A DNA stretch of 64,000 bases from Allobosea sp. 47.2.35 (lineage in GTDB: Bacteria > Pseudomonadota > Alphaproteobacteria > Rhizobiales > Beijerinckiaceae). Shown here piece after piece: positions 1 to 64,000 of this stretch (positions are counted from its first letter, which is position 1; every line of letters begins with the position of its first letter). The DNA is taken from contig NZ_JANLGI010000003.1 in assembly GCF_024655635.1 (NCBI RefSeq), positions 186,001-250,000 of the forward strand, read 5' to 3'. The translations under genes and the position numbers were made by a program. Below the pieces are notes generated by a model that was not told where the DNA came from, ran no database searches, and was given only the letters and a program-made list of their open reading frames with translations.

Positions 1-742
1 GCTTGCGGTGGTCGCGCTTCTCCGCCTCCTCGAGCTGCTTGAGATAGGCGTCGAGCTCGTCCTGCTTGGCGAAGGCCGTGCCGTAGATCCGGGTCAGCAT
101 CGCGTTGTTCGAGTCGCCGCGCCAATAGGCGCCGGCCGTCTTCATCAGCTTGAAGGCATTGCCGACCTTGCCGACCGAAGTCATGTGCGGGCCGCGGCAA
201 AGATCGATCCAGTCGCCCTGCGCATACATCTTCAGCGTCTGGTCGACGGGGATCGCATCGACCAGCTCGACCTTGTAGGCCTCGCCCTTCGCGGCAAAGA
301 AATCCTTGGCCTTGTCGCGGCTCCAGACCTCCTTGGTGAAGGGTTTGTCGCGCGCGATGATCTCGCGCATCTTCTTCTCGATCGCCGGGAAGTCTTCGGG
401 CGTGAAGGGCTCGTTGCGGGCGAAATCGTAGAAGAACCCGTTCTCGATCACCGGGCCGATCGTCACCTGCGTGCCCGGAAAGAGCTCCTGCACGGCCTCG
501 GCGAGGACGTGGGCGGTGTCGTGCCGGATCAGTTCGAGCGAACGCGGGTCTTCCCGGTTCAAAAGCTCGATCCTGGCGTCAGTGGTGATCGGGTCGGCGA
601 GGTCGACGACGGTGCCGTCGAGCGCCATCGCGACGGTGCGCTTCAACAGGGAGGGAGAGATGCCCTTGGCGATCTCGACTCCGGTAATGCCGGAGGGGAA
701 TTCGCGCTTGGCGCCATCGGGAAATGTCAGGGAGATCGTCAT
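1..742 (-). CDS. thrS: Threonine--tRNA ligase, N-terminal part (cut by left window edge)
   Basis: This enzyme charges tRNA-Thr with threonine in the cytoplasm. The visible 247 residues start [10 protein letters not shown] at an ATG read from 742 and run off the left edge, so the catalytic core and anticodon-binding domain lie outside. The N-terminal TGS-like domain (about residues 1-60, with GAKREFPSG) is followed by the editing/SAD region, where the [10 protein letters not shown] motif gives the expected HxxxH metal site and the LCRGPH segment is typical of ThrRS. yidD ends 51 bp upstream on the same strand, so the two may be cotranscribed. A weak hairpin (arms 763-767 and 775-779) lies in that gap; I see no T-box, as expected for a proteobacterium. 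Confidence 0.95.
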
Positions 743-793
743 GGATCGCTATCCTGCTCACTCGGGGATACAAGCCCCGTAAGACTAGGCCGG

Positions 794-1222
794 CTACGGA
801 TGTGGGGATTGCGTTCCGCCGCCCGTGGCCGGTTCGGCGTCGGAATCGAAAGCCGCCGGCACGTTCGTCCCGCGCCAGCGGCCATAGGACCATGGCCTAT
901 ACCACCTCGCATCGGGCGGCAATGCCTCGCAGACGATGTCGACGCCGCTCGTGCCCCACGGGTTGCAGCGGCAGATTCGGGCGAAGCCGGCCCAGCCGCC
1001 GCGCCACAAGCCGAAGCGCAGGATCGCCTCGTCGGTATAGGCGGAGCAGCTCGGCCAATGCCGGCAATGCCGGCCGACCAGCATGGAAAGGCTCAGTTGA
1101 TAGCCGCGAATGGCGAAATGTGCGGCTTTTCGCGGGAAAAGCGCGATGCTTCGCAGCAGCGAAAATCTTTGCTTAACAAAGAGACGCTGGAATAGATCGT
1201 CTGCTTCGTTTCGTTCAGCCAC
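794..1222 (-). CDS. yidD: Membrane protein insertion efficiency factor YidD
   Basis: YidD is a small protein attached to the inner membrane that assists YidC-mediated insertion. The hallmark is the central block around residues 41-90: GYQLSLS, then CRHWPSCSAYTDEAI, then the C-x-C-N/H-P-W-G type motif seen here as CRCNPWG. At 142 aa it is longer than many YidD proteins because of an Arg/Ala/Pro-rich tail and a 40-residue N-terminal extension. The only credible start in frame is a GTG at 1222, because no ATG precedes the conserved block at a better position. It lies divergent to the acid phosphatase gene, leaving only about 35 bp between the starts, which is tight for two promoters, so the true start may be internal and non-canonical. 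Confidence 0.88.
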   Translation of the reverse strand: MAERNEADDLFQRLFVKQRFSLLRSIALFPRKAAHFAIRGYQLSLSMLVGRHCRHWPSCSAYTDEAILRFGLWRGGWAGFARICRCNPWGTSGVDIVCEALPPDARWYRPWSYGRWRGTNVPAAFDSDAEPATGGGTQSPHP

Positions 1223-1257
1223 AACCAGAACCGCTTCCCTTGCTCGACACCGGAAAC

Positions 1258-2004
1258 ATGATGCGCGCCGCTCGCTTTCGCCAAGCCCTCGTTCGCAAGA
1301 CCATTCTCGGTGCCGGCCTCGCTGTTGGCCTCGGTCTCGCCATGCCGGCCTCCGCCCAGCAGCGGCCTTACCTGCTCTGGCTCGACGGCGCCAAGCTCGA
1401 CATCGCTCATATCATCGGCCTGCCGCCGGCGCAGAACAGCCCCGAGGGCAAGGCCGAGTTCGAGCAGGTCCAGCAGATCAGCGCGAACCGCACGCCAGAG
1501 CGCGAGAAGGCCGCCATTGCAGACCAGCGCCTCGCGCTGGTGAATTTCCTGAACGGCATGGACACCGGTTATGTCGACAACACTCATCGCGAGGTCCGGC
1601 TACTCTTCCGCGAGGCGCAGGTCGAGCTCGGCATCCTCCTGAAGAGCGTCCATCGCCTGACCAGCCGCCAGCGCCCGTTCCAGCTCTGGGCGAAGGTCCG
1701 CGTCAAGCCCTGCCCCGGTGCACGCCCGGAAGGCACCTCCTTCCCGTCGGGTCACGCGGCAACGGCAGCGCTCTATGCCGAACTGCTGAAGGCCGCGGCT
1801 CCCGAACTGTCCGACAAGCTGGAAGCGCGGGTGAAGAGCTATGGCGAGAGCCGCCTGATCTGCGGCTTCCACTATCCGAGCGATCTCGTCGCCGGCGACA
1901 AGGTCGGCCGCGCGGTCGCCAAGGCCCTGCTCGCCGACCGCGCCTTCAAGGCCCGCTTCGACGAGACCGTGCCGGAAATCCGCGTCGCCTTCGGCGTGAA
2001 GTGA
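1258..2004 (+). CDS. Secreted class A non-specific acid phosphatase (PAP2 superfamily)
   Basis: This is a periplasmic phosphomonoesterase of the PhoN/class A type. An N-terminal signal peptide with a hydrophobic Gly/Ala/Leu core ends at an A-S-A site (PASA before QQRPY). The three PAP2 active-site blocks are present: a K-x6-R-P-like block ending in TSRQRP, the PSGHA block with the catalytic-relay His (FPSGHAAT), and S-R-x5-H-x3-D seen as SRLICGFHYPSD, whose His is the usual nucleophile. The length of about 248 aa fits the family. I placed the start at the ATG at 1258 (another ATG follows at once at 1261) rather than an upstream TTG at 1240, because the signal peptide then begins with MMRAARFRQ. 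The physiological substrate cannot be told from sequence. Confidence 0.88.
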   Translation: MMRAARFRQALVRKTILGAGLAVGLGLAMPASAQQRPYLLWLDGAKLDIAHIIGLPPAQNSPEGKAEFEQVQQISANRTPEREKAAIADQRLALVNFLNGMDTGYVDNTHREVRLLFREAQVELGILLKSVHRLTSRQRPFQLWAKVRVKPCPGARPEGTSFPSGHAATAALYAELLKAAAPELSDKLEARVKSYGESRLICGFHYPSDLVAGDKVGRAVAKALLADRAFKARFDETVPEIRVAFGVK

Positions 2005-2011
2005 GGCACCG

Positions 2012-2458
2012 CTAGACGGCAGCCTCGCGGCGCTTGGCCTCGATCTGGTCGATCGCATCGACCACCGCATCGAAGGTCAGCATCGTCGAGGCGTGGCGCG
2101 CCTTGAAGTCGCGCACCGGCACGAGCACCGCGAGATCGGCCCATTTGCCATCGGGCGGCGCGGCATTCTCCTTCAGGATGGCACGGGCCTGCTCGCGCAC
2201 CTCCCGCAATTCATCGGCCGTCGAACCGACGACATGGCTCGCCATGATCGAGGATGAGGCCTGCCCGAGCGCACAGGCCTTCACCTCATGGCCGAAGCCG
2301 CTGACGACATCGCCCTTCATGGTGACATCGACTGTCACGGTCGAGCCGCATAGCTTCGAATGCGCGCGCGCCGTCGCATCGGGCGATGGCAAGCGCTGCA
2401 GCAGGGGAATGTTCGCGGCAAGCGAGAGGATGCGCTTGTTGTAGACGTCGTCCAGCAT
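2012..2458 (-). CDS. Iron-sulfur cluster assembly scaffold protein, NifU-N/IscU-like
   Basis: This protein belongs to the IscU/NifU N-terminal fold used to assemble and hand over Fe-S clusters. The start at 2458 gives MLDDVYNKRIL, the usual beginning for the family; an in-frame upstream ATG at 2605 would add 49 residues with no family resemblance. The first cysteine sits in KLCGSTVTVD and the second in KACALGQASSSIMA, both expected. The third canonical cysteine position (RHCxxL-like) reads RHASTML, so an Ala replaces Cys. I recall that this replacement is frequent in the alphaproteobacterial version, so the protein may have a modified or auxiliary role. It is divergent from folE across about 300 bp that contain no other gene I can support. 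Confidence 0.85.
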   Translation of the reverse strand: MLDDVYNKRILSLAANIPLLQRLPSPDATARAHSKLCGSTVTVDVTMKGDVVSGFGHEVKACALGQASSSIMASHVVGSTADELREVREQARAILKENAAPPDGKWADLAVLVPVRDFKARHASTMLTFDAVVDAIDQIEAKRREAAV

Positions 2459-2756
2459 GGCCTGTTCCCGGAGCCCGTGCCGTTCGGATTGCAGCGCAAT
2501 CTGATCCAACGACGCGTTCTCTAACGTATAGGCGGAGACGGATTCACCGATGAGGTTGACCAACCTGATCGGACCCGGATCCGGCCGGTCTGGAATGACC
2601 GGCACGCAGACCCAATATAGGGTTGATCGCCACGAAACGGGAGGGCATGGAAACCTCTTCCGCCGCGAGGCATCAAACTTGTCGCACCGGCCTCGCGAGC
2701 CGCAGCCTTTGAGGGGCAGCTCGCGAATCCTTCATCGTCCCAACGGGAGGCACCAC

Positions 2757-3401
2757 ATGATCCCTGTGGTTAAGTCCTTGTCCGTCGAGGGGGCCGTCGG
2801 CCCCTCCGCTGACAAGTTTCTGGTTCGCAAACCTACGCAGGAAGAGGCCGAGGCCGCTGTCCGCACGCTCCTGCTCTGGGCGGGCGACGACCCGTCGCGC
2901 GAGGGCCTGACGGATACGCCGCGGCGCGTCGCCAAGGCCTACAAGGAATTCTACAAAGGCTACGCTGAGGATCCGCACCATATCCTCGACCGCGTCTTCG
3001 AGGAGGTCGAGGGCTATCGCGACATGGTCCTCGTCCGCGACATCCCGTTCTATTCGCATTGCGAGCACCACATGGTGCCCTTCGTCGGCAAGGCGCATAT
3101 CGGCTATTACCCCGCGAAGGGCGTGGTCGGCCTGTCGAAGCTCGCCCGCATCGTCGATGTCTATGCCCGCCGCCTGCAGACCCAGGAGACCATGACCGCC
3201 CAGATCGCCGACGTGATCGAGGAGGTGCTGGAGCCGCGCGGCATCGCCATCCTCGTCGAGGCCGAGCATATGTGCATGTCGATGCGCGGCGTGCAGAAGC
3301 AGGGCTCCTCGACGATGACGACGCAATATCGCGGCGTCTTTCGCGACGATCCGGCCGAGCAGATCCGCTTCTTCACGATGGTCAAGTCTCCTGGGCTTTG
3401 A
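2757..3401 (+). CDS. folE: GTP cyclohydrolase I
   Basis: FolE converts GTP to 7,8-dihydroneopterin triphosphate, the first step of tetrahydrofolate synthesis. At 214 aa it has the normal length. Visible hallmarks are [18 protein letters not shown], the zinc-binding and catalytic block [19 protein letters not shown], the QETMT segment, and [12 protein letters not shown], which supplies the second zinc cysteine. The start is the ATG at 2757, preceded by a good ribosome site (cgggagg, 8 nt upstream). Longer in-frame readings reaching back to 2550 would run into the divergent Fe-S scaffold leader and are not family-like. hisI follows after about 67 bp on the same strand, and the two may share a transcript. 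Confidence 0.95.
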
Positions 3402-3468
3402 TCGCTCCGGTTGGCCGCGCCTTGTCGTTCCCCTACAAGGCGCGTGACCACCTATGCCCGGAGCCGAG

Positions 3469-3876
3469 ATGAGCCTCTTCCCCACCGCGCCCGACAAGCA
3501 CGCCCTCGAGGAGGGCACCGTGCTCAGCCCCCGCTTCGATGCCAACGGCCTCGTCACGGTCGTCGCGACGGAAGCCGATAGCGGCGCGGTCCTGATGGTC
3601 GCCCATATGAATGCCGAGGCGCTCATGCGCTCGATCGAGACCGGCGAGGCCTGGTACTGGTCGCGCTCGCGCCAGGAGCTCTGGCACAAGGGCGCGACCT
3701 CCGGTCAGGTCCAGACCATCGTCGAGATGCGGGTCGACTGCGACCAGGATGCGCTCTGGATCAAGGTGAAGGTCGCCGGTGACGGCGGCTGCTGCCACAC
3801 CGGGCGCTGCTCCTGCTTCTACCGGGTCCAGCCGCTCCGGAACGAAGCCGGCAAGCCGCTGATCTCCTGCGATTGA
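3469..3876 (+). CDS. hisI: Phosphoribosyl-AMP cyclohydrolase
   Basis: HisI hydrolyses the purine ring of phosphoribosyl-AMP in histidine biosynthesis. The 135-aa protein is monofunctional, with no HisE pyrophosphohydrolase domain fused at the C-terminus. Signature pieces are [33 protein letters not shown], and the metal-binding cysteines in RVDCDQDAL and in [16 protein letters not shown] prefer the ATG at 3469 because a ggag ribosome site lies 6-7 nt upstream; the ATG at 3454 lacks one. It lies just downstream of folE on the same strand, away from the main his operon as is common in alphaproteobacteria. Confidence 0.93.
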
Positions 3877-4022
3877 CCGCGCTGAGGCCGGCGCGCATCG
3901 GGGATGCAGCCGGCACGCCTTCACCAATCCGTCAAATACAGGCGATAATCGCCGAAGGCTGAGCCGTTCATCTTTCGCTCATCGGCTTCTGAGACCCTCT
4001 CATTCTACGGAGGGACGAGCCC

Positions 4023-5057
4023 ATGCGGTGGGATGGTGTCGCGCGGCGAGCCTTTGGTCTCGGCGGAGGTGGTGCCGCAATGAACGATATGCGTCCTGTT
4101 GAGGGACAGCCCGCCTTGATCAGGCCGAAGATCGGTCTCGCGCTCGGCGGTGGCGCGGCACGCGGCTGGGCCCATATCGGCGCGCTCGAAGTGCTGATCG
4201 AGGCTGGTTTCGCCCCCGATGTCATCGCCGGAACCTCGATCGGCGCCGTGGTCGGTGGCTGCCTCGCCGCCGGCAAGCTGCCCGAACTCTCCGAATTCGC
4301 CACCAGCATGACCAAGCGCCGCATCGTCGGCCTGATGGATTTTCATATCGGCGGCGCCGGCCTGATTTCCGGCGGACGCCTGAAGCGCCTGCTCGAACAG
4401 CATCTCGACGGCATCCGGATCGAGGACCTGAACCACCGCTTCGTCGCGGTCGCGACCGAACTCGGCTTCGGGCATGAAATCTGGCTGACCCATGGTCCGC
4501 TCGTCGAGGCGCTGACCGCCTCCTACGCCCTGCCCGGCATCTTCGATCCCGTGAAACTCGGCGGCCGTTGGCTGATGGACGGCGCGCTGGTCAATCCAGT
4601 TCCGGTTACGGCGGCGCGCGCGCTCGGCGCCGATGTCGTGATCTGCGTCAACCTCAACAGCGACCTCACCGGCCGCGGCACGACGATCCAGGATCAGAGC
4701 TCGGATCCCGATCCGCTCGTGCCGGAATTGCGCATCCAGCCGGAACCGCGCTGGTATGACGGGATCAGCGGCGCCGCCAAGCGCGTCCGCAACATCGTCG
4801 GTCGCCCAACGGAGAACCGCCCCGGACTGGCCGGCGTGATGATCGACGCCTTCAACATCACACAGGATCGCATCTCGCGCTCGCGGCTGGCGGGCGATCC
4901 GCCCGACGTGATGATCGGCCCGAAGCTCGGCCGCATCGGCCTGTTCGATTTCCATCGTGCCGGTGAGACGATCGAACTCGGCCGTCAGGCGGCGCGCCGG
5001 TCCCTGGACGATATCGCCGCCTTGGTCGCCGCCAATCATATCGCGCCGGAGAGCTGA
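4023..5057 (+). CDS. Patatin-like phospholipase (RssA/NTE family)
   Basis: This is a serine esterase/phospholipase with a Ser-Asp dyad. After a short N-terminal leader the patatin domain (about residues 35-240) shows the oxyanion-hole stretch GGGAARGWAHIG, the nucleophile elbow GTSIG and the catalytic Asp in MDGALVNP. The length of 344 aa fits the RssA-type single-domain proteins with a C-terminal extension of about 100 residues. Two starts are plausible: the ATG at 4023, preceded by ggaggga, and the ATG at 4080, preceded by ggaggt; conservation begins only after the second. No transmembrane segment is obvious. It converges with a CBS-domain gene across 25 bp. Confidence 0.88.
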   Translation: MRWDGVARRAFGLGGGGAAMNDMRPVEGQPALIRPKIGLALGGGAARGWAHIGALEVLIEAGFAPDVIAGTSIGAVVGGCLAAGKLPELSEFATSMTKRRIVGLMDFHIGGAGLISGGRLKRLLEQHLDGIRIEDLNHRFVAVATELGFGHEIWLTHGPLVEALTASYALPGIFDPVKLGGRWLMDGALVNPVPVTAARALGADVVICVNLNSDLTGRGTTIQDQSSDPDPLVPELRIQPEPRWYDGISGAAKRVRNIVGRPTENRPGLAGVMIDAFNITQDRISRSRLAGDPPDVMIGPKLGRIGLFDFHRAGETIELGRQAARRSLDDIAALVAANHIAPES

Positions 5058-5082
5058 CGCTCCCCGGCCGTTTCACGCATCC

Positions 5083-5514
5083 TCAGGCCATCGCGATGTA
5101 ATCGCGCATCGCCTGGCTCTCGGCCTCGATCGCGGCGACCCGATGCTTCACCACATCGCCGATCGAGACGAGGCCGGTGACGCGGCCGTTCTCGACCACC
5201 GGAACATGGCGGAAGCGGCCGGTCGTCATGATCTCCATCAGTTCGTCGACGCTGGTCTGCGGCCGGCAGGTCACGACCTTCGAGGTCATCGAGCGCGAGA
5301 CCGCGCTCTCCAGCGCGCCGGCTCCCAGCTCGCCGAGTGCCCGGATGATGTCGCGCTCGGACAGGATGCCCACCAGCGCCCCGTCCGCTCCCATGACGAC
5401 GACGGCGCCGATGCGCTTCTCGCTCAGCGTGCGGATCGCCTCGGACAGCGTCCGATGCGGCTGCACCGAGATCACATCGTGCCCCTTGCCGCTCAGCAAC
5501 TGCTCGACATTCAT
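5083..5514 (-). CDS. CBS-domain pair protein
   Basis: The 143-aa protein consists of two CBS motifs, which as a pair bind adenine nucleotides and act as an energy or ligand sensor. The first spans about residues 8-60 (VISVQPHRTLSEAIRTL, then GAVVVMGADGALVGILSERDI) and the second about 75-130 (TSKVVTCRPQTSVDELMEIM, then RHVPVVENGRVTGLVSIGDV). There is no attached catalytic or membrane domain. A strong ribosome site (gaggaggg on the minus strand) precedes the ATG at 5514. Stand-alone CBS pairs of this length are common in Hyphomicrobiales; their partner is usually unknown, and nothing in the flanks identifies one here. Confidence 0.9.
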   Translation of the reverse strand: MNVEQLLSGKGHDVISVQPHRTLSEAIRTLSEKRIGAVVVMGADGALVGILSERDIIRALGELGAGALESAVSRSMTSKVVTCRPQTSVDELMEIMTTGRFRHVPVVENGRVTGLVSIGDVVKHRVAAIEAESQAMRDYIAMA

Positions 5515-5710
5515 GGCCAGTCCCTCCTCGCAGGCGCGCCGTTGCCGGCGCGCGGTTTCGCTGGAACTTCGCGAGGGCCGGCAAGTCTCACGATGCCGGG
5601 CGGGCTCGGGAAGTGCTTCGCAATGAGGCGAGTGTGGGCGAAGACCTTGGCGCAGGCAAGGTTTCCGAAACGGTTCTAAAGAGCCTTGCGAAGGAAGGCA
5701 GCCGGCCGGG

Positions 5711-6523
5711 TCAGCGCCGCTGCTGCCCCCGGTCGAACAGCGGAAACAGCAGGAGCCCGACGACGAAGCCGCCGATATGGGCTTCCCAGGCGATGCTGGT
5801 CTCCTCGCCGAAAATCGGGACCAGTCCGGCCCCGAACAGGATGTTCGTCACGAACCAGATCGCGATGAACAAGAGCGCCCGCGAATTGCGCCAGAGTTGC
5901 CCGAGCGGCTCGGCCGGAATCGCCTGGACGACCGCGTCATTGCCGAGTTCTCCGAAGCGCAGGCCCGGCGCGAAGACGAAGCGGATCGCCGCCGCCGTCG
6001 CGCCCGAGATGCCGGCGGAAGCGCCGACCAGCGGCAACACGTCGAGGTCGCGCGACCACCAGTGCAGCAGCGCGCCACCGATCGTCGCCAGCGCCATCAG
6101 GTTGAGGAAACGCCCCGGCCCGAGCCGCCGTGCGACCGGGCTCCCGAAAGCCGCGAGCCAGACCGCGTTCGAGATCAGGTGCAGCCAGGAGCCGTGCAGC
6201 AGGCCATAGGTCAGGACCGTCCAGAGCCGAACGCCGCCATCGGCGAGCAGCAACCGGACGAGCTGGAGCCGCTCGACGACATCCTGCCCCGCGGTGAGCT
6301 GTGCCATCGCGCCGACGACGTCATCGATCCGCCCCGGCGAGAGCCAGAGCGTCAGGCGCGCCGGCACGAAGGCGAGCCAGGACATGAGCACGTAGTCGTC
6401 ATAATCCGACAGCAGCGCTCGCCCGGCCTGGATCAGGACCAGGACGGCCAGCAGCCAGACCACGACGGAAGGCAGGTTGAAGACGGGCTCTCGTCCCGGC
6501 GGGGAAGGATGATGGGAAGCCAT
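5711..6523 (-). CDS. Rhomboid-family intramembrane serine protease
   Basis: This integral membrane protease is predicted to cleave within transmembrane helices. At 270 aa it shows an N-terminal helix (about residues 19-38), the LLHGSWLHLISN segment with the Hx4HxxxN pattern, the catalytic serine in GASAGISG, and the catalytic histidine in AHIGGFVVG near the C-terminus. The serine and histidine are both intact, so I expect an active enzyme rather than a pseudoprotease. A long loop of about 40 residues between the first and second helices is typical of alphaproteobacterial members. The gene reads away from a 411-bp non-coding stretch that contains a terminator-like hairpin. Confidence 0.9.
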   Translation of the reverse strand: MASHHPSPPGREPVFNLPSVVVWLLAVLVLIQAGRALLSDYDDYVLMSWLAFVPARLTLWLSPGRIDDVVGAMAQLTAGQDVVERLQLVRLLLADGGVRLWTVLTYGLLHGSWLHLISNAVWLAAFGSPVARRLGPGRFLNLMALATIGGALLHWWSRDLDVLPLVGASAGISGATAAAIRFVFAPGLRFGELGNDAVVQAIPAEPLGQLWRNSRALLFIAIWFVTNILFGAGLVPIFGEETSIAWEAHIGGFVVGLLLFPLFDRGQQRR

Positions 6524-6583
6524 GCGGCCGTCACACTTGCCGAAGCGCCAGCAGGGCGCAAGCCGCGAGCCCTTGGCGAGGCA

Positions 6584-6620
6584 CGAAAAAGGGGCGCGGC
6601 TCGCGCCGTCCCCTTTTTCG
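6584..6620. terminator. Strong symmetric hairpin with flanking A/T tracts, bidirectional terminator-like
   Basis: Perfect 11-bp arms (6584-6594 and 6610-6620, each with five A or five T next to four G or four C) enclose a G/C-rich loop that can itself pair (ggcgcg with cgcgcc). The T run follows the stem in both reading directions. It lies inside the 411-bp region between two divergently transcribed genes, where no annotated gene needs a terminator. A second hairpin (arms 6634-6640 and 6646-6652) follows 14 bp later. The rest of 6524-6934 holds no open frame I can support. Confidence 0.6.
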
Positions 6621-6934
6621 CCGGCTGTGGCGCCGCCCGGTCGTGCCGGGCGACGGGCTCACGCCCCCCTCCACCTCGTCCTGCGTACGCTGTCGGCGCC
6701 CGCGAATTCCGAAGGCGATTCATGCGCATTTTAGCGATCATCCACAATCGTAAGACTTGATTAACCCTAACGCCCCTGCCGCCTCCCCCGACTCAGTGCG
6801 GGGTGGCAAGACGGCACGGCGAATGCGTCAGCGCTCTTCCGAGAGATTGATTCGTCCTCCTTTCGAACGGTTCCGCGTCATCATTGGACGCTGGCCCGCT
6901 CCAGGGAGAGACAGACGGCGAATATGGGCACAGG

Positions 6935-7504
6935 ATGAAGAACGCGAGCACAAAGCTGGTTTTCGACTATTGGGACACGCTGCGTGGCGATCGCGCGGCG
7001 CCCGAGCGCGGCGAGATCGAGCCCGGCGCCCTGCGGCATGCCCTGGCCGATACCTTCGTGCTCGAGAACGAGCCGATCGGCCCGGTCTTCCGCCTGGCCG
7101 GCACGCGGCTCTGCGCCCTGATCGGCCAGGAACTGCGCGGTCGCGCCTTCACGGCGCTCTGGCCCGATGTCGAGGCGCAGGGCGACATGCGCCGCCTCGT
7201 CCAGACCGTGATGGATGAGAGTGCCGGCGCGGTTGCCGGCCTGTCCGGCAAGTCGGTGACCGGCACGCCGATTTATCTCGAATTACTGCTGCTGCCGCTG
7301 CGCTATCGCGGCCGCACCCATGCCCGCGTGCTGGGTTCGCTGTCCCCTGCCCTGTCGCCGGACTGGCTCGGCCTCGACACCATCGAATCGATGCGAATGA
7401 TCTCGCTTCGAATGCTTTGGCCCGCAGCAGCCGCGCGCCCCCCCGTCGCACCGCGCCGTGCCGAACCGCCCCGTCTCGTGGTATTACCGGGCGGGCGGGC
7501 CTGA
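6935..7504 (+). CDS. PAS-domain protein of the PAS_5 type
   Basis: The 189-aa protein resembles the alphaproteobacterial PAS_5 family: an N-terminal LVFDYWDTLRGDRAAPERGEI segment, a FVLEN/PVFRLAGTRLCALIGQELRGRAFTALW core, and a C-terminal PRLVVLPGG segment. The family is thought to be a small-ligand or signal sensor, but no output domain is attached. I used the ATG at 6935 (MKNASTKLVFDYW) because homologues begin just before this motif; a longer reading from 6884 adds 17 unrelated residues. A PilZ-domain gene begins 61 bp downstream on the same strand, and the two are often neighbours, which suggests a link to cyclic-di-GMP signalling. Confidence 0.8.
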   Translation: MKNASTKLVFDYWDTLRGDRAAPERGEIEPGALRHALADTFVLENEPIGPVFRLAGTRLCALIGQELRGRAFTALWPDVEAQGDMRRLVQTVMDESAGAVAGLSGKSVTGTPIYLELLLLPLRYRGRTHARVLGSLSPALSPDWLGLDTIESMRMISLRMLWPAAAARPPVAPRRAEPPRLVVLPGGRA

Positions 7505-7565
7505 TCGGAACGATACGTTAACCGAACCCCGCCTAGGATTATCGAGGAATCTAGGTCGGTTATTG

Positions 7566-8180
7566 ATGTTGAGCGCGCTCAAAACGCCCCGTGCGGCTGC
7601 CTTCCCTGCCGAGCGCAGGCGGCATTTCCGTATGAAGGTCGTGCTGCTGGGCCGCTACATGCTGCCGAACCGCATGGAATACCCATGCCAGACGATCGAC
7701 ATCTCGCCCGGCGGCGTCCATTTGGCGGCGCCGGCTAAGGCAAGGCCCGGCGAGCGCGTCATCGTCTATCTCGAGCATCTCGGCCGCATCGAGGGCAACT
7801 GCGTCCGCACCACGGCCGAAGGCTTCGCGATGACCATCACCGCGACCAGCCGCAAGCGTGAGAAATTCACGGCCCAGTTGACCTGGCTCGCCAATCGTGA
7901 GGAGCTCGGCCTGCCCGAGGATCGCCGCCACGAACGCATCGTGCCGCGCAACCCGCGCTCGACGCTGGTCATGGAGGATGGCGCCGAGCATATCGTGCGC
8001 GTCATCGACATCTCGCTCTCGGGCGCCGCCTTTTCCAGCGATCTCGACTTGCCGCTCAACACCCCGGTTCGGCTCGGCACCACGCCGGCCCGTGTCGTGC
8101 GTCGCTTCGACGGTGGCTATGCCGCCGAATTCCGCTTCCCGCTCTCGGCCGACCTGCTCGACGAGAACCTGGAGCTCTGA
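7566..8180 (+). CDS. Tandem PilZ-domain protein, predicted cyclic-di-GMP receptor
   Basis: The 204-aa protein contains two PilZ-like domains. The first (about residues 17-100) has RRRHFRMKV and DISPGGVHL, and the second (about 118-200) has EDRRHERIVPR and DISLSGAAF. These match the RxxxR and [D/N]xSxxG parts of the cyclic-di-GMP binding site, so at least one domain is likely competent. The start at 7566 places MLSALKTPRAAAFPAERRRHF directly before the first domain; a reading from 7458 would overlap the end of the PAS gene. It follows that PAS gene on the same strand. A hairpin right after the stop at 8181-8197 probably ends the transcript. Confidence 0.88.
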   Translation: MLSALKTPRAAAFPAERRRHFRMKVVLLGRYMLPNRMEYPCQTIDISPGGVHLAAPAKARPGERVIVYLEHLGRIEGNCVRTTAEGFAMTITATSRKREKFTAQLTWLANREELGLPEDRRHERIVPRNPRSTLVMEDGAEHIVRVIDISLSGAAFSSDLDLPLNTPVRLGTTPARVVRRFDGGYAAEFRFPLSADLLDENLEL

Positions 8181-8200
8181 AGCCCGCCTCGCGGGCTTTC
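8181..8200 (+). terminator. Hairpin terminator after the PilZ gene
   Basis: Seven-bp arms (8181-8187 and 8191-8197) with a 3-nt loop start at the first base after the PilZ stop codon and are followed by ttt c. The U tract is short. It separates the PilZ gene from the converging glutathione S-transferase gene. Confidence 0.6.
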
Positions 8201-8216
8201 GGCGCCCTTCACAACG

Positions 8217-8861
8217 TCAGCTCGCGGAGCGCCGCCTGGCGTCCGCCGCCTCGAAGAGCGCGATCTGGTCGGCCTGGGCTTTCCTGAAGGCCGGCCGGCC
8301 CGTGATGCGGACGACATAGGCCTCGCTCGCCGGCCGGTCGCCGAAGGCGCGAACCTTCTCGACCCGCAGCACATCCGCCATCAGCAGATCCGCGACGGTG
8401 AAGCGGCCGGCCGCGAGCCATTCCCGTTCGCTCAGGACCTGTTCGAGCTGGCCGAGGCGCAGGCGCATCCAGTCCGTGAGCTGATTGTCCCGCGCGCCGG
8501 TGACGGTCAGGAACCACCAGGGCACGGACACCATCTCGATCGAGTTGAGCGCGGCCAGCGTCCATTGCAGCGTTTCAGCCTCACCCACCGGATCGATCGG
8601 CATCAGCGCCTCGCTCTTCCGCGCCAGATGCAGCAGCCCCGCCCCGCTCTCGAACAGCTTCACCGCGCCATCGTCCAGGAACGGAATCTGGCCGAAGGGC
8701 TGGCACGCGAGATGATTGGTCTCGCGCCCATCGAAGGGAATGGTGCGGACGCCGTAGGCGAGCCCCGCCTCCTCGCAGGCCCATCGCAGCCTGAGGTCGC
8801 GCACGAAGCCGCGCGGGCCTTCAGGGACCCAGTCATAGCTCCAGATCGTCAGTTCGCTCAT
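8217..8861 (-). CDS. Glutathione S-transferase family protein
   Basis: This 214-aa protein has the two-domain GST layout. The thioredoxin-like N-terminal domain (about residues 1-78) carries the cis-proline and gamma-Glu contact region in FGQIPFLDDG followed by LFESGAGLLHLA. The helical C-terminal domain contains the typical FTVADLLMADVL N-capping/hydrophobic staple segment, followed by RPAFRKA. It would conjugate or reduce using glutathione in the cytoplasm; the substrate is unknown. I chose the start at 8861 (MSELTIWSYDW) rather than the ATG seven codons upstream because the beta-1 strand begins there. Its upstream region is the start of a 373-bp non-coding stretch. Confidence 0.88.
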   Translation of the reverse strand: MSELTIWSYDWVPEGPRGFVRDLRLRWACEEAGLAYGVRTIPFDGRETNHLACQPFGQIPFLDDGAVKLFESGAGLLHLARKSEALMPIDPVGEAETLQWTLAALNSIEMVSVPWWFLTVTGARDNQLTDWMRLRLGQLEQVLSEREWLAAGRFTVADLLMADVLRVEKVRAFGDRPASEAYVVRITGRPAFRKAQADQIALFEAADARRRSAS

Positions 8862-9234
8862 CGCGGCAGGCCTCTCCGACACGCGCCTATCCCGAACAAT
8901 CGCTGATCGCGGGTCGTCGTTCCATATCCCCGGCTGTCATCCGCCGGCAGCCGCGCTGGGAAAGGCAGGAAAACCGGACCCGGCTCCGTGCTTGCGCGCC
9001 ATCGGCGCGTTAATGGCTGCGTAGGTTAATCAGGCCTTTCAGCATAACCAACAATTAATGGTTACCAATTGGTTTTATGATCGATGCAAATCGTTACTTC
9101 CGGCTTTGAACAAGGTTGATCCTGATTTTTACTTAGGCTCGGCGCAGCCCGAATACATAAATTTGTACGTTTCCATTTCAGCTCGAATCCATCCGCCGCC
9201 GCGCATCGTCTCCCCGGGACAGAAAGGGGACGAC
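8862..9234. other. Non-coding divergent region with an A+T-rich core
   Basis: This stretch separates the GST gene (minus) from the BTLCP protease gene (plus). I see no coding sequence with family resemblance. About 9020-9180 is clearly richer in A and T than the surroundings, and it contains a perfect 10-bp palindrome (accaattggt, 9064-9073) close to an overlapping inverted repeat of aacca/tggtt elements. It most likely carries the promoter and control sites of the protease gene. An apparent in-frame extension of that gene back to 9058 has no signal-peptide character. Confidence 0.5.
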
Positions 9235-9870
9235 ATGCTCTCACTCCATCGCAATCTGCTTGGTACCGCTCTCGCCGCCATGATCATGATGACCGGGGCA
9301 GGCACGGCCCAGGCTCAGGGTTCGGCCGGCATTCCCGTCGCGAGCCTCCCGGCCGAAGCCTCCGGCGACGCCCGCGCGCCCTATGCCTGGACGGATTTCT
9401 GCAAGCGCACGCCGTCGGAATGCCGCGTCGATACCCGTGAGGCCGAACGGATCGAGCTGAACGCCAAGACCTGGAAGACGATCGTCGGCGTTAACACCAA
9501 CACCAATCGCGAGATCGAGGCGATCACCGACGAGGACCATTGGGGCGTCGTCGATCGCTGGGACATCCCGACGGACGGCAAGGGCGATTGCGAAGACTAC
9601 GTCCTGCTGAAGCGCAAGCGCCTGGCCGAGGCCGGCCTGCCGCGCCGCGCCATGCTCGTCACCGTCGTGATCGACGAGGAGAATGCCGGCCACGCCGTGC
9701 TGATGATCCGCACCGATCGCGGCGACTTCATCCTCGACAACAAGCGCAATGCAATCCTGCCCTGGAGCCAGACCGGCTACGTCTACGTCAAGCGCGAGTC
9801 GCAGTATCGCACGGGCTGGACCTCGCTCGGCGGCGCGCAGACCCCGACGGTCGCTTCGGTGCAGCGTTGA
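9235..9870 (+). CDS. Secreted bacterial transglutaminase-like cysteine peptidase (BTLCP, DUF920 type)
   Basis: The 211-aa protein starts with a signal peptide (MLSLHRNLLGTALAAMIMM, cleavage near AQAQG) and has the papain-like triad of the BTLCP family: Cys in GDCEDYVLLK, His in GHAVLMI and Asp in FILDNKRN. Family members are periplasmic proteases; the best known, LapG, cleaves surface adhesins under cyclic-di-GMP control, but most homologues of this short type are uncharacterised. The start at 9235 is supported by a purine-rich ribosome site (aaagggga) 5 nt before it. No LapD-like partner or large adhesin is visible nearby, so I would not call it LapG. Confidence 0.88.
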   Translation: MLSLHRNLLGTALAAMIMMTGAGTAQAQGSAGIPVASLPAEASGDARAPYAWTDFCKRTPSECRVDTREAERIELNAKTWKTIVGVNTNTNREIEAITDEDHWGVVDRWDIPTDGKGDCEDYVLLKRKRLAEAGLPRRAMLVTVVIDEENAGHAVLMIRTDRGDFILDNKRNAILPWSQTGYVYVKRESQYRTGWTSLGGAQTPTVASVQR

Positions 9871-9967
9871 TGAAGACCGCCGCAGCTCGGTTACGAATGC
9901 GGCCATAACGACGGCGAGGCTCGGTCACGTCCCCACCCACCCGTCCCCAAGGATCGGGTTTCGCCAA

Positions 9968-9998
9968 GGGCCGGCTTTCCCCAGCGGGAAGCCGGCCC
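9968..9998. terminator. Hairpin terminator between converging genes
   Basis: Ten-bp arms (9968-9977 and 9989-9998) flank an 11-nt loop and can be extended inward with one bulge. On the plus strand the stem is followed by gcttcgttt. It lies between the BTLCP protease gene and the converging gamma carbonic anhydrase gene and could serve both. Confidence 0.6.
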
Positions 9999-10014
9999 GC
10001 TTCGTTTCGGGATG

Positions 10015-10545
10015 TCAGTCCAGCCGTTCGAGCCCGGCCGCGAACTGCCGCCAGCGCTGGACATAAGCTTTCGCCGAGGCGGTGATCCCTGCCGCCGCCT
10101 TGTCGTCGAGCGTCCGGATCGCGCGGGCCGGCGAGCCGACGATCAGCGAATTGTCGGGGAATTCCTTGCCTTCCGTCACCAGCGCATTGGCGCCGACGAG
10201 GCTGTTGCGGCCGATCTTCGCACCGTTGAGCACGGTCGCGCCCATGCCGACCAGGCTGTTCTCGCCGATCGTGCAGCCATGCAGGATGGCGCGATGGCCG
10301 ATCGTGCAATTGGCGCCGACCGTCAGCGGATAACCCATGTCGGTATGGAGCACGCAGCCTTCCTGGAGATTGCTGCCCTCGCCGATGGTGATCCACTCGT
10401 TGTCGCCACGCAGCACCGCGCCGAACCAGATTCCCACTCCGGCCGCGAGCCTGACCCGCCCGATGACATGCGCATCGGGCGCAAGCCACCACTCTCCAGC
10501 CTTCGCGGTTTCGGGCCTTGTTCCATCGAGCGCATAGAGGGGCAT
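10015..10545 (-). CDS. Gamma-class carbonic anhydrase family protein
   Basis: The 176-aa protein is a left-handed beta-helix trimer-forming enzyme. The hexapeptide-repeat register is visible from about residue 20 to 135. The putative zinc histidines are in LHTDMGYPL and TIGHRAILHGC, and the RGDNEWITIG block is typical of the YrdA/PaaY/CaiE group. Members may hydrate CO2 or act as acyl-carrier accessory proteins, so the exact reaction is uncertain. The closest annotated homologues are single-copy housekeeping genes. A small membrane-protein gene lies 54 bp upstream on the same strand. Confidence 0.9.
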   Translation of the reverse strand: MPLYALDGTRPETAKAGEWWLAPDAHVIGRVRLAAGVGIWFGAVLRGDNEWITIGEGSNLQEGCVLHTDMGYPLTVGANCTIGHRAILHGCTIGENSLVGMGATVLNGAKIGRNSLVGANALVTEGKEFPDNSLIVGSPARAIRTLDDKAAAGITASAKAYVQRWRQFAAGLERLD

Positions 10546-10599
10546 CGGCTTGTCCTGACGGTTCGAGCCCTCAGGATTGCAGGCGGGCGGCGCCTGCCG

Positions 10600-10926
10600 T
10601 CAAGCGCCGAGCAGGTGCAGAAGGTCTAGCACGACCCGGCCCGAGACCAGGCTCCAGATGCCGGCCGTCAAGCCGGCGAGCATGAGGAAGGAGAACGGCC
10701 GCCCGTCGCTCTGTCGGCCCTGCACCAGGCTGCGCAGGATCAGGAATGGTGCGCTGAACACGACCACCGGCACGCTGGCGACGGCGGTGAGGCCGCCGGC
10801 CTGGAGCAGTTTGAAATCGGCGCGCCGCTCCGTGAACAGTTCGAACGCGCTCGCCAGAAGCCCTGCAAAGGCGAAGCCGAGGAACAGGGATTGCAGCGCC
10901 TCGACGGCGGAAGGCTGGATGGTCAC
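10600..10926 (-). CDS. Small integral membrane protein, uncharacterised
   Basis: The 108-aa protein has three probable transmembrane helices (about residues 12-30, 44-64 and 80-104) and no enzymatic motif. Segments such as FAFAGLLASAFELFTERRADFKLL and LMLAGLTAGIWSLVSG suggest one of the small Hyphomicrobiales-only membrane families; I think of DUF6949 but am not sure. It lies upstream of the gamma carbonic anhydrase gene on the same strand and may be cotranscribed with it. Function unknown. Confidence 0.65.
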   Translation of the reverse strand: MTIQPSAVEALQSLFLGFAFAGLLASAFELFTERRADFKLLQAGGLTAVASVPVVVFSAPFLILRSLVQGRQSDGRPFSFLMLAGLTAGIWSLVSGRVVLDLLHLLGA

Positions 10927-11089
10927 GGACGCAAACTCTCGACCAGAGCGACGCCTGAACCTGCCGCATGGTCCACGGCCTGTGAAGGACAGAGTTTACC
11001 GATGGTTAACCCTACCGGCGCGGTTATGGTTTACGCGGCATTAAGCCGGCGGTGATTCAGTGGTTGCGACTTGATTGCAAGGCACCGGA

Positions 11090-11809
11090 ATGACCGCATC
11101 GCTGCCCTATCACCGGCCTGGCCACCAGGCCGCCCATCTGACCTCGATGGTGCGCATGCGCCTGCAGCAGAAGGCCGCCCCTCTGCCGCGGGCAGATTGG
11201 GCGCTCCTGAAGGCGGTGCTGCTGATCGTGACGGCCGGTGCGCTGGCGACGGCGCTGGCCGTCTATCTCACCCATCGCCGCGACGAGCCGGTCACGGCGC
11301 CGCAGCCGGCCCGCGTCGGCGAAGTCGCCCTGATGATCCCGAAGGACCTCACCGGCATCGAGGATGATGGCGAGACGAGCCGACTCGTCGGCATGGTGCG
11401 GCTGCGTCTGGATTGGCCGAGCCTGGGCCCGGCCCAACCGAACAATCGCAGACGGCTGCTGATCACGCTGAGCCCGCCCGACCGGGTCAACGAGCCCGCC
11501 CGCCAGCTCGCGACCTATGCCCGCTTCCTGACGCCGACCGTCTGGTCCAATCCCGGCGGCCTCGTGGTGCGCGGCTTCCGCAAGGGCTCACCCTTCGAGA
11601 ACGATGAGTTCTACGTTTCCGTCCCGGACGGCAAGGGCTTCGCCGCGCGCTGCCCGATCGATACCGGCTCCGGCCTCGAGGAGCCCTGCCGCATTACCTT
11701 CCAGCATCGCGGCATGGATGTGAACATCCGCTTCCCCCGCACCATCATCGCCGACTGGGCGCTGATGCTCGGCGGCGTCAGGCGGACGCTCGACGGGCTG
11801 ATCCGCTGA
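11090..11809 (+). CDS. Uncharacterised single-pass membrane-anchored protein
   Basis: The 239-aa protein has a cytoplasmic N-terminus of about 40 residues, one transmembrane helix (about residues 42-64, LLKAVLLIVTAGALATALAV) and a soluble C-terminal part of about 170 residues on the far side. The latter has a beta-rich pattern (VRLRLDWPS, RRLLITLSPPD, GLVVRGFRKGSPF, DEFYVSVPDGKGFAARCP) and two cysteines (in ARCPIDTG and EPCRITF) that could form a disulfide. I do not recognise the family. The start at 11090 is used because the ATG at 11075 adds only five residues. A perfect hairpin closes the transcript at 11816-11840. Confidence 0.65.
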   Translation: MTASLPYHRPGHQAAHLTSMVRMRLQQKAAPLPRADWALLKAVLLIVTAGALATALAVYLTHRRDEPVTAPQPARVGEVALMIPKDLTGIEDDGETSRLVGMVRLRLDWPSLGPAQPNNRRRLLITLSPPDRVNEPARQLATYARFLTPTVWSNPGGLVVRGFRKGSPFENDEFYVSVPDGKGFAARCPIDTGSGLEEPCRITFQHRGMDVNIRFPRTIIADWALMLGGVRRTLDGLIR

Positions 11810-11815
11810 CGTAAT

Positions 11816-11840
11816 CGAGGAAGCCGCACCGGCTTCCTCG
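11816..11840. terminator. Perfect 11-bp stem hairpin between converging genes
   Basis: Arms 11816-11826 and 11830-11840 are exactly complementary around a 3-nt loop. It starts 7 bp after the plus-strand stop and ends 21 bp before the stop of the converging DUF3126 gene. There is no T run, so it may be a Rho-assisted or 3'-end-protecting structure. Confidence 0.55.
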
Positions 11841-11861
11841 CAATCGCTATGGCTGAGCGCC

Positions 11862-12074
11862 TCAGTCCTCGAGATCGACGTCGAGGATCGCCATGGTGAA
11901 ATTGAACGAGCGGTCGCCGTCCTCGTCGTCGACATGGATGATGCCGATGAACTCCTCACCCAGATAGACCTCGGCCGAGTCGGTCTTCTTCATCCGGGCG
12001 CGCACGCTGATCGCGTGGTTGTTGAAGGTGCGGCGCAGATAGGTTTCGAGCTTGGCGAGTTCTGTCTTGTCCAC
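11862..12074 (-). CDS. DUF3126 family protein
   Basis: The 70-aa protein (VDKTELAKLETYLRRTFNN, then VRARMKKTDSAEVYLGEEFIG and DDEDGDRSFNFTMAILDVDL) matches the small, acidic, strongly conserved DUF3126 family of alphaproteobacteria. Its role is unknown; it is soluble and probably cytoplasmic. The start is a GTG at 12074 with an agga motif upstream. A much longer in-frame reading back to 12338 is rejected because it runs into the coding region of the divergent serine hydrolase gene and lacks family similarity. Confidence 0.82.
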   Translation of the reverse strand: MDKTELAKLETYLRRTFNNHAISVRARMKKTDSAEVYLGEEFIGIIHVDDEDGDRSFNFTMAILDVDLED

Positions 12075-12244
12075 GGTCCTGGATCCTTTCGAATTGGCCG
12101 GGAGCGATGCCACGGCAGGCCACGAAGGGCAAGCGAAAGCAGCCGCTGCCGGCATGGCAGGCCCCATCCAGCCGGTGGTTGTGGATGCCATGCGGAATCG
12201 TGCCATGTTCGCGAACCTCCGGAACCTTGACGGACCTTGAGACC

Positions 12245-13621
12245 ATGAAGCCGTGGCTTGCCCCCGCCCTCGACTATGTCGTGTCCTGGCTCGATTTCCA
12301 GCGCAGCCACCACGAGCAGCCAGGCTGCGCCGTCGCAATCGCCAATGACGGCGAGATCGTGCTGGAAGCCGCCTTCGGCAGCGCTGACCTCGCGACCGGC
12401 GAAGCGCTGACGCCGCGCCACGGCTTCCGCATCGCCTCCCATTCCAAAAGCTTCACCTCGGCCGGCATCCTGCGCCTCGTCGACGAGGGGCGCCTGCGGC
12501 TCGACGACGAGGTCGGCAGCCTGATCGACGGTCTGCACCCGGAGGTTGCCAGGGTCACCGTCGGCCAGGTTCTCTCGAATAGCGCCGGTCTGACCCGCGA
12601 CGGCCCCGATGCCGGCCAGTTCCTCGACCGCAAGCCCTTCTGCAGCAAGGCGGAACTGCTCGCAGATCTCGCGAAGCCCCCGGTCCTGCCCAGCTCGCAG
12701 CGCTTCAAATACTCGAACCACGGCTTTGGCCTACTCGGCCTCGTCATCGAGGCCGTGACCGGCCAGAGCTACAATGAATGGATCACCGACGAGGTCGTCG
12801 CCAAGGTCGGTCTCACCGAGACCAAGCCCGATATCGGTCTCTGGGGCCATCGGCCGATGGCGAAAGGCCATACCGGCAGGCAATTGCTCGGCCGGCGCAT
12901 GGTCATCCCGGCCGATAATCATTGCCATGCCATGGCTTCCGCCACCGGCTTCGTCGGGACCGCCGCCGATGTCGCGCGCTATTTCGCGCAGCTCTCGCCC
13001 CATGCCGAGCGCAGCATCCTCTCCGCGAAGAGCCGCCGCGAGATGGTCCGCCGGCTCTGGCCGGACGACGAATCCAGCCTCGGCCGCCACTACGGGCTCG
13101 GCACGATTTCCGGTGGCGAGGGGGATTGGCGCTGGGTCGGCCACTCCGGCGGCTTCCAGGGCTTCATCACCCGCACCGCGATCATCCCGAAACAGGGCCT
13201 GACGATCTCCGTCCTGACCAATGCCATCGACGGCCTCGCACATCCCTGGCTCGACGGCGTCGCCCATATCCTGAAGGTCTTTGCCGAGCGCGGCGGCCCG
13301 TCTGCCCAGACGCGGGACTGGACCGGGCGCTGGTGGACGCTCTGGAGCGCGACCGATCTCGTCCCCGTCGCCGATCGCGTGCTCTGCGCCGCGCCTGCAC
13401 TGCTCACGCCCTTCCTCGATGCCGCCGAGATCGCCATCGAAGCCCCCGATCAAGGCCGCATCGTGCGCGCCTCCGGCTTCCACAGCCCCGGCGAGACCGT
13501 CGCGCTGGAGCGCGAGGGCGGTAAGGTGCGCTCGGTCAGGATGGCCGGCTCGCGCCTGCTCGATGCAGACGCGATGCGCACCGAGATGGAAGAACGCTAC
13601 GGCGGCAAGGCGGGCGTCTAG
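12245..13621 (+). CDS. Serine hydrolase, class C beta-lactamase/penicillin-binding-protein-like
   Basis: The 458-aa protein has the serine beta-lactamase fold. The S-x-x-K nucleophile motif is SHSK (about residue 68), the second Y-x-N motif is YSNHGF, and the third motif reads HSGG in VGHSGGFQGF. Members include esterases, D-aminopeptidases and cell-wall enzymes, so a true beta-lactamase role is not implied. No convincing signal peptide is seen, which favours a cytoplasmic esterase or peptidase. About 110 extra C-terminal residues beyond the catalytic domain form a beta-rich tail. The start at 12245 (MKPWLAPALDYV) is preferred over the ATG at 12107, whose extra 46 residues look random. Confidence 0.85.
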   Translation: MKPWLAPALDYVVSWLDFQRSHHEQPGCAVAIANDGEIVLEAAFGSADLATGEALTPRHGFRIASHSKSFTSAGILRLVDEGRLRLDDEVGSLIDGLHPEVARVTVGQVLSNSAGLTRDGPDAGQFLDRKPFCSKAELLADLAKPPVLPSSQRFKYSNHGFGLLGLVIEAVTGQSYNEWITDEVVAKVGLTETKPDIGLWGHRPMAKGHTGRQLLGRRMVIPADNHCHAMASATGFVGTAADVARYFAQLSPHAERSILSAKSRREMVRRLWPDDESSLGRHYGLGTISGGEGDWRWVGHSGGFQGFITRTAIIPKQGLTISVLTNAIDGLAHPWLDGVAHILKVFAERGGPSAQTRDWTGRWWTLWSATDLVPVADRVLCAAPALLTPFLDAAEIAIEAPDQGRIVRASGFHSPGETVALEREGGKVRSVRMAGSRLLDADAMRTEMEERYGGKAGV

Positions 13622-13675
13622 CCCGCCACGCATTCGCCGCCTTCCGGTCGCAGCCTTCGTACCGAGGGCTGGCCG

Positions 13676-14014
13676 ATGCGTGTTCTTGCCTCGATGATCG
13701 CCGCTGTCCTGATCGCGGGAGCGACGGTCGCGCGCGCCCATCAGGCCCCGCGGGGCTGGGATTACCCGTTCTACTGCTGCCTCGATTCCGACTGCGCCCA
13801 GATCGAGGCGGAGGCCGTCCGGGAAGTCACGGGCGGCTTCGTCGTGACGATCGCGCCGGGCAAGCACCCGATGTGGTCGAGCGAGCGCAAGAAACCGCTC
13901 ACGCTCGAAATCCCGCAGGACAAGGCCAAGCAATCGCCGGACGGCCACTGGCATCTCTGCATCGACGATTCCGGCGAACTGCTCTGCTTCTTCGCGCCGG
14001 GCAACGATTCCTGA
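13676..14014 (+). CDS. Small secreted cysteine-rich protein, uncharacterised
   Basis: The 112-aa protein begins with a clear signal peptide (MRVLASMIAAVLIAGATVARA, cleavage before HQAP) and a mature part with six cysteines or so (YCCLDSDC, HLCID, LLCFF). The GWDYPFYCCLDSDCAQI and WHLCIDDSGELLCFF pieces belong to a small periplasmic family widespread in Hyphomicrobiales, whose function is unknown. Disulfide bonding in the periplasm is likely. It lies between the serine hydrolase gene and a converging SHMT-like gene, 12 bp from the latter's stop. Confidence 0.75.
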   Translation: MRVLASMIAAVLIAGATVARAHQAPRGWDYPFYCCLDSDCAQIEAEAVREVTGGFVVTIAPGKHPMWSSERKKPLTLEIPQDKAKQSPDGHWHLCIDDSGELLCFFAPGNDS

Positions 14015-14026
14015 GGCCGGCGACGC

Positions 14027-15349
14027 TCACCGCATGAAATGCAGCTCTCGAAACCGGCCACGAAACGCCGTCACGTCCTTCGCAACCGCCTCGGCCGGGC
14101 GCGAGCCGTTCAGCCCCTCGGCGATATAACCGGCGAGTTCCGGCATATCCGCCGCCGTCATGCCGAAGCGGACGATCTCCGGGGTGCCCAACCTGAGGCC
14201 GTTGACGTCGCCTTCCACCGCCGGCAACGGCAGGCCGATGCCGCAGGAGAGGATGTTGACGGCGCGCAGCTTCTTCGCCGCCGCCTGCCCGCCGCCATAG
14301 GCCGAGGCCTCGATCGCGAACTGGTGCGAGGTCGTCATGCCCCGGTCGCGGGCGAAGACCGGCACCTGCCGCTCACTGAGTGCCTCGGCCAGGGCCTTCG
14401 CCGTCTTCGCCATCTTCTGCGCATAGGCGCGGCCATGCGCCTTCCAGTCGAGCAGCGAGACGGCGAGCGAGGCCGATTTCGCGGCGTCGAAATTGGCGGT
14501 GAGGCCGGGATAGGCGATGGCGTCGAGCTTCCGGGCAATCTCGGCATCGTTGGTCACGATCAGGCCAGAAGGCGGTCCGCCCAGGCTCTTATAGGTGCTC
14601 ATCGTCATCAGATGGGCGCCCTCCTCCAAGGGCTGCTGCCAGCCATGGCCGGCGATCATGCCGGACATATGCGCTGCATCGAACAGAACGATCGCCCCGA
14701 TCTCGTCGGCGATGGCTCGGATCTCGCGGATCGGATGCGGGAAGAGATTGAGGCTGCCGCCGATCGAGATCAGCTTCGGCTTGAGGCGCAGCGCGTCCGC
14801 CCGCAGCTTCTCGACATCGACTGTATAGCGCACCGGATCGATCGGCGCGGGATGGGTGATGATGCCATAGAGCCCGGCCGCGCCGGCGCCGTGATGGGTG
14901 ACATGCCCGCCGATCTCGCCGGGCGGCGCGATGATGCAGTCGCCTGCCTTGGCCGCGATCATGAAGGCGTAGAGATTGGCGATGGCACCGGAAGGCACGC
15001 GGATTTCGGCATATGTCGCGCCGAACACCTCCGCCGCGAGCTCGGCGGCGATGATCTCGATCTGCTCGATCGCCTCCAGCCCCATCTCGTATTTGTCGCC
15101 GGGATAGCCGAGCGAGGGCCGCGCCCCGATCCCCGCCGAGAGCAGCGCCTCGGCCTTCGGGTTCATGACATTGGTCGCCGGGTTGAGATTGACGCAGTCG
15201 CGCTCGTGGATCGTCCGATTCTCGATAGCCAGCGCATCGATCCGCGCCGCGATCGCATCGAGCGGCTGGCTCGCCGTCTCAGCCGCGACCTTGAGCACAT
15301 AATCCTCGCTCGCTTGGGGAACCCAGTCGCGCCTGCCCAGTGCCGTCAT
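14027..15349 (-). CDS. Serine hydroxymethyltransferase-like PLP enzyme, divergent paralogue
   Basis: This fold-type I pyridoxal-phosphate enzyme is built like GlyA: DAAHMSGMIAGH supplies the cofactor-ring Asp and His, and MSTYKSLGGPPSG contains the Schiff-base Lys. It differs from housekeeping GlyA in key places, for example TYKSLGG instead of THKTLRG and GARPSLGYPGDKYEMG in the substrate-binding loop. Such proteins include alpha-methylserine aldolases and hydroxymethyltransferases; I recall reports of these from Bosea, Ralstonia and Variovorax. The start at 15349 (MTALGRRDWVP) has a gggaga ribosome site. A LysR-type gene is divergent from it, which fits an inducible catabolic role rather than C1 housekeeping. 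Confidence 0.8.
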   Translation of the reverse strand: MTALGRRDWVPQASEDYVLKVAAETASQPLDAIAARIDALAIENRTIHERDCVNLNPATNVMNPKAEALLSAGIGARPSLGYPGDKYEMGLEAIEQIEIIAAELAAEVFGATYAEIRVPSGAIANLYAFMIAAKAGDCIIAPPGEIGGHVTHHGAGAAGLYGIITHPAPIDPVRYTVDVEKLRADALRLKPKLISIGGSLNLFPHPIREIRAIADEIGAIVLFDAAHMSGMIAGHGWQQPLEEGAHLMTMSTYKSLGGPPSGLIVTNDAEIARKLDAIAYPGLTANFDAAKSASLAVSLLDWKAHGRAYAQKMAKTAKALAEALSERQVPVFARDRGMTTSHQFAIEASAYGGGQAAAKKLRAVNILSCGIGLPLPAVEGDVNGLRLGTPEIVRFGMTAADMPELAGYIAEGLNGSRPAEAVAKDVTAFRGRFRELHFMR

Positions 15350-15438
15350 CTCGCTTGTCTCCCGAACCAACCAAACCCCTTGTTACCGCCATAACAGCGG
15401 TTTGCCGGCCCGCGTGCAAACGAGTATTCATCGCTTGC

Positions 15439-15459
15439 AGGCTGAGGAATTCTCAGCCT
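15439..15459. promoter_or_regulatory. Perfect inverted repeat upstream of the LysR-type gene, candidate operator
   Basis: The 8-bp arms (15439-15446 aggctgag and 15452-15459 ctcagcct) are exactly complementary around a 5-bp centre gaatt. It sits 17 bp before the proposed TTG start of the regulator and about 90 bp from the start of the divergent SHMT-like gene. Position and symmetry fit an autoregulatory LysR recognition site, though the classical T-N11-A spacing is only loosely met. Confidence 0.5.
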
Positions 15460-15476
15460 CGACCTGGAGCCTCGCC

Positions 15477-16367
15477 TTGCCGGTCAAGCCGCCACGCCCG
15501 CGCCTGCCATCGCTCAATGCGCTCCGTGCCTTCGAGGCTGCGGCACGCCTGGAAAGCTTCGCCAAGGCCGCCGACGAGATCGGCGTCACGGCCGGCGCCG
15601 TCACCCAACAGATCAGGCAGCTCGAAGCGACCTTGGGCTTCGCGGTCTTCCGCCGCCTGCCCCAAGGCGTCGCCCTGACCGATGCCGCCCGCGAGGCCCT
15701 GCCGCGCCTGACGCGCGGTTTCGACATGCTGGGGCAGGCAGTGCAGGCTTTGCGCGAGGCACAGCCGCATCGGCCGCTCGCCATCGCAGCCCTGCCCTGC
15801 ATTGCCCAGCTCTGGCTCTCGCCGCGCCTGCCCGCGCTGCAGGCCGCGTTCCCGGACCTGCAGATCTCGATCTCGGCGATGGAGGAACCGCCCGATCCGC
15901 AGCGCGATCCCTACGATCTCTCGCTGTTCTATCGGGAGGCAGCTCCACAGGGCGGTGGGGTCCAACTGGCGGGCGACGCGATCCTGCCCGTCTGCGCGCC
16001 CGCTCTCGCCGCAAGGCTCGCGACACCCGCCGATCTCACTGCGCAGACACTGCTGCACGATGCGGTCTGGCGCGGTGACTGGGCGCGCTGGCTCGCCTAC
16101 GCCGCGCCGGGCACCAAGGTCGACCCAAGCCGTGGCCCAGCCTTCTCGCTTTACAGCTTGGCGCTCGATGCCTGCCTGTCGGGTTCAGGGGTCTTGATGG
16201 GGCGCATGAGCCTCGTCGCCCCCCATATCAGAACGGGGAGGCTGGTCGCGCCCTTCCCACAGGCCATGCCGACGCCGGACCGGCTGACGCTCGCGACCGC
16301 GACGGCTGCCGGCGCGCATCCGCGCCGGGCCGAGATTATGGAATGGCTCGCCGGCTCGACCGGCTGA
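15477..16367 (+). CDS. LysR-family transcriptional regulator, GcvA-like
   Basis: The 296-aa protein has an N-terminal winged helix-turn-helix (LNALRAFEAAARLESFAKAA, VTAGAVTQQIRQLE, LGFAVFRRLPQG) and a periplasmic-binding-like effector domain from about residue 85. The PSLNALRAFEAAARL opening is typical of the GcvA/AmpR subgroup. I favour the TTG at 15477 as start because the usual distance to the helix-turn-helix is then kept and a ggag ribosome site precedes it; an ATG-type reading from 15402 would put coding sequence over the inverted repeat at 15439-15459. It is divergent from the SHMT-like gene, its most likely target. It converges with cysE with only 5 bp between stops. Confidence 0.88.
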   Translation: MPVKPPRPRLPSLNALRAFEAAARLESFAKAADEIGVTAGAVTQQIRQLEATLGFAVFRRLPQGVALTDAAREALPRLTRGFDMLGQAVQALREAQPHRPLAIAALPCIAQLWLSPRLPALQAAFPDLQISISAMEEPPDPQRDPYDLSLFYREAAPQGGGVQLAGDAILPVCAPALAARLATPADLTAQTLLHDAVWRGDWARWLAYAAPGTKVDPSRGPAFSLYSLALDACLSGSGVLMGRMSLVAPHIRTGRLVAPFPQAMPTPDRLTLATATAAGAHPRRAEIMEWLAGSTG

Positions 16368-16372
16368 GCGCA

Positions 16373-17227
16373 TCAGATGTAGGCGCCGCAATCGCCGGCG
16401 AGCGTCTGGTCCATCGAGCGCGAGGGCTCGGCACAGCCCGCCTCCCCGACCACCTTCGCCGGCACGCCCGCCACGGTCTTGTTGCGCGGCACAGGCTGGA
16501 GCACGACCGAACCGGCCGCGATGCGGCTGCATTGGCCGACCTCGATATTGCCGAGGATCTTGGCGCCGGCGCCGATCAGCACGCCCTTGCGGATCTTCGG
16601 ATGGCGATCGCCACCCTGCTTGCCGGTGCCGCCCAGCGTGACGCTGTGCAGCATCGAGACATCGTCCTCGATGACGGCGGTCTCGCCGACGACGAGGCCT
16701 GTCGCATGATCGAGGAAGATGCCCTTGCCGATCCGCGCCGCCGGGTTGATGTCGGTCTGGAATACCTCGGACGAGCGCGCCTGCAGGTAGAGCGCGAAAT
16801 CGCGCCGGTCGCGCTTCCAGAGCCAATGCGCCAGCCGGTGGCATTGCAGCGCATGGAAGCCCTTGAAGAACAGCACCGGCTCCAGCACGCGATAGCAGGC
16901 AGGGTCGCGGTCGAGCACGGCCATCACGTCAGCGCGCATGCCGGCGCCGATCGTCTCGTCGCTGGACATCGCCTCGGCGAAGCCCTGCTCGATCAGGTCA
17001 GCGGTGACGGCGGGGTGGCCGAGCCTTGCCGCGACGCGATGCGCGACGGCGCCTTCGAAGCTCGGCTGGTTGAGAACGGAAGCGACGATCAGCGTGCCGA
17101 GCGCCGGCTCGGCGGCAACCGCTGCCTCGGCCTCGGTCCGCAGGCGGGACCAGACGGGATCGACCCGGTCGAGCCCGGTAGCGAAGTCGCGTGCTTCCAC
17201 GACGGAGCGCCCTGACGGCATGGTCAT
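16373..17227 (-). CDS. cysE: Serine O-acetyltransferase
   Basis: CysE makes O-acetylserine from serine and acetyl-CoA, committing serine to cysteine synthesis. The 284-aa protein has the helical N-terminal domain (about residues 20-150) followed by a left-handed beta-helix with DINPAARIGKGIFLDHATG, GLVVGETAVIEDDVSMLHSVTLGGTGK and DRHPKIRKGVLIGAGAKILG. The catalytic His is in LDHATG and the acetyl-CoA-binding repeats are intact. The C-terminus ends in GAYI, and a terminal Ile is typical for docking into O-acetylserine sulfhydrylase. Start MTMPSG at 17227. A paralogous SHMT-like gene that handles serine-type substrates lies 1 kb away, but a link is only a guess. Confidence 0.95.
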   Translation of the reverse strand: MTMPSGRSVVEARDFATGLDRVDPVWSRLRTEAEAAVAAEPALGTLIVASVLNQPSFEGAVAHRVAARLGHPAVTADLIEQGFAEAMSSDETIGAGMRADVMAVLDRDPACYRVLEPVLFFKGFHALQCHRLAHWLWKRDRRDFALYLQARSSEVFQTDINPAARIGKGIFLDHATGLVVGETAVIEDDVSMLHSVTLGGTGKQGGDRHPKIRKGVLIGAGAKILGNIEVGQCSRIAAGSVVLQPVPRNKTVAGVPAKVVGEAGCAEPSRSMDQTLAGDCGAYI

Positions 17228-17410
17228 TCTCCGGAAAGACGGGTTCGGCGGAAGGACAGCCTAGCGCAAGGCAGGTGTCCGCATCAAAAGCTCAGGCCGA
17301 ACCGAAGTTGAATCGAAAAGCGAGGCAGCGGAATCAGAATTTCAGGGAAGATCGACAACACATTGGCGTCGCCCGCTTTTCCGGATTGCCTCTCGTCATT
17401 GCCGATGCTC

Positions 17411-18178
17411 TCACAAACGCGCGAGGAAGTCGAGGACGGCCTGCTTGTGGCTCTTGTCGCCGACCGCGAGATTATGGTCGCGCCCGACGATATCGAAGGA
17501 CTCCGCACCCGGAATGAGCTTCGCCAGCTCCGGCCCGGAGCCCGACACATCGTCCTTGGTGCCGACGCTGATCAGGGTCGGCATCGAAATCTGCCCAACC
17601 TGCTCGGCGGTCAAGGTCTGGCGCGAGCCGCGGATGCAAGCGGCGAGCGCCTTGAGATCGCTCTTGGTCTGCTCGGCGAAAGCACGAAACATGCGCTGCA
17701 TCGGATCGGTCAGGACATCGAGCGACCGCGCCTCCATCGCATCCGCAATGCCGAGAGGCAGCCCGACGCCCTCGACGAGATGGATGCCGAGCCCGCCAAG
17801 CAGCAAGGCCTCCAGCCGGCGCGGATGCGCCAGCGCCAGATGCGCCGAGATGCGCGCGCCCATCGAATAGCCCATCACCGCCGCGCGCGGGATGTCGAGA
17901 TGGTCCATCAATCGGCGCACATCCTCGGCCATGACCTGCGAGGAATAGGCGGCGGGGTCGTAGAGCTTCTCGCTCTGGCCATGGCCGCGATCGTCGAGCG
18001 CGACGACACGATAGCCGGCATGGGTCAGCGTCTTCGTCCACTGGGTATTGACCCAGTTGATCATGTGCGAGGAGGCGAAACCGTGCACCAGCACGACGGT
18101 GCGGTGCTTCGGCTCGTCATTGGTCGGCGCCATGTCGATGAAGGCGATCTTCACGCCGTCGGAAGAAAAGCTCTGCAT
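17411..18178 (-). CDS. Alpha/beta-hydrolase fold protein
   Basis: The 255-aa protein has the canonical alpha/beta-hydrolase order: oxyanion region VVLVHGFASSHMINW, DDRGHGQSEK, nucleophile elbow GYSMGAR with the catalytic Ser, the acid on the strand before VSGSGPELAK (TKDDVSG), and the catalytic His in GRDHNLAVGDKSHK. The start at 18178 (MQSFSSDGVKIAF) is preferred over an ATG 34 codons upstream because the beta sheet begins here. It is probably an esterase or C-C hydrolase of unknown substrate. An N-acyltransferase-like gene begins divergently only about 120 bp away. Confidence 0.85.
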   Translation of the reverse strand: MQSFSSDGVKIAFIDMAPTNDEPKHRTVVLVHGFASSHMINWVNTQWTKTLTHAGYRVVALDDRGHGQSEKLYDPAAYSSQVMAEDVRRLMDHLDIPRAAVMGYSMGARISAHLALAHPRRLEALLLGGLGIHLVEGVGLPLGIADAMEARSLDVLTDPMQRMFRAFAEQTKSDLKALAACIRGSRQTLTAEQVGQISMPTLISVGTKDDVSGSGPELAKLIPGAESFDIVGRDHNLAVGDKSHKQAVLDFLARL

Positions 18179-18295
18179 GCGGGTCTCGGATCGCAAGATC
18201 GGAACGGTCACCCTTCCCTGCCATGACCGGGCGGCTTTGGGTACCCGCCATGGCGCGGCTTGCTTATGAGCGCCCGCCATGATGAACGATGGCCC

Positions 18296-19255
18296 ATGAT
18301 CCAGCCTGCACCCCGCGAATCGTCACGCCTCGCCATCGTCGACATCGCCCGCGGCGTCGCGCTCATGGCCATGTTCGTCTACCATTTCGCCTACGACCTC
18401 TCGATGTTCAGGCTGATCGAGACCGATATCGTCGCCGAGCCGGGCTGGCGCCTGTTCGCACGCGGCATCGCCGGTACCTTCCTGACCATCGTCGGCTTCA
18501 GCCTCGTGCTTGCGACGCGCAAGGGCCTGAACCTCAAGGCCTATCTCAAGCGCCTCGCCATGGTCGCTGGCGCGGCGGCTCTCGTCACGCTCGGCACCTG
18601 GCGGTTCATGCCGGGCGATTTCATCTTCTTCGGCATCCTGCACCATGTCGCGGTCGCGAGCGTACTCGCCCTGCCCTTCCTGCGCCTGCCGGTCATCACC
18701 GTCGCGCTTGCAGCCGCGCTCGCCTTTGCGCTGCCCTCCGTCGTCGCCCATCCGCTGCTCGACCAACCCTGGGCAGCCTGGCTCGGCTTCTCGCAGGCGC
18801 CGATCCACACGGCCGATTTCGTGCCGGTCTTCCCCTGGTTCGGCTGCGTGCTGAGCGGCATCGTGCTGGCCCGCCTCATCCTGTCGCGCCTCGCCGGCAC
18901 TGCGCTCGCCGGCTGGCGACCCGGAAACAAGGCGACCCGAATCGTCGCCTGGGGCGGGCGCCACAGCCTGCTGGTCTATCTCGTCCACCAGCCGCTTTTC
19001 ATCGGCGCGCTGATGCTGTCGATGCAGGTCATCGCTCCGACCTCTCCGGAGGAACGCGCCTTCCGGAACGAATGCCAGCGCAGCTGCTCCGGCCCCAATG
19101 TGCCGCAGGAGATCTGCCGCATGGTCTGCGCCTGCACGGTGGACGGCCTCAAGCGCGAGCAGCTCTGGCAGAAGGCGCTCGACAACCTGCTCTCGCCGCA
19201 GGAAAGCGCCCGGATGACCGAGCTGGCGCGGGGCTGCCTGCGCGACGGGCGCTGA
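18296..19255 (+). CDS. DUF1624/heparan-alpha-glucosaminide N-acetyltransferase-like membrane protein
   Basis: The 319-aa polytopic membrane protein opens with RLAIVDIARGVALMAMFVYHFAYDL, the signature of the DUF1624/HGSNAT-like acyltransferase superfamily; the His in YHFAYD is a candidate acyl-transfer residue. About eight transmembrane helices follow up to LLVYLVHQPLFIGAL. The unusual part is a C-terminal soluble tail (about residues 240-319) with five or more cysteines (ECQRSCSG, EICRMVCACTVDG, RGCLRDG), which could bind metal or form disulfides. The start at 18296 gives MIQPAPRESSR. The acceptor of the acyl group is unknown. Confidence 0.83.
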   Translation: MIQPAPRESSRLAIVDIARGVALMAMFVYHFAYDLSMFRLIETDIVAEPGWRLFARGIAGTFLTIVGFSLVLATRKGLNLKAYLKRLAMVAGAAALVTLGTWRFMPGDFIFFGILHHVAVASVLALPFLRLPVITVALAAALAFALPSVVAHPLLDQPWAAWLGFSQAPIHTADFVPVFPWFGCVLSGIVLARLILSRLAGTALAGWRPGNKATRIVAWGGRHSLLVYLVHQPLFIGALMLSMQVIAPTSPEERAFRNECQRSCSGPNVPQEICRMVCACTVDGLKREQLWQKALDNLLSPQESARMTELARGCLRDGR

Positions 19256-19273
19256 TGCAAATTGCGCACTGGA

Positions 19274-19317
19274 GCATTTTCGAGCGAAGTGGATACCGGT
19301 TCGCGTCAAGAAAATGC
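19274..19317. repeat. Dispersed imperfect palindrome typical of Rhizobiales genomes
   Basis: The arms gcattttc (19274-19281) and gaaaatgc (19310-19317) flank a centre that reads cgagcgaagtggataccggttcgcgtc. The flanking text (ggag before, gacaaaacaaaaggctagagcc after, to about 19340) resembles a short interspersed repeat that I know from many Hyphomicrobiales intergenic regions. Only one copy is present in this window. It lies between the DUF1624 gene and the zinc-finger gene. Confidence 0.6.
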
Positions 19318-19435
19318 GACAAAACAAAAGGCTAGAGCCTTTTCGCGTTTCGGAGAAATGCGGAAAGGCACTGGCGTCAGGCCGCCTCACGCGATAGGTT
19401 GCGGCCGAATTCCAGACCTTCGAAGAGCGACGACC

Positions 19436-19687
19436 ATGGCCGCGACCGGCATCCCGCATTTCCACAATGACCCCGGCGTTCCCGTCATCAAGGTCGGCGC
19501 GCATGAGTTCATGTGCATCGGCGCCAAGCCGCCCTTCGACCATCCGCATGTCTTCCTCGACATGGGCGCGGATCACGAGATCATCTGCCCCTATTGCTCG
19601 ACGCTGTTCAAATACGAGCCGTCGCTGAAGGGCGCGGCCTGCATCCCGCCGGAATGCGCCTATACCGATCCGGCCAAGGCGGCCTGA
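19436..19687 (+). CDS. Small zinc-finger protein of the CHCC type
   Basis: The 83-aa protein ends in a zf-CHCC motif with the ligands in EFMCIG, DHPHVFLDM, and CPYCSTLFKYEP. This family is related to the NDUFS6 subunit of mitochondrial complex I, and in alphaproteobacteria the stand-alone version is thought to accompany respiratory complex I. The start at 19436 (MAATGIPHFHN) fits the family. It has no obvious operon partner; the FAD monooxygenase gene follows 85 bp later on the same strand. Confidence 0.85.
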   Translation: MAATGIPHFHNDPGVPVIKVGAHEFMCIGAKPPFDHPHVFLDMGADHEIICPYCSTLFKYEPSLKGAACIPPECAYTDPAKAA

Positions 19688-19772
19688 GGCTCGCCTACCG
19701 CATCCGGCGCGCGGGTTCTGAGGGGCGCCCGCGCCTCGTCTTCCAGCATCATCATCGAAGGCGTCCGATCCC

Positions 19773-20954
19773 GTGTCCGCTCCTCATTTCGTCATCGCCG
19801 GCGCCGGCATCGGCGGCCTGACCATGGCCCTGTCGCTGGCGCGGCGCGGCATCGCCGCGACCGTCGTCGAGAAGCGCACCGGCTTCGGCGAGACCGGGGC
19901 CGGCCTGCAGGTCACCTCCAATTCCGGCCGCGTGCTTGATGCGCTCGACCTCGCCTTGCCGCTGAAGCGCATCAGCGTCACCTCGCACGGGCTGATGATC
20001 CGGCGCTGGGCCGACGGCTCGCAGGTGCTGGAGATGCCCTCCAGCCCCGAGCGCATGCCGACACCGTTCCGCATGATGAAGCGCAACGACCTTCATACCG
20101 TGCTGCTCGACGCCGCCCGCGCCATGCCGAACATCCGCCTGATGGTCGGCCGCAGCGTCGATGAAGTCAGCCAGAACGCCGAGGGCGTCACGATCGGGCT
20201 GACCGCGCGCGACGGCGTCGGCGGCACGCTCTCCGCGCTGGGCCTGATCGGCGCAGACGGCCTGTGGTCGCGCGTGCGCGATCTCACCGGTGACGCCTCC
20301 CCGCCCGTCTTCACAGGCTACGAGGCCTGGCGCGCCGTGGTGCCGGCCCGCGCCGGCGACAAGCCGCGCGTGACGCTGCATATGGGCTCCGGTCGCCATG
20401 CCGTGCACTACCCGGTCGCTGGTGGCAAAGAAATCAACATCGTCGTCGTCCGCCAGGCGAAGGAGGCCCGCGAGGGCTGGTCCCGCGACGGCGACCGCAA
20501 TGTCGTCACCGAGCATCTCGCCGGCGCCTCGCCGGCCCTGCGCGAGCTCACCGGAGCGGCCGAAGGCTGGCAGGTCTGGTCGCTCTTCGACCGCAGGCCC
20601 GCCGCCATGGCCAAGGGCCGGATCGCGCTGCTCGGCGATGCCGCTCACCCGATCCTGCCCTTCCTTGCGCAGGGCGCCTCGCTCGCCATCGAGGATGCCG
20701 CGGTGCTCGCCCGCCTGCTGGCCGAGACGCTCGGCCGCGAGGGCGCTGCCGGCGTGCCCATGGCCTTCGCCGCCTATGCGGCTGCCCGCGCCCAGCGCGT
20801 CGCCCGCGTGCAGGAGGAAAGCCGGGGCAACGGCCGCAACTACCATATGGGCTGGCCGCTCAGCATCGCCCGCGATTTCGCGCTGAAGCGGCTCGGACCG
20901 GACGGCCTGCGCAATCGCTATGGCTGGCTATATGACTGGCAGGATGCAGCCTGA
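19773..20954 (+). CDS. FAD-dependent aromatic-ring monooxygenase, salicylate-hydroxylase-like
   Basis: The 393-aa flavoprotein belongs to the group A monooxygenases, which hydroxylate aromatic acids using NAD(P)H and O2. The three signature blocks are present: GAGIGGLTMALSLARRGI (ADP binding), GADGLWSRVRD (DG motif) and ALLGDAAHPILPFLAQGAS (GD motif). The start is a GTG at 19773 (VSAPHFVIAGAG), 85 bp after the zinc-finger gene. The natural substrate cannot be named; 3-hydroxybenzoate and salicylate hydroxylases are the nearest model families by eye. No ring-cleavage genes are adjacent. Confidence 0.85.
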   Translation: MSAPHFVIAGAGIGGLTMALSLARRGIAATVVEKRTGFGETGAGLQVTSNSGRVLDALDLALPLKRISVTSHGLMIRRWADGSQVLEMPSSPERMPTPFRMMKRNDLHTVLLDAARAMPNIRLMVGRSVDEVSQNAEGVTIGLTARDGVGGTLSALGLIGADGLWSRVRDLTGDASPPVFTGYEAWRAVVPARAGDKPRVTLHMGSGRHAVHYPVAGGKEINIVVVRQAKEAREGWSRDGDRNVVTEHLAGASPALRELTGAAEGWQVWSLFDRRPAAMAKGRIALLGDAAHPILPFLAQGASLAIEDAAVLARLLAETLGREGAAGVPMAFAAYAAARAQRVARVQEESRGNGRNYHMGWPLSIARDFALKRLGPDGLRNRYGWLYDWQDAA

Positions 20955-21012
20955 TCTCGTCAAAGCCGCAATCGGTTCCTATCTTTGTGCCGGAGGAAGG
21001 GACCGAAACCAG

Positions 21013-21327
21013 ATGATCCGCGTCAATCTCTACGAGCAGCTCAACGGCCGCACCCGCGCTATGCCGCGCTGGCAGGCCTGGCTCGCCATGGCGGCGAGCC
21101 TCACCATCGGCGTCGCGCTTTTCGTGCTGGCCGCAAGCCTCGCGCTCATCCTGATCCCGGTCGTGCTGGTCGTCGGCGCGATCGCGGTCTGGCGCCTCAA
21201 GTCGAAGCTGAAGGCGGCGGGCATCGACCCCGCCAATCCCTTCGCCAACCAGCCGCGTCAACCGGATCGCGTCGAGGTCATCGACGCCGAATATCGCATC
21301 ATCGAGCCGGATGAGCCGCGCCGCTGA
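21013..21327 (+). CDS. Small membrane protein, uncharacterised
   Basis: The 104-aa protein (MIRVNLYEQLNGRTRAMP) has two closely spaced hydrophobic stretches that form one long helical hairpin (about residues 22-60), followed by a basic KSKLKAAGIDPANPFA segment and a VEVIDAEYRIIEPDEP tail. The last piece is common to a small alphaproteobacterial family of unknown function. I use the ATG at 21013 because an earlier start at 20920 would overlap the monooxygenase gene. It converges with chrA after 6 bp. Confidence 0.65.
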   Translation: MIRVNLYEQLNGRTRAMPRWQAWLAMAASLTIGVALFVLAASLALILIPVVLVVGAIAVWRLKSKLKAAGIDPANPFANQPRQPDRVEVIDAEYRIIEPDEPRR

Positions 21328-21333
21328 GATTCA

Positions 21334-22713
21334 CTATCCGCCTTTGAGCAGGATTCCAGCGACCGCGCAGGCAACCAAAACCGGAATCATGCCGAGCTTG
21401 AGGCGCAGAAGCGCAACGGCGGCCCCGGCCGCCAGCAGCGCCGCGCGCCAGTCGAGCGATCCAATCACCGGCAGTTCCGGCTTCATTCCGAGGAAGGACA
21501 GGCTGGAAACCTCGCGGAAGAGGACGTGCAGCCCGAACCAGAGCGCGAGGTTGGCGATGACGCCGACCACGGCGGCGGTGATTGCCCCGAGCGCGGCCGC
21601 TAGCCCCTTGTTTTCCCTGAGAGCCTCGACATAAGGCGCCCCGAGAAAGATCCAGAGGAAGCAGGGCGCGAAGGTTACCCAGACGGTGAGCAGCGCCCCG
21701 AGCCCGCCGGCCACGAGCGGCGGAAGGCTGCCCGGCGCCCGGAAGGCGGCGAGGAAGCCGACGAATTCAAGCACGAGGATGAGCGGCCCCGGCGTCGTCT
21801 CGGCCAACCCCAGCCCATCGAGCATCTCGCCAGCCGTCAGCCAGCCGAAGCCGTCGACAGCCGCCTGCGCGACATAGGCCAGCACCGCATAGGCACCGCC
21901 GAAGGTCACCATCGCCATCAGGCTGAAGAAGCTGCCGATCTGCGTCCAAACGCTTGCCGGACCCGTAACGAGCCAGAGCAGGGCAACCGGGGCAAGCCAG
22001 AGCGGCAGCCAGAGCGCGAGCACGCGCATGGCCTTCGCCGTGGAGGGCCGGACATGCGCAAGAGTTCCCTCGGAAAGCAGCCTATCGACCAGCCCGACGA
22101 CCGGCGGTCCGGCAGCGCCGTGCCGCCCGCCCCCGCCGAACCAGTCCGGCCGGATACGGTTGCCGAGCCAGCCGACGAGCCCAGCGGCCAGGATGATCGC
22201 CGGAAACGGCGCCTTGAACAGGAAGATCGCGACGAAGGCCGCAACCGCGACGCCAACCATCGCCCTATTCTTCAGCGCCCTGCGGCTGATCCTGAGGCCC
22301 GCCTCGATCACGATGGCGAGCACCGCCGCCTTCACGCCGAAGAAGATGCCGTCGACCAATGGCACATGGCGCCAGGAGACATAGAGGATGCTCAGGCCCA
22401 GCATCACCAGCGCGCCCGGCAGGATGAAGAGCAGGCCCGCGATCAACCCACCGATCGTGCGGTGCATCAGCCAGCCGATATAGACGGCGAGCTGCTGCGC
22501 CTCCGGCCCGGGCAGGAGCATGCAGTAGTTGAGCGCATGCAGGAACCGCTCCTCGCCGATCCAGCGCCGCTCCTCGACCAGTTCCTTGTGCATCAGCGCG
22601 ATCTGGCCGGCAGGCCCGCCGAAGGACAGGAAGCCGATCCGCGCCCAAACGCGCGTCGCCTCGGCCAGCGTCGGCATGCGCCCTGCCGCCGTGCTCGTTT
22701 CCACGACGTTCAT
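21334..22713 (-). CDS. chrA: Chromate efflux transporter
   Basis: The 459-aa polytopic membrane protein is a full-length, two-half CHR-superfamily transporter. Each half contains the family core: GFLSFGGPAGQIALMHKELVEERRWI in the first and FGGAYAVLAYVAQAAVDGFGWL in the second. It expels chromate (taken up through sulfate transporters) from the cytoplasm. Its ATG overlaps the stop of the preceding chromate-resistance gene by 4 bp (ATGA arrangement at 22710-22713), so translation is probably coupled. The two genes form one minus-strand operon that should be induced by chromate, although no ChrB N-terminal regulator domain is obvious. Confidence 0.92.
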   Translation of the reverse strand: MNVVETSTAAGRMPTLAEATRVWARIGFLSFGGPAGQIALMHKELVEERRWIGEERFLHALNYCMLLPGPEAQQLAVYIGWLMHRTIGGLIAGLLFILPGALVMLGLSILYVSWRHVPLVDGIFFGVKAAVLAIVIEAGLRISRRALKNRAMVGVAVAAFVAIFLFKAPFPAIILAAGLVGWLGNRIRPDWFGGGGRHGAAGPPVVGLVDRLLSEGTLAHVRPSTAKAMRVLALWLPLWLAPVALLWLVTGPASVWTQIGSFFSLMAMVTFGGAYAVLAYVAQAAVDGFGWLTAGEMLDGLGLAETTPGPLILVLEFVGFLAAFRAPGSLPPLVAGGLGALLTVWVTFAPCFLWIFLGAPYVEALRENKGLAAALGAITAAVVGVIANLALWFGLHVLFREVSSLSFLGMKPELPVIGSLDWRAALLAAGAAVALLRLKLGMIPVLVACAVAGILLKGG

Positions 22714-23543
22714 CGCCGCGCCTCCCCGGCCGGCTTCGGCACCGGCCAGTTATGGGTCTCCTCGCCCGCGTCGCGGCACCAGCGATAGAAGGCGTCGTAG
22801 AGCAGCATGCCGGCTTCGAGCTGTTCGAGATCGTGCTTGTACATGCGCGACAGCCCGAGCGATGCCGCGAGCAGGCCCGCGGCTTGCGGCTCGGCTTCCA
22901 GCGTCGCTGTATCCGCCGCCCGTACGATCCGCGCCAGACGGTCGAGCGCCGGCGAAACCAGCCCGAATTCGGCGATCATCGCGTCGAAGGTGCAGAGCGG
23001 CCCGCGATGGCTCCAGAACACCCCCTCGATATCGAAGGGTGTGGCGCCGAAACGTTCGGCCACCGCCTCGACCTCGGAAGCTGCGACGAAGAGAAACACG
23101 GCCTGCCGGTCTATGAAGCGGCGGATGAGCCAGGGACAGGCGATACGGTCGATCTTCGGCCGCGCCCGCGTCACCCAGACGCTGCCGCCTGACGCTCCCG
23201 GCCGCGGCAGATGCTCCGCCGAGAACACCGTCCCCCCGGCCTGACGCCAGGCCTGATGCCCACCCTCAAGGGTTTCCGCGGGGATGCCGAGATGGCGCAG
23301 CCAGGCGGCAACACCCTCGCTGAGCTTGAGGCCGCGATGGCAGACGACCACCACGCGTCGCTGCCCGGCGAAATCAGCGCCCCAGTCGGCAACAGTGCGA
23401 TAGTCGCGCCGAATCGAGCCGGGCAGGAAGACGGGATCGGCTGCGACGTCTTCGTCGATGCGGACGTCGATGATCGCCGGTGCATCGGGCAGGCCGACCA
23501 GCCGTGACAGCTGGGCGACCGTGATCTGTTCGTTGGAGGGCAT
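22710..23543 (-). CDS. Rhodanese-ChrB fusion, chromate resistance protein
   Basis: The 277-aa protein joins an N-terminal rhodanese domain (about residues 5-110; active-site Cys in VVVCHRGLKLSEG, and the final GGHQAWRQAGG block) to a C-terminal ChrB.C domain (VTRARPKIDRIACPWLIRRFIDRQA, then FDIEGVFWSHRGPLCTFDAMI). ChrB-type domains act in chromate sensing or resistance. The rhodanese part replaces the usual N-terminal ChrB region and suggests a sulfur-transfer or redox role. The start at 23543 (MPSNEQITVAQL) follows a good context; a longer reading to 23585 adds 14 residues. It is coupled by a 4-bp overlap to chrA. Confidence 0.85.
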   Translation of the reverse strand: MPSNEQITVAQLSRLVGLPDAPAIIDVRIDEDVAADPVFLPGSIRRDYRTVADWGADFAGQRRVVVVCHRGLKLSEGVAAWLRHLGIPAETLEGGHQAWRQAGGTVFSAEHLPRPGASGGSVWVTRARPKIDRIACPWLIRRFIDRQAVFLFVAASEVEAVAERFGATPFDIEGVFWSHRGPLCTFDAMIAEFGLVSPALDRLARIVRAADTATLEAEPQAAGLLAASLGLSRMYKHDLEQLEAGMLLYDAFYRWCRDAGEETHNWPVPKPAGEARR

Positions 23544-23650
23544 GGCTTGCGTCCATCCTGAAGTGAGGAAGTTGGACGCGAACATTGGGCCGAAGCCTCA
23601 CGGGGTCGTCGCGATGGAACCCCTTGATGGCGACTAAACCATGTGGGCGC

Positions 23651-23670
23651 GGCCGGCGTCAACGCCGGCC
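23651..23670 (-). terminator. Hairpin after the CNNM/HlyC-type gene
   Basis: Arms ggccggcg and cgccggcc (23651-23658 and 23663-23670) with a 4-nt loop lie 6 bp past the stop of the minus-strand hemolysin-type gene. No T run follows on the minus strand, so termination may need Rho. Confidence 0.45.
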
Positions 23671-23676
23671 ACGGCA

Positions 23677-24954
23677 TCACTCGATCCGGGTGACCAGGAT
23701 CTTGTCGATGCGGCGGCCGTCGAGATCGACGACCTCGAAGCGCCAATGCCCCTTGTCGAAGCTCTCGCCGACATTCGGCAGATGGTTCAACTCGGCCAGG
23801 ATGAAGCCGGCGACAGTCTGGAAATCGGCGTCGCGCGGGATCGGGATGCCGAGCTCGTGGGAGAACTCGTCGACCTGCATCCAGCCGGCGACGAGATAGG
23901 AGCCGTCGGCACGGGTGACGATCGCGGGCTCGTCCTCCTCCTCCTCCTGGAAGGCGCCGATGATCGCCTCCAGCACGTCGCCGGGCGTGATGATGCCCTC
24001 GAAATGGCCGTACTCGTCGAAGACCAGCGCCATGTGCACGCGGCTGGAGCGGATCTCGCGCAGGACATGCAGCGAGTCGGCTGTGTCCATCACGATCGGT
24101 GTCTCCTGCACCAGCGCGCGCAGGTCCTGCGTGTCACCGGCCTGAAGAAACTCGATCAGGTCCTTGACCACGATCACGCCGATGATCGCATCCGCCTCGC
24201 CATCCTGCACCGGCAGGCGCGAGCGGCGGGTGGCGCGCAATTGCTGGCGGATTTCCTCGGCGCTGTCTTCGAGATCGATGACCTCGACCTCGCGGCGCGG
24301 CGTCATCAGTGCCCGGGCCGAGCGATCAGCCAGACGCATCACGCCGGCGATCATCTCGCGTTCGTCGCGCTCCAGCACGCCGGCCGTCTCGGCTTCCGCG
24401 ATAATGGTGCGGACTTCTTCTTCCGTGACCTTCTCTTCGGACTCGCCCTTCTGGCCGAGCAGGCGCAGCACGGCCTTGCCGGAGACATCGAGCAGGAACA
24501 CGATCGGCGCGCCGATCTTGGACAGAAGCCACATTGCCGGCGCGACACGGGCCGCCACCCGCTCTGGATCGCGCAGGGCGATCTGCTTCGGCACGAGCTC
24601 GCCAAGGATCAGCGAGAGATAGGTGATGGCGACGACCACGAGGCCGACGCCGAGCGTGTCCGATACCGATGGCGAGAAACCATGCGTGCCCAGCCATTCG
24701 GAGAGGCGCGCGCCGAGCGTGGCGCCCGAGAAGGCGCCCGAAAGCACGCCAACGAGCGTGATGCCGATCTGGACGGTGGAAAGAAAGCGACCGGGATCTT
24801 CGGCCAGGCGCATTGCGGTTGCCGCGCCCTTGCTGCCCTGATCGCTGAGAACCTTGAGGCGCGCCGTGCGGGAGGAAACCACGGCGAGTTCCGACATGGC
24901 GAGGAGTCCATTGACGATCGTCAGCGCCACGACGACCAGGATTTCGGTTAACAA
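23677..24954 (-). CDS. CNNM/hemolysin-C-type membrane protein with DUF21, CBS pair and CorC domain
   Basis: The 425-aa protein has an N-terminal DUF21 transmembrane module (about residues 1-190, four helices with LGELVPKQIALRDPE), a CBS pair (about 200-330, e.g. VIDLEDSAEEIRQQLRAT and the HMALVFDEYGHFEGIITPGDVLEAIIG segment) and a C-terminal CorC_HlyC domain (GDY/ADGSYLVAGWMQVDE, DADFQTVAGFILAELNHLP). Proteins of this layout transport or regulate divalent cations, mainly Mg2+ or Co2+; the hemolysin name is historical. Regulation by nucleotides through the CBS pair is likely. It stands alone between the chromate operon and a methyltransferase gene. Confidence 0.88.
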   Translation of the reverse strand: MLTEILVVVALTIVNGLLAMSELAVVSSRTARLKVLSDQGSKGAATAMRLAEDPGRFLSTVQIGITLVGVLSGAFSGATLGARLSEWLGTHGFSPSVSDTLGVGLVVVAITYLSLILGELVPKQIALRDPERVAARVAPAMWLLSKIGAPIVFLLDVSGKAVLRLLGQKGESEEKVTEEEVRTIIAEAETAGVLERDEREMIAGVMRLADRSARALMTPRREVEVIDLEDSAEEIRQQLRATRRSRLPVQDGEADAIIGVIVVKDLIEFLQAGDTQDLRALVQETPIVMDTADSLHVLREIRSSRVHMALVFDEYGHFEGIITPGDVLEAIIGAFQEEEEDEPAIVTRADGSYLVAGWMQVDEFSHELGIPIPRDADFQTVAGFILAELNHLPNVGESFDKGHWRFEVVDLDGRRIDKILVTRIE

Positions 24955-25065
24955 AACCAGCCTGCTTGCTGCGGAACCACGACATCTGGCGGCCCGCTTC
25001 CAGCCCTCTTATAGCGGATCGCGGCTCCAACGCGATGGGCCGGACGCAAGATTCGTGAGCGGATA

Positions 25066-25713
25066 ATGAGCAAGCCCCAGTTCTGGCAGCCAACCGCCGA
25101 CCCACAAGCCGGCACCGATCCCCGCCTGCACGCGCCCTCGGCCCAGCGCAATCGCGATGCGATCCTCGCCGTACTGGCCGATATCCTGCCCTCGTCCGGG
25201 CTTGTCCTGGAGATCGCCTCCGGCTCCGGCGAGCATGCCGTGCACTTCGCCGGCGCCCTGCCCGGCCTGACCTTCCAGCCGAGCGATCCCTCGCCGGATG
25301 CGGTCGCGAGCATCGCGGCCTGGGCCGCGGAATCCGGCCTCGGCAACGTCCGCGCGCCGCTCGTCATCGATGCCACGGCACCGGACTGGCCGGTCGAATC
25401 GGCCGACGCGATCCTCTGCATCAACATGATCCATATCGCGCCCTGGGCCGCGGCCGAGGGCCTTTTCCGCCACGCGGGCCGCCTGCTGAAACCGGGCCAG
25501 CCGCTCTATCTCTACGGCCCCTATCGCCGGCCGGATCGGCCGCTGGAGCCGGGCAATGCCGCCTTCGACGAGAGTCTGCGCGGCCGCGATCCTGCCTGGG
25601 GCCTGCGTGAACTCGATGCCGTCGCGGGGCTCGGCGCAGCCAGCGGTTTTACCGCACCGGACATCGTCGAGATGCCCTCGAACAATCTGAGCGTGGTCTT
25701 CAGGAAGATTTGA
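25066..25713 (+). CDS. DUF938 family SAM-dependent methyltransferase
   Basis: The 215-aa protein has a class I methyltransferase fold. Motif I is LEIASGSGEHAVHFA, the acidic end of strand 2 follows in FQPSDPSPD, and the DATAPDWP, INMIHIAPW and LYGPYRRPD segments are typical of DUF938, a family with no established substrate. The stop lies 39 bp before the tRNA-Leu on the opposite strand. Divergent to the CNNM gene, 111 bp separate the starts. Confidence 0.85.
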   Translation: MSKPQFWQPTADPQAGTDPRLHAPSAQRNRDAILAVLADILPSSGLVLEIASGSGEHAVHFAGALPGLTFQPSDPSPDAVASIAAWAAESGLGNVRAPLVIDATAPDWPVESADAILCINMIHIAPWAAAEGLFRHAGRLLKPGQPLYLYGPYRRPDRPLEPGNAAFDESLRGRDPAWGLRELDAVAGLGAASGFTAPDIVEMPSNNLSVVFRKI

Positions 25714-25752
25714 CTGCCCGGCTGCGCATGCTGACGAAAGGCAGAATCAGCT

Positions 25753-25839
25753 TGGTGCGGACGGCGGGACTCGAACCCGCAAGCCTTTGAAGGCGCAAGA
25801 TTTTAAGTCTCGTGCGTCTACCAGTTTCGCCACGTCCGC
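25753..25839 (-). tRNA. tRNA-Leu, anticodon UAA, with encoded CCA
   Basis: Read on the minus strand the molecule begins GCGGACGTGGCGAAACTGG and ends with CGTCCGC-A-CCA. The 7-bp acceptor stem pairs perfectly (25833-25839 with 25757-25763), discriminator A is at 25756 and the encoded CCA occupies 25753-25755. A long type II variable arm fits leucine, and the anticodon loop CTTAAAA between the CGAGA and TCTTG stem strands gives the anticodon TAA. The T arm GGGTTCGAGTCCC is intact. Confidence 0.95.
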
Positions 25840-25910
25840 AGGCGGCACAGCGATAGCGGGCAGGCGCAGCCGGCGCAAGCCTCCGGAAGTACGCTCCAGC
25901 TGCGCAGCTC

Positions 25911-26567
25911 TCAATGCCGGCGGGCGGGCTTGTACCACTCGACCCCGTCGGGATCGACATAGAGGCCGGGCTTCACATCCGAGCCGATGGTCTTCTCCTC
26001 CATCGGCACGCGCACCGTATCGTCGCGGTCACCGCGCTTGATATAGGGGGCAGAGCCTTGCCCGGCCTGCCCATGCCCGCCACGCCCGGCGCTGCTGGCC
26101 TGCCCGATGATGCCACGCCGCCCCGCGATCCTGTCCTGCAATTCCGTCACCGGGCGCCCGGCGAAGACGACTTTCGCCGTGCCCTCGACCACCGGCAAGG
26201 CGCGGCGCGCGGCGCCCTCGCCCGTCACGCGCACACCGATGAAGCGCGGCACATAGCTCGCCCCGCCCTTGCCGAAAGATTCCCAGCCGCCGGCCGAGAC
26301 CATCTGCGCGCCGCAGCGCTTATGGCTGCGCTCGCAGGCCGCCCGCGAGCCGTAGCGCGGCGCCGCCTGCTCGAATTCGGCACGCGCGTTGCGATAGGCG
26401 AACTCGCATTGCTCCGCCGTCAGCTTGCCCGCCTCGATGCATTCGTCACGGCGCACGTAGAGCGCGCCGGGCGCCTGCGCCGCGAGATCGGAAGGTCCTG
26501 TAAGCGACAGGGCAGGTGCGAGGGCGGCGACGCGCAACAGCGCCAGGGTGGAACCCGGAATCATCAT
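25911..26567 (-). CDS. Secreted DUF1190-type (YgiB-like) protein
   Basis: The 218-aa protein starts with a signal peptide (MMIPGSTLALLRVAALAPAL, cleavage around LAAQA). The mature N-terminal part has the DUF1190 pattern: a cysteine in RRDECIEAG, then EQCEFAYRNARAEFEQAAPRYGSRAACERS, HKRCGAQ. A Gly/Arg-rich low-complexity segment (about residues 140-170) precedes a conserved DVKPGLYVDPDGVEWYKPARRH ending. Function is unknown; YgiB/YjfM-type proteins are outer-membrane-associated or periplasmic. The ORF can be opened further upstream to 26726, but that region overlaps the neighbouring acyl-ACP-synthetase gene. Confidence 0.7.
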   Translation of the reverse strand: MMIPGSTLALLRVAALAPALSLTGPSDLAAQAPGALYVRRDECIEAGKLTAEQCEFAYRNARAEFEQAAPRYGSRAACERSHKRCGAQMVSAGGWESFGKGGASYVPRFIGVRVTGEGAARRALPVVEGTAKVVFAGRPVTELQDRIAGRRGIIGQASSAGRGGHGQAGQGSAPYIKRGDRDDTVRVPMEEKTIGSDVKPGLYVDPDGVEWYKPARRH

Positions 26568-26614
26568 CCGGCGTAATAGAATTACAATTGTGGCTTTACC
26601 GCAGCGAGCCGGGC

Positions 26615-28204
26615 TCACAGCAGCGACCGCCGCGAGGCTGCGAGCTCCCGCGTCGAGCCATAGTCGATCTTGCCGTTGCCGAGCACGGGGATGGCCTGCG
26701 TCACCAGGATCGCGCGCGGCACCCATAGTTCCGGGAAGCCCTGCTCCTTCGCAGCCTCCTGCAGCGCGGCGCGGTCGGCATGCGGCGTCTCGGTCACGAG
26801 GACGAGCTGCTCGCCTTTGCGCGGGTCGGGCAACGCGACGACGACATGGTTCTGGTCCGGCCAGACCTTGGCGACCATGGTCTCGACCGCCGCCAGCGAA
26901 ACCATTTCGCCGCCGAGCTTGGCGAAGCGCTTGGCCCGGCCACGGATCGCGACGAACCCGTCCTCGATCACGACGATATCGCCGGTATCGTGCCAGCCGC
27001 CTTCGGGCGGGATGATCCGGCCCGGCTGATCGGGATCGAGATAGCCGGCCATGACGTTCGGCCCGCGTACGGTCAGACGACCGCCCTCATGGATGCCCTC
27101 GACCGGCTCCAATTTCGCCTCGATGCCGGGCAGGAGCTTGCCGACCGTGCCCTCCCGGATCGCGGCCGGCGTGTTGACGGCGAGCACCGGCGAGCATTCG
27201 GTGCAGCCATAGCCTTCGAGGATCGTGGTGCCATAGGGCTCCCACATCCGCTTGGTCTCGGCCTTCACGCGCTCGGCACCGGCCACGACATAGCGCACGC
27301 TGCCGAGATCGTCCTTCTCCGCCGCGCGGGCGTAGCCTTGTAGAAAGGTATCGGTGGCGAGCAGGAAGGTCGCCTTCATGTCGCCGATCAGCTTCGGCAC
27401 CTGCTTGTAGTGCAGCGGGCTCGGATAGAGCACGACCTTCATGCCATGCAGCAGCGGCACCATCAGCCCGGCCGTCAGCCCGAAGGAGTGGAAGGCCGGC
27501 AGCGGGTTCATGAACACGTCCCGCTCGGAGATCGCTCCGGCCGCATGGGCGAAGACCTGCCTGGCGTTCGAGACGATATTGGCATGGCTCAGCGCCACGC
27601 CCTTCGGTTTGCCCTCGGTGCCGGAGGTGAACAGGATCACCGCCGTATCGTTGGGCTGCGCTTCGAACGCGCGATGGACCAGCCCCGGCGCCAGGCTCTG
27701 CAAGGCGCCGAGTGCCTTGTCGAAGCTGGTGATCTGCTTGCGGACATCTTCGAGATAGATGACGCGCCGCCGCTCGCCGAGCGCCGCGATCTCGTCGTCG
27801 AGCTTGCCCTGGTCGACGAAGCGGCGCGAAGTGACGATCGTCTTGAGCTGCGCGAGTTCCGCCGCCGCACGCAGGTTGCGGACGCCGGCCGTGAAGTTCA
27901 GCAGCGCCGGCACGCGCCCATAGGCGAAAAGCGAGAACAGCGTCACCGCCATGCCCTGCATGTTCGGCAGCAGCACCCCGACCTGCTCCTTCGGCGTCGT
28001 CAGCGCCGCGAGCTTGCGCCCCAGCACCAGCGCGCCGAGCACGAGCCGGCCATAGCTGATCGGCTGGCGCTCCGGGTCTTCGAGCGCGATGCGGCCCTTG
28101 CCGTGGCGGGCGATGGTCTGAAGCAGGGCGCGAAAGAGCGTGATCCGCGCGCCCGCGGCATCGAAATTGGTGGCGGCCATGTCTGGCGCGTCTCCCGTCG
28201 GCAT
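26615..28204 (-). CDS. AMP-forming acyl-ACP/acyl-CoA synthetase (Aas C-terminal type)
   Basis: The 529-aa enzyme activates fatty acids through an acyl-adenylate. Motifs in order are the P-loop-like LFTSGTEGKPKGVALSHANI, the aromatic-rich MNPLPAFHSFGLTAGL, GYGCTECSPVLAVN, DTGDIV with the ribose-binding Asp, and the C-terminal catalytic Lys in LGNGKIDYGS. The PLLHGMKVVLYPSPLHYKQVP and GGEMVSLAAVE segments resemble the acyl-ACP synthetase half of E. coli Aas, without the acyltransferase half. It would recycle free fatty acids into membrane lipid synthesis. The ATG at 28180 (MAATNFDAAG) is an alternative start. Confidence 0.83.
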   Translation of the reverse strand: MPTGDAPDMAATNFDAAGARITLFRALLQTIARHGKGRIALEDPERQPISYGRLVLGALVLGRKLAALTTPKEQVGVLLPNMQGMAVTLFSLFAYGRVPALLNFTAGVRNLRAAAELAQLKTIVTSRRFVDQGKLDDEIAALGERRRVIYLEDVRKQITSFDKALGALQSLAPGLVHRAFEAQPNDTAVILFTSGTEGKPKGVALSHANIVSNARQVFAHAAGAISERDVFMNPLPAFHSFGLTAGLMVPLLHGMKVVLYPSPLHYKQVPKLIGDMKATFLLATDTFLQGYARAAEKDDLGSVRYVVAGAERVKAETKRMWEPYGTTILEGYGCTECSPVLAVNTPAAIREGTVGKLLPGIEAKLEPVEGIHEGGRLTVRGPNVMAGYLDPDQPGRIIPPEGGWHDTGDIVVIEDGFVAIRGRAKRFAKLGGEMVSLAAVETMVAKVWPDQNHVVVALPDPRKGEQLVLVTETPHADRAALQEAAKEQGFPELWVPRAILVTQAIPVLGNGKIDYGSTRELAASRRSLL

Positions 28205-28265
28205 TTCCCCTGCCGGTCAAACTAGTGAGATCGGCGCGGGTTTCAACGCCGATCCCGACCGGCCG

Positions 28266-31085
28266 TCAGCCGAACGCGCCGATCTCGTGCTGGATCGCGC
28301 CGGAAATCTCGCGGATCAGCGCGAACAGCCCCAGCATCGGCGCGAACACATCGCGATGCAGGGCCTCATAGGTGCCACCCTCGCGCGGCCCCGGCGGCTC
28401 GCCGAAATCGAGCCCGATGGTCGGATCGGGATCGCGCGGGAAGATTTCGGCCAGCAGCGCCAGCGAAGCCGGCACGTCGAGCCGCAGCAATCGTTCGATC
28501 AGGGCATCGCGGGTCAGGCCGGCATGCGGCCGGAAATCCGGGATATGGGCGAAGGACAGCCAGATGCGATGCATCGCGGCGAGCCTCAGCGCATGCAGTG
28601 CCACGAGTCGCGCCGACATCTGCGGCACATCGTCGGCCGCGACCTTGAGCTTGAGCGCATCGGCGGAAAGCCGCCAGAACAGGCGCCGCAGCGCCGGCGC
28701 CAGCTCCAGCCGCGACAATGCCTCCGCGACGACCAGCAATTCCTCGCGCCGTCCCTCTTTCACGGTCCGGCGCGCCCGGTCGAACCAGCTGCCGGGGTCG
28801 AGCGTGTCGAGATAGGCCCGCAGCACGTCGAGATCGCTATGCGCCATGGCATGGGCCGCGAGGCGGTAGGCCCGGTCGAAACGCTCCGAGCGCTCGCGCA
28901 TGGAGCGGAACAGGTCCGGCGCACGCGAGGCGGCATGGCCGACGCCGTGCATACTGTTCGCCATCCAGCCGAGCTGCTGGAGGATGGCGTTGTTGGGGAT
29001 GGCGCGCAATTCACGGGGATGGCGGATGCGCGTCGGCCCCGCCCCCTCCGACTGGCGCGCTGCGGGACGCGAGCCCGTCTTGTCGAGCAGCGAGGGGCCG
29101 AACGTGCCGATCAGCGCGGCATAGCCGGGATCGTCGACCAGCTCGTTCATCTCCTCCCGCACGGTCTGGAAGAACTCGCTGGCGAAATCCGGCTCGTCAT
29201 AGATCGGGTCCTCGGCGACCTCGGGCGATGCGAAGACCGCCTCGGCGATCCGGCCGACCGTGGCCCCGGCGAGCAGCGGCGTGCCGAACAGCAGATAGCC
29301 GTCGCTGCCCTGGAAGCTGGTCTCGCGCACCGTCCTGATGCCGGCGCGCGCAAAAGCCTGCCGCGCATAGGCCGGGTCGAGATAGGCCAGCCGGTCCGAC
29401 AGGCTGTCGGGATGGGCGCCGCGCCCGACCGACTCGCCATGGGTATCGAAGATCACGAGCTCGACATCCGCAAGCTCGTAACGTCCGAGCAGTTCGGCGA
29501 TCCGGATGCGCAGCCTCTCGACCCAGAAGGTCGAGGCGACCTGCCCAATATAGCGGCCGGAATCCGAATAGCCGAACTGGATGCACAGCCGCCCATGGCG
29601 CTTGAGATAGTCACGGAAATGCGGGCTGCGCAGCGCCTCGTCGATGATGCGCGGTCCCTGCTCCAGCGCGTCCGAGGTCTCGAAGAGCGGCGAGATCTCG
29701 ACACGGTCAGCGATACCGAAGCGGCTCGCCAGCCAGAGAGCGCAGAGCAGCGTGTAGCCGGTCTCGGTCTCCGCGATCAGGAAGCGCACGGGCTTGCTGC
29801 CATCCACATGCTTCACGATCTGCGCGATCGTCATCATCATCCGCGCGGCCGAGGCTCGCTCCGCCGCCAGCGCCCCGAAATCGACCGTGATCGCCTCAAC
29901 CTTGTCGAGCGCCGTATTGGCGGCGGCGAGGAAGGCGCGCCGTTGCGCCGGCTGGCCCGGCTCCTCCTCCAGCGGGATCGTCGCGCGCAAGGCGTTGTGG
30001 AGCTGCGAGGCGTTGAGCCTGAAATGCGGCAGCGCGATCGAGACGCCATGCGCGAGGCAGCCGGCCCGGATCAGGGCGAGCGCAACGCGCGTCTTCTCGT
30101 CGGAGGCGTCGGCCAATGCCTTATCGAGCGCCTCGACCAGACGGGAGGCTTCTGGCAGCGCCGTTTCGCGCTCCTGAACCAGCGAGAGCGCGAAAGCCTG
30201 AAGAGCCTGCAGCGAGGGCTGCGTGCCGATCGGGGGCGCCAGAGCGAGCTGCCGCTCCACGGCGGCCAGCGCCTCGCTCACGAGCTGGCGTACCGCTTCC
30301 GTAGTCGGAACCTGCGGGAGCTTTTCGAGGATGCGCGCGAACTGCCCGCTCTTCGACTCCAATCGGTAGCGTAGGGTATCCCACCAGCCGATATCGGTGC
30401 GCCCATCCGTGTCGCAGCCGACCCATGAGGCGAGCGTCACCGGCTTCGGCGCAAGCTGCGTCCACTGCTCCGGCCAGCGCTCGCGGGCGACGGCGAAAAA
30501 GGCCGCGTTCAGCCGGTCGATGGCGTCGCGGGCGTGACGCACGGCGTAGCGCGCCTGCTCGAACTCATCCTGCAAGGTGATCCGCCCATCGGGGCGGAAG
30601 CTGAGAGCGCCATCGGCCAGGACAGCGTCTCCGGCCGTTCCGCCGGAGGCGAGATCGGCGAGCGCATGGCAGAGCTGCCGCGCCATGCCGAAGGTCGGAT
30701 GCGCTGTGAACACGGCAGCGAAGCGGGACCGCTCCACTTCTTGCCGAAACGCATCAAAGGACTGGGCCTCCCCCGCTGCCTCTTGCGCCAGCGCCGCGAA
30801 AACAGCGGCCTCGTCGTTCTGGAGCCCGACATAGCGCGCGACCCTGCCGGCACGCTGATGCAGGGCCTCCCGCCCAAGCCGGCGCACCAGCTCGGAAGCA
30901 GCGTCCATGCTGAGCTCGCCGCGGTCCATCAACCGCGTCAGCCAGAGCGTAACGCTCAGCACCGGATTGCCGAAGGGATCGTCGCGGGAATCGTTGCGCG
31001 CTGCCTCGACGCGGGCCAGCAGCTCGTTGGCGAGGCCGGCAATATCAGGGAGCGAATGACCTTCTGTAGCGATCGTCCCGGTCAT
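28266..31085 (-). CDS. Phosphoenolpyruvate carboxylase homologue, strongly diverged
   Basis: The 939-aa protein has PEP-carboxylase length and order: FTAHPT with the catalytic His, ISPLFETSDAL, GYSDS, a GRG loop, SRPAARQ and LRAIPNN. The metal ligands Glu (in PLFET) and Asp (in GYSDS) are kept, as are the Arg residues of SRPA and LRAIP. However, the Lys after GYSDSA is replaced (GYSDSGRY), the FHGRGG loop reads FDTHGESVGRG so one catalytic Arg is His, AHPTE reads AHPTF, and the C-terminal NTG is AFG. I expect altered or lost carboxylation. A good ribosome site (ggggagaggggtc) supports the start at 31085. It is divergent from the DUF2239 gene. Confidence 0.75.
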   Translation of the reverse strand: MTGTIATEGHSLPDIAGLANELLARVEAARNDSRDDPFGNPVLSVTLWLTRLMDRGELSMDAASELVRRLGREALHQRAGRVARYVGLQNDEAAVFAALAQEAAGEAQSFDAFRQEVERSRFAAVFTAHPTFGMARQLCHALADLASGGTAGDAVLADGALSFRPDGRITLQDEFEQARYAVRHARDAIDRLNAAFFAVARERWPEQWTQLAPKPVTLASWVGCDTDGRTDIGWWDTLRYRLESKSGQFARILEKLPQVPTTEAVRQLVSEALAAVERQLALAPPIGTQPSLQALQAFALSLVQERETALPEASRLVEALDKALADASDEKTRVALALIRAGCLAHGVSIALPHFRLNASQLHNALRATIPLEEEPGQPAQRRAFLAAANTALDKVEAITVDFGALAAERASAARMMMTIAQIVKHVDGSKPVRFLIAETETGYTLLCALWLASRFGIADRVEISPLFETSDALEQGPRIIDEALRSPHFRDYLKRHGRLCIQFGYSDSGRYIGQVASTFWVERLRIRIAELLGRYELADVELVIFDTHGESVGRGAHPDSLSDRLAYLDPAYARQAFARAGIRTVRETSFQGSDGYLLFGTPLLAGATVGRIAEAVFASPEVAEDPIYDEPDFASEFFQTVREEMNELVDDPGYAALIGTFGPSLLDKTGSRPAARQSEGAGPTRIRHPRELRAIPNNAILQQLGWMANSMHGVGHAASRAPDLFRSMRERSERFDRAYRLAAHAMAHSDLDVLRAYLDTLDPGSWFDRARRTVKEGRREELLVVAEALSRLELAPALRRLFWRLSADALKLKVAADDVPQMSARLVALHALRLAAMHRIWLSFAHIPDFRPHAGLTRDALIERLLRLDVPASLALLAEIFPRDPDPTIGLDFGEPPGPREGGTYEALHRDVFAPMLGLFALIREISGAIQHEIGAFG

Positions 31086-31198
31086 GACCCCTCTCCCCTT
31101 TTCCGATCGGCCGCTGCGTATCCGCCAGCGCAATCGACTTTACGCTGCATTGCAGCATCGGATCCTCGCAGCTGCAAGCAGGAAGCTTAAGCGGGTCG

Positions 31199-31247
31199 CC
31201 GGATAAATTTTACCCGGATCATATTGCACTACTAAAATCACCCGGAT
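31199..31247. promoter_or_regulatory. Operator-like CCGGATAA/TTACCCGG repeats between the PEP-carboxylase-like and DUF2239 genes
   Basis: A 19-bp near-palindrome lies at 31199-31217 (three mismatches including the centre, with ccggataaa on the left and ttacccgg on the right). The octamer acccggat in its right arm (31212-31219) recurs 28 bp later at 31240-31247. The cluster ends 27 bp before the DUF2239 start, which has its own aaggag ribosome site. Symmetry, repetition and location fit a repressor or activator site. Confidence 0.55.
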
Positions 31248-31274
31248 AATTAACGGCCCCATCAAGGAGCGTTC

Positions 31275-31874
31275 ATGTCCGATATCGCATTCAGGCCCGC
31301 CACCGCCTTTCTCGACACCAGCCGCATCGCCAGCGGCCCACTGGCGATTGTCGCGCTCGCGGTGAAGGCGGCGCTCGTCACGAACCCCGAGGCCGCGATC
31401 ATCGTCTTTGAGGACCAGACCGGAAAGGTCGTTGATCTCGACCTGCGCGGCAGCGACGCCGAAATCGCGGCACGCTACGCACCTCCGGCAGTCGCGGCCC
31501 AAGAATCGACCGACGATGCACCGCGCGGACGCGGCCGGCCCAAGCTCGGCGTCGTCGCGCGCGAAGTGACCTTGCTGCCGCGCCACTGGGACTGGCTCGC
31601 CTTGCAGCCGGGCGGCGCCTCGCAGGCCCTGCGGCGGCTCATCGACGAAGCCCGCAAGGCCGATGGCGGTCGAAGCCGGACGCGCGCGGCGCAGGAACGC
31701 GCCTATGCCTTCATCGCGACGATGGCAGGCGATCGGGAAGGGTTCGAGGAAGCCTCGCGCGCTCTCTTCGCCGGGGATGATGCACGCTTTGCCGAACACA
31801 GCCGGACATGGCCCGCGGATATCCGCGCTCATGCCGCAAAGTTGCTGGCCAATGATCACGTTGCTGACAGCTGA
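31275..31874 (+). CDS. DUF2239 family protein with ribbon-helix-helix-like central segment
   Basis: The 199-aa protein matches DUF2239: an N-terminal part (VEIAFRPAT-like opening IAFRPATAFLDTSRIASGP, IIVFEDQTGKVVDLDLRG), then the central GRGRPKLGVVAREVTLLPRHW DWLALQPGGASQALRRLIDEARK and a C-terminal helical part. The central segment has the look of a CopG/ribbon-helix-helix DNA-binding motif (strand REVTLLP, helix HWDWLALQ, turn GGAS, helix ALRRLIDEA). The family has no established function, so DNA binding is my inference. The repeats at 31199-31247 directly upstream would be candidate targets. Confidence 0.8.
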   Translation: MSDIAFRPATAFLDTSRIASGPLAIVALAVKAALVTNPEAAIIVFEDQTGKVVDLDLRGSDAEIAARYAPPAVAAQESTDDAPRGRGRPKLGVVAREVTLLPRHWDWLALQPGGASQALRRLIDEARKADGGRSRTRAAQERAYAFIATMAGDREGFEEASRALFAGDDARFAEHSRTWPADIRAHAAKLLANDHVADS

Positions 31875-32012
31875 AAGAGGCTCCGAGGCATTCAACCTGC
31901 CTTGGAAGCATCCCGGCAGCGCAACCGCAGCGGGTTGCCGCTCGGGTGCGGCAAGGGCATAGCAGCGCACGCATCCTGACGCCTGCATAGCCCTGCCGAA
32001 AGCCGCCTGTTC

Positions 32013-32906
32013 ATGACCACCCGCGCTCAATGGCTCGGCATTCTCTGCGGCTTGCTGACCGCGATGATCTGGGGCGTCCAGTCGGTCGTGTCGCGGCACG
32101 CGATGCTGATCGACCTGACGCCGGCGGATGTCACGATCCTGCGCTTCGTCTCCGCCGCTGCCGTGCTGCTGCCCTGGGCGCTCAAGAACATGCGCCCCTT
32201 CCCGGTCGGCTCGCTTGGCTGGCCGCGCGCCTGGGGGATGGCGCTGCTGATCGGCCCGCTCTACAGCCTGATCCTCGTTGCCGGCGCCTCCTTCGCGCCC
32301 GCGCTGCATTCCTCGATCATCTCGCCCGGCCTGATCCCGGTCTTCACCGCGCTACTGATCTTCCTCGTCACCGGCGAGCGCGCCGGGCGGATGCGATTGA
32401 TCGGCCTCGGCATTATCGTGCTCGGCATCGGCATCTTCTCGCGCGATGCGCTCGCGATGACGCCGTCGCGGCCCGACGCCTGGATCGGCGACCTGCTTTT
32501 CGTCCTGATCGCCTTCCTCTGGGCGATCTTCGGCCTGCTCGCCCGCCGCTGGAACGTCAGTTCGCTCGAGGTCACCGCCGCCTCATGCATCCTCTCGGTG
32601 CCGTTGCTGGTGGTCGTGGCGCTGGTACTGCCGATCCATATGGCGCGCGCACCATTCGCCGAGCTGCTGCTGCAGGCGCTCTATCAGGGCGTGCTGGTCG
32701 GCGTCGTCGCGCTCTATCTCTACGCCCGCTCGGTCGAGACGCTGGGCGCGGCCAGGGCGACGCTCTTCCTGCCGCTGGTGCCGATCGCGACGGCCGCCGC
32801 CAGCGCCCTGCTGCTGGCGGAAGTGCCCTCTCCGACTGAAATCGTCGGCATGGCGATCGTCGTCGCCGGGATGCTGATCGCGTTCCGCTCGCCCTCGGTG
32901 GGCTGA
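32013..32906 (+). CDS. DMT-superfamily (EamA) transporter
   Basis: The 297-aa inner-membrane protein has ten transmembrane helices in two EamA repeats. The first runs from about residue 7 to 140 (GILCGLLTAMIWGVQSVVSRHA) and the second from about 150 to 290 (IGDLLFVLIAFLWAIFGLLARRW, PTEIVGMAIVVAGMLIAF). It probably exports an amino acid, nucleoside or other small metabolite; the substrate cannot be assigned. It converges with gpt across 9 bp. Confidence 0.88.
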   Translation: MTTRAQWLGILCGLLTAMIWGVQSVVSRHAMLIDLTPADVTILRFVSAAAVLLPWALKNMRPFPVGSLGWPRAWGMALLIGPLYSLILVAGASFAPALHSSIISPGLIPVFTALLIFLVTGERAGRMRLIGLGIIVLGIGIFSRDALAMTPSRPDAWIGDLLFVLIAFLWAIFGLLARRWNVSSLEVTAASCILSVPLLVVVALVLPIHMARAPFAELLLQALYQGVLVGVVALYLYARSVETLGAARATLFLPLVPIATAAASALLLAEVPSPTEIVGMAIVVAGMLIAFRSPSVG

Positions 32907-32915
32907 GCGCGCCTC

Positions 32916-33425
32916 TCAGCCCTGATGCCCCTTGGCGATCGGCTCGACATAGGAGAGCCCCATGTCCCAGGGGAAATAGATCCAGGTGTCCTGGCTGACC
33001 TCGGTCACGAAGGTATCGACCGTCGGCACGCCGGCTGGCTTGGCATAGACCGTGGCGAAATGGGCGTTCGGCAGCATCTCGCGCACGACGCGCGCCGTCT
33101 TGCCGGTATCGGTGAGGTCATCGACGACCAGCACGCCCTTGCCCTTGCCGTCGCCGATCGCCTTGATGTTCGGCGCGATATCCTTGAGCACCTTGAGCTC
33201 GGTCTGGTTCTTGTAGTCGTGATAGCTCGCGACGCAGACCGTCTCGATCATGCGCAGGCCGAGCTCGCGGCAGATGATCGCCGCCGGCACCAGCCCACCG
33301 CGGGTGATGCAGACCATCGCCTCGAAAGGCCCCTTCTCGGCGAGGCGCCACGCCAGCGCGCGGGCATCGCGATGGAACTGATCCCAGGAAACCGGGAAAG
33401 CCTTGTTCGAGGACGGTTCGGCCAT
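32916..33425 (-). CDS. gpt: Xanthine-guanine phosphoribosyltransferase
   Basis: The 169-aa enzyme salvages xanthine and guanine using PRPP. The PRPP-binding motif is [14 protein letters not shown] (two Asp residues and a TGKT loop), the N-terminal loop is [14 protein letters not shown], and the [12 protein letters not shown] ending is characteristic of bacterial XGPRT. The length fits. Start at 33425 ([21 protein letters not shown]). The MCP gene lies upstream on the same strand but is separated by a strong hairpin, so gpt probably has its own promoter. Confidence 0.92.
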
Positions 33426-33484
33426 GGCGGAGCGCTCCGGACTTGTCGCGACGCGAAAGGCGCCGTTTCCGACCGAAAAGCCTA

Positions 33485-33516
33485 TCGGCGCGCGCCTGAC
33501 AAGAGGCGCGCGCCGA
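33485..33516 (-). terminator. Perfect 13-bp stem hairpin terminator of the double-PAS chemoreceptor gene
   Basis: Arms 33485-33497 and 33504-33516 are exactly complementary, very G/C rich, with a 6-nt loop. On the minus strand they lie 30 bp after the MCP stop and are followed by ggcttttc, a short U-rich tract. This looks like the end of the MCP transcript. Confidence 0.7.
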
Positions 33517-33546
33517 ACATCCCCAATTCAGCGTCGATAAATCGCG

Positions 33547-35346
33547 TCAGAACTCGGCCCAGCCATCCGCCGTGCCGCCGCCGGCCACCCGCCGGCCGCG
33601 CATCGCCGGCGCCGCGGCGCGCGGCGCCTCGGGAGCCGAATGGACGAGCTGCGGCGCGAGCCGGTGCCGCTCTCCGCCGAGCTGGAAGGCCGAGACCATC
33701 GTGCTCAGCGCGGCGGTCTCCTGCTGCAGGTCCCGGGCGACCTTGGCGCTCTGCTCGGCGAGCAGCGAGTTCTGCTGCGTGATCTCGTCCATATGCGCGA
33801 CAGTGCGGGCCATCTCGTCGATGCCGTTGGCCTGCTCCGTTGTCGCCTGCGAGATCTCGCTGACGGTCGAGGCGACCTTGGAAGCGGCGCCAACGATCTC
33901 GCCGAGCGTTGTCCCGGCATCCTTGACCAGCCCCACGCCGGCTTGAATCTGTTGCGCAGAATTCGCGATCAACGCCTTGACGCCATTGGCGGATTCGCTG
34001 CAGCGAGCCGCCAGCGCGCGCACCTCCGTCGCCACCACCGCGAAGCCGCGCCCGGCATCACCGGCCCGCGCTGCCTCGACCGCCGCGTTGAGAGCCAGCA
34101 AATTGGTCTGGAAGGCGATCTCGTCGATCATCGAGATGATCTCGGAGATGCCGGACGAGGCCTGCTCGATCCGTCCCATCGCCGCGACCGCTTCGGTCAC
34201 GATAGCCCCGCCGCGCGCCGCGACCTCGCTCGCCTCGTTGCCGAGCTGCACCGCCATACGCGAATTGCCGGCGCTGTGCTTCACCGACGCGGCAAGCTCC
34301 TCCGTCGTCGCCGCGGTCTGCTGGAGGCTCGACGCGTTCGCTTCGGTCCGCTCGGCCAATTGCTGGCTGTCGGAGGTGATCTTGAGTGAGGCGTTGTCGA
34401 TGCGGCCCGAAATGTCGCGCACCGTGCCGACCACCTCCGCCAGCGTGTCGAGCAGGTCGTTCACCCCGACACAGAGCGTAGCGACCTCCCCGCTCTTGCC
34501 GTCGAGCGGCACGCGGCCGGTCAGGTCCTTGCCCTTGGCCCGGCCGATCACCGCGCTCGTCTCCTGCACCGCCGCCTCGAGCTGCTTGCCCTTGAAGGTC
34601 GCGGTGATGTCGGAGGCGAACTTGACGACCTTGTAGGGGCGCCCCTGCGCGTTGAGGATCGGGTTGTAGCTGGCCTGGATCCAGATCTCCTTGCCGCCCT
34701 TGCCGATGCGCCGATACTGGCCGGCATCGTATTCGCCATGGCCGAGGCGCTCCCAGAAGGCGCGATAGGCCGGCGTCTCGCGCTCGGCGGGATCGACGAA
34801 CATCCGGTGATGCTGCCCGACGATCTCCGGCAGCGAGTAGCCGAGCACGCTCAGGAAATTCTCGTTCGCCGTCAGGATCTTGCCGGTCAGGTCGAACTCG
34901 ATCACGGCCTGCGCCTTGTCGATCGCCGCGCGCTGCCCTTCGAGATCGGCGAGGCGGTTCTTCTGCTCGGTGACGTCGAAGGCATATTTGATCACACCGA
35001 CCGGCTTGCCGCCCGCCCCGAGGATCGGGTTGTAGCTCGCCTGGATCCAGATTTCCTTGCCGCCCTTGCCGAGCCGCAGATACTGCCCGCGCGAATACTC
35101 GCCCCGGCCGAGATCGGCCCAGAATTGCTTGTAGGCGGGACCGGCCTTCTCCTCGGGCGTGACGAACAGGCTGTGATGCTGACCCTTCACCTCGGCGAGC
35201 GTGTAACCCACCGCCGCGAGGAAGTTTTCGTTGGCATCGAGAATCTTGCCGTTGAGGTCGAACTCGATCCGCGCCTGCGATCGGTTGATCGCGTCCAGCT
35301 GTCCCGCGGCATGCCGGTTCGAGAAAAGGCCGGAAAAGAGCGGCAT
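33547..35346 (-). CDS. Soluble methyl-accepting chemotaxis protein with two PAS domains
   Basis: The 599-aa protein has no transmembrane segment. Two PAS domains (about residues 15-135 and 137-258) are near copies of each other ([15 protein letters not shown] versus [15 protein letters not shown]; both contain [17 protein letters not shown]), followed by a short linker with HAMP-like character and a C-terminal MCP signalling domain with the [21 protein letters not shown] hairpin tip. PAS pairs of this kind usually bind heme or flavin or sense redox state, but the cofactor cannot be told here. The start at 35346 ([12 protein letters not shown]) has a gagggggatctcaa leader. It would signal from the cytoplasm to CheA. 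Confidence 0.9.
34654..34706. repeat. 53-bp direct repeat, copy 1, inside the second PAS-domain coding region
   Basis: This segment and 35020-35072 agree at 51 of 53 positions; they encode the shared [17 protein letters not shown] block of the two PAS domains. The copies are 366 bp (122 codons) apart, the period of the PAS duplication. Confidence 0.85.
35020..35072. repeat. 53-bp direct repeat, copy 2, inside the first PAS-domain coding region
   Basis: Partner of 34654-34706, with two differences (g/c at base 19 and c/t at base 34). Both differences are synonymous or near-synonymous in the encoded block, so the segment is under strong protein-level constraint or was recently homogenised. Confidence 0.85.
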
Positions 35347-35670
35347 TTGAGATCCCCCTCGGCGCGGCTCGAGCATGAGGCTTCGTCGGGCCGGCGTCGT
35401 CCTGAAAGCCGTTTTTGGATACCCACGACGCGGAAGCGCAGCAGGAGAAGCCGAATGCTATCCGGCCACCGCGCAAATATCGCATTGAACAGTTTACGAA
35501 TGGTTGATATCTAGATTTAAGCGCAATTTTTAGTAGAAAAATATCCTAAAAACAACATCTCACCATCAGAGAATACGTTATAAAATTACACAAAGATCAA
35601 ATTACGAAGCGTCAAAAGAGAAATCCTCCTATAAATTGTATAAAAATCGCAAAAGTTGCAAACTATACGA
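35347..35670. other. Non-coding region with an A+T-rich island
   Basis: Between the MCP start and the stop of the CinA-type gene, about 35500-35665 is roughly 70% A+T by eye, unlike the G/C-rich surroundings. No open frame with family likeness is found. It contains several A/T runs (for example aaaaatatcctaaaaac) and most likely holds the MCP promoter on its left side; the rest could be an old insertion remnant. Confidence 0.5.
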
Positions 35671-36435
35671 TCAGACGATCGCTTTCTGCTGCTCCGCAAC
35701 AACCATCGCCTTTACGTCAGACACCGCAGCGAGCAGTTTCTCTGCATCGCGCGACCTGACGACGATATTCGTGTCCGGGCCGGTCTCGGACCAGAACGGA
35801 TAGGAGCCGATCGAAACCGCCGGATGAGCGTTCGCGATTGCAGCCAGCGGCCCGCCGATATCTCCTTCGCGGAGCCCGGCCCGGACCGTATCGGACAGCA
35901 TCTTCGCGCCGGTCTGCAGCGTCGGCCCGACGACATCGAGCATCGCCTGCATGATCGAGGGCACGCCGGCCATCACATAGACATTGCCGATATTGAAGCC
36001 CGGCGCCTTGGAGATCGCGTTGGCGATCAGATCGGCGCCTGCCGGGATGCGCGCCATCCGCATGCGCGCCTCGTTGAGCTCCGCTGGCGAGAAGCGCTCG
36101 GACAGCATCGCGACTGCCCGGGGATCATGGTCGATCGTGACGCCGAAGGCCGCGGCCACCGCATCCGCCGTGATGTCGTCATGGGTCGGCCCGATGCCAC
36201 CGGTGGTGAAAACGTAGGTATAGCGGCCGCGTAGCGCGTTGAGCGCCGCGACGATCTCCTCGGAGATATCGGGCACGACCCGGACCTCGCGCAGATCGAC
36301 GCCGATATTGGTCAGGTACTCGGCGATATAGCCGATATTCTTGTCCTTGGTCCGCCCGGACAGGATCTCGTCGCCGATCACCAGGATCGCGGCCGTGACG
36401 ATGGTGGCGGAGGAACTGGCTTCGTTCGCGGACAT
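35671..36435 (-). CDS. CinA N-terminal-type molybdopterin-binding-fold protein
   Basis: The 254-aa protein contains the MoCF/CinA N-terminal domain: VIGDEILSGRTKDKN, ISEEIVAAL, YVFTTGGIGPTHDDITADA and the VMAGVPSIMQAML segment. It lacks the C-terminal nicotinamide-nucleotide amidase domain of full CinA. The family hydrolyses ADP-ribose or related compounds or binds molybdopterin; which applies is uncertain. The start at 36435 (MSANEASSSATIV) is eight residues inside the longest open frame. It stands alone. Confidence 0.85.
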   Translation of the reverse strand: MSANEASSSATIVTAAILVIGDEILSGRTKDKNIGYIAEYLTNIGVDLREVRVVPDISEEIVAALNALRGRYTYVFTTGGIGPTHDDITADAVAAAFGVTIDHDPRAVAMLSERFSPAELNEARMRMARIPAGADLIANAISKAPGFNIGNVYVMAGVPSIMQAMLDVVGPTLQTGAKMLSDTVRAGLREGDIGGPLAAIANAHPAVSIGSYPFWSETGPDTNIVVRSRDAEKLLAAVSDVKAMVVAEQQKAIV

Positions 36436-36530
36436 GGGCGGCGCTCCTGGCTGTCGCACAAGAGCTAGGCGTTCCGTGCGGCGCGCTCAAGCACCGGCGC
36501 GGGCGCCCCGGCCATGCCGTGGGCGCGCGC

Positions 36531-37382
36531 TCAACCCTGCTTGCGCTCGAAGACCAGGTTGAGCCGCGTCTGGGCGACGAGCATGTAGCCGCTGCGTTCG
36601 AGCAGGCCCGCAAGATCGCTCTGCCAGCGCTGGCGCGAATCCTCGATGATGATGAAGCCCGGCCAGAGCGTCTGCGGCGCATCGCGCAGGAACGGCTCGA
36701 GAATCAGGTCCTCGGCGCCCTCGACATCGAGCTTGATCGCGTCGATGCGCTCATAGCCCTCGCCCTCGACCAGCGAGAGCAAGGTCATGGCCGGCACCTT
36801 CACCGAGGTCCCGGCGCTCGAATTGAGGATGCGGACGCTCGACTCGCCGCGATTGGTCGGGTCGATGAACAGGGTCAATTCGCCCGGCTTGTCGGCGAGC
36901 GCACAGGCCACGGCCTTGACGGTGCCGAAAGGGTTCTGCGCGATGTTGAAGGAGAGCCTCGCGAAGATCTCCGGCTGCGGCTCGACCGCCAGGATGCGCG
37001 CCCCTCGCCCGGCGCGGGCCGCGACGAAGAGCGAGTAGGCGCCGATATTCGCGCCGATATCGATGAAGGTGAAGCCGTCGCGCAGCCGCGAGGCCAGAAG
37101 CTCGCGCTCGACCGCATCGAAATATTGCGGGGTGAACAGCACGCGCTTCTCGCAGACATTGCCGTCCGGATAGAGGCGCATCTTCGCGCCCAGCGACTCG
37201 ATATCCACCGGGGCGCCGTCGAGCGCGCGCAAGCCGAGGCGCCGCAGCGCATAGGCGACCTTGCGCCCGAGGAAGCTGTCGGACGCGGCGCGCGTCCGGG
37301 CGATGATGCGGGCGAGATAGGCTTTCGGCGCGAAGGTGCCGAAAGGCCGCTCTTCCGCCGGGTTCTGTTCGATGATGGCCAT
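36531..37382 (-). CDS. FkbM-family methyltransferase
   Basis: The 283-aa protein has the FkbM methyltransferase domain from about residue 95: FTFIDIGANIGAYSLFVA (motif I), ILAVEPQPEIFARL (acidic strand 2), AVACALADKPGELTLFI and the DAIKLDVEGAEDLIL block. Family members O-methylate sugars or polysaccharides, so a surface glycan may be the target. The start at 37382 (MAIIEQNPAEERP) is taken because a longer reading enters the upstream HD-GYP gene. No glycosyltransferases are adjacent. Confidence 0.85.
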   Translation of the reverse strand: MAIIEQNPAEERPFGTFAPKAYLARIIARTRAASDSFLGRKVAYALRRLGLRALDGAPVDIESLGAKMRLYPDGNVCEKRVLFTPQYFDAVERELLASRLRDGFTFIDIGANIGAYSLFVAARAGRGARILAVEPQPEIFARLSFNIAQNPFGTVKAVACALADKPGELTLFIDPTNRGESSVRILNSSAGTSVKVPAMTLLSLVEGEGYERIDAIKLDVEGAEDLILEPFLRDAPQTLWPGFIIIEDSRQRWQSDLAGLLERSGYMLVAQTRLNLVFERKQG

Positions 37383-37435
37383 TGCGCCAGCCTGATACAC
37401 CTCGACAGGCCCGCGCGCCAGTCGTGGATGCAATC

Positions 37436-38617
37436 TCACTGCCCGTCGGCGAAGCGCGCGTGGATCTCGCCGAAGCGCGGAGCGATCTCCCGGAAGACGT
37501 CGACAAGCCGGGGGTCGAACTGCCGGCCGCGCTCGCCCATCACCACCGCGACCGCCTCGTCATGCGTCATCGCTTCCTTGTAGACCCGCTTCGTGACAAG
37601 CGCGTCGTAGACATCGGCGATCGCCATCAGGCGTCCGGACAACGGAATATCCTGACCGGCGAGCCCCCGCGGATAGCCCGTCCCGTCCCAGCGCTCGTGA
37701 TGGGTATGGGCGATTTCCTTGGCCAACCGCAGGAAGGAACTGGAGCCGCCGAGATGACGCTCGGCATCGGCGATGGCGATGCGTCCGAGCTCGGCATGGG
37801 TCTGCATCGTCGCCCGCTCGTCCTCGTCGAGGCGGCCGGGCTTCAGCAGGATGCTGTCGGGAATGCCGACCTTGCCGATATCGTGCAGCGGCGCCGACTT
37901 GAACAGCAGGTCGAGTGTCGCGTCGTCGAGTTCGCCCGCGAAGAGCCCGCGCTCGCGCGCGCCTTCGGCCAGAACGCGCAGATAGTGCTGGGTGCGCCGG
38001 ACATGGTTGGCCGTCTCGTTGTCGCGCGTCTCCGCGAGCGAGGCCATGGCCAGGATGACCGCGTCCTTGGCCCGCTCCGCTTCCTCCAGCGCCGCCGACA
38101 GCGAGTTCACCAGCGCGATATTGGTCATGGCGACCGCTGCGCTGTTGGCGATCCGCCTCAAGGCACGCACCACCTCAGGCGCCGGCCGATGCCGATGCGC
38201 CCAATACGCGCCGATCGCGGCGACGGGATCGTCCTGCCGAACCGGCACCATGACGAGGCTGCGCACGAAGGTCGGACGATAAGCCTCGTGCGGAATCCGC
38301 TCGTCCTCGTCGATATCCTCGATGACGACGACCTCGCCATGCTGCATCGCCCAGCCGGAAATGCAGGCATCCATCGGGAAACGCTGCCCCTTCCAGAGCG
38401 GCGCGATGGCATCCTCGTCGGCATAGTAGCAGCGGCCGTTGTCGCGCAGGATGAAGCTGATGCCATCCGCGCCGGTGAGCCCGCGCGCATTGCGGCGCAC
38501 GACCTCCATGACCTCGTCGATGCCGCGCGCCATCGCGAGATCCAGCGACAGCTGGTCCAGCGCGCTGAGCGTCGGGTCGGACGGATCGGTGGGCGGCGGA
38601 GAGACAGGCGCTTTCAT
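37436..38617 (-). CDS. GAF-HD-GYP cyclic-di-GMP phosphodiesterase
   Basis: The 393-aa protein has an N-terminal GAF sensor domain (about residues 25-165, GADGISFILRDNGRCYYADED and HGEVVVIEDIDED) and a C-terminal HD-GYP domain (about 180-380). The HD motif is in SAPLHDIGKVGIPD, the HHERWDGTGYPRGL signature is intact, and ADVYDALVTKR follows. It should hydrolyse cyclic-di-GMP in the cytoplasm under the control of the GAF ligand. The start at 38617 (MKAPVSPPPTDP) is chosen over a longer reading to 38662. It lies 53 bp upstream of the FkbM gene on the same strand. Confidence 0.9.
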   Translation of the reverse strand: MKAPVSPPPTDPSDPTLSALDQLSLDLAMARGIDEVMEVVRRNARGLTGADGISFILRDNGRCYYADEDAIAPLWKGQRFPMDACISGWAMQHGEVVVIEDIDEDERIPHEAYRPTFVRSLVMVPVRQDDPVAAIGAYWAHRHRPAPEVVRALRRIANSAAVAMTNIALVNSLSAALEEAERAKDAVILAMASLAETRDNETANHVRRTQHYLRVLAEGARERGLFAGELDDATLDLLFKSAPLHDIGKVGIPDSILLKPGRLDEDERATMQTHAELGRIAIADAERHLGGSSSFLRLAKEIAHTHHERWDGTGYPRGLAGQDIPLSGRLMAIADVYDALVTKRVYKEAMTHDEAVAVVMGERGRQFDPRLVDVFREIAPRFGEIHARFADGQ

Positions 38618-38825
38618 GTGTCCAGGGGAAGCAATCGGGCAGACGAAAGGTGCGGGCGGCAAGCTGCCCCAAAAAAGTTACAATTCCCCCAACGTCAGCA
38701 CAACGATCGCCCGCGCACCCTGCCCATGCGACAGCGCGGGAATCCGACCCGCGCGCAACGCGCCAATCGGCTTGCGTGCGCCGGCAAACGCAATAGATAA
38801 GGAGGCAAGGAGTTTTCCGCGCGCA

Positions 38826-39647
38826 ATGACCTTCGAAGACACCATCGGCCGCTCGCGTTCGCGCGAGCCCGCCATCAAGATTCACGGCCCCGAGGCCTTC
38901 GCGGCCATGCACAAGGCCGGCCGGCTGACGGCTGCCGGCCTCGACATGCTCGGGTCCTACGTCAAGCCCGGCGTCACCACGCAGCGCCTCGACGACCTCG
39001 CCTTCCAGTTCGCCATGGATAACGGCGCCTATCCGGCGACGCTGTTCTATCGCGGCTACACCAAGTCGATCTGCACCTCGATCAACCATGTCGTCTGTCA
39101 CGGCATTCCCGACGACAAGCCGCTGCGCGAGGGCGATGTCGTCAATATCGACTACACGCTGATCGTCGATGGCTGGCACGGCGATTCCAGCCGCATGTAC
39201 GGCGTCGGCGAAATCTCGCGGAAGGCCGAGCGCCTGATCGAGATCACCTATGAAAGCCTGCAGCGCGGCATCAAGGCGGTGCGCGCCGGCGCGACCACCG
39301 GCGATATCGGCTTCGCCATCCAGCGCTATGCCGAGGCAGAGCGCTGCTCGGTGGTGCGCGATTTCTGCGGCCACGGCATCGGCCAGCTCTTCCACGACGC
39401 CCCGAACATCCTCCATTACGGCAGCCCGGGCGAAGGCGTTCTGCTGAAGCCCGGCATGGTCTTCACCATCGAGCCGATGATCAATCTCGGCAAGGCGGGC
39501 GTGAAGGTGCTCTCGGACGGCTGGACCGCCGTGACTCGCGACCGGTCGCTCTCCGCACAGTTCGAGCATCAGATCGGCGTCACCGAGCAGGGCTGCGAGA
39601 TCTTCACGCTCTCTCCCGCCGGCCTCGGCAATCCGCTCGCGAAATGA
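38826..39647 (+). CDS. map: Type I methionine aminopeptidase
   Basis: This 273-aa metalloenzyme removes the N-terminal Met from nascent proteins. The metal ligands are in [22 protein letters not shown] (two Asp), [13 protein letters not shown] (His), [10 protein letters not shown] (Glu) and [10 protein letters not shown] (Glu). The catalytic His lies in [11 protein letters not shown]. It is the type Ia form, without an N-terminal zinc-finger extension. The start is the ATG at 38826, 22 residues before the conserved [10 protein letters not shown]. Its stop overlaps the radC start by 4 bp. Confidence 0.95.
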
Positions 39648-40381
39648 GCGCGGGCATCGGCAAGGGATCGCGAAAGGCGCCCTCGCCGGCCACCCCTGCC
39701 GACTCCGACACGCCGCATTACCACGGCCACCGCGACCGCCTGCGCACCCGCTTCCGGGAAGCCGGTGCCGAGACGCTGCCGGATTACGAATTGCTGGAGC
39801 TGCTGCTCTTTCGATCGATCCCGCGGCGCGACGTCAAGCCGCTCGCCAAGGAGCTGATCCAGCGCTTCGGCTCCTTCGCCGAAGTGCTTGGCGCCCCCGC
39901 CGCACGTCTCGCAGAGATCGACGGCGTCAGCGAAACCGTCGCACTCGACCTCAAGGTCGTCGAAGCCTCCCTGAAGCGCATGGCCAAGGGCGCGGTCGGC
40001 AAGCGGCCGGTCCTCTCCTCCTGGTCCTCGGTGCTCGATTATTGCCGGATGGCGATGGCTTTCGCCGAGCGCGAGCAGTTCCGCATCCTCTTCCTCGACA
40101 AGAAGAACATCCTGATCGCCGACGAGGTCCAGCAGACCGGCACGGTCGACCACACCCCGGTCTATCCGCGCGAGGTGATGCGCCGCGCGCTTGAACTCTC
40201 GGCCTCCGCGATCATCCTCGTCCACAACCACCCTTCCGGCGACCCGACGCCGTCCGGTGCCGACATGCGGATGACGCGCGAGCTCGTCGACATCGCCAAG
40301 CCCCTGGGCGTTGCCATCCATGACCACATCATCGTCGGCCGCGACGGCCATGCCAGCTTCCGCAGCCTCGGACTGATCTGA
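39644..40381 (+). CDS. radC: RadC/JAB-domain DNA repair family protein
   Basis: The 245-aa protein has an N-terminal helix-hairpin-helix-like part (about residues 20-100, [36 protein letters not shown]) and a JAB1/MPN metalloprotease-fold domain with [32 protein letters not shown], where HxH and the downstream Asp are the zinc ligands. The family name comes from a disputed E. coli radiation phenotype; its role is unknown. It overlaps map by ATGA and is followed by DUF488 with a 1-bp overlap, so the three genes form one operon. Confidence 0.9.
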
Positions 40382-40743
40382 TGACGCAACTCACGGTGAA
40401 GCGCGTCTACGATTCCCCCGCCCCCGCCCCCGGCGACGGCACGCGCATCCTCGTCGATAGGCTCTGGCCGCGCGGCGTGTCGAAGGACAAGATCGACCTC
40501 TGGCTCAAGGACCTCGCGCCGAGCGATGCGCTGCGCCACGAATTCCACGGCCATCCCGACCGCTGGGACGAGTTCCGCGCCGCCTATGCGACAGAGCTTG
40601 GCAGCCCGTCGGCGCAGTCGGCTCTCGCAGCCCTCGACGCCGAACGCAGGAAGGGCCCGGTAGCCCTGCTCTACGCCGCCAGGGACGAGAATCGGAACAA
40701 TGCGCTGGCCCTGCGCCTATGGCTGGACGGCCGCCCGAATTAG
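40381..40743 (+). CDS. DUF488 family protein
   Basis: The 120-aa protein has the DUF488 pattern: VKRVYDSPAPAPGDGTRILVDRLWPRGVSKDKI, LKDLAPSDALRHEFHGHPDRWDEFRA and VALLYAARDENRNNALAL. Some members are related to uracil-DNA glycosylase-like or SSB-linked repair proteins, but function is not settled. The start codon shares a base with the radC stop (tgatg), implying translational coupling. A small hairpin and a 219-bp non-coding stretch follow. Confidence 0.85.
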   Translation: MTQLTVKRVYDSPAPAPGDGTRILVDRLWPRGVSKDKIDLWLKDLAPSDALRHEFHGHPDRWDEFRAAYATELGSPSAQSALAALDAERRKGPVALLYAARDENRNNALALRLWLDGRPN

Positions 40744-40962
40744 GTCCAAGAATAGCGCAGGCACGGCCGCCCTACGCGGCGCCACGAAGGAACAGCCGCT
40801 CTCTGCGGGCTGGTTCAGCTTTGCCAAGATAAACTCAAGTAAACTCTACCTGATCAATACTGCCCATGAAAAAGGCGGACCTGATCAATTGCGCAGCTAT
40901 TCTCCCTCTTCCCGAACGGCCGCGAATGCGCATAGGCTGGTTTCAACGGGGAAGAGGGCTGC
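40744..40962. promoter_or_regulatory. Upstream region of the ATP-grasp/Anbu operon with an 11-bp direct repeat
   Basis: The sequence acctgatcaat occurs twice, at 40848-40858 and 40879-40889, 31 bp apart (three helical turns), each with a tgatca palindrome. A 7-bp repeat taaactc lies just before the first copy. The operon's first start is 73 bp after the second copy. I read this as a control region, probably binding a regulator twice on the same DNA face. Confidence 0.5.
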
Positions 40963-42378
40963 ATGGTCGCATTCGATGAAATGACCGGTTCGGGCGCCGA
41001 GCTGAGGCCTGCCTACGAGGCTCTGGATCGCTGGCTGAAGGAAGCGCCGCCCGAAATGCTGGCGCTCAGGCGCAGCCAGGCGGAGCTGTTCTTCCGCCGC
41101 ATCGGCATCACCTTCGCGGTCTATGGCGACGAGGAATCGACCGAGCGCCTGATCCCCTTCGACATCATTCCGCGCGTGCTGACCAAGCCGGAATGGACCA
41201 AGCTGGAAGCGGGCCTGCGCCAGCGCGTCACCGCCCTCAACATGTTCCTGGCCGATGTCTACGGCCCCAAGGAATGCCTGAAGGCCGGCATCATCCCGCC
41301 CGACCTGGTCTATCGCAACGCCTGCTACCAGCTCGAAATGGTCGACTTCAAGGTCCCGCACGACATCTACTGCCATATCGCCGGCATCGATGTGGTGCGC
41401 GTCGACGCCGATACCTTCTACGTGCTTGAGGACAATGCCCGCACGCCCTCCGGCGTCTCCTACATGATGGAGAACCGCGAGGTAATGCTGCGGCTCTTCC
41501 CGGAGCTGTTCTCGACGCATCGCGTCGCGCCGGTCGACAACTACCCGGACCAGCTGCTGGCGACCCTGCGCTCGGTCGCGCCGCGAAGCGCCTCGTCGGA
41601 CCCGACGATCTGCCTGCTCACGCCCGGCCAGTACAACTCGGCCTTCTACGAGCACTCGTTCCTGGCCGACAAGCTCGGCGTCGAGCTGGTCGAGGGCTCG
41701 GACCTGCTGGTCAAGGACGATGTCGTCTACATGCGCACGACCCAGGGGCCGAAGCGCGTCGACGTGATCTACCGGCGCATCGACGACGACTTCATCGATC
41801 CGCTCGCCTTCCGCAGCGATTCCGTGCTCGGCGTCCCCGGCATCATCGGCGCCTACAAGGCCGGCAACGTCACGCTGGCGAACGCGGTCGGCACCGGCGT
41901 CGCCGACGACAAGGCGGTCTATAGCTACATGCCTGAGATCGTGAAGTTCTTCACCGGCGAGGAGCCGATCCTGAAGAACGTCCCGACCTACAGGTGCCGC
42001 GAGCCCGAGGCCAATGCCTATGTGCTCGACAATCTGGAGAAGCTCGTCGTCAAGGAGGTCAACGGCTCCGGCGGCTACGGCATGCTCGTCGGCCCGCACG
42101 CCAACAAGGCGCAGATCGAGACCTTCCGGCGCAAGCTCAAGGCCCAACCCGAGGGCTTCATCGCGCAGCCGACCCTGGCGCTCTCGACCTGCCCGACCTT
42201 CGTCGCCTCGGGCGTTGCGCCACGCCATGTCGACCTGCGCCCCTATGTGCTCTCGGGCGCCAATGGCATCTCCTGCGTGCCCGGTGGACTGACGCGCGTC
42301 GCGCTCAAGGAAGGTTCGCTCGTCGTCAATTCCAGCCAGGGCGGCGGCACCAAGGATACCTGGGTGCTCGACGCATGA
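40963..42378 (+). CDS. Circularly permuted type 2 ATP-grasp protein
   Basis: The 471-aa protein belongs to the COG2308 group (DUF404/DUF407), with RIGITFAVYGDEESTERLIPFD, NACYQLEMVDFKVP, VLEDNARTPSGVSYMMENREVMLRLFPELF and a C-terminal EKLVVKEVNGSGGYGMLVGPHA that supplies the ATP-grasp lysine and glycine-rich loop. Such enzymes join amino acids or peptides through acyl-phosphate chemistry, and family work on amidoligases predicts peptide tagging or synthesis by this operon. It is the first gene of a four-gene unit; the next start follows 73 bp after its stop. Confidence 0.88.
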   Translation: MVAFDEMTGSGAELRPAYEALDRWLKEAPPEMLALRRSQAELFFRRIGITFAVYGDEESTERLIPFDIIPRVLTKPEWTKLEAGLRQRVTALNMFLADVYGPKECLKAGIIPPDLVYRNACYQLEMVDFKVPHDIYCHIAGIDVVRVDADTFYVLEDNARTPSGVSYMMENREVMLRLFPELFSTHRVAPVDNYPDQLLATLRSVAPRSASSDPTICLLTPGQYNSAFYEHSFLADKLGVELVEGSDLLVKDDVVYMRTTQGPKRVDVIYRRIDDDFIDPLAFRSDSVLGVPGIIGAYKAGNVTLANAVGTGVADDKAVYSYMPEIVKFFTGEEPILKNVPTYRCREPEANAYVLDNLEKLVVKEVNGSGGYGMLVGPHANKAQIETFRRKLKAQPEGFIAQPTLALSTCPTFVASGVAPRHVDLRPYVLSGANGISCVPGGLTRVALKEGSLVVNSSQGGGTKDTWVLDA

Positions 42379-42451
42379 GCATCCCGGCCACCCCCTCGCC
42401 AGCCCTTCCCCCGCAACAGCCTGCCATCCCGCGGAAAGGCACACGCTGATC

Positions 42452-43393
42452 ATGCTTTCGCGTACCGCAGATAGCCTCTACTGGGTTTCCCGCTATGTCG
42501 AGCGGGCCGAATATCTCGCCCGCATCCTCGACGCGACGACGCGCCTCACCAACCTGCCGACCACCTATGGCGGCGCCGGCACGGAATGGCAGAGCGCGGT
42601 CCTGACTGCCGGCTGCGAGGAGGCCTTCGCCAAGGCCTATGGCGAGGCCAATGAACGCAATGTCTGCGACTTCCTGACCTTCAGTCCCGACAACCCGTCC
42701 TCGATCCGCAACTGCCTCGCCCAGGCCCGCTCGAACGCCCGAGCCGTGCGCACCGCGCTGACCTCGGAGATGTGGGATGCGCTGAATGGCGCCTGGCTGG
42801 AGCTGCAGCGCTTCGAGAAGAAGCGCATGGACCGCGAGGAATTCGCGCGCTTTCTCGACTGGGTGAAGAACGTCTCGCTGGTCTTCGACGGCTCGGCCTA
42901 CCGGACGATGCTGCGCGACGACAGCTACTGGTTCTCGCGGCTCGGCGTCTATCTCGAACGCGCCGACAACACCGCCCGCATCCTCGACGTGAAATACCAT
43001 GTCCTGCTGCCGGCCGATGAGCAGGTCGGCGGCTCGCTCGACTATTTCCAGTGGACCACGGTGCTGCGCGAGGTCTCGGCGCTCACCGCCTATCACTGGG
43101 TCTACCGCGAGGCGGTGAAGCCGATCCTCGTCGCCGACCTCCTGGTGCTGAACCGGCGCATGCCACGCTCGCTCGCAGCCTGCTACGAGAGCATCTCGCG
43201 CTTCCTCGATTCGCTCGGCGATGCCTATGGCCGCCAGGGGCCGGCCCAGCGTCAGGCCCGCAAGACGCTTGCCAATCTCAGCAATACGCGGATCGACGAC
43301 GTCTTCGTGCACGGGCTGCATGAATTCATCGAGGAGTTCATCACCGAGAACAACCGCCTCGGCAACACCATCTTCGAGCAGTATCTGCAATGA
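42452..43393 (+). CDS. Alpha-E domain protein
   Basis: The 313-aa, largely alpha-helical protein opens MLSRTADSLYWVSRYVERAEYLARILD, the hallmark of the alpha-E family, and includes LVFDGSAYRTMLRDDSYWFSRLGVYLERADNTARILDVKYH. It always accompanies the permuted ATP-grasp protein and transglutaminase in alphaproteobacteria. Its role is unsolved; a scaffold or co-ligase function is often proposed. It is the second gene of the operon. Confidence 0.88.
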   Translation: MLSRTADSLYWVSRYVERAEYLARILDATTRLTNLPTTYGGAGTEWQSAVLTAGCEEAFAKAYGEANERNVCDFLTFSPDNPSSIRNCLAQARSNARAVRTALTSEMWDALNGAWLELQRFEKKRMDREEFARFLDWVKNVSLVFDGSAYRTMLRDDSYWFSRLGVYLERADNTARILDVKYHVLLPADEQVGGSLDYFQWTTVLREVSALTAYHWVYREAVKPILVADLLVLNRRMPRSLAACYESISRFLDSLGDAYGRQGPAQRQARKTLANLSNTRIDDVFVHGLHEFIEEFITENNRLGNTIFEQYLQ

Positions 43394-43447
43394 GCCGCTC
43401 GCGCATGCTCGCCGTGCGACTGCCGTAACCCTGCCCCGGACTGGATC

Positions 43448-44275
43448 ATGCGGATCAGGATTTCCCATACGATCGGCTACGACTATGCCGAGCCGGCCCG
43501 CCATATCACGCAGATCCTGCGGCTGACGCCGCGCGACCATGACGGCCAGCACGTCATGTCCTGGCGCATCGAGCCGAATGTCGACGGCCGCCTGCGCGCC
43601 TCGCAGGATGCCCATGGCAATATCGTGCACTCATTCTATGCCGACGGGCCGATCTCCTCGCTCGCCATCCGCATCGACGGCCTGATCGAGACCATTGACC
43701 TCGCCGGCGCCGTCCGCGGCGGGCTGGAGCGCGTGCCCTGCGAGGTCTATTGCCGCGACACGCTCCTGACGGAGCAGGACGAAGCCCTGCGCAGCTTCGC
43801 CGAGGAGGTCACGGCCGGCGCCGGCACGCCGCTCTCGCGCATGCATGCTTTGATGAACGCTGTCAGTGACCGCATCGATTGCGTCGAGGCCAGCGGACGC
43901 ACCGGCGTCGGCGCGGCCGCGGCCTTCGCGGCACGCGAGGCGATCGCGCAGGACGTCGCTCATGTCTTCATGGCCTGCGCCCGCCATCTCGGCCTGCCCG
44001 CACGCTATGTCTCGGGCTATGTCGCGCAGTCCGACAGCCTGCCGCATGGCAACGGCGCCCATGCCTGGGCCGAAGTCCATCTCGACGACTATGGCTGGAT
44101 CGGCTTCGACTGCGCCAATGCGCTGTGCCCGATCGACACGCATGTGCGGGTTGCGATAGGGCTCGACTACGCGGATGCCGCACCTGTCCGCGGCTCGCGC
44201 CAGGGCGGCGAAGGCGAGAACCTCAACGTGCTCGTCAGCGCCCGCGAGACCGAAGGCCGCGGCGCCAACCAGTAA
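43448..44275 (+). CDS. Transglutaminase-like (SLT-like cysteine protease) family protein
   Basis: The 275-aa protein has an N-terminal beta domain (about residues 1-90, IRISHTIGYDYAEPARHITQILRL) and a transglutaminase core. The catalytic His is in GNGAHAWAEVHLDDYGWIGFDCANA, with the Asp in the following strand. The expected Cys region reads EAIAQDVAHVFMACARHLGLPARYVSGY, where the usual catalytic Cys position (GVCxDxA/ HxF) shows QDVAHVF, so the nucleophile is unclear. It may cleave or form amide bonds on the operon's product. It is the third gene, 54 bp after alpha-E. Confidence 0.85.
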   Translation: MRIRISHTIGYDYAEPARHITQILRLTPRDHDGQHVMSWRIEPNVDGRLRASQDAHGNIVHSFYADGPISSLAIRIDGLIETIDLAGAVRGGLERVPCEVYCRDTLLTEQDEALRSFAEEVTAGAGTPLSRMHALMNAVSDRIDCVEASGRTGVGAAAAFAAREAIAQDVAHVFMACARHLGLPARYVSGYVAQSDSLPHGNGAHAWAEVHLDDYGWIGFDCANALCPIDTHVRVAIGLDYADAAPVRGSRQGGEGENLNVLVSARETEGRGANQ

Positions 44276-44322
44276 CAGCCGCCCCTACAGCGGGCATGGC
44301 CAGGAAGACAGGGACCGAACCC

Positions 44323-45072
44323 GTGACTTATTGCGCCGGAATCCTCGTGCAGGACGGGCTCGTCATGATCGCCGACACCCGCACCAATGCCGGGCTCGAC
44401 GACATCTCGACCTTCCGCAAGCTCCATGTCTTCAACTGGCCGGGCGACCGCAATTTCGGCCTGATGACAGCCGGGAACCTCTCGATCACCCAGTCGGTGG
44501 TGAGCTTCCTCCACGAGGGACTGCCCAATCCCGATACCGGCGAGCTCGATACGCTGCAGAACGCCAGCTCGATGTTCAGGGCAGCCCAGCTCGTCGGCCG
44601 CTGCATTCGCCATGTCCGCGACATCGACGGCCCGGCGCTGGAGGATGCCGGCGTCAAGTTCGAGATCGGCATGTTGTTCGGCGGCCAGATCAAGGGGCAG
44701 CCGATGCGCCTGTTCATGGTCTACAGCGCCGGCAACTTCATCGAATGCGGGATCGACTCACCGTTCCTGCAGATCGGCGAGCACAAATACGGCAAGCCGA
44801 TCCTCGACCGCGCCGTCACCTTCAAGACCCATCTCTACGATGCACTCAAGGTCGGGCTGATCTCGATGGATTCGACCATGCGCTCGAATCTCGGCGTCGG
44901 CCTGCCGATCGATCTGGTCGTGATCCGGCGTGACGCCGACGATTTCGAGCTCAACCGCCGGATCGAGGCGGGCGAACCCTATTTCCACGACCTGCGCGAA
45001 CGCTGGTCTGCCGCGCTTAGGGCGGCCCATATGGCGATACCGCGCCCGCCCTACGGGCCATCTGGGACTTGA
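44323..45072 (+). CDS. Anbu (ancestral beta subunit) proteasome-like N-terminal nucleophile hydrolase
   Basis: The 249-aa protein is a proteasome/HslV-fold peptidase homologue of the Anbu type. I place the start at the GTG at 44323, preceded by aggga 8 nt upstream, because Met-Thr removal then leaves Thr1 in TYCAGILVQDGLVMIADTRT. Counted from that Thr, Asp17 and Lys32 fall exactly where the proteasome-type catalytic residues lie (IAD17 and FRK32). An ATG at 44296 would add nine residues and bury Thr1. It is the last gene of the ATP-grasp operon and may degrade the peptide made by it. Stop at 45072. Confidence 0.87.
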   Translation: MTYCAGILVQDGLVMIADTRTNAGLDDISTFRKLHVFNWPGDRNFGLMTAGNLSITQSVVSFLHEGLPNPDTGELDTLQNASSMFRAAQLVGRCIRHVRDIDGPALEDAGVKFEIGMLFGGQIKGQPMRLFMVYSAGNFIECGIDSPFLQIGEHKYGKPILDRAVTFKTHLYDALKVGLISMDSTMRSNLGVGLPIDLVVIRRDADDFELNRRIEAGEPYFHDLRERWSAALRAAHMAIPRPPYGPSGT

Positions 45073-45110
45073 CCTGGCGGCAACCCGGATGCAGGCAACG
45101 GGATGTCAAC

Positions 45111-45126
45111 ACTTAAGGCCTTAAGT
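45111..45126. promoter_or_regulatory. Perfect 16-bp palindrome before the GGDEF-EAL gene
   Basis: The sequence acttaaggccttaagt is an exact 16-bp palindrome, 31 bp before the start of the GGDEF-EAL gene and 38 bp after the Anbu stop. It looks like a dimeric operator; no matching regulator is visible nearby. Confidence 0.5.
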
Positions 45127-45157
45127 CACAGCACGAAGACCCATTTCCGGACGAATA

Positions 45158-47389
45158 ATGCCCTTGCCCACCGCCGCGAAGATGACGAATGCGGGCTCCT
45201 CCGCTCGCATGTTCGCGAGCACGGTGGTCACGCTGGGCTGCGCCTTCCTGCTGCTCATGGCCGCCGGGATCGGCGTCGTCGTCGCGATCACCCGCGAAGC
45301 CAATCGTCTTGAGGCGCAACGTCAGGCCGAACGAATCGAAGCCGCCATCAACGGACAGATCAAGCTGAGCGAATTGAGGCTCGAGCGCCTCGTCGCGGCC
45401 GGCGACCTGCCCGAAGCCTTGCAGCAGCCCGGCGTGACCAACGCCGTGCTTCAAGCCGCCCTCAAGCGCCTGAGCGGCCAGCTGATGGATTTCGACGGCG
45501 CCTATATCGGGGGGACCGGCAGCTCCGTCCTGGCCTGGGTCGAGAACCCGGCCGTGGCGGATCACGGCAACACTGACGGCCCGCACCATATCGAGGCCTT
45601 GCAGCGCGGCGCGAAGAGCTCCTTCGTCGCGGCCGTGATCGGCGACGAGGTCACGCCCCAGTTCGGCGCGGCCCGCTCCACCGTCATCACCGATGGTGGG
45701 GAGACGCTGATCCTGACCGTGATCGACCTTACGCGCATCGCCTCGTTCAGCTCCGACAGCGGCCCGGCGCCCGTCTCCTTCGTTGCCTACCGCCATCTGT
45801 CCAGCGCCCTGATGTCGGACCTCGCCGAACGCAACCGCATCGTCGATATCCAGCTCGCCACCACACAGCCGGCAGACCCGGTGTCGAAACTCGGCCTGCG
45901 CGCCGCCGACGGCAAGATCGGCGCCTGGCTGACCTGGTCGCCGGCACGCCCCGGCGACGTCATGCTGCGCCGCTTCCTCTGGGCGCTGATCGCCGTCGCG
46001 CTGCTGTTCTCGGCGATCTTCGTCTTCGTCGTGCAGCGCCTGCGTTCATCCGCCGAGCAGATCGAGCTCCGCGAGCGCCAGATCCAGCGCCTCGCCGGGC
46101 AGGACGAACTCTCCCTGCTGCCGAACCGCCGCAGCTTCGACCTGACGCTCGACCAGACGCTCGCCCATATCCATGATGACGGCCCGAGCCTCGCCGTGCT
46201 GCTGATCGACCTCGATCGCTTCAAGGCCGTTAACGACACCTATGGCCACACCGCCGGCGACGAGCTCATCCGCCAGGTCGCGGTCCGCCTGTCCGGCGCG
46301 GTTCAGGTCGGCGACACCGTGGCACGCCTCGGCGGCGACGAGTTCGGCATCATCCAGACCCATTCCGCGACGCCGGCCGGCTGCGCCGCGCTCGGCGAGC
46401 GCATCCTCGCCAGCCTCTCCGAGCCGTTCAGCATCACCGGCGCCGAGGTCACGATCGGCTCCTCGATCGGCATCGCCATGGCGCCGCGTGACGGCATCAG
46501 CCGCGAGGCCCTGCTCAAGCTCGCCGATACCGCGCTCTATGAAGCCAAGAACAGCGGCCGTAACCGCTATGCCTTCTTCGAGTCGCAGATGAACCGCTCG
46601 ATGCAGCTGAAGCGGATGGTCGAGGACGATCTGCGCCACGCCATCGATAACGACCAGCTGATGCTGCACTACCAGCCTCAGGTTTCCGTCGACGGCTCGA
46701 CCATCGTCGGCGTCGAGGCACTGGTGCGCTGGCAGCACCCGGCCCATGGCATGATCCCGCCCTCGGATTTCATCGCCATCGCCGAGGAACGCGGCCTGAT
46801 CGTGCCGCTCAGCGAATGGGTGCTGCGGCGCGCCTGCACCGAGGCCAAGCGCTGGAAGGGCGTCCGCCTCGCGGTCAACGTCTCGCCGATCCAGTTCCGC
46901 CACAAGGACTTCGTCGCCAACGTCATCCGCACCATCGAGGAGACGGATTTCGACCCGGCCCAGCTCGAGCTGGAACTCACCGAAGGCGTGCTGATCGAGG
47001 ATGCCGATGCGGCCGAAGCCGCGATGATGGACATCCGCGCCCATGGCGTCGGCCTTGCGCTCGACGATTTCGGCACCGGCTATTCGAGCTTGATCTATCT
47101 GCGCCGCTTCGCCTTCGACAAGATCAAGATCGACCGCTCCTTCCTCGAATACATGGAAGCGACGGGCGAATCCGCGATCCTCGTCCATTCGATGGCCCAT
47201 CTCGGGCGGGCGCTCGGCCTGCGGGTCTGTGCCGAGGGCGTCGAGACCGCCGAGCAGCACCGCTTCCTGCAAGCAATCGGCTGCCACGAATTGCAGGGCT
47301 TCCTGTTCTCCAAGGCGGTGCCCGCGAGCGAGATCGACCGCCTTCTCGGCCTCGACAATCCTTTCGCCGAAATCCTCGCCGCCGCCTGA
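45158..47389 (+). CDS. Membrane-bound GGDEF-EAL cyclic-di-GMP enzyme
   Basis: The 743-aa protein has a transmembrane helix at about residues 25-46, a periplasmic sensor region to about 268 that resembles CHASE4 in position, a second helix at about 270-292 and then GGDEF (about 310-470) and EAL (about 490-735) domains. GGDEF is intact (ARLGGDEFGII), but the I-site RxxD reads QVGD, so product inhibition is probably lost. EAL is intact (GVEALVRW) together with LALDDFGTGYSSL and the DKIKIDRSF block. Bifunctional activity is possible; the dominant one cannot be told. It follows the Anbu gene but is separated by 85 bp with a palindrome. Confidence 0.9.
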   Translation: MPLPTAAKMTNAGSSARMFASTVVTLGCAFLLLMAAGIGVVVAITREANRLEAQRQAERIEAAINGQIKLSELRLERLVAAGDLPEALQQPGVTNAVLQAALKRLSGQLMDFDGAYIGGTGSSVLAWVENPAVADHGNTDGPHHIEALQRGAKSSFVAAVIGDEVTPQFGAARSTVITDGGETLILTVIDLTRIASFSSDSGPAPVSFVAYRHLSSALMSDLAERNRIVDIQLATTQPADPVSKLGLRAADGKIGAWLTWSPARPGDVMLRRFLWALIAVALLFSAIFVFVVQRLRSSAEQIELRERQIQRLAGQDELSLLPNRRSFDLTLDQTLAHIHDDGPSLAVLLIDLDRFKAVNDTYGHTAGDELIRQVAVRLSGAVQVGDTVARLGGDEFGIIQTHSATPAGCAALGERILASLSEPFSITGAEVTIGSSIGIAMAPRDGISREALLKLADTALYEAKNSGRNRYAFFESQMNRSMQLKRMVEDDLRHAIDNDQLMLHYQPQVSVDGSTIVGVEALVRWQHPAHGMIPPSDFIAIAEERGLIVPLSEWVLRRACTEAKRWKGVRLAVNVSPIQFRHKDFVANVIRTIEETDFDPAQLELELTEGVLIEDADAAEAAMMDIRAHGVGLALDDFGTGYSSLIYLRRFAFDKIKIDRSFLEYMEATGESAILVHSMAHLGRALGLRVCAEGVETAEQHRFLQAIGCHELQGFLFSKAVPASEIDRLLGLDNPFAEILAAA

Positions 47390-47417
47390 TACCACGAGCC
47401 GGGCGCGCGGCGGACCT

Positions 47418-48017
47418 TCAGAAGAACAGCTCGTGGATGCCGCTGAAGATCGCGTAGGCAAAGCCGGCGCTGAGCAGCAGGCCGGCAGCACCGACCACAG
47501 CCCCGATGATGATCAGCAACCCGTCCCGCTCGACGAGCCCGAGCCCGACGAGACAGACCGCGAGCCCGAGCGGGATCTGGCCGATAAAGGGCGCCGCCAC
47601 GATCAGGCCGAGCGCCAGGACGAGGATCACCAGCCCCAGCACCGGAATGGCGTAAGCCCCGCCCAGCATGGTCAGGCGCGGCTTGGAGAAGCGTTCCAGC
47701 CAGGTCAGCGCCGGCAGCGCCCGCGCCACCGCCCGGTTGAGCTCGGGCTTGCCGATGCTGCGTGTCAGCAGCGCCTGCGGCAGCCACGGCATCCGCCGCC
47801 CCGTCAGCATCTGCACGGCGACGAAAGCGAGCACCAGCCCACAGACCAGCGGAATCGGCGGCGGCATCGGCAGGCAGTTCGGCAAGCCGAGCAGGACGAC
47901 GAGCAAAGCATAGGCCCGGTCCTGCAGCGCGGCGATGATCGTGCCGACGGCGATGCGGTCTCCCGGCAGGCCCGCCAGCGCCGTCAGAAGTCCGGATGTA
48001 CGCAAAGGAGATGACAA
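47418..48017 (-). CDS. ExoD-family exopolysaccharide synthesis membrane protein
   Basis: The 199-aa protein has five to six transmembrane helices and the ExoD core: GDRIAVGTIIAALQDRAYALLVVLLGLPNCLPMPPPIPLVCG. ExoD is required for exopolysaccharide synthesis and alkaline tolerance in rhizobia, but the biochemical role is unknown. A loop of about 40 residues (WLPQALLTRSIGKPEL) separates the two helix groups. It converges with the GGDEF-EAL gene across 28 bp; no other exopolysaccharide gene is near. Confidence 0.83.
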   Translation of the reverse strand: MSSPLRTSGLLTALAGLPGDRIAVGTIIAALQDRAYALLVVLLGLPNCLPMPPPIPLVCGLVLAFVAVQMLTGRRMPWLPQALLTRSIGKPELNRAVARALPALTWLERFSKPRLTMLGGAYAIPVLGLVILVLALGLIVAAPFIGQIPLGLAVCLVGLGLVERDGLLIIIGAVVGAAGLLLSAGFAYAIFSGIHELFF

Positions 48018-48135
48018 GGGAGCAGGCCGTGCCGAAGCGGAAGCGCCCGCCTAGCATGGGCACACGCCCGCCAACAAGCGAGCCGGACGCAGGCTTTCAA
48101 TGCCCCAGGCTCAAGCCGGCAGATCGGCACGACGT

Positions 48136-48405
48136 TCAGTGCAGGGTGAACACGCCATTCACGTTGCGGATTTCCGCCGGCCTGATCAGGCGCGAATGCG
48201 CGACCGTAACCGAGTGAAGCGGCCCCTCCAGCTCGCGCTTCCAGAACGCCAGGAAGTCCTGAAGCACGGGAAAGCGCGGCGCCAGGTCGTATTGCTGCCA
48301 GATATAGGTTTGCAGGACGCTGAGATGATCCGGCATCCGGTAGAGGATCGTCGCCGTGGTCAGCCCATAGCCTTCGAGTTGCCGCATGAAATCGGTCGAA
48401 ACCAT
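48136..48405 (-). CDS. usg: Usg family protein
   Basis: The 89-aa protein (MVSTDFMRQLEGYGLTTATILYRMPDHLSVLQTYIWQQYDLAPRF, then FLAFWKRELEGPLHSVTVAHSRLI) is the alphaproteobacterial Usg protein, a short soluble protein known by its position upstream of trp genes in Caulobacter. Its role is unknown; in this genome no trp gene is adjacent. A strong ribosome site (ggaggggaggtgg) precedes the ATG at 48405, supporting this start over the much longer frame to 48840. Confidence 0.85.
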   Translation of the reverse strand: MVSTDFMRQLEGYGLTTATILYRMPDHLSVLQTYIWQQYDLAPRFPVLQDFLAFWKRELEGPLHSVTVAHSRLIRPAEIRNVNGVFTLH

Positions 48406-48529
48406 CGCCACCTCCCCTCCGCAACGGACTGAAAGCTTTGCCGGATAGATCGAGCCTGCTCCCGCCTGGTTAACAAAGGCTTGCCAGCCTACTGACAAAC
48501 TGCTGCAATCCTGAGGCAGGCTGCCGGAC

Positions 48530-49297
48530 ATGGCAGCATGCGCGACGACGGGCGTGGGGGCTTGCGTGGCGTATCGGGTGGGCAAGGCCGGGCTGGCCGG
48601 GCTGGCGATGAGCTTCGCCGCCGCCTCGATCTGCACCGCCAGCGCCGAGGAGGAAGAGCCTGAGCGCAGCCCACTCTCGATGGTGATCTTCGGCTCCATG
48701 GAGGCCGGGCCGACCAAGACCTTCCTCTCGGTCGGGATGAAGCGCGCGCTCGGCAGCAGCATCACCGACAGCGGCTTCCGCCTCTTCGTCAAGGCCGGCG
48801 GCGCGCAGGAAGAGACCCGCCGCAGCAAGCCGCATGGCACGACCTACAAGGCCGAGTCGCAGGCGCTGATCGGCTATGAATGGCGCATCGGCGACAGCTT
48901 TCTCGCGCTTTATGCCGGCTCAGATGTCGAAACCGAGCAGCAGATGGAGGTTTTCGGCCCCTCCGTCATCAGAACCCGCTACGGCGCCAGGGTGCAGGCC
49001 GATCTCTGGATCGTTCCGACGCCGGGGATGATCGTCCAGGCCAATGGCTATCTGTCGACGATCAACGGCCGCCTCTGGGCGCGTGTCGCGCCGGGCTGGC
49101 AGGTGCCGGCCGGCTTCTATGTCGGGCCGGAATTCGAGGCCTATCGCGAACGCGACTACCGCAAGCTGCGCCTCGGCCTGCATCTCACCGGCCTGCGCTT
49201 TCTCGGGCTGGAATGGCGCCTGTCCGGCGGCCTCCAATCGACGAGCAACAGGCCCTCCGAGTATTACGGCACGCTCGGGCTGCATTGGCTGCGCTGA
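48530..49297 (+). CDS. BcsS-like secreted beta-barrel protein
   Basis: The 255-aa protein has an N-terminal signal-like segment (about residues 15-40, VGKAGLAGLAMSFAAASICTASA) and a mature part with the alternating pattern of an outer-membrane beta-barrel: ALIGYEWRIGDSFLALYAGSDVE, GARVQADLWIVPTPG, LRLGLHLTGLRFLGLEWRLSGGL, ending in an aromatic-containing strand GTLGLHWLR. It fits the cellulose biosynthesis protein BcsS family (DUF5000-like), although no cellulose genes are nearby. The precise start is uncertain: ATG at 48530 or 48608 (MSFAAAS) are both possible. It converges with the MocA fusion gene across 9 bp. Confidence 0.72.
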   Translation: MAACATTGVGACVAYRVGKAGLAGLAMSFAAASICTASAEEEEPERSPLSMVIFGSMEAGPTKTFLSVGMKRALGSSITDSGFRLFVKAGGAQEETRRSKPHGTTYKAESQALIGYEWRIGDSFLALYAGSDVETEQQMEVFGPSVIRTRYGARVQADLWIVPTPGMIVQANGYLSTINGRLWARVAPGWQVPAGFYVGPEFEAYRERDYRKLRLGLHLTGLRFLGLEWRLSGGLQSTSNRPSEYYGTLGLHWLR

Positions 49298-49306
49298 CCC
49301 CCGCCC

Positions 49307-50908
<1,602 letters not shown>

Positions 50909-50917
50909 TGTCCGCCC

Positions 50918-51610
50918 TCAGGCCGGCTTGCGGCGCGGGCCGCGCAGCGTCTGGACGATCTCGGCCAGGATCGCGAGCGCGATCTCGGCCGGTGAGACCG
51001 CGCCGATATCGAGCCCGATCGGCGCACGGATGCGCGCCATCGCCGTCTCGTCGAAGCCGGCTTCCGCCAATCGCTCCAGCCGCCGGCCATGGGTCTTCCG
51101 GCTGCCGAGCGCGCCGACATAGAAGCAGTCCGAGCGCAAGGCCGCGACGAGGCCGGGATCGTCGATCTTCGGATCATGCGTCAGCGCGACGAAGGCGGTA
51201 TAGGCATCGAGCCCGATTCGCGGAAGCGCCTCCTCCGGCCATTCGGCCAGCAAGGTCACGTCCGGAAAGCGCTCGGGCGTGGCGAAGGCGGTGCGCGGGT
51301 CGATCACCGCGAGATCGAGATCGAGCGCCCGGGCCATCGGCGCCATGGCCTGCGAGATATGGACGGCACCGGTCACGACCACGCGCGGATGCGGCGCCTG
51401 CACGGTCAGGAAATAGGATGCCCCCTCCGCCTCGACCATGCCGCTCTTGCCCGAGCGCAATTGCCGCTCCAGCAATTCCGCCAGCGGGTCGCTGGCGATC
51501 GCGGCCTGCTTCACCAACCTCTGTGAGCCCGTGGCGAGATCGCTGACCAGAACGGCCGCGCGGCGCGCCCGCCGCTCGGCGTTGAGCGCGGCGAGGGTCG
51601 AAAGCTCCAC
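50918..51610 (-). CDS. XdhC/CoxF C-terminal (Rossmann) domain protein
   Basis: The 230-aa protein has the XdhC C-terminal Rossmann-like domain (VVVTGAVHISQAMAPMARALDLDLAVIDPRTAFATPERFP, then VALTHDPKIDDPGLVAAL and CFYVGALGSRKTHGRRLERL, IGLDIGAVSPAEIALAILAEIV). It helps insert sulfurated molybdenum cofactor into the hydroxylase. The matching N-terminal domain is a separate gene at 52245-52568, with an exporter gene between them. Start at 51610. Confidence 0.87.
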   Translation of the reverse strand: MELSTLAALNAERRARRAAVLVSDLATGSQRLVKQAAIASDPLAELLERQLRSGKSGMVEAEGASYFLTVQAPHPRVVVTGAVHISQAMAPMARALDLDLAVIDPRTAFATPERFPDVTLLAEWPEEALPRIGLDAYTAFVALTHDPKIDDPGLVAALRSDCFYVGALGSRKTHGRRLERLAEAGFDETAMARIRAPIGLDIGAVSPAEIALAILAEIVQTLRGPRRKPA

Positions 51611-51613
51611 CGC

Positions 51614-52243
51614 TCAGCCCCTGTCCGTCGCGAGCTTCAGGCCGAGCGCGATCATCAGCGAACCGCCGATCCAGCGCCCGAAGGCGAAGCTCGCCTTGGT
51701 CTTCTTCATCGCGCCGACGACGAGCGAAGCACCAAAGACGGTGACGAGGTCGGCCGAGGAGAAGGCGAAATTGACGATCGTGCCGAGGATCAGGAACTGC
51801 ACCCAGACCGGCAGCGCAGCAGCCGGATCGACGAACTGCGGCAGCAGCGCGATGAAGAACAGCGCGACCTTGGGGTTCAGGATCTCGACGATGAAGGAAT
51901 CGAGCAGCGCGCGCTTCACCGTCTTGGGCGGCGCGACCGGCTGGTCGGGCGAGCCCATGCGCGAGCGGATCATGCCGATGCCGATCCAGATCAGGTAGAG
52001 CGCGCCCGCGATCTTCACGGCCATGTAGAGTTCCGGCACATGCTTGAACACCGCGGAAAGCCCGAAGGCGGCGGCGAAGACATGCAGGTAGCAGCCGAGG
52101 TGGATGCCAAGCATCGCCATCAGGCCGGCCTTGCGGCCGTGGCTGATCGTCTGGGCGGCGGTGTAGAGCAGCGCCGGCCCCGGAAAATAGGCGACGAGGA
52201 CCGTCACCGTCGCGAAGGCGACGAGGGTTTCCCAGGAGGCCAT
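51614..52243 (-). CDS. LysE-family exporter, inserted in the cox operon
   Basis: The 209-aa inner-membrane protein has six helices and the LysE/RhtB signature YFPGPALLYTAAQTISHGRKAGLMAMLGIHLG. It exports amino acids or related small compounds. It lies between the two halves of XdhC with 1 bp and 3 bp spacing, so it is part of the operon. A second LysE-type gene lies at 55225. The export substrate in this setting is unknown. Confidence 0.87.
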   Translation of the reverse strand: MASWETLVAFATVTVLVAYFPGPALLYTAAQTISHGRKAGLMAMLGIHLGCYLHVFAAAFGLSAVFKHVPELYMAVKIAGALYLIWIGIGMIRSRMGSPDQPVAPPKTVKRALLDSFIVEILNPKVALFFIALLPQFVDPAAALPVWVQFLILGTIVNFAFSSADLVTVFGASLVVGAMKKTKASFAFGRWIGGSLMIALGLKLATDRG

Positions 52244-52244
52244 C

Positions 52245-52568
<324 letters not shown>

Positions 52569-52609
52569 GATGTCACCTTACGCCTGAATCTGGCCCTTGA
52601 GATCATGCC

Positions 52610-53809
52610 TCAACCGGCTTTCTTCAACCACAGGCGCGGATCGCTCTCCCGCCCTGCATCCAGCGAAAGCGCGGCGCAGAGATCGGCCATCGCTGCGAGA
52701 TTGTGGATCGGCCGGAACGAGTCGACATGGGGCAGCATCGCCCGGATGCCGCTCGCCCGTGCCGCGAAGGCGTCGTAGCGCAGCAAGGGATTCAGCCAGA
52801 CGAGCTGCCGGCAGGAGCGGTGCAGCCGGTCCATCTCGAAACCGAGGCTGTCATCGAGATGGCGCTCCAGCCCGTCGGTGAAGAGCAGCACGATCGCGCC
52901 GCCCGCCAGCACGCGCCGCGACCAGACCCGGTTGAAATCATGCAGCGCGGTCGCGATGCGCGTGCCGCCCTCCCAGTCCGGCGCGGCCTTGCCGGCCATG
53001 GCCAGCGCATCGTCCGGGTCGCGCGCCCTGAGCATCCGCGTGACATTGGTCAGACGCGTGCCGAAGACGAAGGAATGCACGCGCCGACGCTTCTCGGTCA
53101 GCGCATGCAGGAAATGCAGGAAGATGCGCGAATACTCGGCCATTGAGCCGGAGATATCGACCAGCGCCACGATGGGCGGATGCACCTCGCGCTGCTCGCG
53201 GAAGGCGAGATCGATCGAGCCGCCGCCACCGCGCAGCGACTGCCGGAAGGTCCGGCGCGGGTCGATGCGCGTGCCGCGATGCGCCGCCCGGAAACGCCGC
53301 GTCACGATGCTGTCGTCGGGCAGCCTGAGCTCCGCGATGAGCTGCTTGGCGCGCGCGATCTCGGACGCGCTCATCTGGGCGAAATCGCGCGATTTCAGCA
53401 TCTCGCGATCGGAGACGGTGAGCCGCGCCGTCAGTTCGGTCAGCTCCTTCGGCGGCTCGTCGTCGCGCGGCGGTGGCGCGAAGGCTTCCGCGACGCGGAG
53501 CGCCCCGGCCTCGGCCTTCTCCGGCTGGCTGTCGGCGCGGGGCGAAACCGGCGACATCTGCGCCATGATCTTCTCGATCAGGTTGCGCCGGCGCCAGAAC
53601 AGCCGGAAGGCTTGGTCGTAGAGGGCTGTGTCCTCGTGCTTCTTCACGAAGACCGCGTGCAGCGCCCAATAGACGTCGTCGCGCCCACCGAGCGCTCCAC
53701 CTTCCAGCGCCGCGATCGCCTCGACCACGGCGCCCGGCCCGACCGGCAGCCCCGCCGCGCGCAAGGCACGGGCGAAATAGGCGACGTTCTCGGCAAGCTT
53801 GCCGCTCAC
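52610..53809 (-). CDS. coxE: CoxE-type VWA-domain protein
   Basis: The 399-aa protein has an N-terminal helical part (ENVAYFARALRAAGLPVGPG) and a C-terminal von Willebrand A domain (about residues 200-390) whose MIDAS motif is VALVDISGSMAEYSR, with DGLERHLDD and the metal-coordinating Thr/Asp in VLLFTDGLE. CoxE works with the CoxD ATPase in maturation of the CO dehydrogenase active site. The start is the GTG at 53809, which overlaps the stop of the NTF2-like gene by 4 bp (GTGA); an ATG at 53914 would overlap that gene by over 100 bp. Confidence 0.88.
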   Translation of the reverse strand: MSGKLAENVAYFARALRAAGLPVGPGAVVEAIAALEGGALGGRDDVYWALHAVFVKKHEDTALYDQAFRLFWRRRNLIEKIMAQMSPVSPRADSQPEKAEAGALRVAEAFAPPPRDDEPPKELTELTARLTVSDREMLKSRDFAQMSASEIARAKQLIAELRLPDDSIVTRRFRAAHRGTRIDPRRTFRQSLRGGGGSIDLAFREQREVHPPIVALVDISGSMAEYSRIFLHFLHALTEKRRRVHSFVFGTRLTNVTRMLRARDPDDALAMAGKAAPDWEGGTRIATALHDFNRVWSRRVLAGGAIVLLFTDGLERHLDDSLGFEMDRLHRSCRQLVWLNPLLRYDAFAARASGIRAMLPHVDSFRPIHNLAAMADLCAALSLDAGRESDPRLWLKKAG

Positions 53810-54186
53810 GCGCCCCGCGTCTCCGTCATGAACACCTTCTGGACGATCTGCCAGCGGCTCTCGATCTTCAGGAGCGAAAGCAGGTCGGTGAAATAGCGCG
53901 GCGGCATCTGGCACTTCACCTTGACCAGCGCCAGCGTCGGCCCGACGAGATCGATGGTCAGGATATGGTCGTCGCGCTGCAGGCCCGCCGCCTGCGGCGC
54001 CGGCCGGTTGCGCACGGCGCCGAGCCAGGCATCGCGCGTCACGATCTGGATCGCGCCATCGTCACGCGCCGTGGTCAGGGCGCTGGTCGGATGGAAGACA
54101 TGGGCGAGCTTCTCGGCATCGCCCTCATAGAGCCCGTCGAGATAGGTCCGGACCGTCGCCTCGACGGCCTTGATGTCGGCGTTCAT
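53806..54186 (-). CDS. NTF2-like/lumazine-binding-type small protein in the cox operon
   Basis: The 126-aa protein resembles the nuclear-transport-factor-2 fold: VEATVRTYLDGLYEGDAEKLAHVFHPTSALTT, then DHILTIDLVGPTLALVKVKC and YFTDLLSLLKIESRWQIVQKVFMTE. Such proteins bind small hydrophobic ligands or act as isomerase-like enzymes. It is placed between coxD and coxE, where standard cox clusters have no gene, and its stop overlaps coxE by 4 bp. Its role in the cluster is unknown. Confidence 0.8.
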   Translation of the reverse strand: MNADIKAVEATVRTYLDGLYEGDAEKLAHVFHPTSALTTARDDGAIQIVTRDAWLGAVRNRPAPQAAGLQRDDHILTIDLVGPTLALVKVKCQMPPRYFTDLLSLLKIESRWQIVQKVFMTETRGA

Positions 54187-54220
54187 GGCAGCACCCTCTC
54201 GCTTCGTGATGCGGGAAGCC

Positions 54221-55141
54221 TTAGCGCCCCGCCTCCGCCTTGGCCCGATCCAGAAGTTCCTTCACCTGCGAGCCCTGCATCACCTGGATATCGTCCTGAT
54301 ACTTCAGCAGCGCCCCCAGCGTATCCGAAACGATGGCCGGATCGAGCGCCACCGCATCGAGCTCCACCAGCGCCGTCGCCCAGTCCAGCGTCTCGGCGAC
54401 GCCCGGCGCCTTGAACAGCTCCTCCTTGCGGATCGCCTGCACGAAGGCGACGAGCTGCTTCGAGAGCTTGGCCGGCGCATCCGGCACCTTCGCCTTCAGG
54501 ATCGCCAGCTCGCGCACCGCATCGGGATAGCCGACCCAGTGGTAGAGGCAGCGGCGCTTCAGCGCGTCATGGATCTCGCGGGTGCGGTTCGAGGTCAGAA
54601 TCACGATCGGCGGCTCGGCCGCCCGGATCGTGCCGAGCTCGGGAATCGTCACCTGCGCATCGGCCAGCACCTCGAGCAGGAAGGCCTCGAAAGCCTCGTC
54701 GGTCCGGTCGAGCTCGTCGATCAGCAGGATGGGAGCCCCGCCCTCCTGCGGCTCCAGAGCCTGCAGGAGCGGCCGCTTCACCAGATATTTCTCGGAGAAG
54801 ATGTCGCCTTCTAACCGCTCCCGATCTCCCGCAGCGCCGCCGGCCTCCGCCAACCGGATCGCCATCATCTGCCCGGCATAATTCCATTCGTAGACGGCGG
54901 AGGCGAGATCGAGCCCCTCGTAGCATTGCAAGCGTATCAGGCGCCTTCCAAGTCCTGCGGCCAGAACCTTCGCGATCTCGGTCTTGCCGGTACCGGCCTC
55001 GCCTTCCAGCAGCAGCGGCCGCTTCATCCGCAGCGCCAGGAACAGCACCGTCGCGAGCGCGCGGTCGGCGACATAGCCCTGCGACTGGAGCAGAGCGAGC
55101 GTGGCGTCGATGGATGCGGGGATACGGGAAGCGGTCAGCAT
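54221..55141 (-). CDS. coxD: CoxD-type MoxR AAA+ ATPase
   Basis: The 306-aa ATPase has a Walker A motif GEAGTGKT at residues 47-54, a Walker B region LLIDELDRTDEAFE, the sensor 1 LTSNRTREIHDAL and the sensor 2 region. It is the MoxR-type partner of CoxE; in Oligotropha CoxD is involved in building the Cu-S-Mo site of CO dehydrogenase. It has 34 bp to the next gene and is the fifth gene of the operon. Confidence 0.92.
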   Translation of the reverse strand: MLTASRIPASIDATLALLQSQGYVADRALATVLFLALRMKRPLLLEGEAGTGKTEIAKVLAAGLGRRLIRLQCYEGLDLASAVYEWNYAGQMMAIRLAEAGGAAGDRERLEGDIFSEKYLVKRPLLQALEPQEGGAPILLIDELDRTDEAFEAFLLEVLADAQVTIPELGTIRAAEPPIVILTSNRTREIHDALKRRCLYHWVGYPDAVRELAILKAKVPDAPAKLSKQLVAFVQAIRKEELFKAPGVAETLDWATALVELDAVALDPAIVSDTLGALLKYQDDIQVMQGSQVKELLDRAKAEAGR

Positions 55142-55224
55142 GTTCGATCTCTATCGCTCCTGCCCGGCCGAAGGAAGGCGTGGGAGACGAAGCCACCTGG
55201 CCGGCATTGCAAAACAACCACCCG

Positions 55225-55812
55225 TTATCGCGTTGACCAGGCGAACCACATCGCCACCAGCGCCATACCCACTGCGGCGCCTCGCCTGATCGCCCGCTCA
55301 CGCTTCGGGTGAAACAGAAATTGGCGCGCGGCATCCGCCCCCAGCACAAGCGCGGCATGGATCGTCGTCGCAATGACAACGAAGACCGCCGTCAGGAGAA
55401 GGACCTCGTCACGGGGCGCCGGCGCCGTCAGGAAGAGCGGAACGACGGCAATGTAGAAGACCGCCGCCTTGGGATTCAGCAGGTTGGTGATCAATCCGCG
55501 CCGGAACGACAAGGAGACCTCGCCACGAGCCTCGGGGAGCGGGTCACGCCATGCATCCCAGGCGAGCCAGAACAGATAACCCACACCGCTCCAGCGCAGC
55601 AGCCAGGCGACGGCGGGCATTCGTTCGCTCACCATCGCGAAGCCGAAGGCTGTGGCGAGCCCAAGCAGGGCAAGGCCGAGCGCGACGCCCGCCACGGCCG
55701 CCATTCCGCTGCGCCGGCCTCTCGCGAGGCTGAGCGCAACGAGATAGCCCATGTTCGGCCCAGGCGTGATTTCGGCCACGATCGCCGTCAGCACGAATTC
55801 CCAGAACCGCAC
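55225..55812 (-). CDS. LysE-family exporter between coxM and coxD
   Basis: The 195-aa membrane protein has the LysE pattern (AEITPGPNMGYLVALSLARGRRSGMAAVAGVALG) and six predicted helices. It is the fourth gene of the cox operon, 21 bp after coxM. A second LysE gene is found at 51614-52243 in the same operon; the two are only distantly alike in sequence, so they may handle different substrates or be unrelated to hydroxylase function. Confidence 0.87.
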   Translation of the reverse strand: MRFWEFVLTAIVAEITPGPNMGYLVALSLARGRRSGMAAVAGVALGLALLGLATAFGFAMVSERMPAVAWLLRWSGVGYLFWLAWDAWRDPLPEARGEVSLSFRRGLITNLLNPKAAVFYIAVVPLFLTAPAPRDEVLLLTAVFVVIATTIHAALVLGADAARQFLFHPKRERAIRRGAAVGMALVAMWFAWSTR

Positions 55813-55833
55813 AGAGCGAAAGCCGGACTAGCC

Positions 55834-56637
55834 TTACTTTCCCGTCGCCTGCGCCACGGCCTGCTTGGCCATCACGCCGATCAGATGGGCACGGTATTCG
55901 GCATCGGCATGGATGTCGCCATTGATGCCCTTGGCCGTGTGCTTCAGCCCGTCCAGCGATTTCGGCGCGAAGCGCGCCTTGAGAGCAGCCTCCGCTTCCG
56001 GCCAGCGGAAAACCCCGCCCTCGCCTGCGCCGGTCACGCTGACGCGGATATCGCTGCCGCGCTTGGCGACGAAGACGCCGACCATGGCATAGCGCGAGGC
56101 CGGGTTGCGGAACTTGGCATAGCCCGCCTTCGAGACCAGCGGGAACGAGACCTTGGTGATGATCTCGCCCTCGTCCAGCGCGGTCTCGTAGAGCCCGGTG
56201 AAGAATTCCTCGGCCGTCAGCTTGCGCTTGTTGGTGACGACCGTGGCGCCGAGCGCCAGCAGCGCCGCCGGATAATCCGCCGCCGGGTCGTTATTGGCGA
56301 CCGAGCCGCCGATCGTGCCGCGATGGCGCACATGCGGGTCGCCGATGCTGCCGGCGAGAAAGGCAAGCGCGGGGATCGCCTCCTGCACCTCGGCATTGGC
56401 CGCGACCTCGGCATGGGTCGTCATCGCGCCGATGACGAGGTTGCGGCCCTTGCGATTGATGCCCTTGAGATCGGGGCAGGCACCGAGATCGACGAGCGCG
56501 GTCGGCGAGGCCAGCCGCTGCTTCATCGTCGGCAGCAGGGTATGGCCGCCGGCCAGAAGCTTGGCGTCCTCCTTCTTGGCGAGCAGCGTCGCCGCCTGCC
56601 GGGCACTGGTGGGCTTGTGATAGGTGAAAGCGTACAT
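55834..56637 (-). CDS. coxM: CO-dehydrogenase-type medium (FAD) subunit
   Basis: The 267-aa subunit binds FAD and passes electrons from the Fe-S subunit. The FAD-binding motifs are AGGHTLLPTMKQRL (residues about 31-44) and RGTIGGSVANNDPAAD (about 110). It follows coxL with 17 bp between, giving S-L-M gene order, which is typical of form II clusters. Start at 56637 (MYAFTYHKPTSARQ). Confidence 0.92.
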   Translation of the reverse strand: MYAFTYHKPTSARQAATLLAKKEDAKLLAGGHTLLPTMKQRLASPTALVDLGACPDLKGINRKGRNLVIGAMTTHAEVAANAEVQEAIPALAFLAGSIGDPHVRHRGTIGGSVANNDPAADYPAALLALGATVVTNKRKLTAEEFFTGLYETALDEGEIITKVSFPLVSKAGYAKFRNPASRYAMVGVFVAKRGSDIRVSVTGAGEGGVFRWPEAEAALKARFAPKSLDGLKHTAKGINGDIHADAEYRAHLIGVMAKQAVAQATGK

Positions 56638-56654
56638 GGACCTGTCCTTTCAGC

Positions 56655-59018
56655 TCACTCGGCCGCCTGGCGGCTGATCGACTTCTGCGCCGCGCGCCAC
56701 ACCGCCTGCGGCGTCGCCGGCATCGCGATGTCCTCGTGGCCGAGCGCGTCGGTGATGGCGTTGATGACGGCGGGGGGCGAGGCGATGGCCCCGGCCTCGC
56801 CACAGCCCTTGATGCCCAGCGGGTTCGACGGGCATGGCGTCACGGTCATGCCGACATCGAAGGACGGCAGGTCGTCGGCGCGTGGCATGGTGTAATCCAT
56901 GAAGCTCGCCGTCACGAGCTGCCCGTCGGCATTGTAGCGCGCTCCTTCCAGCAGCGCCTGTCCGACGCCCTGGGCGATGCCGCCATGGACCTGCCCCTCG
57001 ACGATCATCGGGTTGATGACATTGCCGAAATCATCGACGGCGGCCCAGCGCTCGATCCGCGTCACGCCGGTATCGGGATCGATCTCGACCTCGCAGATAT
57101 GGACACCGGCCGGGAAGGTGAAGTTGGTCGGGTCGTAGAACGCCCCCTCCTTCAGCCCCGGCTCGAGCTCCTGCCCGTTGAACTTGTGCGCGACATAGGC
57201 CTGCAGCGCGCAGGAACCGAAATCGAGTTTGCGGTCGGTGCCCTTCACCGAGAAATGCCCGTCCGCGAAATCGATATCGGCCTCGTCGGCCTCCAGCACA
57301 TGGGCGGCGACCTTCTTGCCCTTGGCGATGACCTTGTCGAGGGCCTTGAAGATCGCGGACATGCCGACCGCGCCGGAGCGCGAGCCATAGGTCCCCATGC
57401 CCATCTGCACCTTGTCGGTATCGCCATGGATGATCGAGACATTGTCGATGGGGATGCCGAGCCGGTCCGAGACCAACTGGGCAAACGTCGTCTCATGGCC
57501 CTGGCCGTGGCTGTGCGAGCCGGTGAGCACCTCGACCGTACCGACCGGATTGACCCGGACCTCGGCCGATTCCCACAAACCCACGCCGGCGCCGAGCGAG
57601 CCGACCGCAGCGGACGGCGCGATGCCGCAAGCCTCGATATAGGAGGAGAAGCCGATGCCGCGCAGCTTGCCGGCGCGCGCCGAGTCGCGCTTGCGCTTGC
57701 CCAGTCCCTTGTAGTCGATCATCTCCAGCGCCTTCTTCAGCGAGGCGCCGTAATTGCCGGCATCGTACATCATGATGACCGGCGTCTGGTGCGGGAACTT
57801 CTTGATGTAGTTCAGCATCCGGAACTTGGCCGGGTCCTTGCCGAGCTGGCGCGCGGTGACCTCGACCAGCCGCTCGACCACGAAGGTCGCCTCCGGCCGC
57901 CCGGCGCCGCGATAGGCATCGACCGGGGCGGTGTTGGTATAGACGGCGTCGACCTCGCAATAGATCGCCGGGATGTCGTACTGGCCCGACAGCAGCGGCG
58001 CGTAGAGATAGGTCGGCACCGACGAGGAGAAGGTCGAGAGATAGGCGCCGAGATTGGCGGTGGTCTTGACCTTCATGCCGAGGATCTTGCCCTCGGCATC
58101 GGTCGCCAGTTCCGCATGGGTGACATGGTCGCGGCCATGCGCGTCGGAGAGGAAGGCTTCGGTCCGGTCCGCCGTCCATTTCACCGGCCGCCCGACCTTC
58201 TTTGCCGCCCAGACGCAGACCGTCTCCTCGGCATAGATGAAGATCTTCGAGCCGAAGCCGCCGCCGACATCAGGCGCGATCACGCGGAGCTTGTTCTCCG
58301 GCGCGATGCCGATGAAGGCCGAGAGCACGAGCCGCGCCACATGCGGGTTTTGGCTTGTCGTGTAGAGCGTGAAGATGCCCTCGCCCGAATCGTAATCGCC
58401 GACAGCCGCACGAGGCTCCATCGCGTTGGGCACGAGCCGGTTGTTGACCAGGTCGAGCCTGGTGACGTGCTTGGCCGCCTTGAAGGCCTTCTCGGTCGCG
58501 TCCTTGTCGCCGAGATGCCAGTTGAACACGCTATTGTCGGGCGCCTCGTCATGGACCACGGTCTTGGCGCCGATCGCCTTGGCGGTGTCGACCACCGCGG
58601 GCAGCTCCTGGTAATCGACCGCGATCGCCTCGGCCGCGTCGCGCGCCTGCGCCAGCGTCTCGGCCACGACGACCGCGACATGGTCGCCGACATAGCGCAC
58701 CTTGCCCTGCGCCAAGGCCGGATGCGGGCCGGCGCGCATCGGCGAGCCGTCCTTGTTGTGGATCATCCAGCCGCAGATCAAACCGCCGATCTTGTCGGTG
58801 GCGAGGTCGTCCCCGGTGAAGATGCCGAGCACGCCCGGCATGCCCGCGGCAGCCTTGGTGTCGATCGATTTGATCTTCGCATGCGCATGCGGCGAGCGCA
58901 GGAAATAAGCATGGGCCTGGCCCGGCCGGTTGACGTCGTCGGTATAGCGGCCCTGGCCGGTGATGAAACGGTGATCTTCCTTGCGGCGGACTGCGGCGCC
59001 GACTCCCGTGGCGGACAT
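56655..59018 (-). CDS. coxL: Form II CO-dehydrogenase-type large (molybdenum) subunit
   Basis: The 787-aa subunit carries the Mo active site. The signature AYRGAGR at residues 368-374 is that of form II CoxL; form I (proven CO dehydrogenases) has AYxCSFR, including the Cys that binds Cu. The presumed catalytic base lies at Glu741 in GCGEAGAIASPPAV. The GGGFGSK cofactor loop (in DVGGGFGSKIFI) is intact. Form II enzymes are suspected to oxidise other aldehyde-like or CO-like substrates, and their CO activity is disputed. It is the second gene after coxS. Start at 59018 with a gaggaacacc leader. Confidence 0.92.
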   Translation of the reverse strand: MSATGVGAAVRRKEDHRFITGQGRYTDDVNRPGQAHAYFLRSPHAHAKIKSIDTKAAAGMPGVLGIFTGDDLATDKIGGLICGWMIHNKDGSPMRAGPHPALAQGKVRYVGDHVAVVVAETLAQARDAAEAIAVDYQELPAVVDTAKAIGAKTVVHDEAPDNSVFNWHLGDKDATEKAFKAAKHVTRLDLVNNRLVPNAMEPRAAVGDYDSGEGIFTLYTTSQNPHVARLVLSAFIGIAPENKLRVIAPDVGGGFGSKIFIYAEETVCVWAAKKVGRPVKWTADRTEAFLSDAHGRDHVTHAELATDAEGKILGMKVKTTANLGAYLSTFSSSVPTYLYAPLLSGQYDIPAIYCEVDAVYTNTAPVDAYRGAGRPEATFVVERLVEVTARQLGKDPAKFRMLNYIKKFPHQTPVIMMYDAGNYGASLKKALEMIDYKGLGKRKRDSARAGKLRGIGFSSYIEACGIAPSAAVGSLGAGVGLWESAEVRVNPVGTVEVLTGSHSHGQGHETTFAQLVSDRLGIPIDNVSIIHGDTDKVQMGMGTYGSRSGAVGMSAIFKALDKVIAKGKKVAAHVLEADEADIDFADGHFSVKGTDRKLDFGSCALQAYVAHKFNGQELEPGLKEGAFYDPTNFTFPAGVHICEVEIDPDTGVTRIERWAAVDDFGNVINPMIVEGQVHGGIAQGVGQALLEGARYNADGQLVTASFMDYTMPRADDLPSFDVGMTVTPCPSNPLGIKGCGEAGAIASPPAVINAITDALGHEDIAMPATPQAVWRAAQKSISRQAAE

Positions 59019-59113
59019 GGTGTTCCTCCTCGCACGGCGCCTCTGCCGGGCGCCTCACTGCATGGAACGCGTGACGGATGGAGAACCTGCGCCCTGAGGG
59101 CGCACGGACGGCG

Positions 59114-59614
<501 letters not shown>

Positions 59615-59902
59615 GAGCATATCTCCTGTGACCCGTCTCTGACGTCGATCCGCCCTCTCCCCGGGACTGGACCGTGCTGAAGCCTAGGGAACGGCCGGCC
59701 TCATCAGGCAGGCTTTCCTTGGAACAGCTCAAAAATGAGTGTGGACCCGCGTTTTTCCGGGGTCAAGCGGGGCGAGGCGTTCGTAAAGCCCTGATTCTCG
59801 CCGAATTCCGGGAGATTTCGCCGCCCCGGCCTTCCTCTGGCGCATATTGGCGAAATCTTAATGAGCCGCTGTCAGGCTCTTCCGCGTGACAGGCCTTCCC
59901 GC

Positions 59903-61258
59903 ATGAGCGATTTCGTGCCTCTGATCATGGACCAGATCCAGCGTCGCCTGAGGGCGATCGGCTATGGGGAGGTGCAGCGCGAGCGCTTGCAGCGCTACCG
60001 GCCGCTCGTGGACCGGTTGATCGAGGGGCTGGTCCAGGCCGATTTCGAGCGGGCCTTCATCATCCACCCGCCGCTGCGCGATACGGTCCTCCCCGTTGCC
60101 GAGGCGCTTTACCCTGCCGAGGCGGCCCATTTCCGCCTGTTGTTCGTCGGCGCCTTCGACGCGACTTACCTCAACTCGATGGATCGGCTTTGCCAGCTCG
60201 AGCGGCAGGCCAATGTCCGTACCCGCGCCCGCGCCTCGATCGCCTTCTCGCTGGTGAGGGAGATCTGCCTGGCGAACCGCAAGCGATCGCTCGTCTCACC
60301 CGCGAAATTCGCCGAGGACATCTTCATCATCGAGCGAATCCTGACCTATGACGTCAACACGGCGATGACGATCAGCCAGGAGGTCGAGGCGAGCGACGCC
60401 CGGCGCCGCGCCGCCACGCTCGACGAGGCTGCCGTCAAGCTCCGGACCCGGATCGCCGACCTCGACGGCACGATCAGCGACGCCGTCGAGCAGTTCGTCA
60501 CGACAGCCGCCGAAACCGGGCGGACCACAAGCTTCATCAAGGACACCGTCGGAAAGGTCGCCAGCGCCTCGGTGGTTATCCGGGAAAAATCGCTCCAGAC
60601 CGCCGCCGCGACCGAGGAAATGTCGGCCAATATCGCCGATATCGGCCAGCGCGCCCGGCAAAGCCTGTCGATCACGCATCAAGCGGTGCTCGATGCCGGC
60701 GAGATGAACGAGGCGGTCGTCCGCCTGCGCGAAGCGACCGGCAGCATCGGCAAGGTCGTCGGCATGATCGCCGACATCGCAGCACAGACCAATCTGCTGG
60801 CGCTCAACGCCACGATCGAGGCCGCCCGCGCCGGTGAAGCGGGCCGTGGCTTCGCCGTCGTCGCCGCCGAGGTCAAATCGCTGGCGACCCAGACCGCGAG
60901 CGCGACTCAGGACATCGCCGGCCAGATCGCCGAGCTTGCGGCGAGCGCCGAGGCCTGCGGCACTCACGCCGCTGCCATCGCCGCCACGGTCGATGCCATC
61001 CGCCTCGATTCCGAAGCGATCTCGGAAGCTGTCACCCAGCAGAGCGCCGTCACCGCCTCGATCGCGCGCGACGCCGCCATGGTCGCCGACTCATCGGACG
61101 AGGCGATCGAAAGCGCCAATGCCGTCAATGGCAGCCTGGACATGACCCAGACCGCGCTGGAACGGGCCAACGCCGCTGCGGCCGGCATCGCGCTTCAGGT
61201 CGGCGCGGCCGAGGCCGCCGTGACCCAGGCGTTGGCCGCGCTGCGCGAAGCCTCCTGA
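59903..61258 (+). CDS. Chemoreceptor with globin-like N-terminal domain, next to the cox cluster
   Basis: The 451-aa soluble protein has an N-terminal helical domain (about residues 1-165) and a C-terminal MCP domain with the conserved tip [30 protein letters not shown]. The N-terminal segment [22 protein letters not shown] shares spacing with the F-helix of globin-coupled sensors (LFxGxYDxxY...IGxxH), but at the position of the heme-binding proximal His there is Glu (in QLERQ), so heme binding is uncertain. I use the ATG at 59903 ([16 protein letters not shown]); a shorter upstream ATG at 59861 adds 14 residues. It is divergent from coxS, which suggests it senses a gas or metabolite tied to that operon. 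Confidence 0.82.
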
Positions 61259-61264
61259 GGCCGC

Positions 61265-61717
61265 TCAGCCCTCGCTGACCGCCTTGGCGAAATTGGCGAA
61301 GAATTCGTCGGCGAGCTTCTTCGAGACCGAATCGATCAGGCGCGAGCCGAGCTGCATCAGCTTGCCGCCGACCTGCGCCTCGACATCGTAGCGCAGCAGG
61401 GTCTGGCCGCCCTCCGCGTCGCTCAAGTGAACACGCGCCCCGCCCTTGGCGAAGCCGGCAATGCCACCCTCGCCCTCGCCCGAGATGCGATAACCGTTCG
61501 GCGGGTCGAGTTCGCTGAGCTCGACCTTGCCCTTGAAGGTCGCCTTCACCGGGCCGAGCTTGACCTTCACCACCGCCGAGAGATGCGTGTCGTCGTCCTT
61601 GGTGAGCTGCTCGCAGCCGGGAATGCAGGCCTTCAGCACCTCGGGGTCATTCAGCTTGGCCCAGACCACGTCCTTGGCGGCCGGCAATGTCGCCTCGCCG
61701 TTCATCGTCATCGCCAT
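61265..61717 (-). CDS. coxG: CoxG family SRPBCC protein
   Basis: The 150-aa protein is a START/SRPBCC-fold protein of the CoxG family: MNGEATLPAAKDVVWAKLNDPEVLKACIPGCEQL, then VELSELDPPNGYRISGEGEGGIAGFAKGGARV and LMQLGSRLIDSVSKKLADEFFANFA. CoxG recruits CO dehydrogenase to the membrane or binds hydrophobic ligands. It is transcribed in the operon direction but is separated from coxS by the divergent chemoreceptor gene, so it has its own promoter. Confidence 0.92.
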   Translation of the reverse strand: MAMTMNGEATLPAAKDVVWAKLNDPEVLKACIPGCEQLTKDDDTHLSAVVKVKLGPVKATFKGKVELSELDPPNGYRISGEGEGGIAGFAKGGARVHLSDAEGGQTLLRYDVEAQVGGKLMQLGSRLIDSVSKKLADEFFANFAKAVSEG

Positions 61718-61864
61718 GGCGTGTCTCCCGCATCAGGTCCCCGCGACACGGGCGATTGCGGCCGGCGCGGTTCGAAGGTTATCCAGTTCCCTATCCATGG
61801 TCGCAAAGCCCCCGCCTGCACAAGGGGCGTCCGGCATGGAGGCTCGGCAGATCCGGGAGAACCG

Positions 61865-63124
61865 ATGCTGGAACTCACCCTAGACGAACGTGCGATCGCC
61901 GGCGGCAGCAACGGCGAAGGCGCGGCCATGGCGATGCGGATCGTCGCCGAGGCCGCCCGCCTGATGGGCGCGCCGCGTCTGATCCCGGTCGCTTCCGCCC
62001 ATATCGACGGCGCGCTCTACCATGGCGATTCCGGCACGCTCTTCGCCGAGAAGCTGGTCGCGGGTGGGGCCCGCGTCGGCGTGCGCGCCAGCCTCAATGT
62101 CGGCTCGCTGGCACCGGCCGGCTGCGCCGCGATCCGTTTGCCGCCGCATGAGCGCGACATGGCCCGGCGGATGATGCGCGCCTATGAGGCGATGGGCTGC
62201 GAGCCGACCTGGACCTGCGCCCCCTATCAGGCCGGGCACAGGCCCGCGCAGGGCAGCGACGTCGCCTGGGGCGAATCCAACGCTGTGGTGTTCTGCAATT
62301 CGGTGCTGGGCGCCCGCACCAACCGCTATGGCGATTTCCTCGACATCGCCTGCGCCATCGCCGGCCGCGCCCCGGATTACGGGCTGCACCGCCCCGAGAA
62401 CCGGCTGGCGACCCTGCAGATCGATGTGCGCGGCCTCTCCCGCGAACTCCGCTCCTCCGACGTATTCTATCCCGTGCTCGGTACGATCCTCGGCCGTCGG
62501 GCCGGCAGCGACGTCGCCGTGATCGAGGGCCTGCAGGGCTGCACCAGCGAGGATCGGCTCAAGGCACTCGGCGCCGCCGCCGCCTCCACCGGCGGCGTCG
62601 GTCTCTTCCACGTCGCCGGCGTGACGCCAGAGGCCCCGGACGCCACAACCGCGCTGGGCGGCATGGCGCCCCACGAGACGATCCTGCTGACGCCGGGCGA
62701 CATCGCCGCCGCCCTCGCCCGCCTCTCTACGGCTGGGCCTACGGACCACGTCGATGCCGTCGCCATCGGCTCGCCGCATCTGTCGCTGGTCGAGGTCGAC
62801 GAACTCGAACGCCTCATGGCCGGGCGCAGGCTGAAGGTACCGCTCTACGCCAATACCGGCCGCCATGTCGTCGGCCCGCTGGAAGCACAGGGCCGGCGCG
62901 CAGCGCTGGAAGCGGCCGGCGTCGTCTTCGTCATCGACACCTGCGTCGTCGTCACCCCGATCCTGCCGGAGCTGGAGGGCGCGGTGCTGATGACCAATTC
63001 CGGCAAGTTCGCCCATTACGCCCCGGGCAATACCGGCTACGCCGTGACCTATGGCTCGCTCTCGGAATGCGTCGAGAGCGCGGTCGCCGGCCGGCTCGTC
63101 AGGGAAACCCGCGCATGGAGCTGA
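61865..63124 (+). CDS. Aconitase X large subunit (probable cis-3-hydroxy-L-proline dehydratase)
   Basis: The 419-aa protein is the catalytic domain of aconitase X (AcnX, DUF521): ASAHIDGALYHGDSG, PTWTCAPYQAG, AWGESNAVVFCNSVLGARTNRYGDFLD and CTSED. Cysteines in TCAPY, FCNS and CTS are the Fe-S or catalytic Cys candidates. Bacterial AcnX enzymes convert cis-3-hydroxy-L-proline to a pyrroline carboxylate. The stop overlaps the start of the small-subunit gene by 10 bp, so translation is coupled. The start at 61865 has a gggagaaccg leader. Confidence 0.85.
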   Translation: MLELTLDERAIAGGSNGEGAAMAMRIVAEAARLMGAPRLIPVASAHIDGALYHGDSGTLFAEKLVAGGARVGVRASLNVGSLAPAGCAAIRLPPHERDMARRMMRAYEAMGCEPTWTCAPYQAGHRPAQGSDVAWGESNAVVFCNSVLGARTNRYGDFLDIACAIAGRAPDYGLHRPENRLATLQIDVRGLSRELRSSDVFYPVLGTILGRRAGSDVAVIEGLQGCTSEDRLKALGAAAASTGGVGLFHVAGVTPEAPDATTALGGMAPHETILLTPGDIAAALARLSTAGPTDHVDAVAIGSPHLSLVEVDELERLMAGRRLKVPLYANTGRHVVGPLEAQGRRAALEAAGVVFVIDTCVVVTPILPELEGAVLMTNSGKFAHYAPGNTGYAVTYGSLSECVESAVAGRLVRETRAWS

Positions 63125-63525
63125 AGGCGGAGATCCTCCTGCCCGGCGATGCCGTCACCGGCACCTGCCTCGCACTCACGGCCCCGATCAGCTTCTGGGG
63201 CGGCGTCGATCCTACCAGCGGCGCGATCATCGATGCCCGCCATCCCGAGCGCGGGCAGAACATCGCCGGCCGCATCCTCGCCATGCCCGGCACGATCGGC
63301 TCGTCCTCGGCTTCGGCCGTGCTGCTGGAGCTGGTCCATGCCGGCAAGGCGCCGGCCGCGCTCCTGATGGATGCGCCGGATGCCATCCTCCTGCTCGGCC
63401 TCGTCGTCGCTCGCGAGATGGGCTGGCCCACGCCGCCGGCCTTCCGCCTGGCGGCAGCCGATCAGACGCTGCTCGCCGACCGCAGGATCGCGATCTCGGC
63501 TGAGGGTCGGATCAGCGTCGGTTAA
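63115..63525 (+). CDS. Aconitase X small (swivel) subunit
   Basis: The 136-aa protein is the AcnX swivelling domain (DUF126): LPGDAVTGTCLALTAPISFWGGVDPTSGAIIDARHPERGQNIAGRILAMPGTIGSSSASAVLLEL, with the conserved GTIGSSSAS serine loop. It completes the active site with the large subunit; the two-gene arrangement is the type II form. Start at 63115 (MELKAEILLPG), inside the end of the large-subunit gene. Confidence 0.87.
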   Translation: MELKAEILLPGDAVTGTCLALTAPISFWGGVDPTSGAIIDARHPERGQNIAGRILAMPGTIGSSSASAVLLELVHAGKAPAALLMDAPDAILLLGLVVAREMGWPTPPAFRLAAADQTLLADRRIAISAEGRISVG

Positions 63526-63540
63526 AGCTGGAGGCCGCCG

Positions 63541-64000
63541 CTAAACCCCGCTGAAGCGGCGGTGGCGGTAGATCAGCCCCGCCCCGCGCCCGGCGCCGCC
63601 AAGGCCGGCGACCTCGCCGATCACGATGCGGTGGCTGGCAACGTCATGCGTCGCGACCAGCCGGCAATCGAAGGCCGAGATGGCATCGAGCAGGACCGGC
63701 GCCCCGGTGGCGAGCGTCCCCCAGCGGGCCGTCCCGAAACGCGCCTCGCCTTCGATCCCGCGCCGGCTGGCGAAGATTTCGGCGAGTTCGACGAGCTGTT
63801 CCGGTAGAGTGTTGATGCAGAATGCCCCACTCGCCTCGATCGCGGCCAAGGTGCGGCTGCCCCGCGCAATGCAGGCGAGCACGGTTGGAGGCGAATCGGA
63901 AACGGAGGCGATTGCCGTCGCCGTCAGCCCAATGCGGCCGCCCGGACCGTCGGTGGTGACCACATGCACGGCGCTGGCGACCTGCGCCATCGCATCGCGG
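63541..64000 (-). CDS. Flavin reductase-like protein, 5' end cut by right window edge
   Basis: The visible 153 residues are the FMN-binding split-barrel of the flavin reductase family: RDAMAQVASAVHVVTTDGPGGRIGLTATAIASVSDSPPTVLACIARGSRTLAAI, then AFCINTLPEQ and DAISAFDCRLVATHDVASHRIVIGEV. Such enzymes supply reduced flavin to a two-component monooxygenase. The conserved AMAQVAS opening begins before the ATG at 63990, and the frame stays open to the edge, so the start lies outside. It converges with the AcnX operon; whether the two are functionally linked is unknown. Confidence 0.85.
   Translation of the reverse strand, partial: RDAMAQVASAVHVVTTDGPGGRIGLTATAIASVSDSPPTVLACIARGSRTLAAIEASGAFCINTLPEQLVELAEIFASRRGIEGEARFGTARWGTLATGAPVLLDAISAFDCRLVATHDVASHRIVIGEVAGLGGAGRGAGLIYRHRRFSGV

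Follow-up and report, generated by a model that had tools for sequence, protein, structure and literature searches.

Recurrent loss of the catalytic cysteine from the transglutaminase-like protein of a conserved Anbu operon, and its co-occurrence with a second operon

Why would a conserved operon retain a transglutaminase-like protein without its catalytic cysteine? This question is raised by four genes on the forward strand of a 64,000-nucleotide stretch of DNA from Allobosea sp. 47.2.35 (contig NZ_JANLGI010000003.1), referred to as the window in the following. In this order, the genes encode a circularly permuted ATP-grasp protein (CP_ATPgrasp_1/2; positions 40963..42378), which is a predicted amide-bond ligase, an Alpha-E (DUF403) protein (42452..43393), a transglutaminase-like protein (TG, P0003; 43448..44275), and the proteasome-like Ntn hydrolase Anbu (44323..45072). 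The intergenic gaps measure 73, 54, and 47 bp, so that the four same-strand genes with 47-73 bp spacing given in a preliminary description of this DNA are indeed present. The family identities given there are borne out as well: the ATP-grasp protein contains a CP_ATPgrasp domain (Pfam CP_ATPgrasp_2, E=3e-165; PDB sequence 3n6x, E=7e-197), the second protein matches Pfam Alpha-E (E=1.2e-96), the third combines Transglut_core (E=9.7e-23) and Bact_transglu_N with a predicted transglutaminase-like fold, and the fourth matches the solved Anbu chains 5loy, 5nyj, 5nyf, 5nyw, and 5lox, with E values down to 7e-81 (5loy). The Pfam Proteasome match of Anbu is weak (19.1 bits, below the cut-off of 22.4). 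Within Alpha-E, E17-R18 and E169-R170 are invariant in 39 aligned sequences; a comparison of this protein with PDB sequences gave no match at E 0.01, and none of the four proteins matched an NCBIfam family. The nearest relatives with organism names are mostly Bosea (best 80 of 321 matches).

The same four-gene operon has already been described in Yersinia bercovieri, Pseudomonas, and other bacteria, and the available portions of these reports show the same families, the same order, and the same Anbu catalytic residues as in the window (PMC6376114; PMC5666114). The ATP-grasp protein of the Yersinia operon released phosphate from ATP, according to the accessible text of PMC6376114, and published models, as far as their available text goes, assign a ligating or trimming job to the operon TG. 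The window differs from these operons in having Ala at the TG nucleophile position, a loss of which the same portions of PMC6376114 and PMC5666114 make no mention.

To see how far this arrangement (operon 1) extends, we collected 221 Anbu loci, consisting of the window, 80 loci with organism names, and 140 others. They were picked from search lists: the best 80 of 321 matches in one list, 80 of 95 matches besides the window, 40 new ones from a second list (which held 87 further genomes), and 20 from among the matches listed in another search. At least two genomes are represented twice, namely by L067/L174, whose proteins are identical in the tree described below, and L090/L097, which fit the same coordinates. 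At 186 of the 221 loci, ATP-grasp, Alpha-E, TG, and Anbu lie on one strand in that order, showing that the four genes do cluster in relatives, as the preliminary description expected of a single system. The examined stretch holds no TG at 22 of the loci. We searched the genomes of 13 of these and found a TG elsewhere in ten, five Cys-less and five with Cys; these ten are counted neither among the 199 operon TGs nor in the tree below. In three distant genomes, G177 (L204), G420 (L210), and G239 (L211), an alphaproteobacterial profile gave no TG match at E 1e-25, a search that a divergent TG could escape; their ATP-grasp, Alpha-E, and Anbu genes are near each other. For ten loci without the standard order, TG and Alpha-E are found together elsewhere in the genome. 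At five loci (L094, L095, L099, L100, and L143), operon 1 is rearranged such that the Anbu gene and the ATP-grasp/Alpha-E/TG block lie on opposite strands.

The proposed catalytic residues of Anbu are highly conserved. Thr1, Asp17, and Lys32 are kept in 220 of the 221 proteins, the remaining one carrying Ser1, and the Thr1 conservation that the preliminary description demanded is thus found. In the window, the GTG at 44323, directly before Thr1, appears best placed as the Anbu start, giving an N-terminal Met-Thr1. An in-frame ATG lies nine codons upstream, and five Bosea-type loci (L018, L024, L032, L035, and L042) have in-frame stops three or five codons before the same position. Among the 220 resolved loci, the codon preceding Thr1 (or Ser1) is ATG in 172, GTG in 32, and TTG in 16. 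The suggestion that Anbu degrades fares less well: the available portions of PMC6376114 and PMC5666114 report solved structures and assays in which no peptidase activity was detected, although Thr1 of the Pseudomonas protein bound proteasome inhibitors. Two genomes, G116 (L138 and L159) and G379, contain two Anbu genes each; in G116, one is part of a full operon and the other has no operon gene in the examined stretch.

We then turned to the TG. The preliminary description had noted a missing canonical Cys as a puzzle, and the alignment bears this out: the window protein reads E-A-I-A167-Q-D-V-A-H, with the Ala codon at 43946..43948, where 3isr, a transglutaminase-like putative cysteine protease from Cytophaga hutchinsonii with 19% identity to the window TG, reads R-A-G-V-C-R-D-F-A-H and the Cys-bearing orthologues likewise have Cys. 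His205 and Asp221 are kept. Of 199 operon TGs, 119 possess the complete Cys-His-Asp triad and 80 lack the Cys. All 40 Bosea-type TGs (the window and 39 relatives) are Cys-less, and the organism-named set leans toward such close relatives; outside the Bosea-type set, the Cys is missing from 40 of 159, and within the order of the window but outside the organism-named set from 20 of 94. All 26 TGs sampled outside this order have Cys. The 13 other loci named Methylobacterium are without exception Cys-less, and L105 and L177, which share their genus code, keep the residue.

A sequencing or assembly error was rejected as the source of the missing Cys, given that the residue is absent from 80 of the 199 TGs across many different genomes and assemblies. 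We also rejected a takeover by a second Cys, as 18 Cys-less representatives share no Cys at the 94% level, and a switch to a Ser nucleophile, with Ser found in just 6 of 80 proteins. Because the nucleophile is absent, the window TG is very probably unable to function as a transglutaminase or peptidase of the Cys type, even though it keeps its predicted fold and many conserved residues. The proposal that the transglutaminase trims or crosslinks is therefore unlikely to apply to this genome, and judged from the alignments the disarming of the operon TG is well supported.

Could the Cys-less protein nevertheless be an enzyme that uses another nucleophile, or metal or water chemistry on the retained residues? 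His205 and Asp221 are both present in 77 of the 80 Cys-less TGs (Asp221 is invariant and His205 reaches 94% in the 18 representatives), as such an enzyme would require, and the pair may still support some chemistry. However, Cys has given way to residues of differing chemistry (Ala in 28 proteins, Pro in 28, Gly in 15, Ser in 6, Val in 2, and Lys in 1), no other Cys is conserved among the representatives, and the His is replaced in three of the 80. We regard this explanation as very unlikely.

To estimate how often the Cys was lost, we built trees from ATP-grasp, Alpha-E, and Anbu, leaving out TG. A first tree of 138 rows, thinned by hand from 175 complete operons, requires 8 changes, at least 6 of them forced. 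After addition of new loci and removal of L186 and L209, the resulting 153-row tree, in which 49 rows are Cys-less, gave a minimum of 9 changes, and well-supported branches force 7 of these. A 47-row tree under a mixture model, its rows again thinned by hand, likewise needed 9 changes (9-10 across bootstraps), of which at least 7 are forced. Change counts alone cannot tell losses from regains; we infer losses since Cys is present in all rows sampled beyond the affected part of the tree. The TGs of L269 and L271 (genus g53), which are absent from the tree, are Cys-less and the g53 members L108 and L166 have Cys, which suggests one further loss beyond those in the tree.

Repeated loss could mean that the TG gene is decaying, a neutral relic in a conserved operon and heading for disappearance. 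In agreement with this, TG evolves faster than its neighbors, and relative to ATP-grasp faster still once the Cys is gone: dN(TG)/dN(ATP-grasp) is 4.08 for Cys-less and 2.31 for Cys-bearing pairs (two-sided p=5e-5 for 15 and 24 pairs, respectively), with a TG rate excess within the affected clade that is not significant against Alpha-E (one-sided p=0.051) or Anbu (0.18). The number of conserved positions is about halved (42 vs 81), and two genomes of genus g25 (L128 and L130) encode a TG that has lost His along with Cys and gained a long polar insert; their frame is open and the gene still lies in the operon. Against decay, all 80 Cys-less copies match over the full length, covering 252-297 residues compared with 252-288 for the Cys-bearing proteins; since frames were taken from stop to stop, split genes would have appeared as short matches. 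In 14 Cys-less pairs with dS <1.2, dN/dS of TG stays below 1 (median 0.25, maximum 0.63), and seven residues (W207, E209, D221, R186, R234, D240, and R248) are invariant across 37 sequences, the most degenerate ones (L128, L130, and L261) being left out. Moreover, the Cys-less state is shared by the entire Bosea-type set and by the 13 Methylobacterium loci mentioned above. These comparisons indicate that the Cys-less TG genes retain their full length and remain subject to purifying selection, albeit relaxed relative to ATP-grasp, and we consider ongoing decay unlikely.

As the TG in the lineage of the window lacks its Cys nucleophile, any TG step must come from a second operon, from another TG-fold protein of the genome, or be unneeded. 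The genome itself has seven Transglut_core matches, and its contig C44 (L008) carries a second operon (operon 2) for three proteins: a DUF2126-TG of 1133 aa, a fusion of ATP-grasp and Alpha-E of about 844 aa, and a TG containing the motif H-G-V-C-Q-D-F-A-H. Operon 2 shares the ATP-grasp, Alpha-E, and TG families with the window operon; it differs in lacking Anbu, in possessing an extra DUF2126 amidoligase, and in a TG that keeps its Cys. At all 22 operon-2 loci examined from Cys-less genomes, this TG contains GVCQDF.

We next asked whether operon 2 accompanies the Cys-less state. DUF2126 is present in 48 of the 49 Cys-less tree rows, compared with 41 of the 104 Cys-bearing rows. The one Cys-less genome without DUF2126, Alsobacter soli (L054), encodes both the fusion, at 57% identity, and an operon-2 TG with Cys, and was scored as operon-2 positive by these two genes only. 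Including such fusion evidence, the counts become 49 of 49 and 41 of 104, as tip counts that ignore kinship and in which L067 and L174 are one genome. The fusion search gave one match each in the 63 Cys-bearing DUF2126-negative genomes, with 28-37% identity, and wherever positions were compared this match was the operon-1 ATP-grasp. A four-state model that ties Cys loss to operon 2 is preferred over an independent one (LRT 11.2, p=0.0008; 22.2, p=2e-6 without regain), with a fitted loss rate of about zero without operon 2 and of 1.13 with it. Applied to the initial, smaller set of 134 rows, this test yielded p=0.14; a variant of it that has two additional parameters yielded p=0.0008.

The link could instead be a by-product of shared ancestry, genome size, or lifestyle and have nothing to do with functional back-up. 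An independent-pairs test was not significant, being underpowered with 7 pairs (on average, 2.9 agreeing in direction, 0.2 opposed, and 4.0 undecided), the sampled losses all fall within a single region of the tree in which operon 2 is common, and the dependence test took no account of genome size. These points fit a by-product; the fitted loss rate of about zero without operon 2 and the fact that none of the 49 Cys-less rows lacks operon 2 do not. We take a by-product to be a real, though not the favored, possibility. Because 41 Cys-bearing rows carry operon 2 as well, its presence is at most permissive, and the evidence for a back-up of the operon TG is suggestive.

Taken together, we consider it likely that the window contains the known Anbu system in a form that can do without TG catalysis when the second operon is present and that retains the TG as a non-catalytic partner. 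Based on the protein families, the ATP-grasp protein would make an amide bond with Alpha-E as its partner, and Anbu would cleave the amide through Thr1. The Cys-less TG would serve as a binding or scaffold partner for a substrate, a product, or another protein, and, going by the co-occurrence, loss of the Cys would be tolerated where operon 2 either performs the TG reaction itself or removes the need for it. A precedent for such a role is erythrocyte protein 4.2 (7uzs, 8csw), an inactive transglutaminase that serves as a scaffold; it is no close relative of the window TG. More tentatively, the TG could be a partner whose primary task is to bind a substrate or product throughout, its Cys chemistry being separable and shared with the DUF2126 operon. 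Both operons would then feed one pathway, and many alphaproteobacteria would have moved catalysis wholly to operon 2, leaving Anbu as the sole hydrolase of operon 1.

While the system itself is known, the recurrent disarming of a TG that is kept in its operon, and the tie to a second operon, are new. No title or abstract start in the literature searched reports a Cys loss from the TG of Anbu operons; this literature included the available portions of PMC6376114, PMC5666114, PMC8665760, PMC5491218, and PMC3597751, and the amidoligase survey of 2009 and the Vielberg paper of 2018 lay outside its scope. Repeated natural loss of the nucleophile from an operon that retains its other three proteins amounts to a genetic dissection by evolution, and it follows that the steps of Anbu, ATP-grasp, and Alpha-E can proceed without TG catalysis from the same operon. 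The one-sided link to operon 2 provides a concrete, testable partner for the Anbu pathway.

Published data hint at nitrogen limitation as the setting. In the accessible parts of the two reports, Anbu is upregulated in nitrogen-limited Pseudomonas putida (PMC5666114), and Burkholderia cenocepacia has an NtrC-dependent cluster of ATP-grasp, Alpha-E, and TG families, I35_5080-83 (PMC5491218). This cluster is perhaps the counterpart of operon 2, and its large TG protein is presumably of the DUF2126 type; in contrast to the fusion in operon 2, its ATP-grasp and Alpha-E genes are separate, as far as the available text of PMC5491218 describes them. Because NtrC control in Burkholderia suggested a sigma-54 promoter, we searched 400 and 800 bp upstream of both operons using a general sigma-54 consensus and found no site with 9/11 matches.

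The window operon is flanked downstream by a gene for a 743-aa protein, GGDEF-EAL type by eye (45158-47389), and upstream by one for a DUF488 protein (40381-40743), whose best Pfam match is the "inactive DUF488-N3 subclade". Further upstream, on the same strand, are genes for an M24 peptidase, a methionine aminopeptidase by sequence, and RadC (38829-40381). The M24 neighborhood is suggestive because exposure of Thr1 in Anbu needs removal of the start Met. Among 176 loci for which 1.8 kb or more of sequence was examined, both genes lie upstream of the operon at 57, from several families; under a stricter rule, they do so at 55 of 172.
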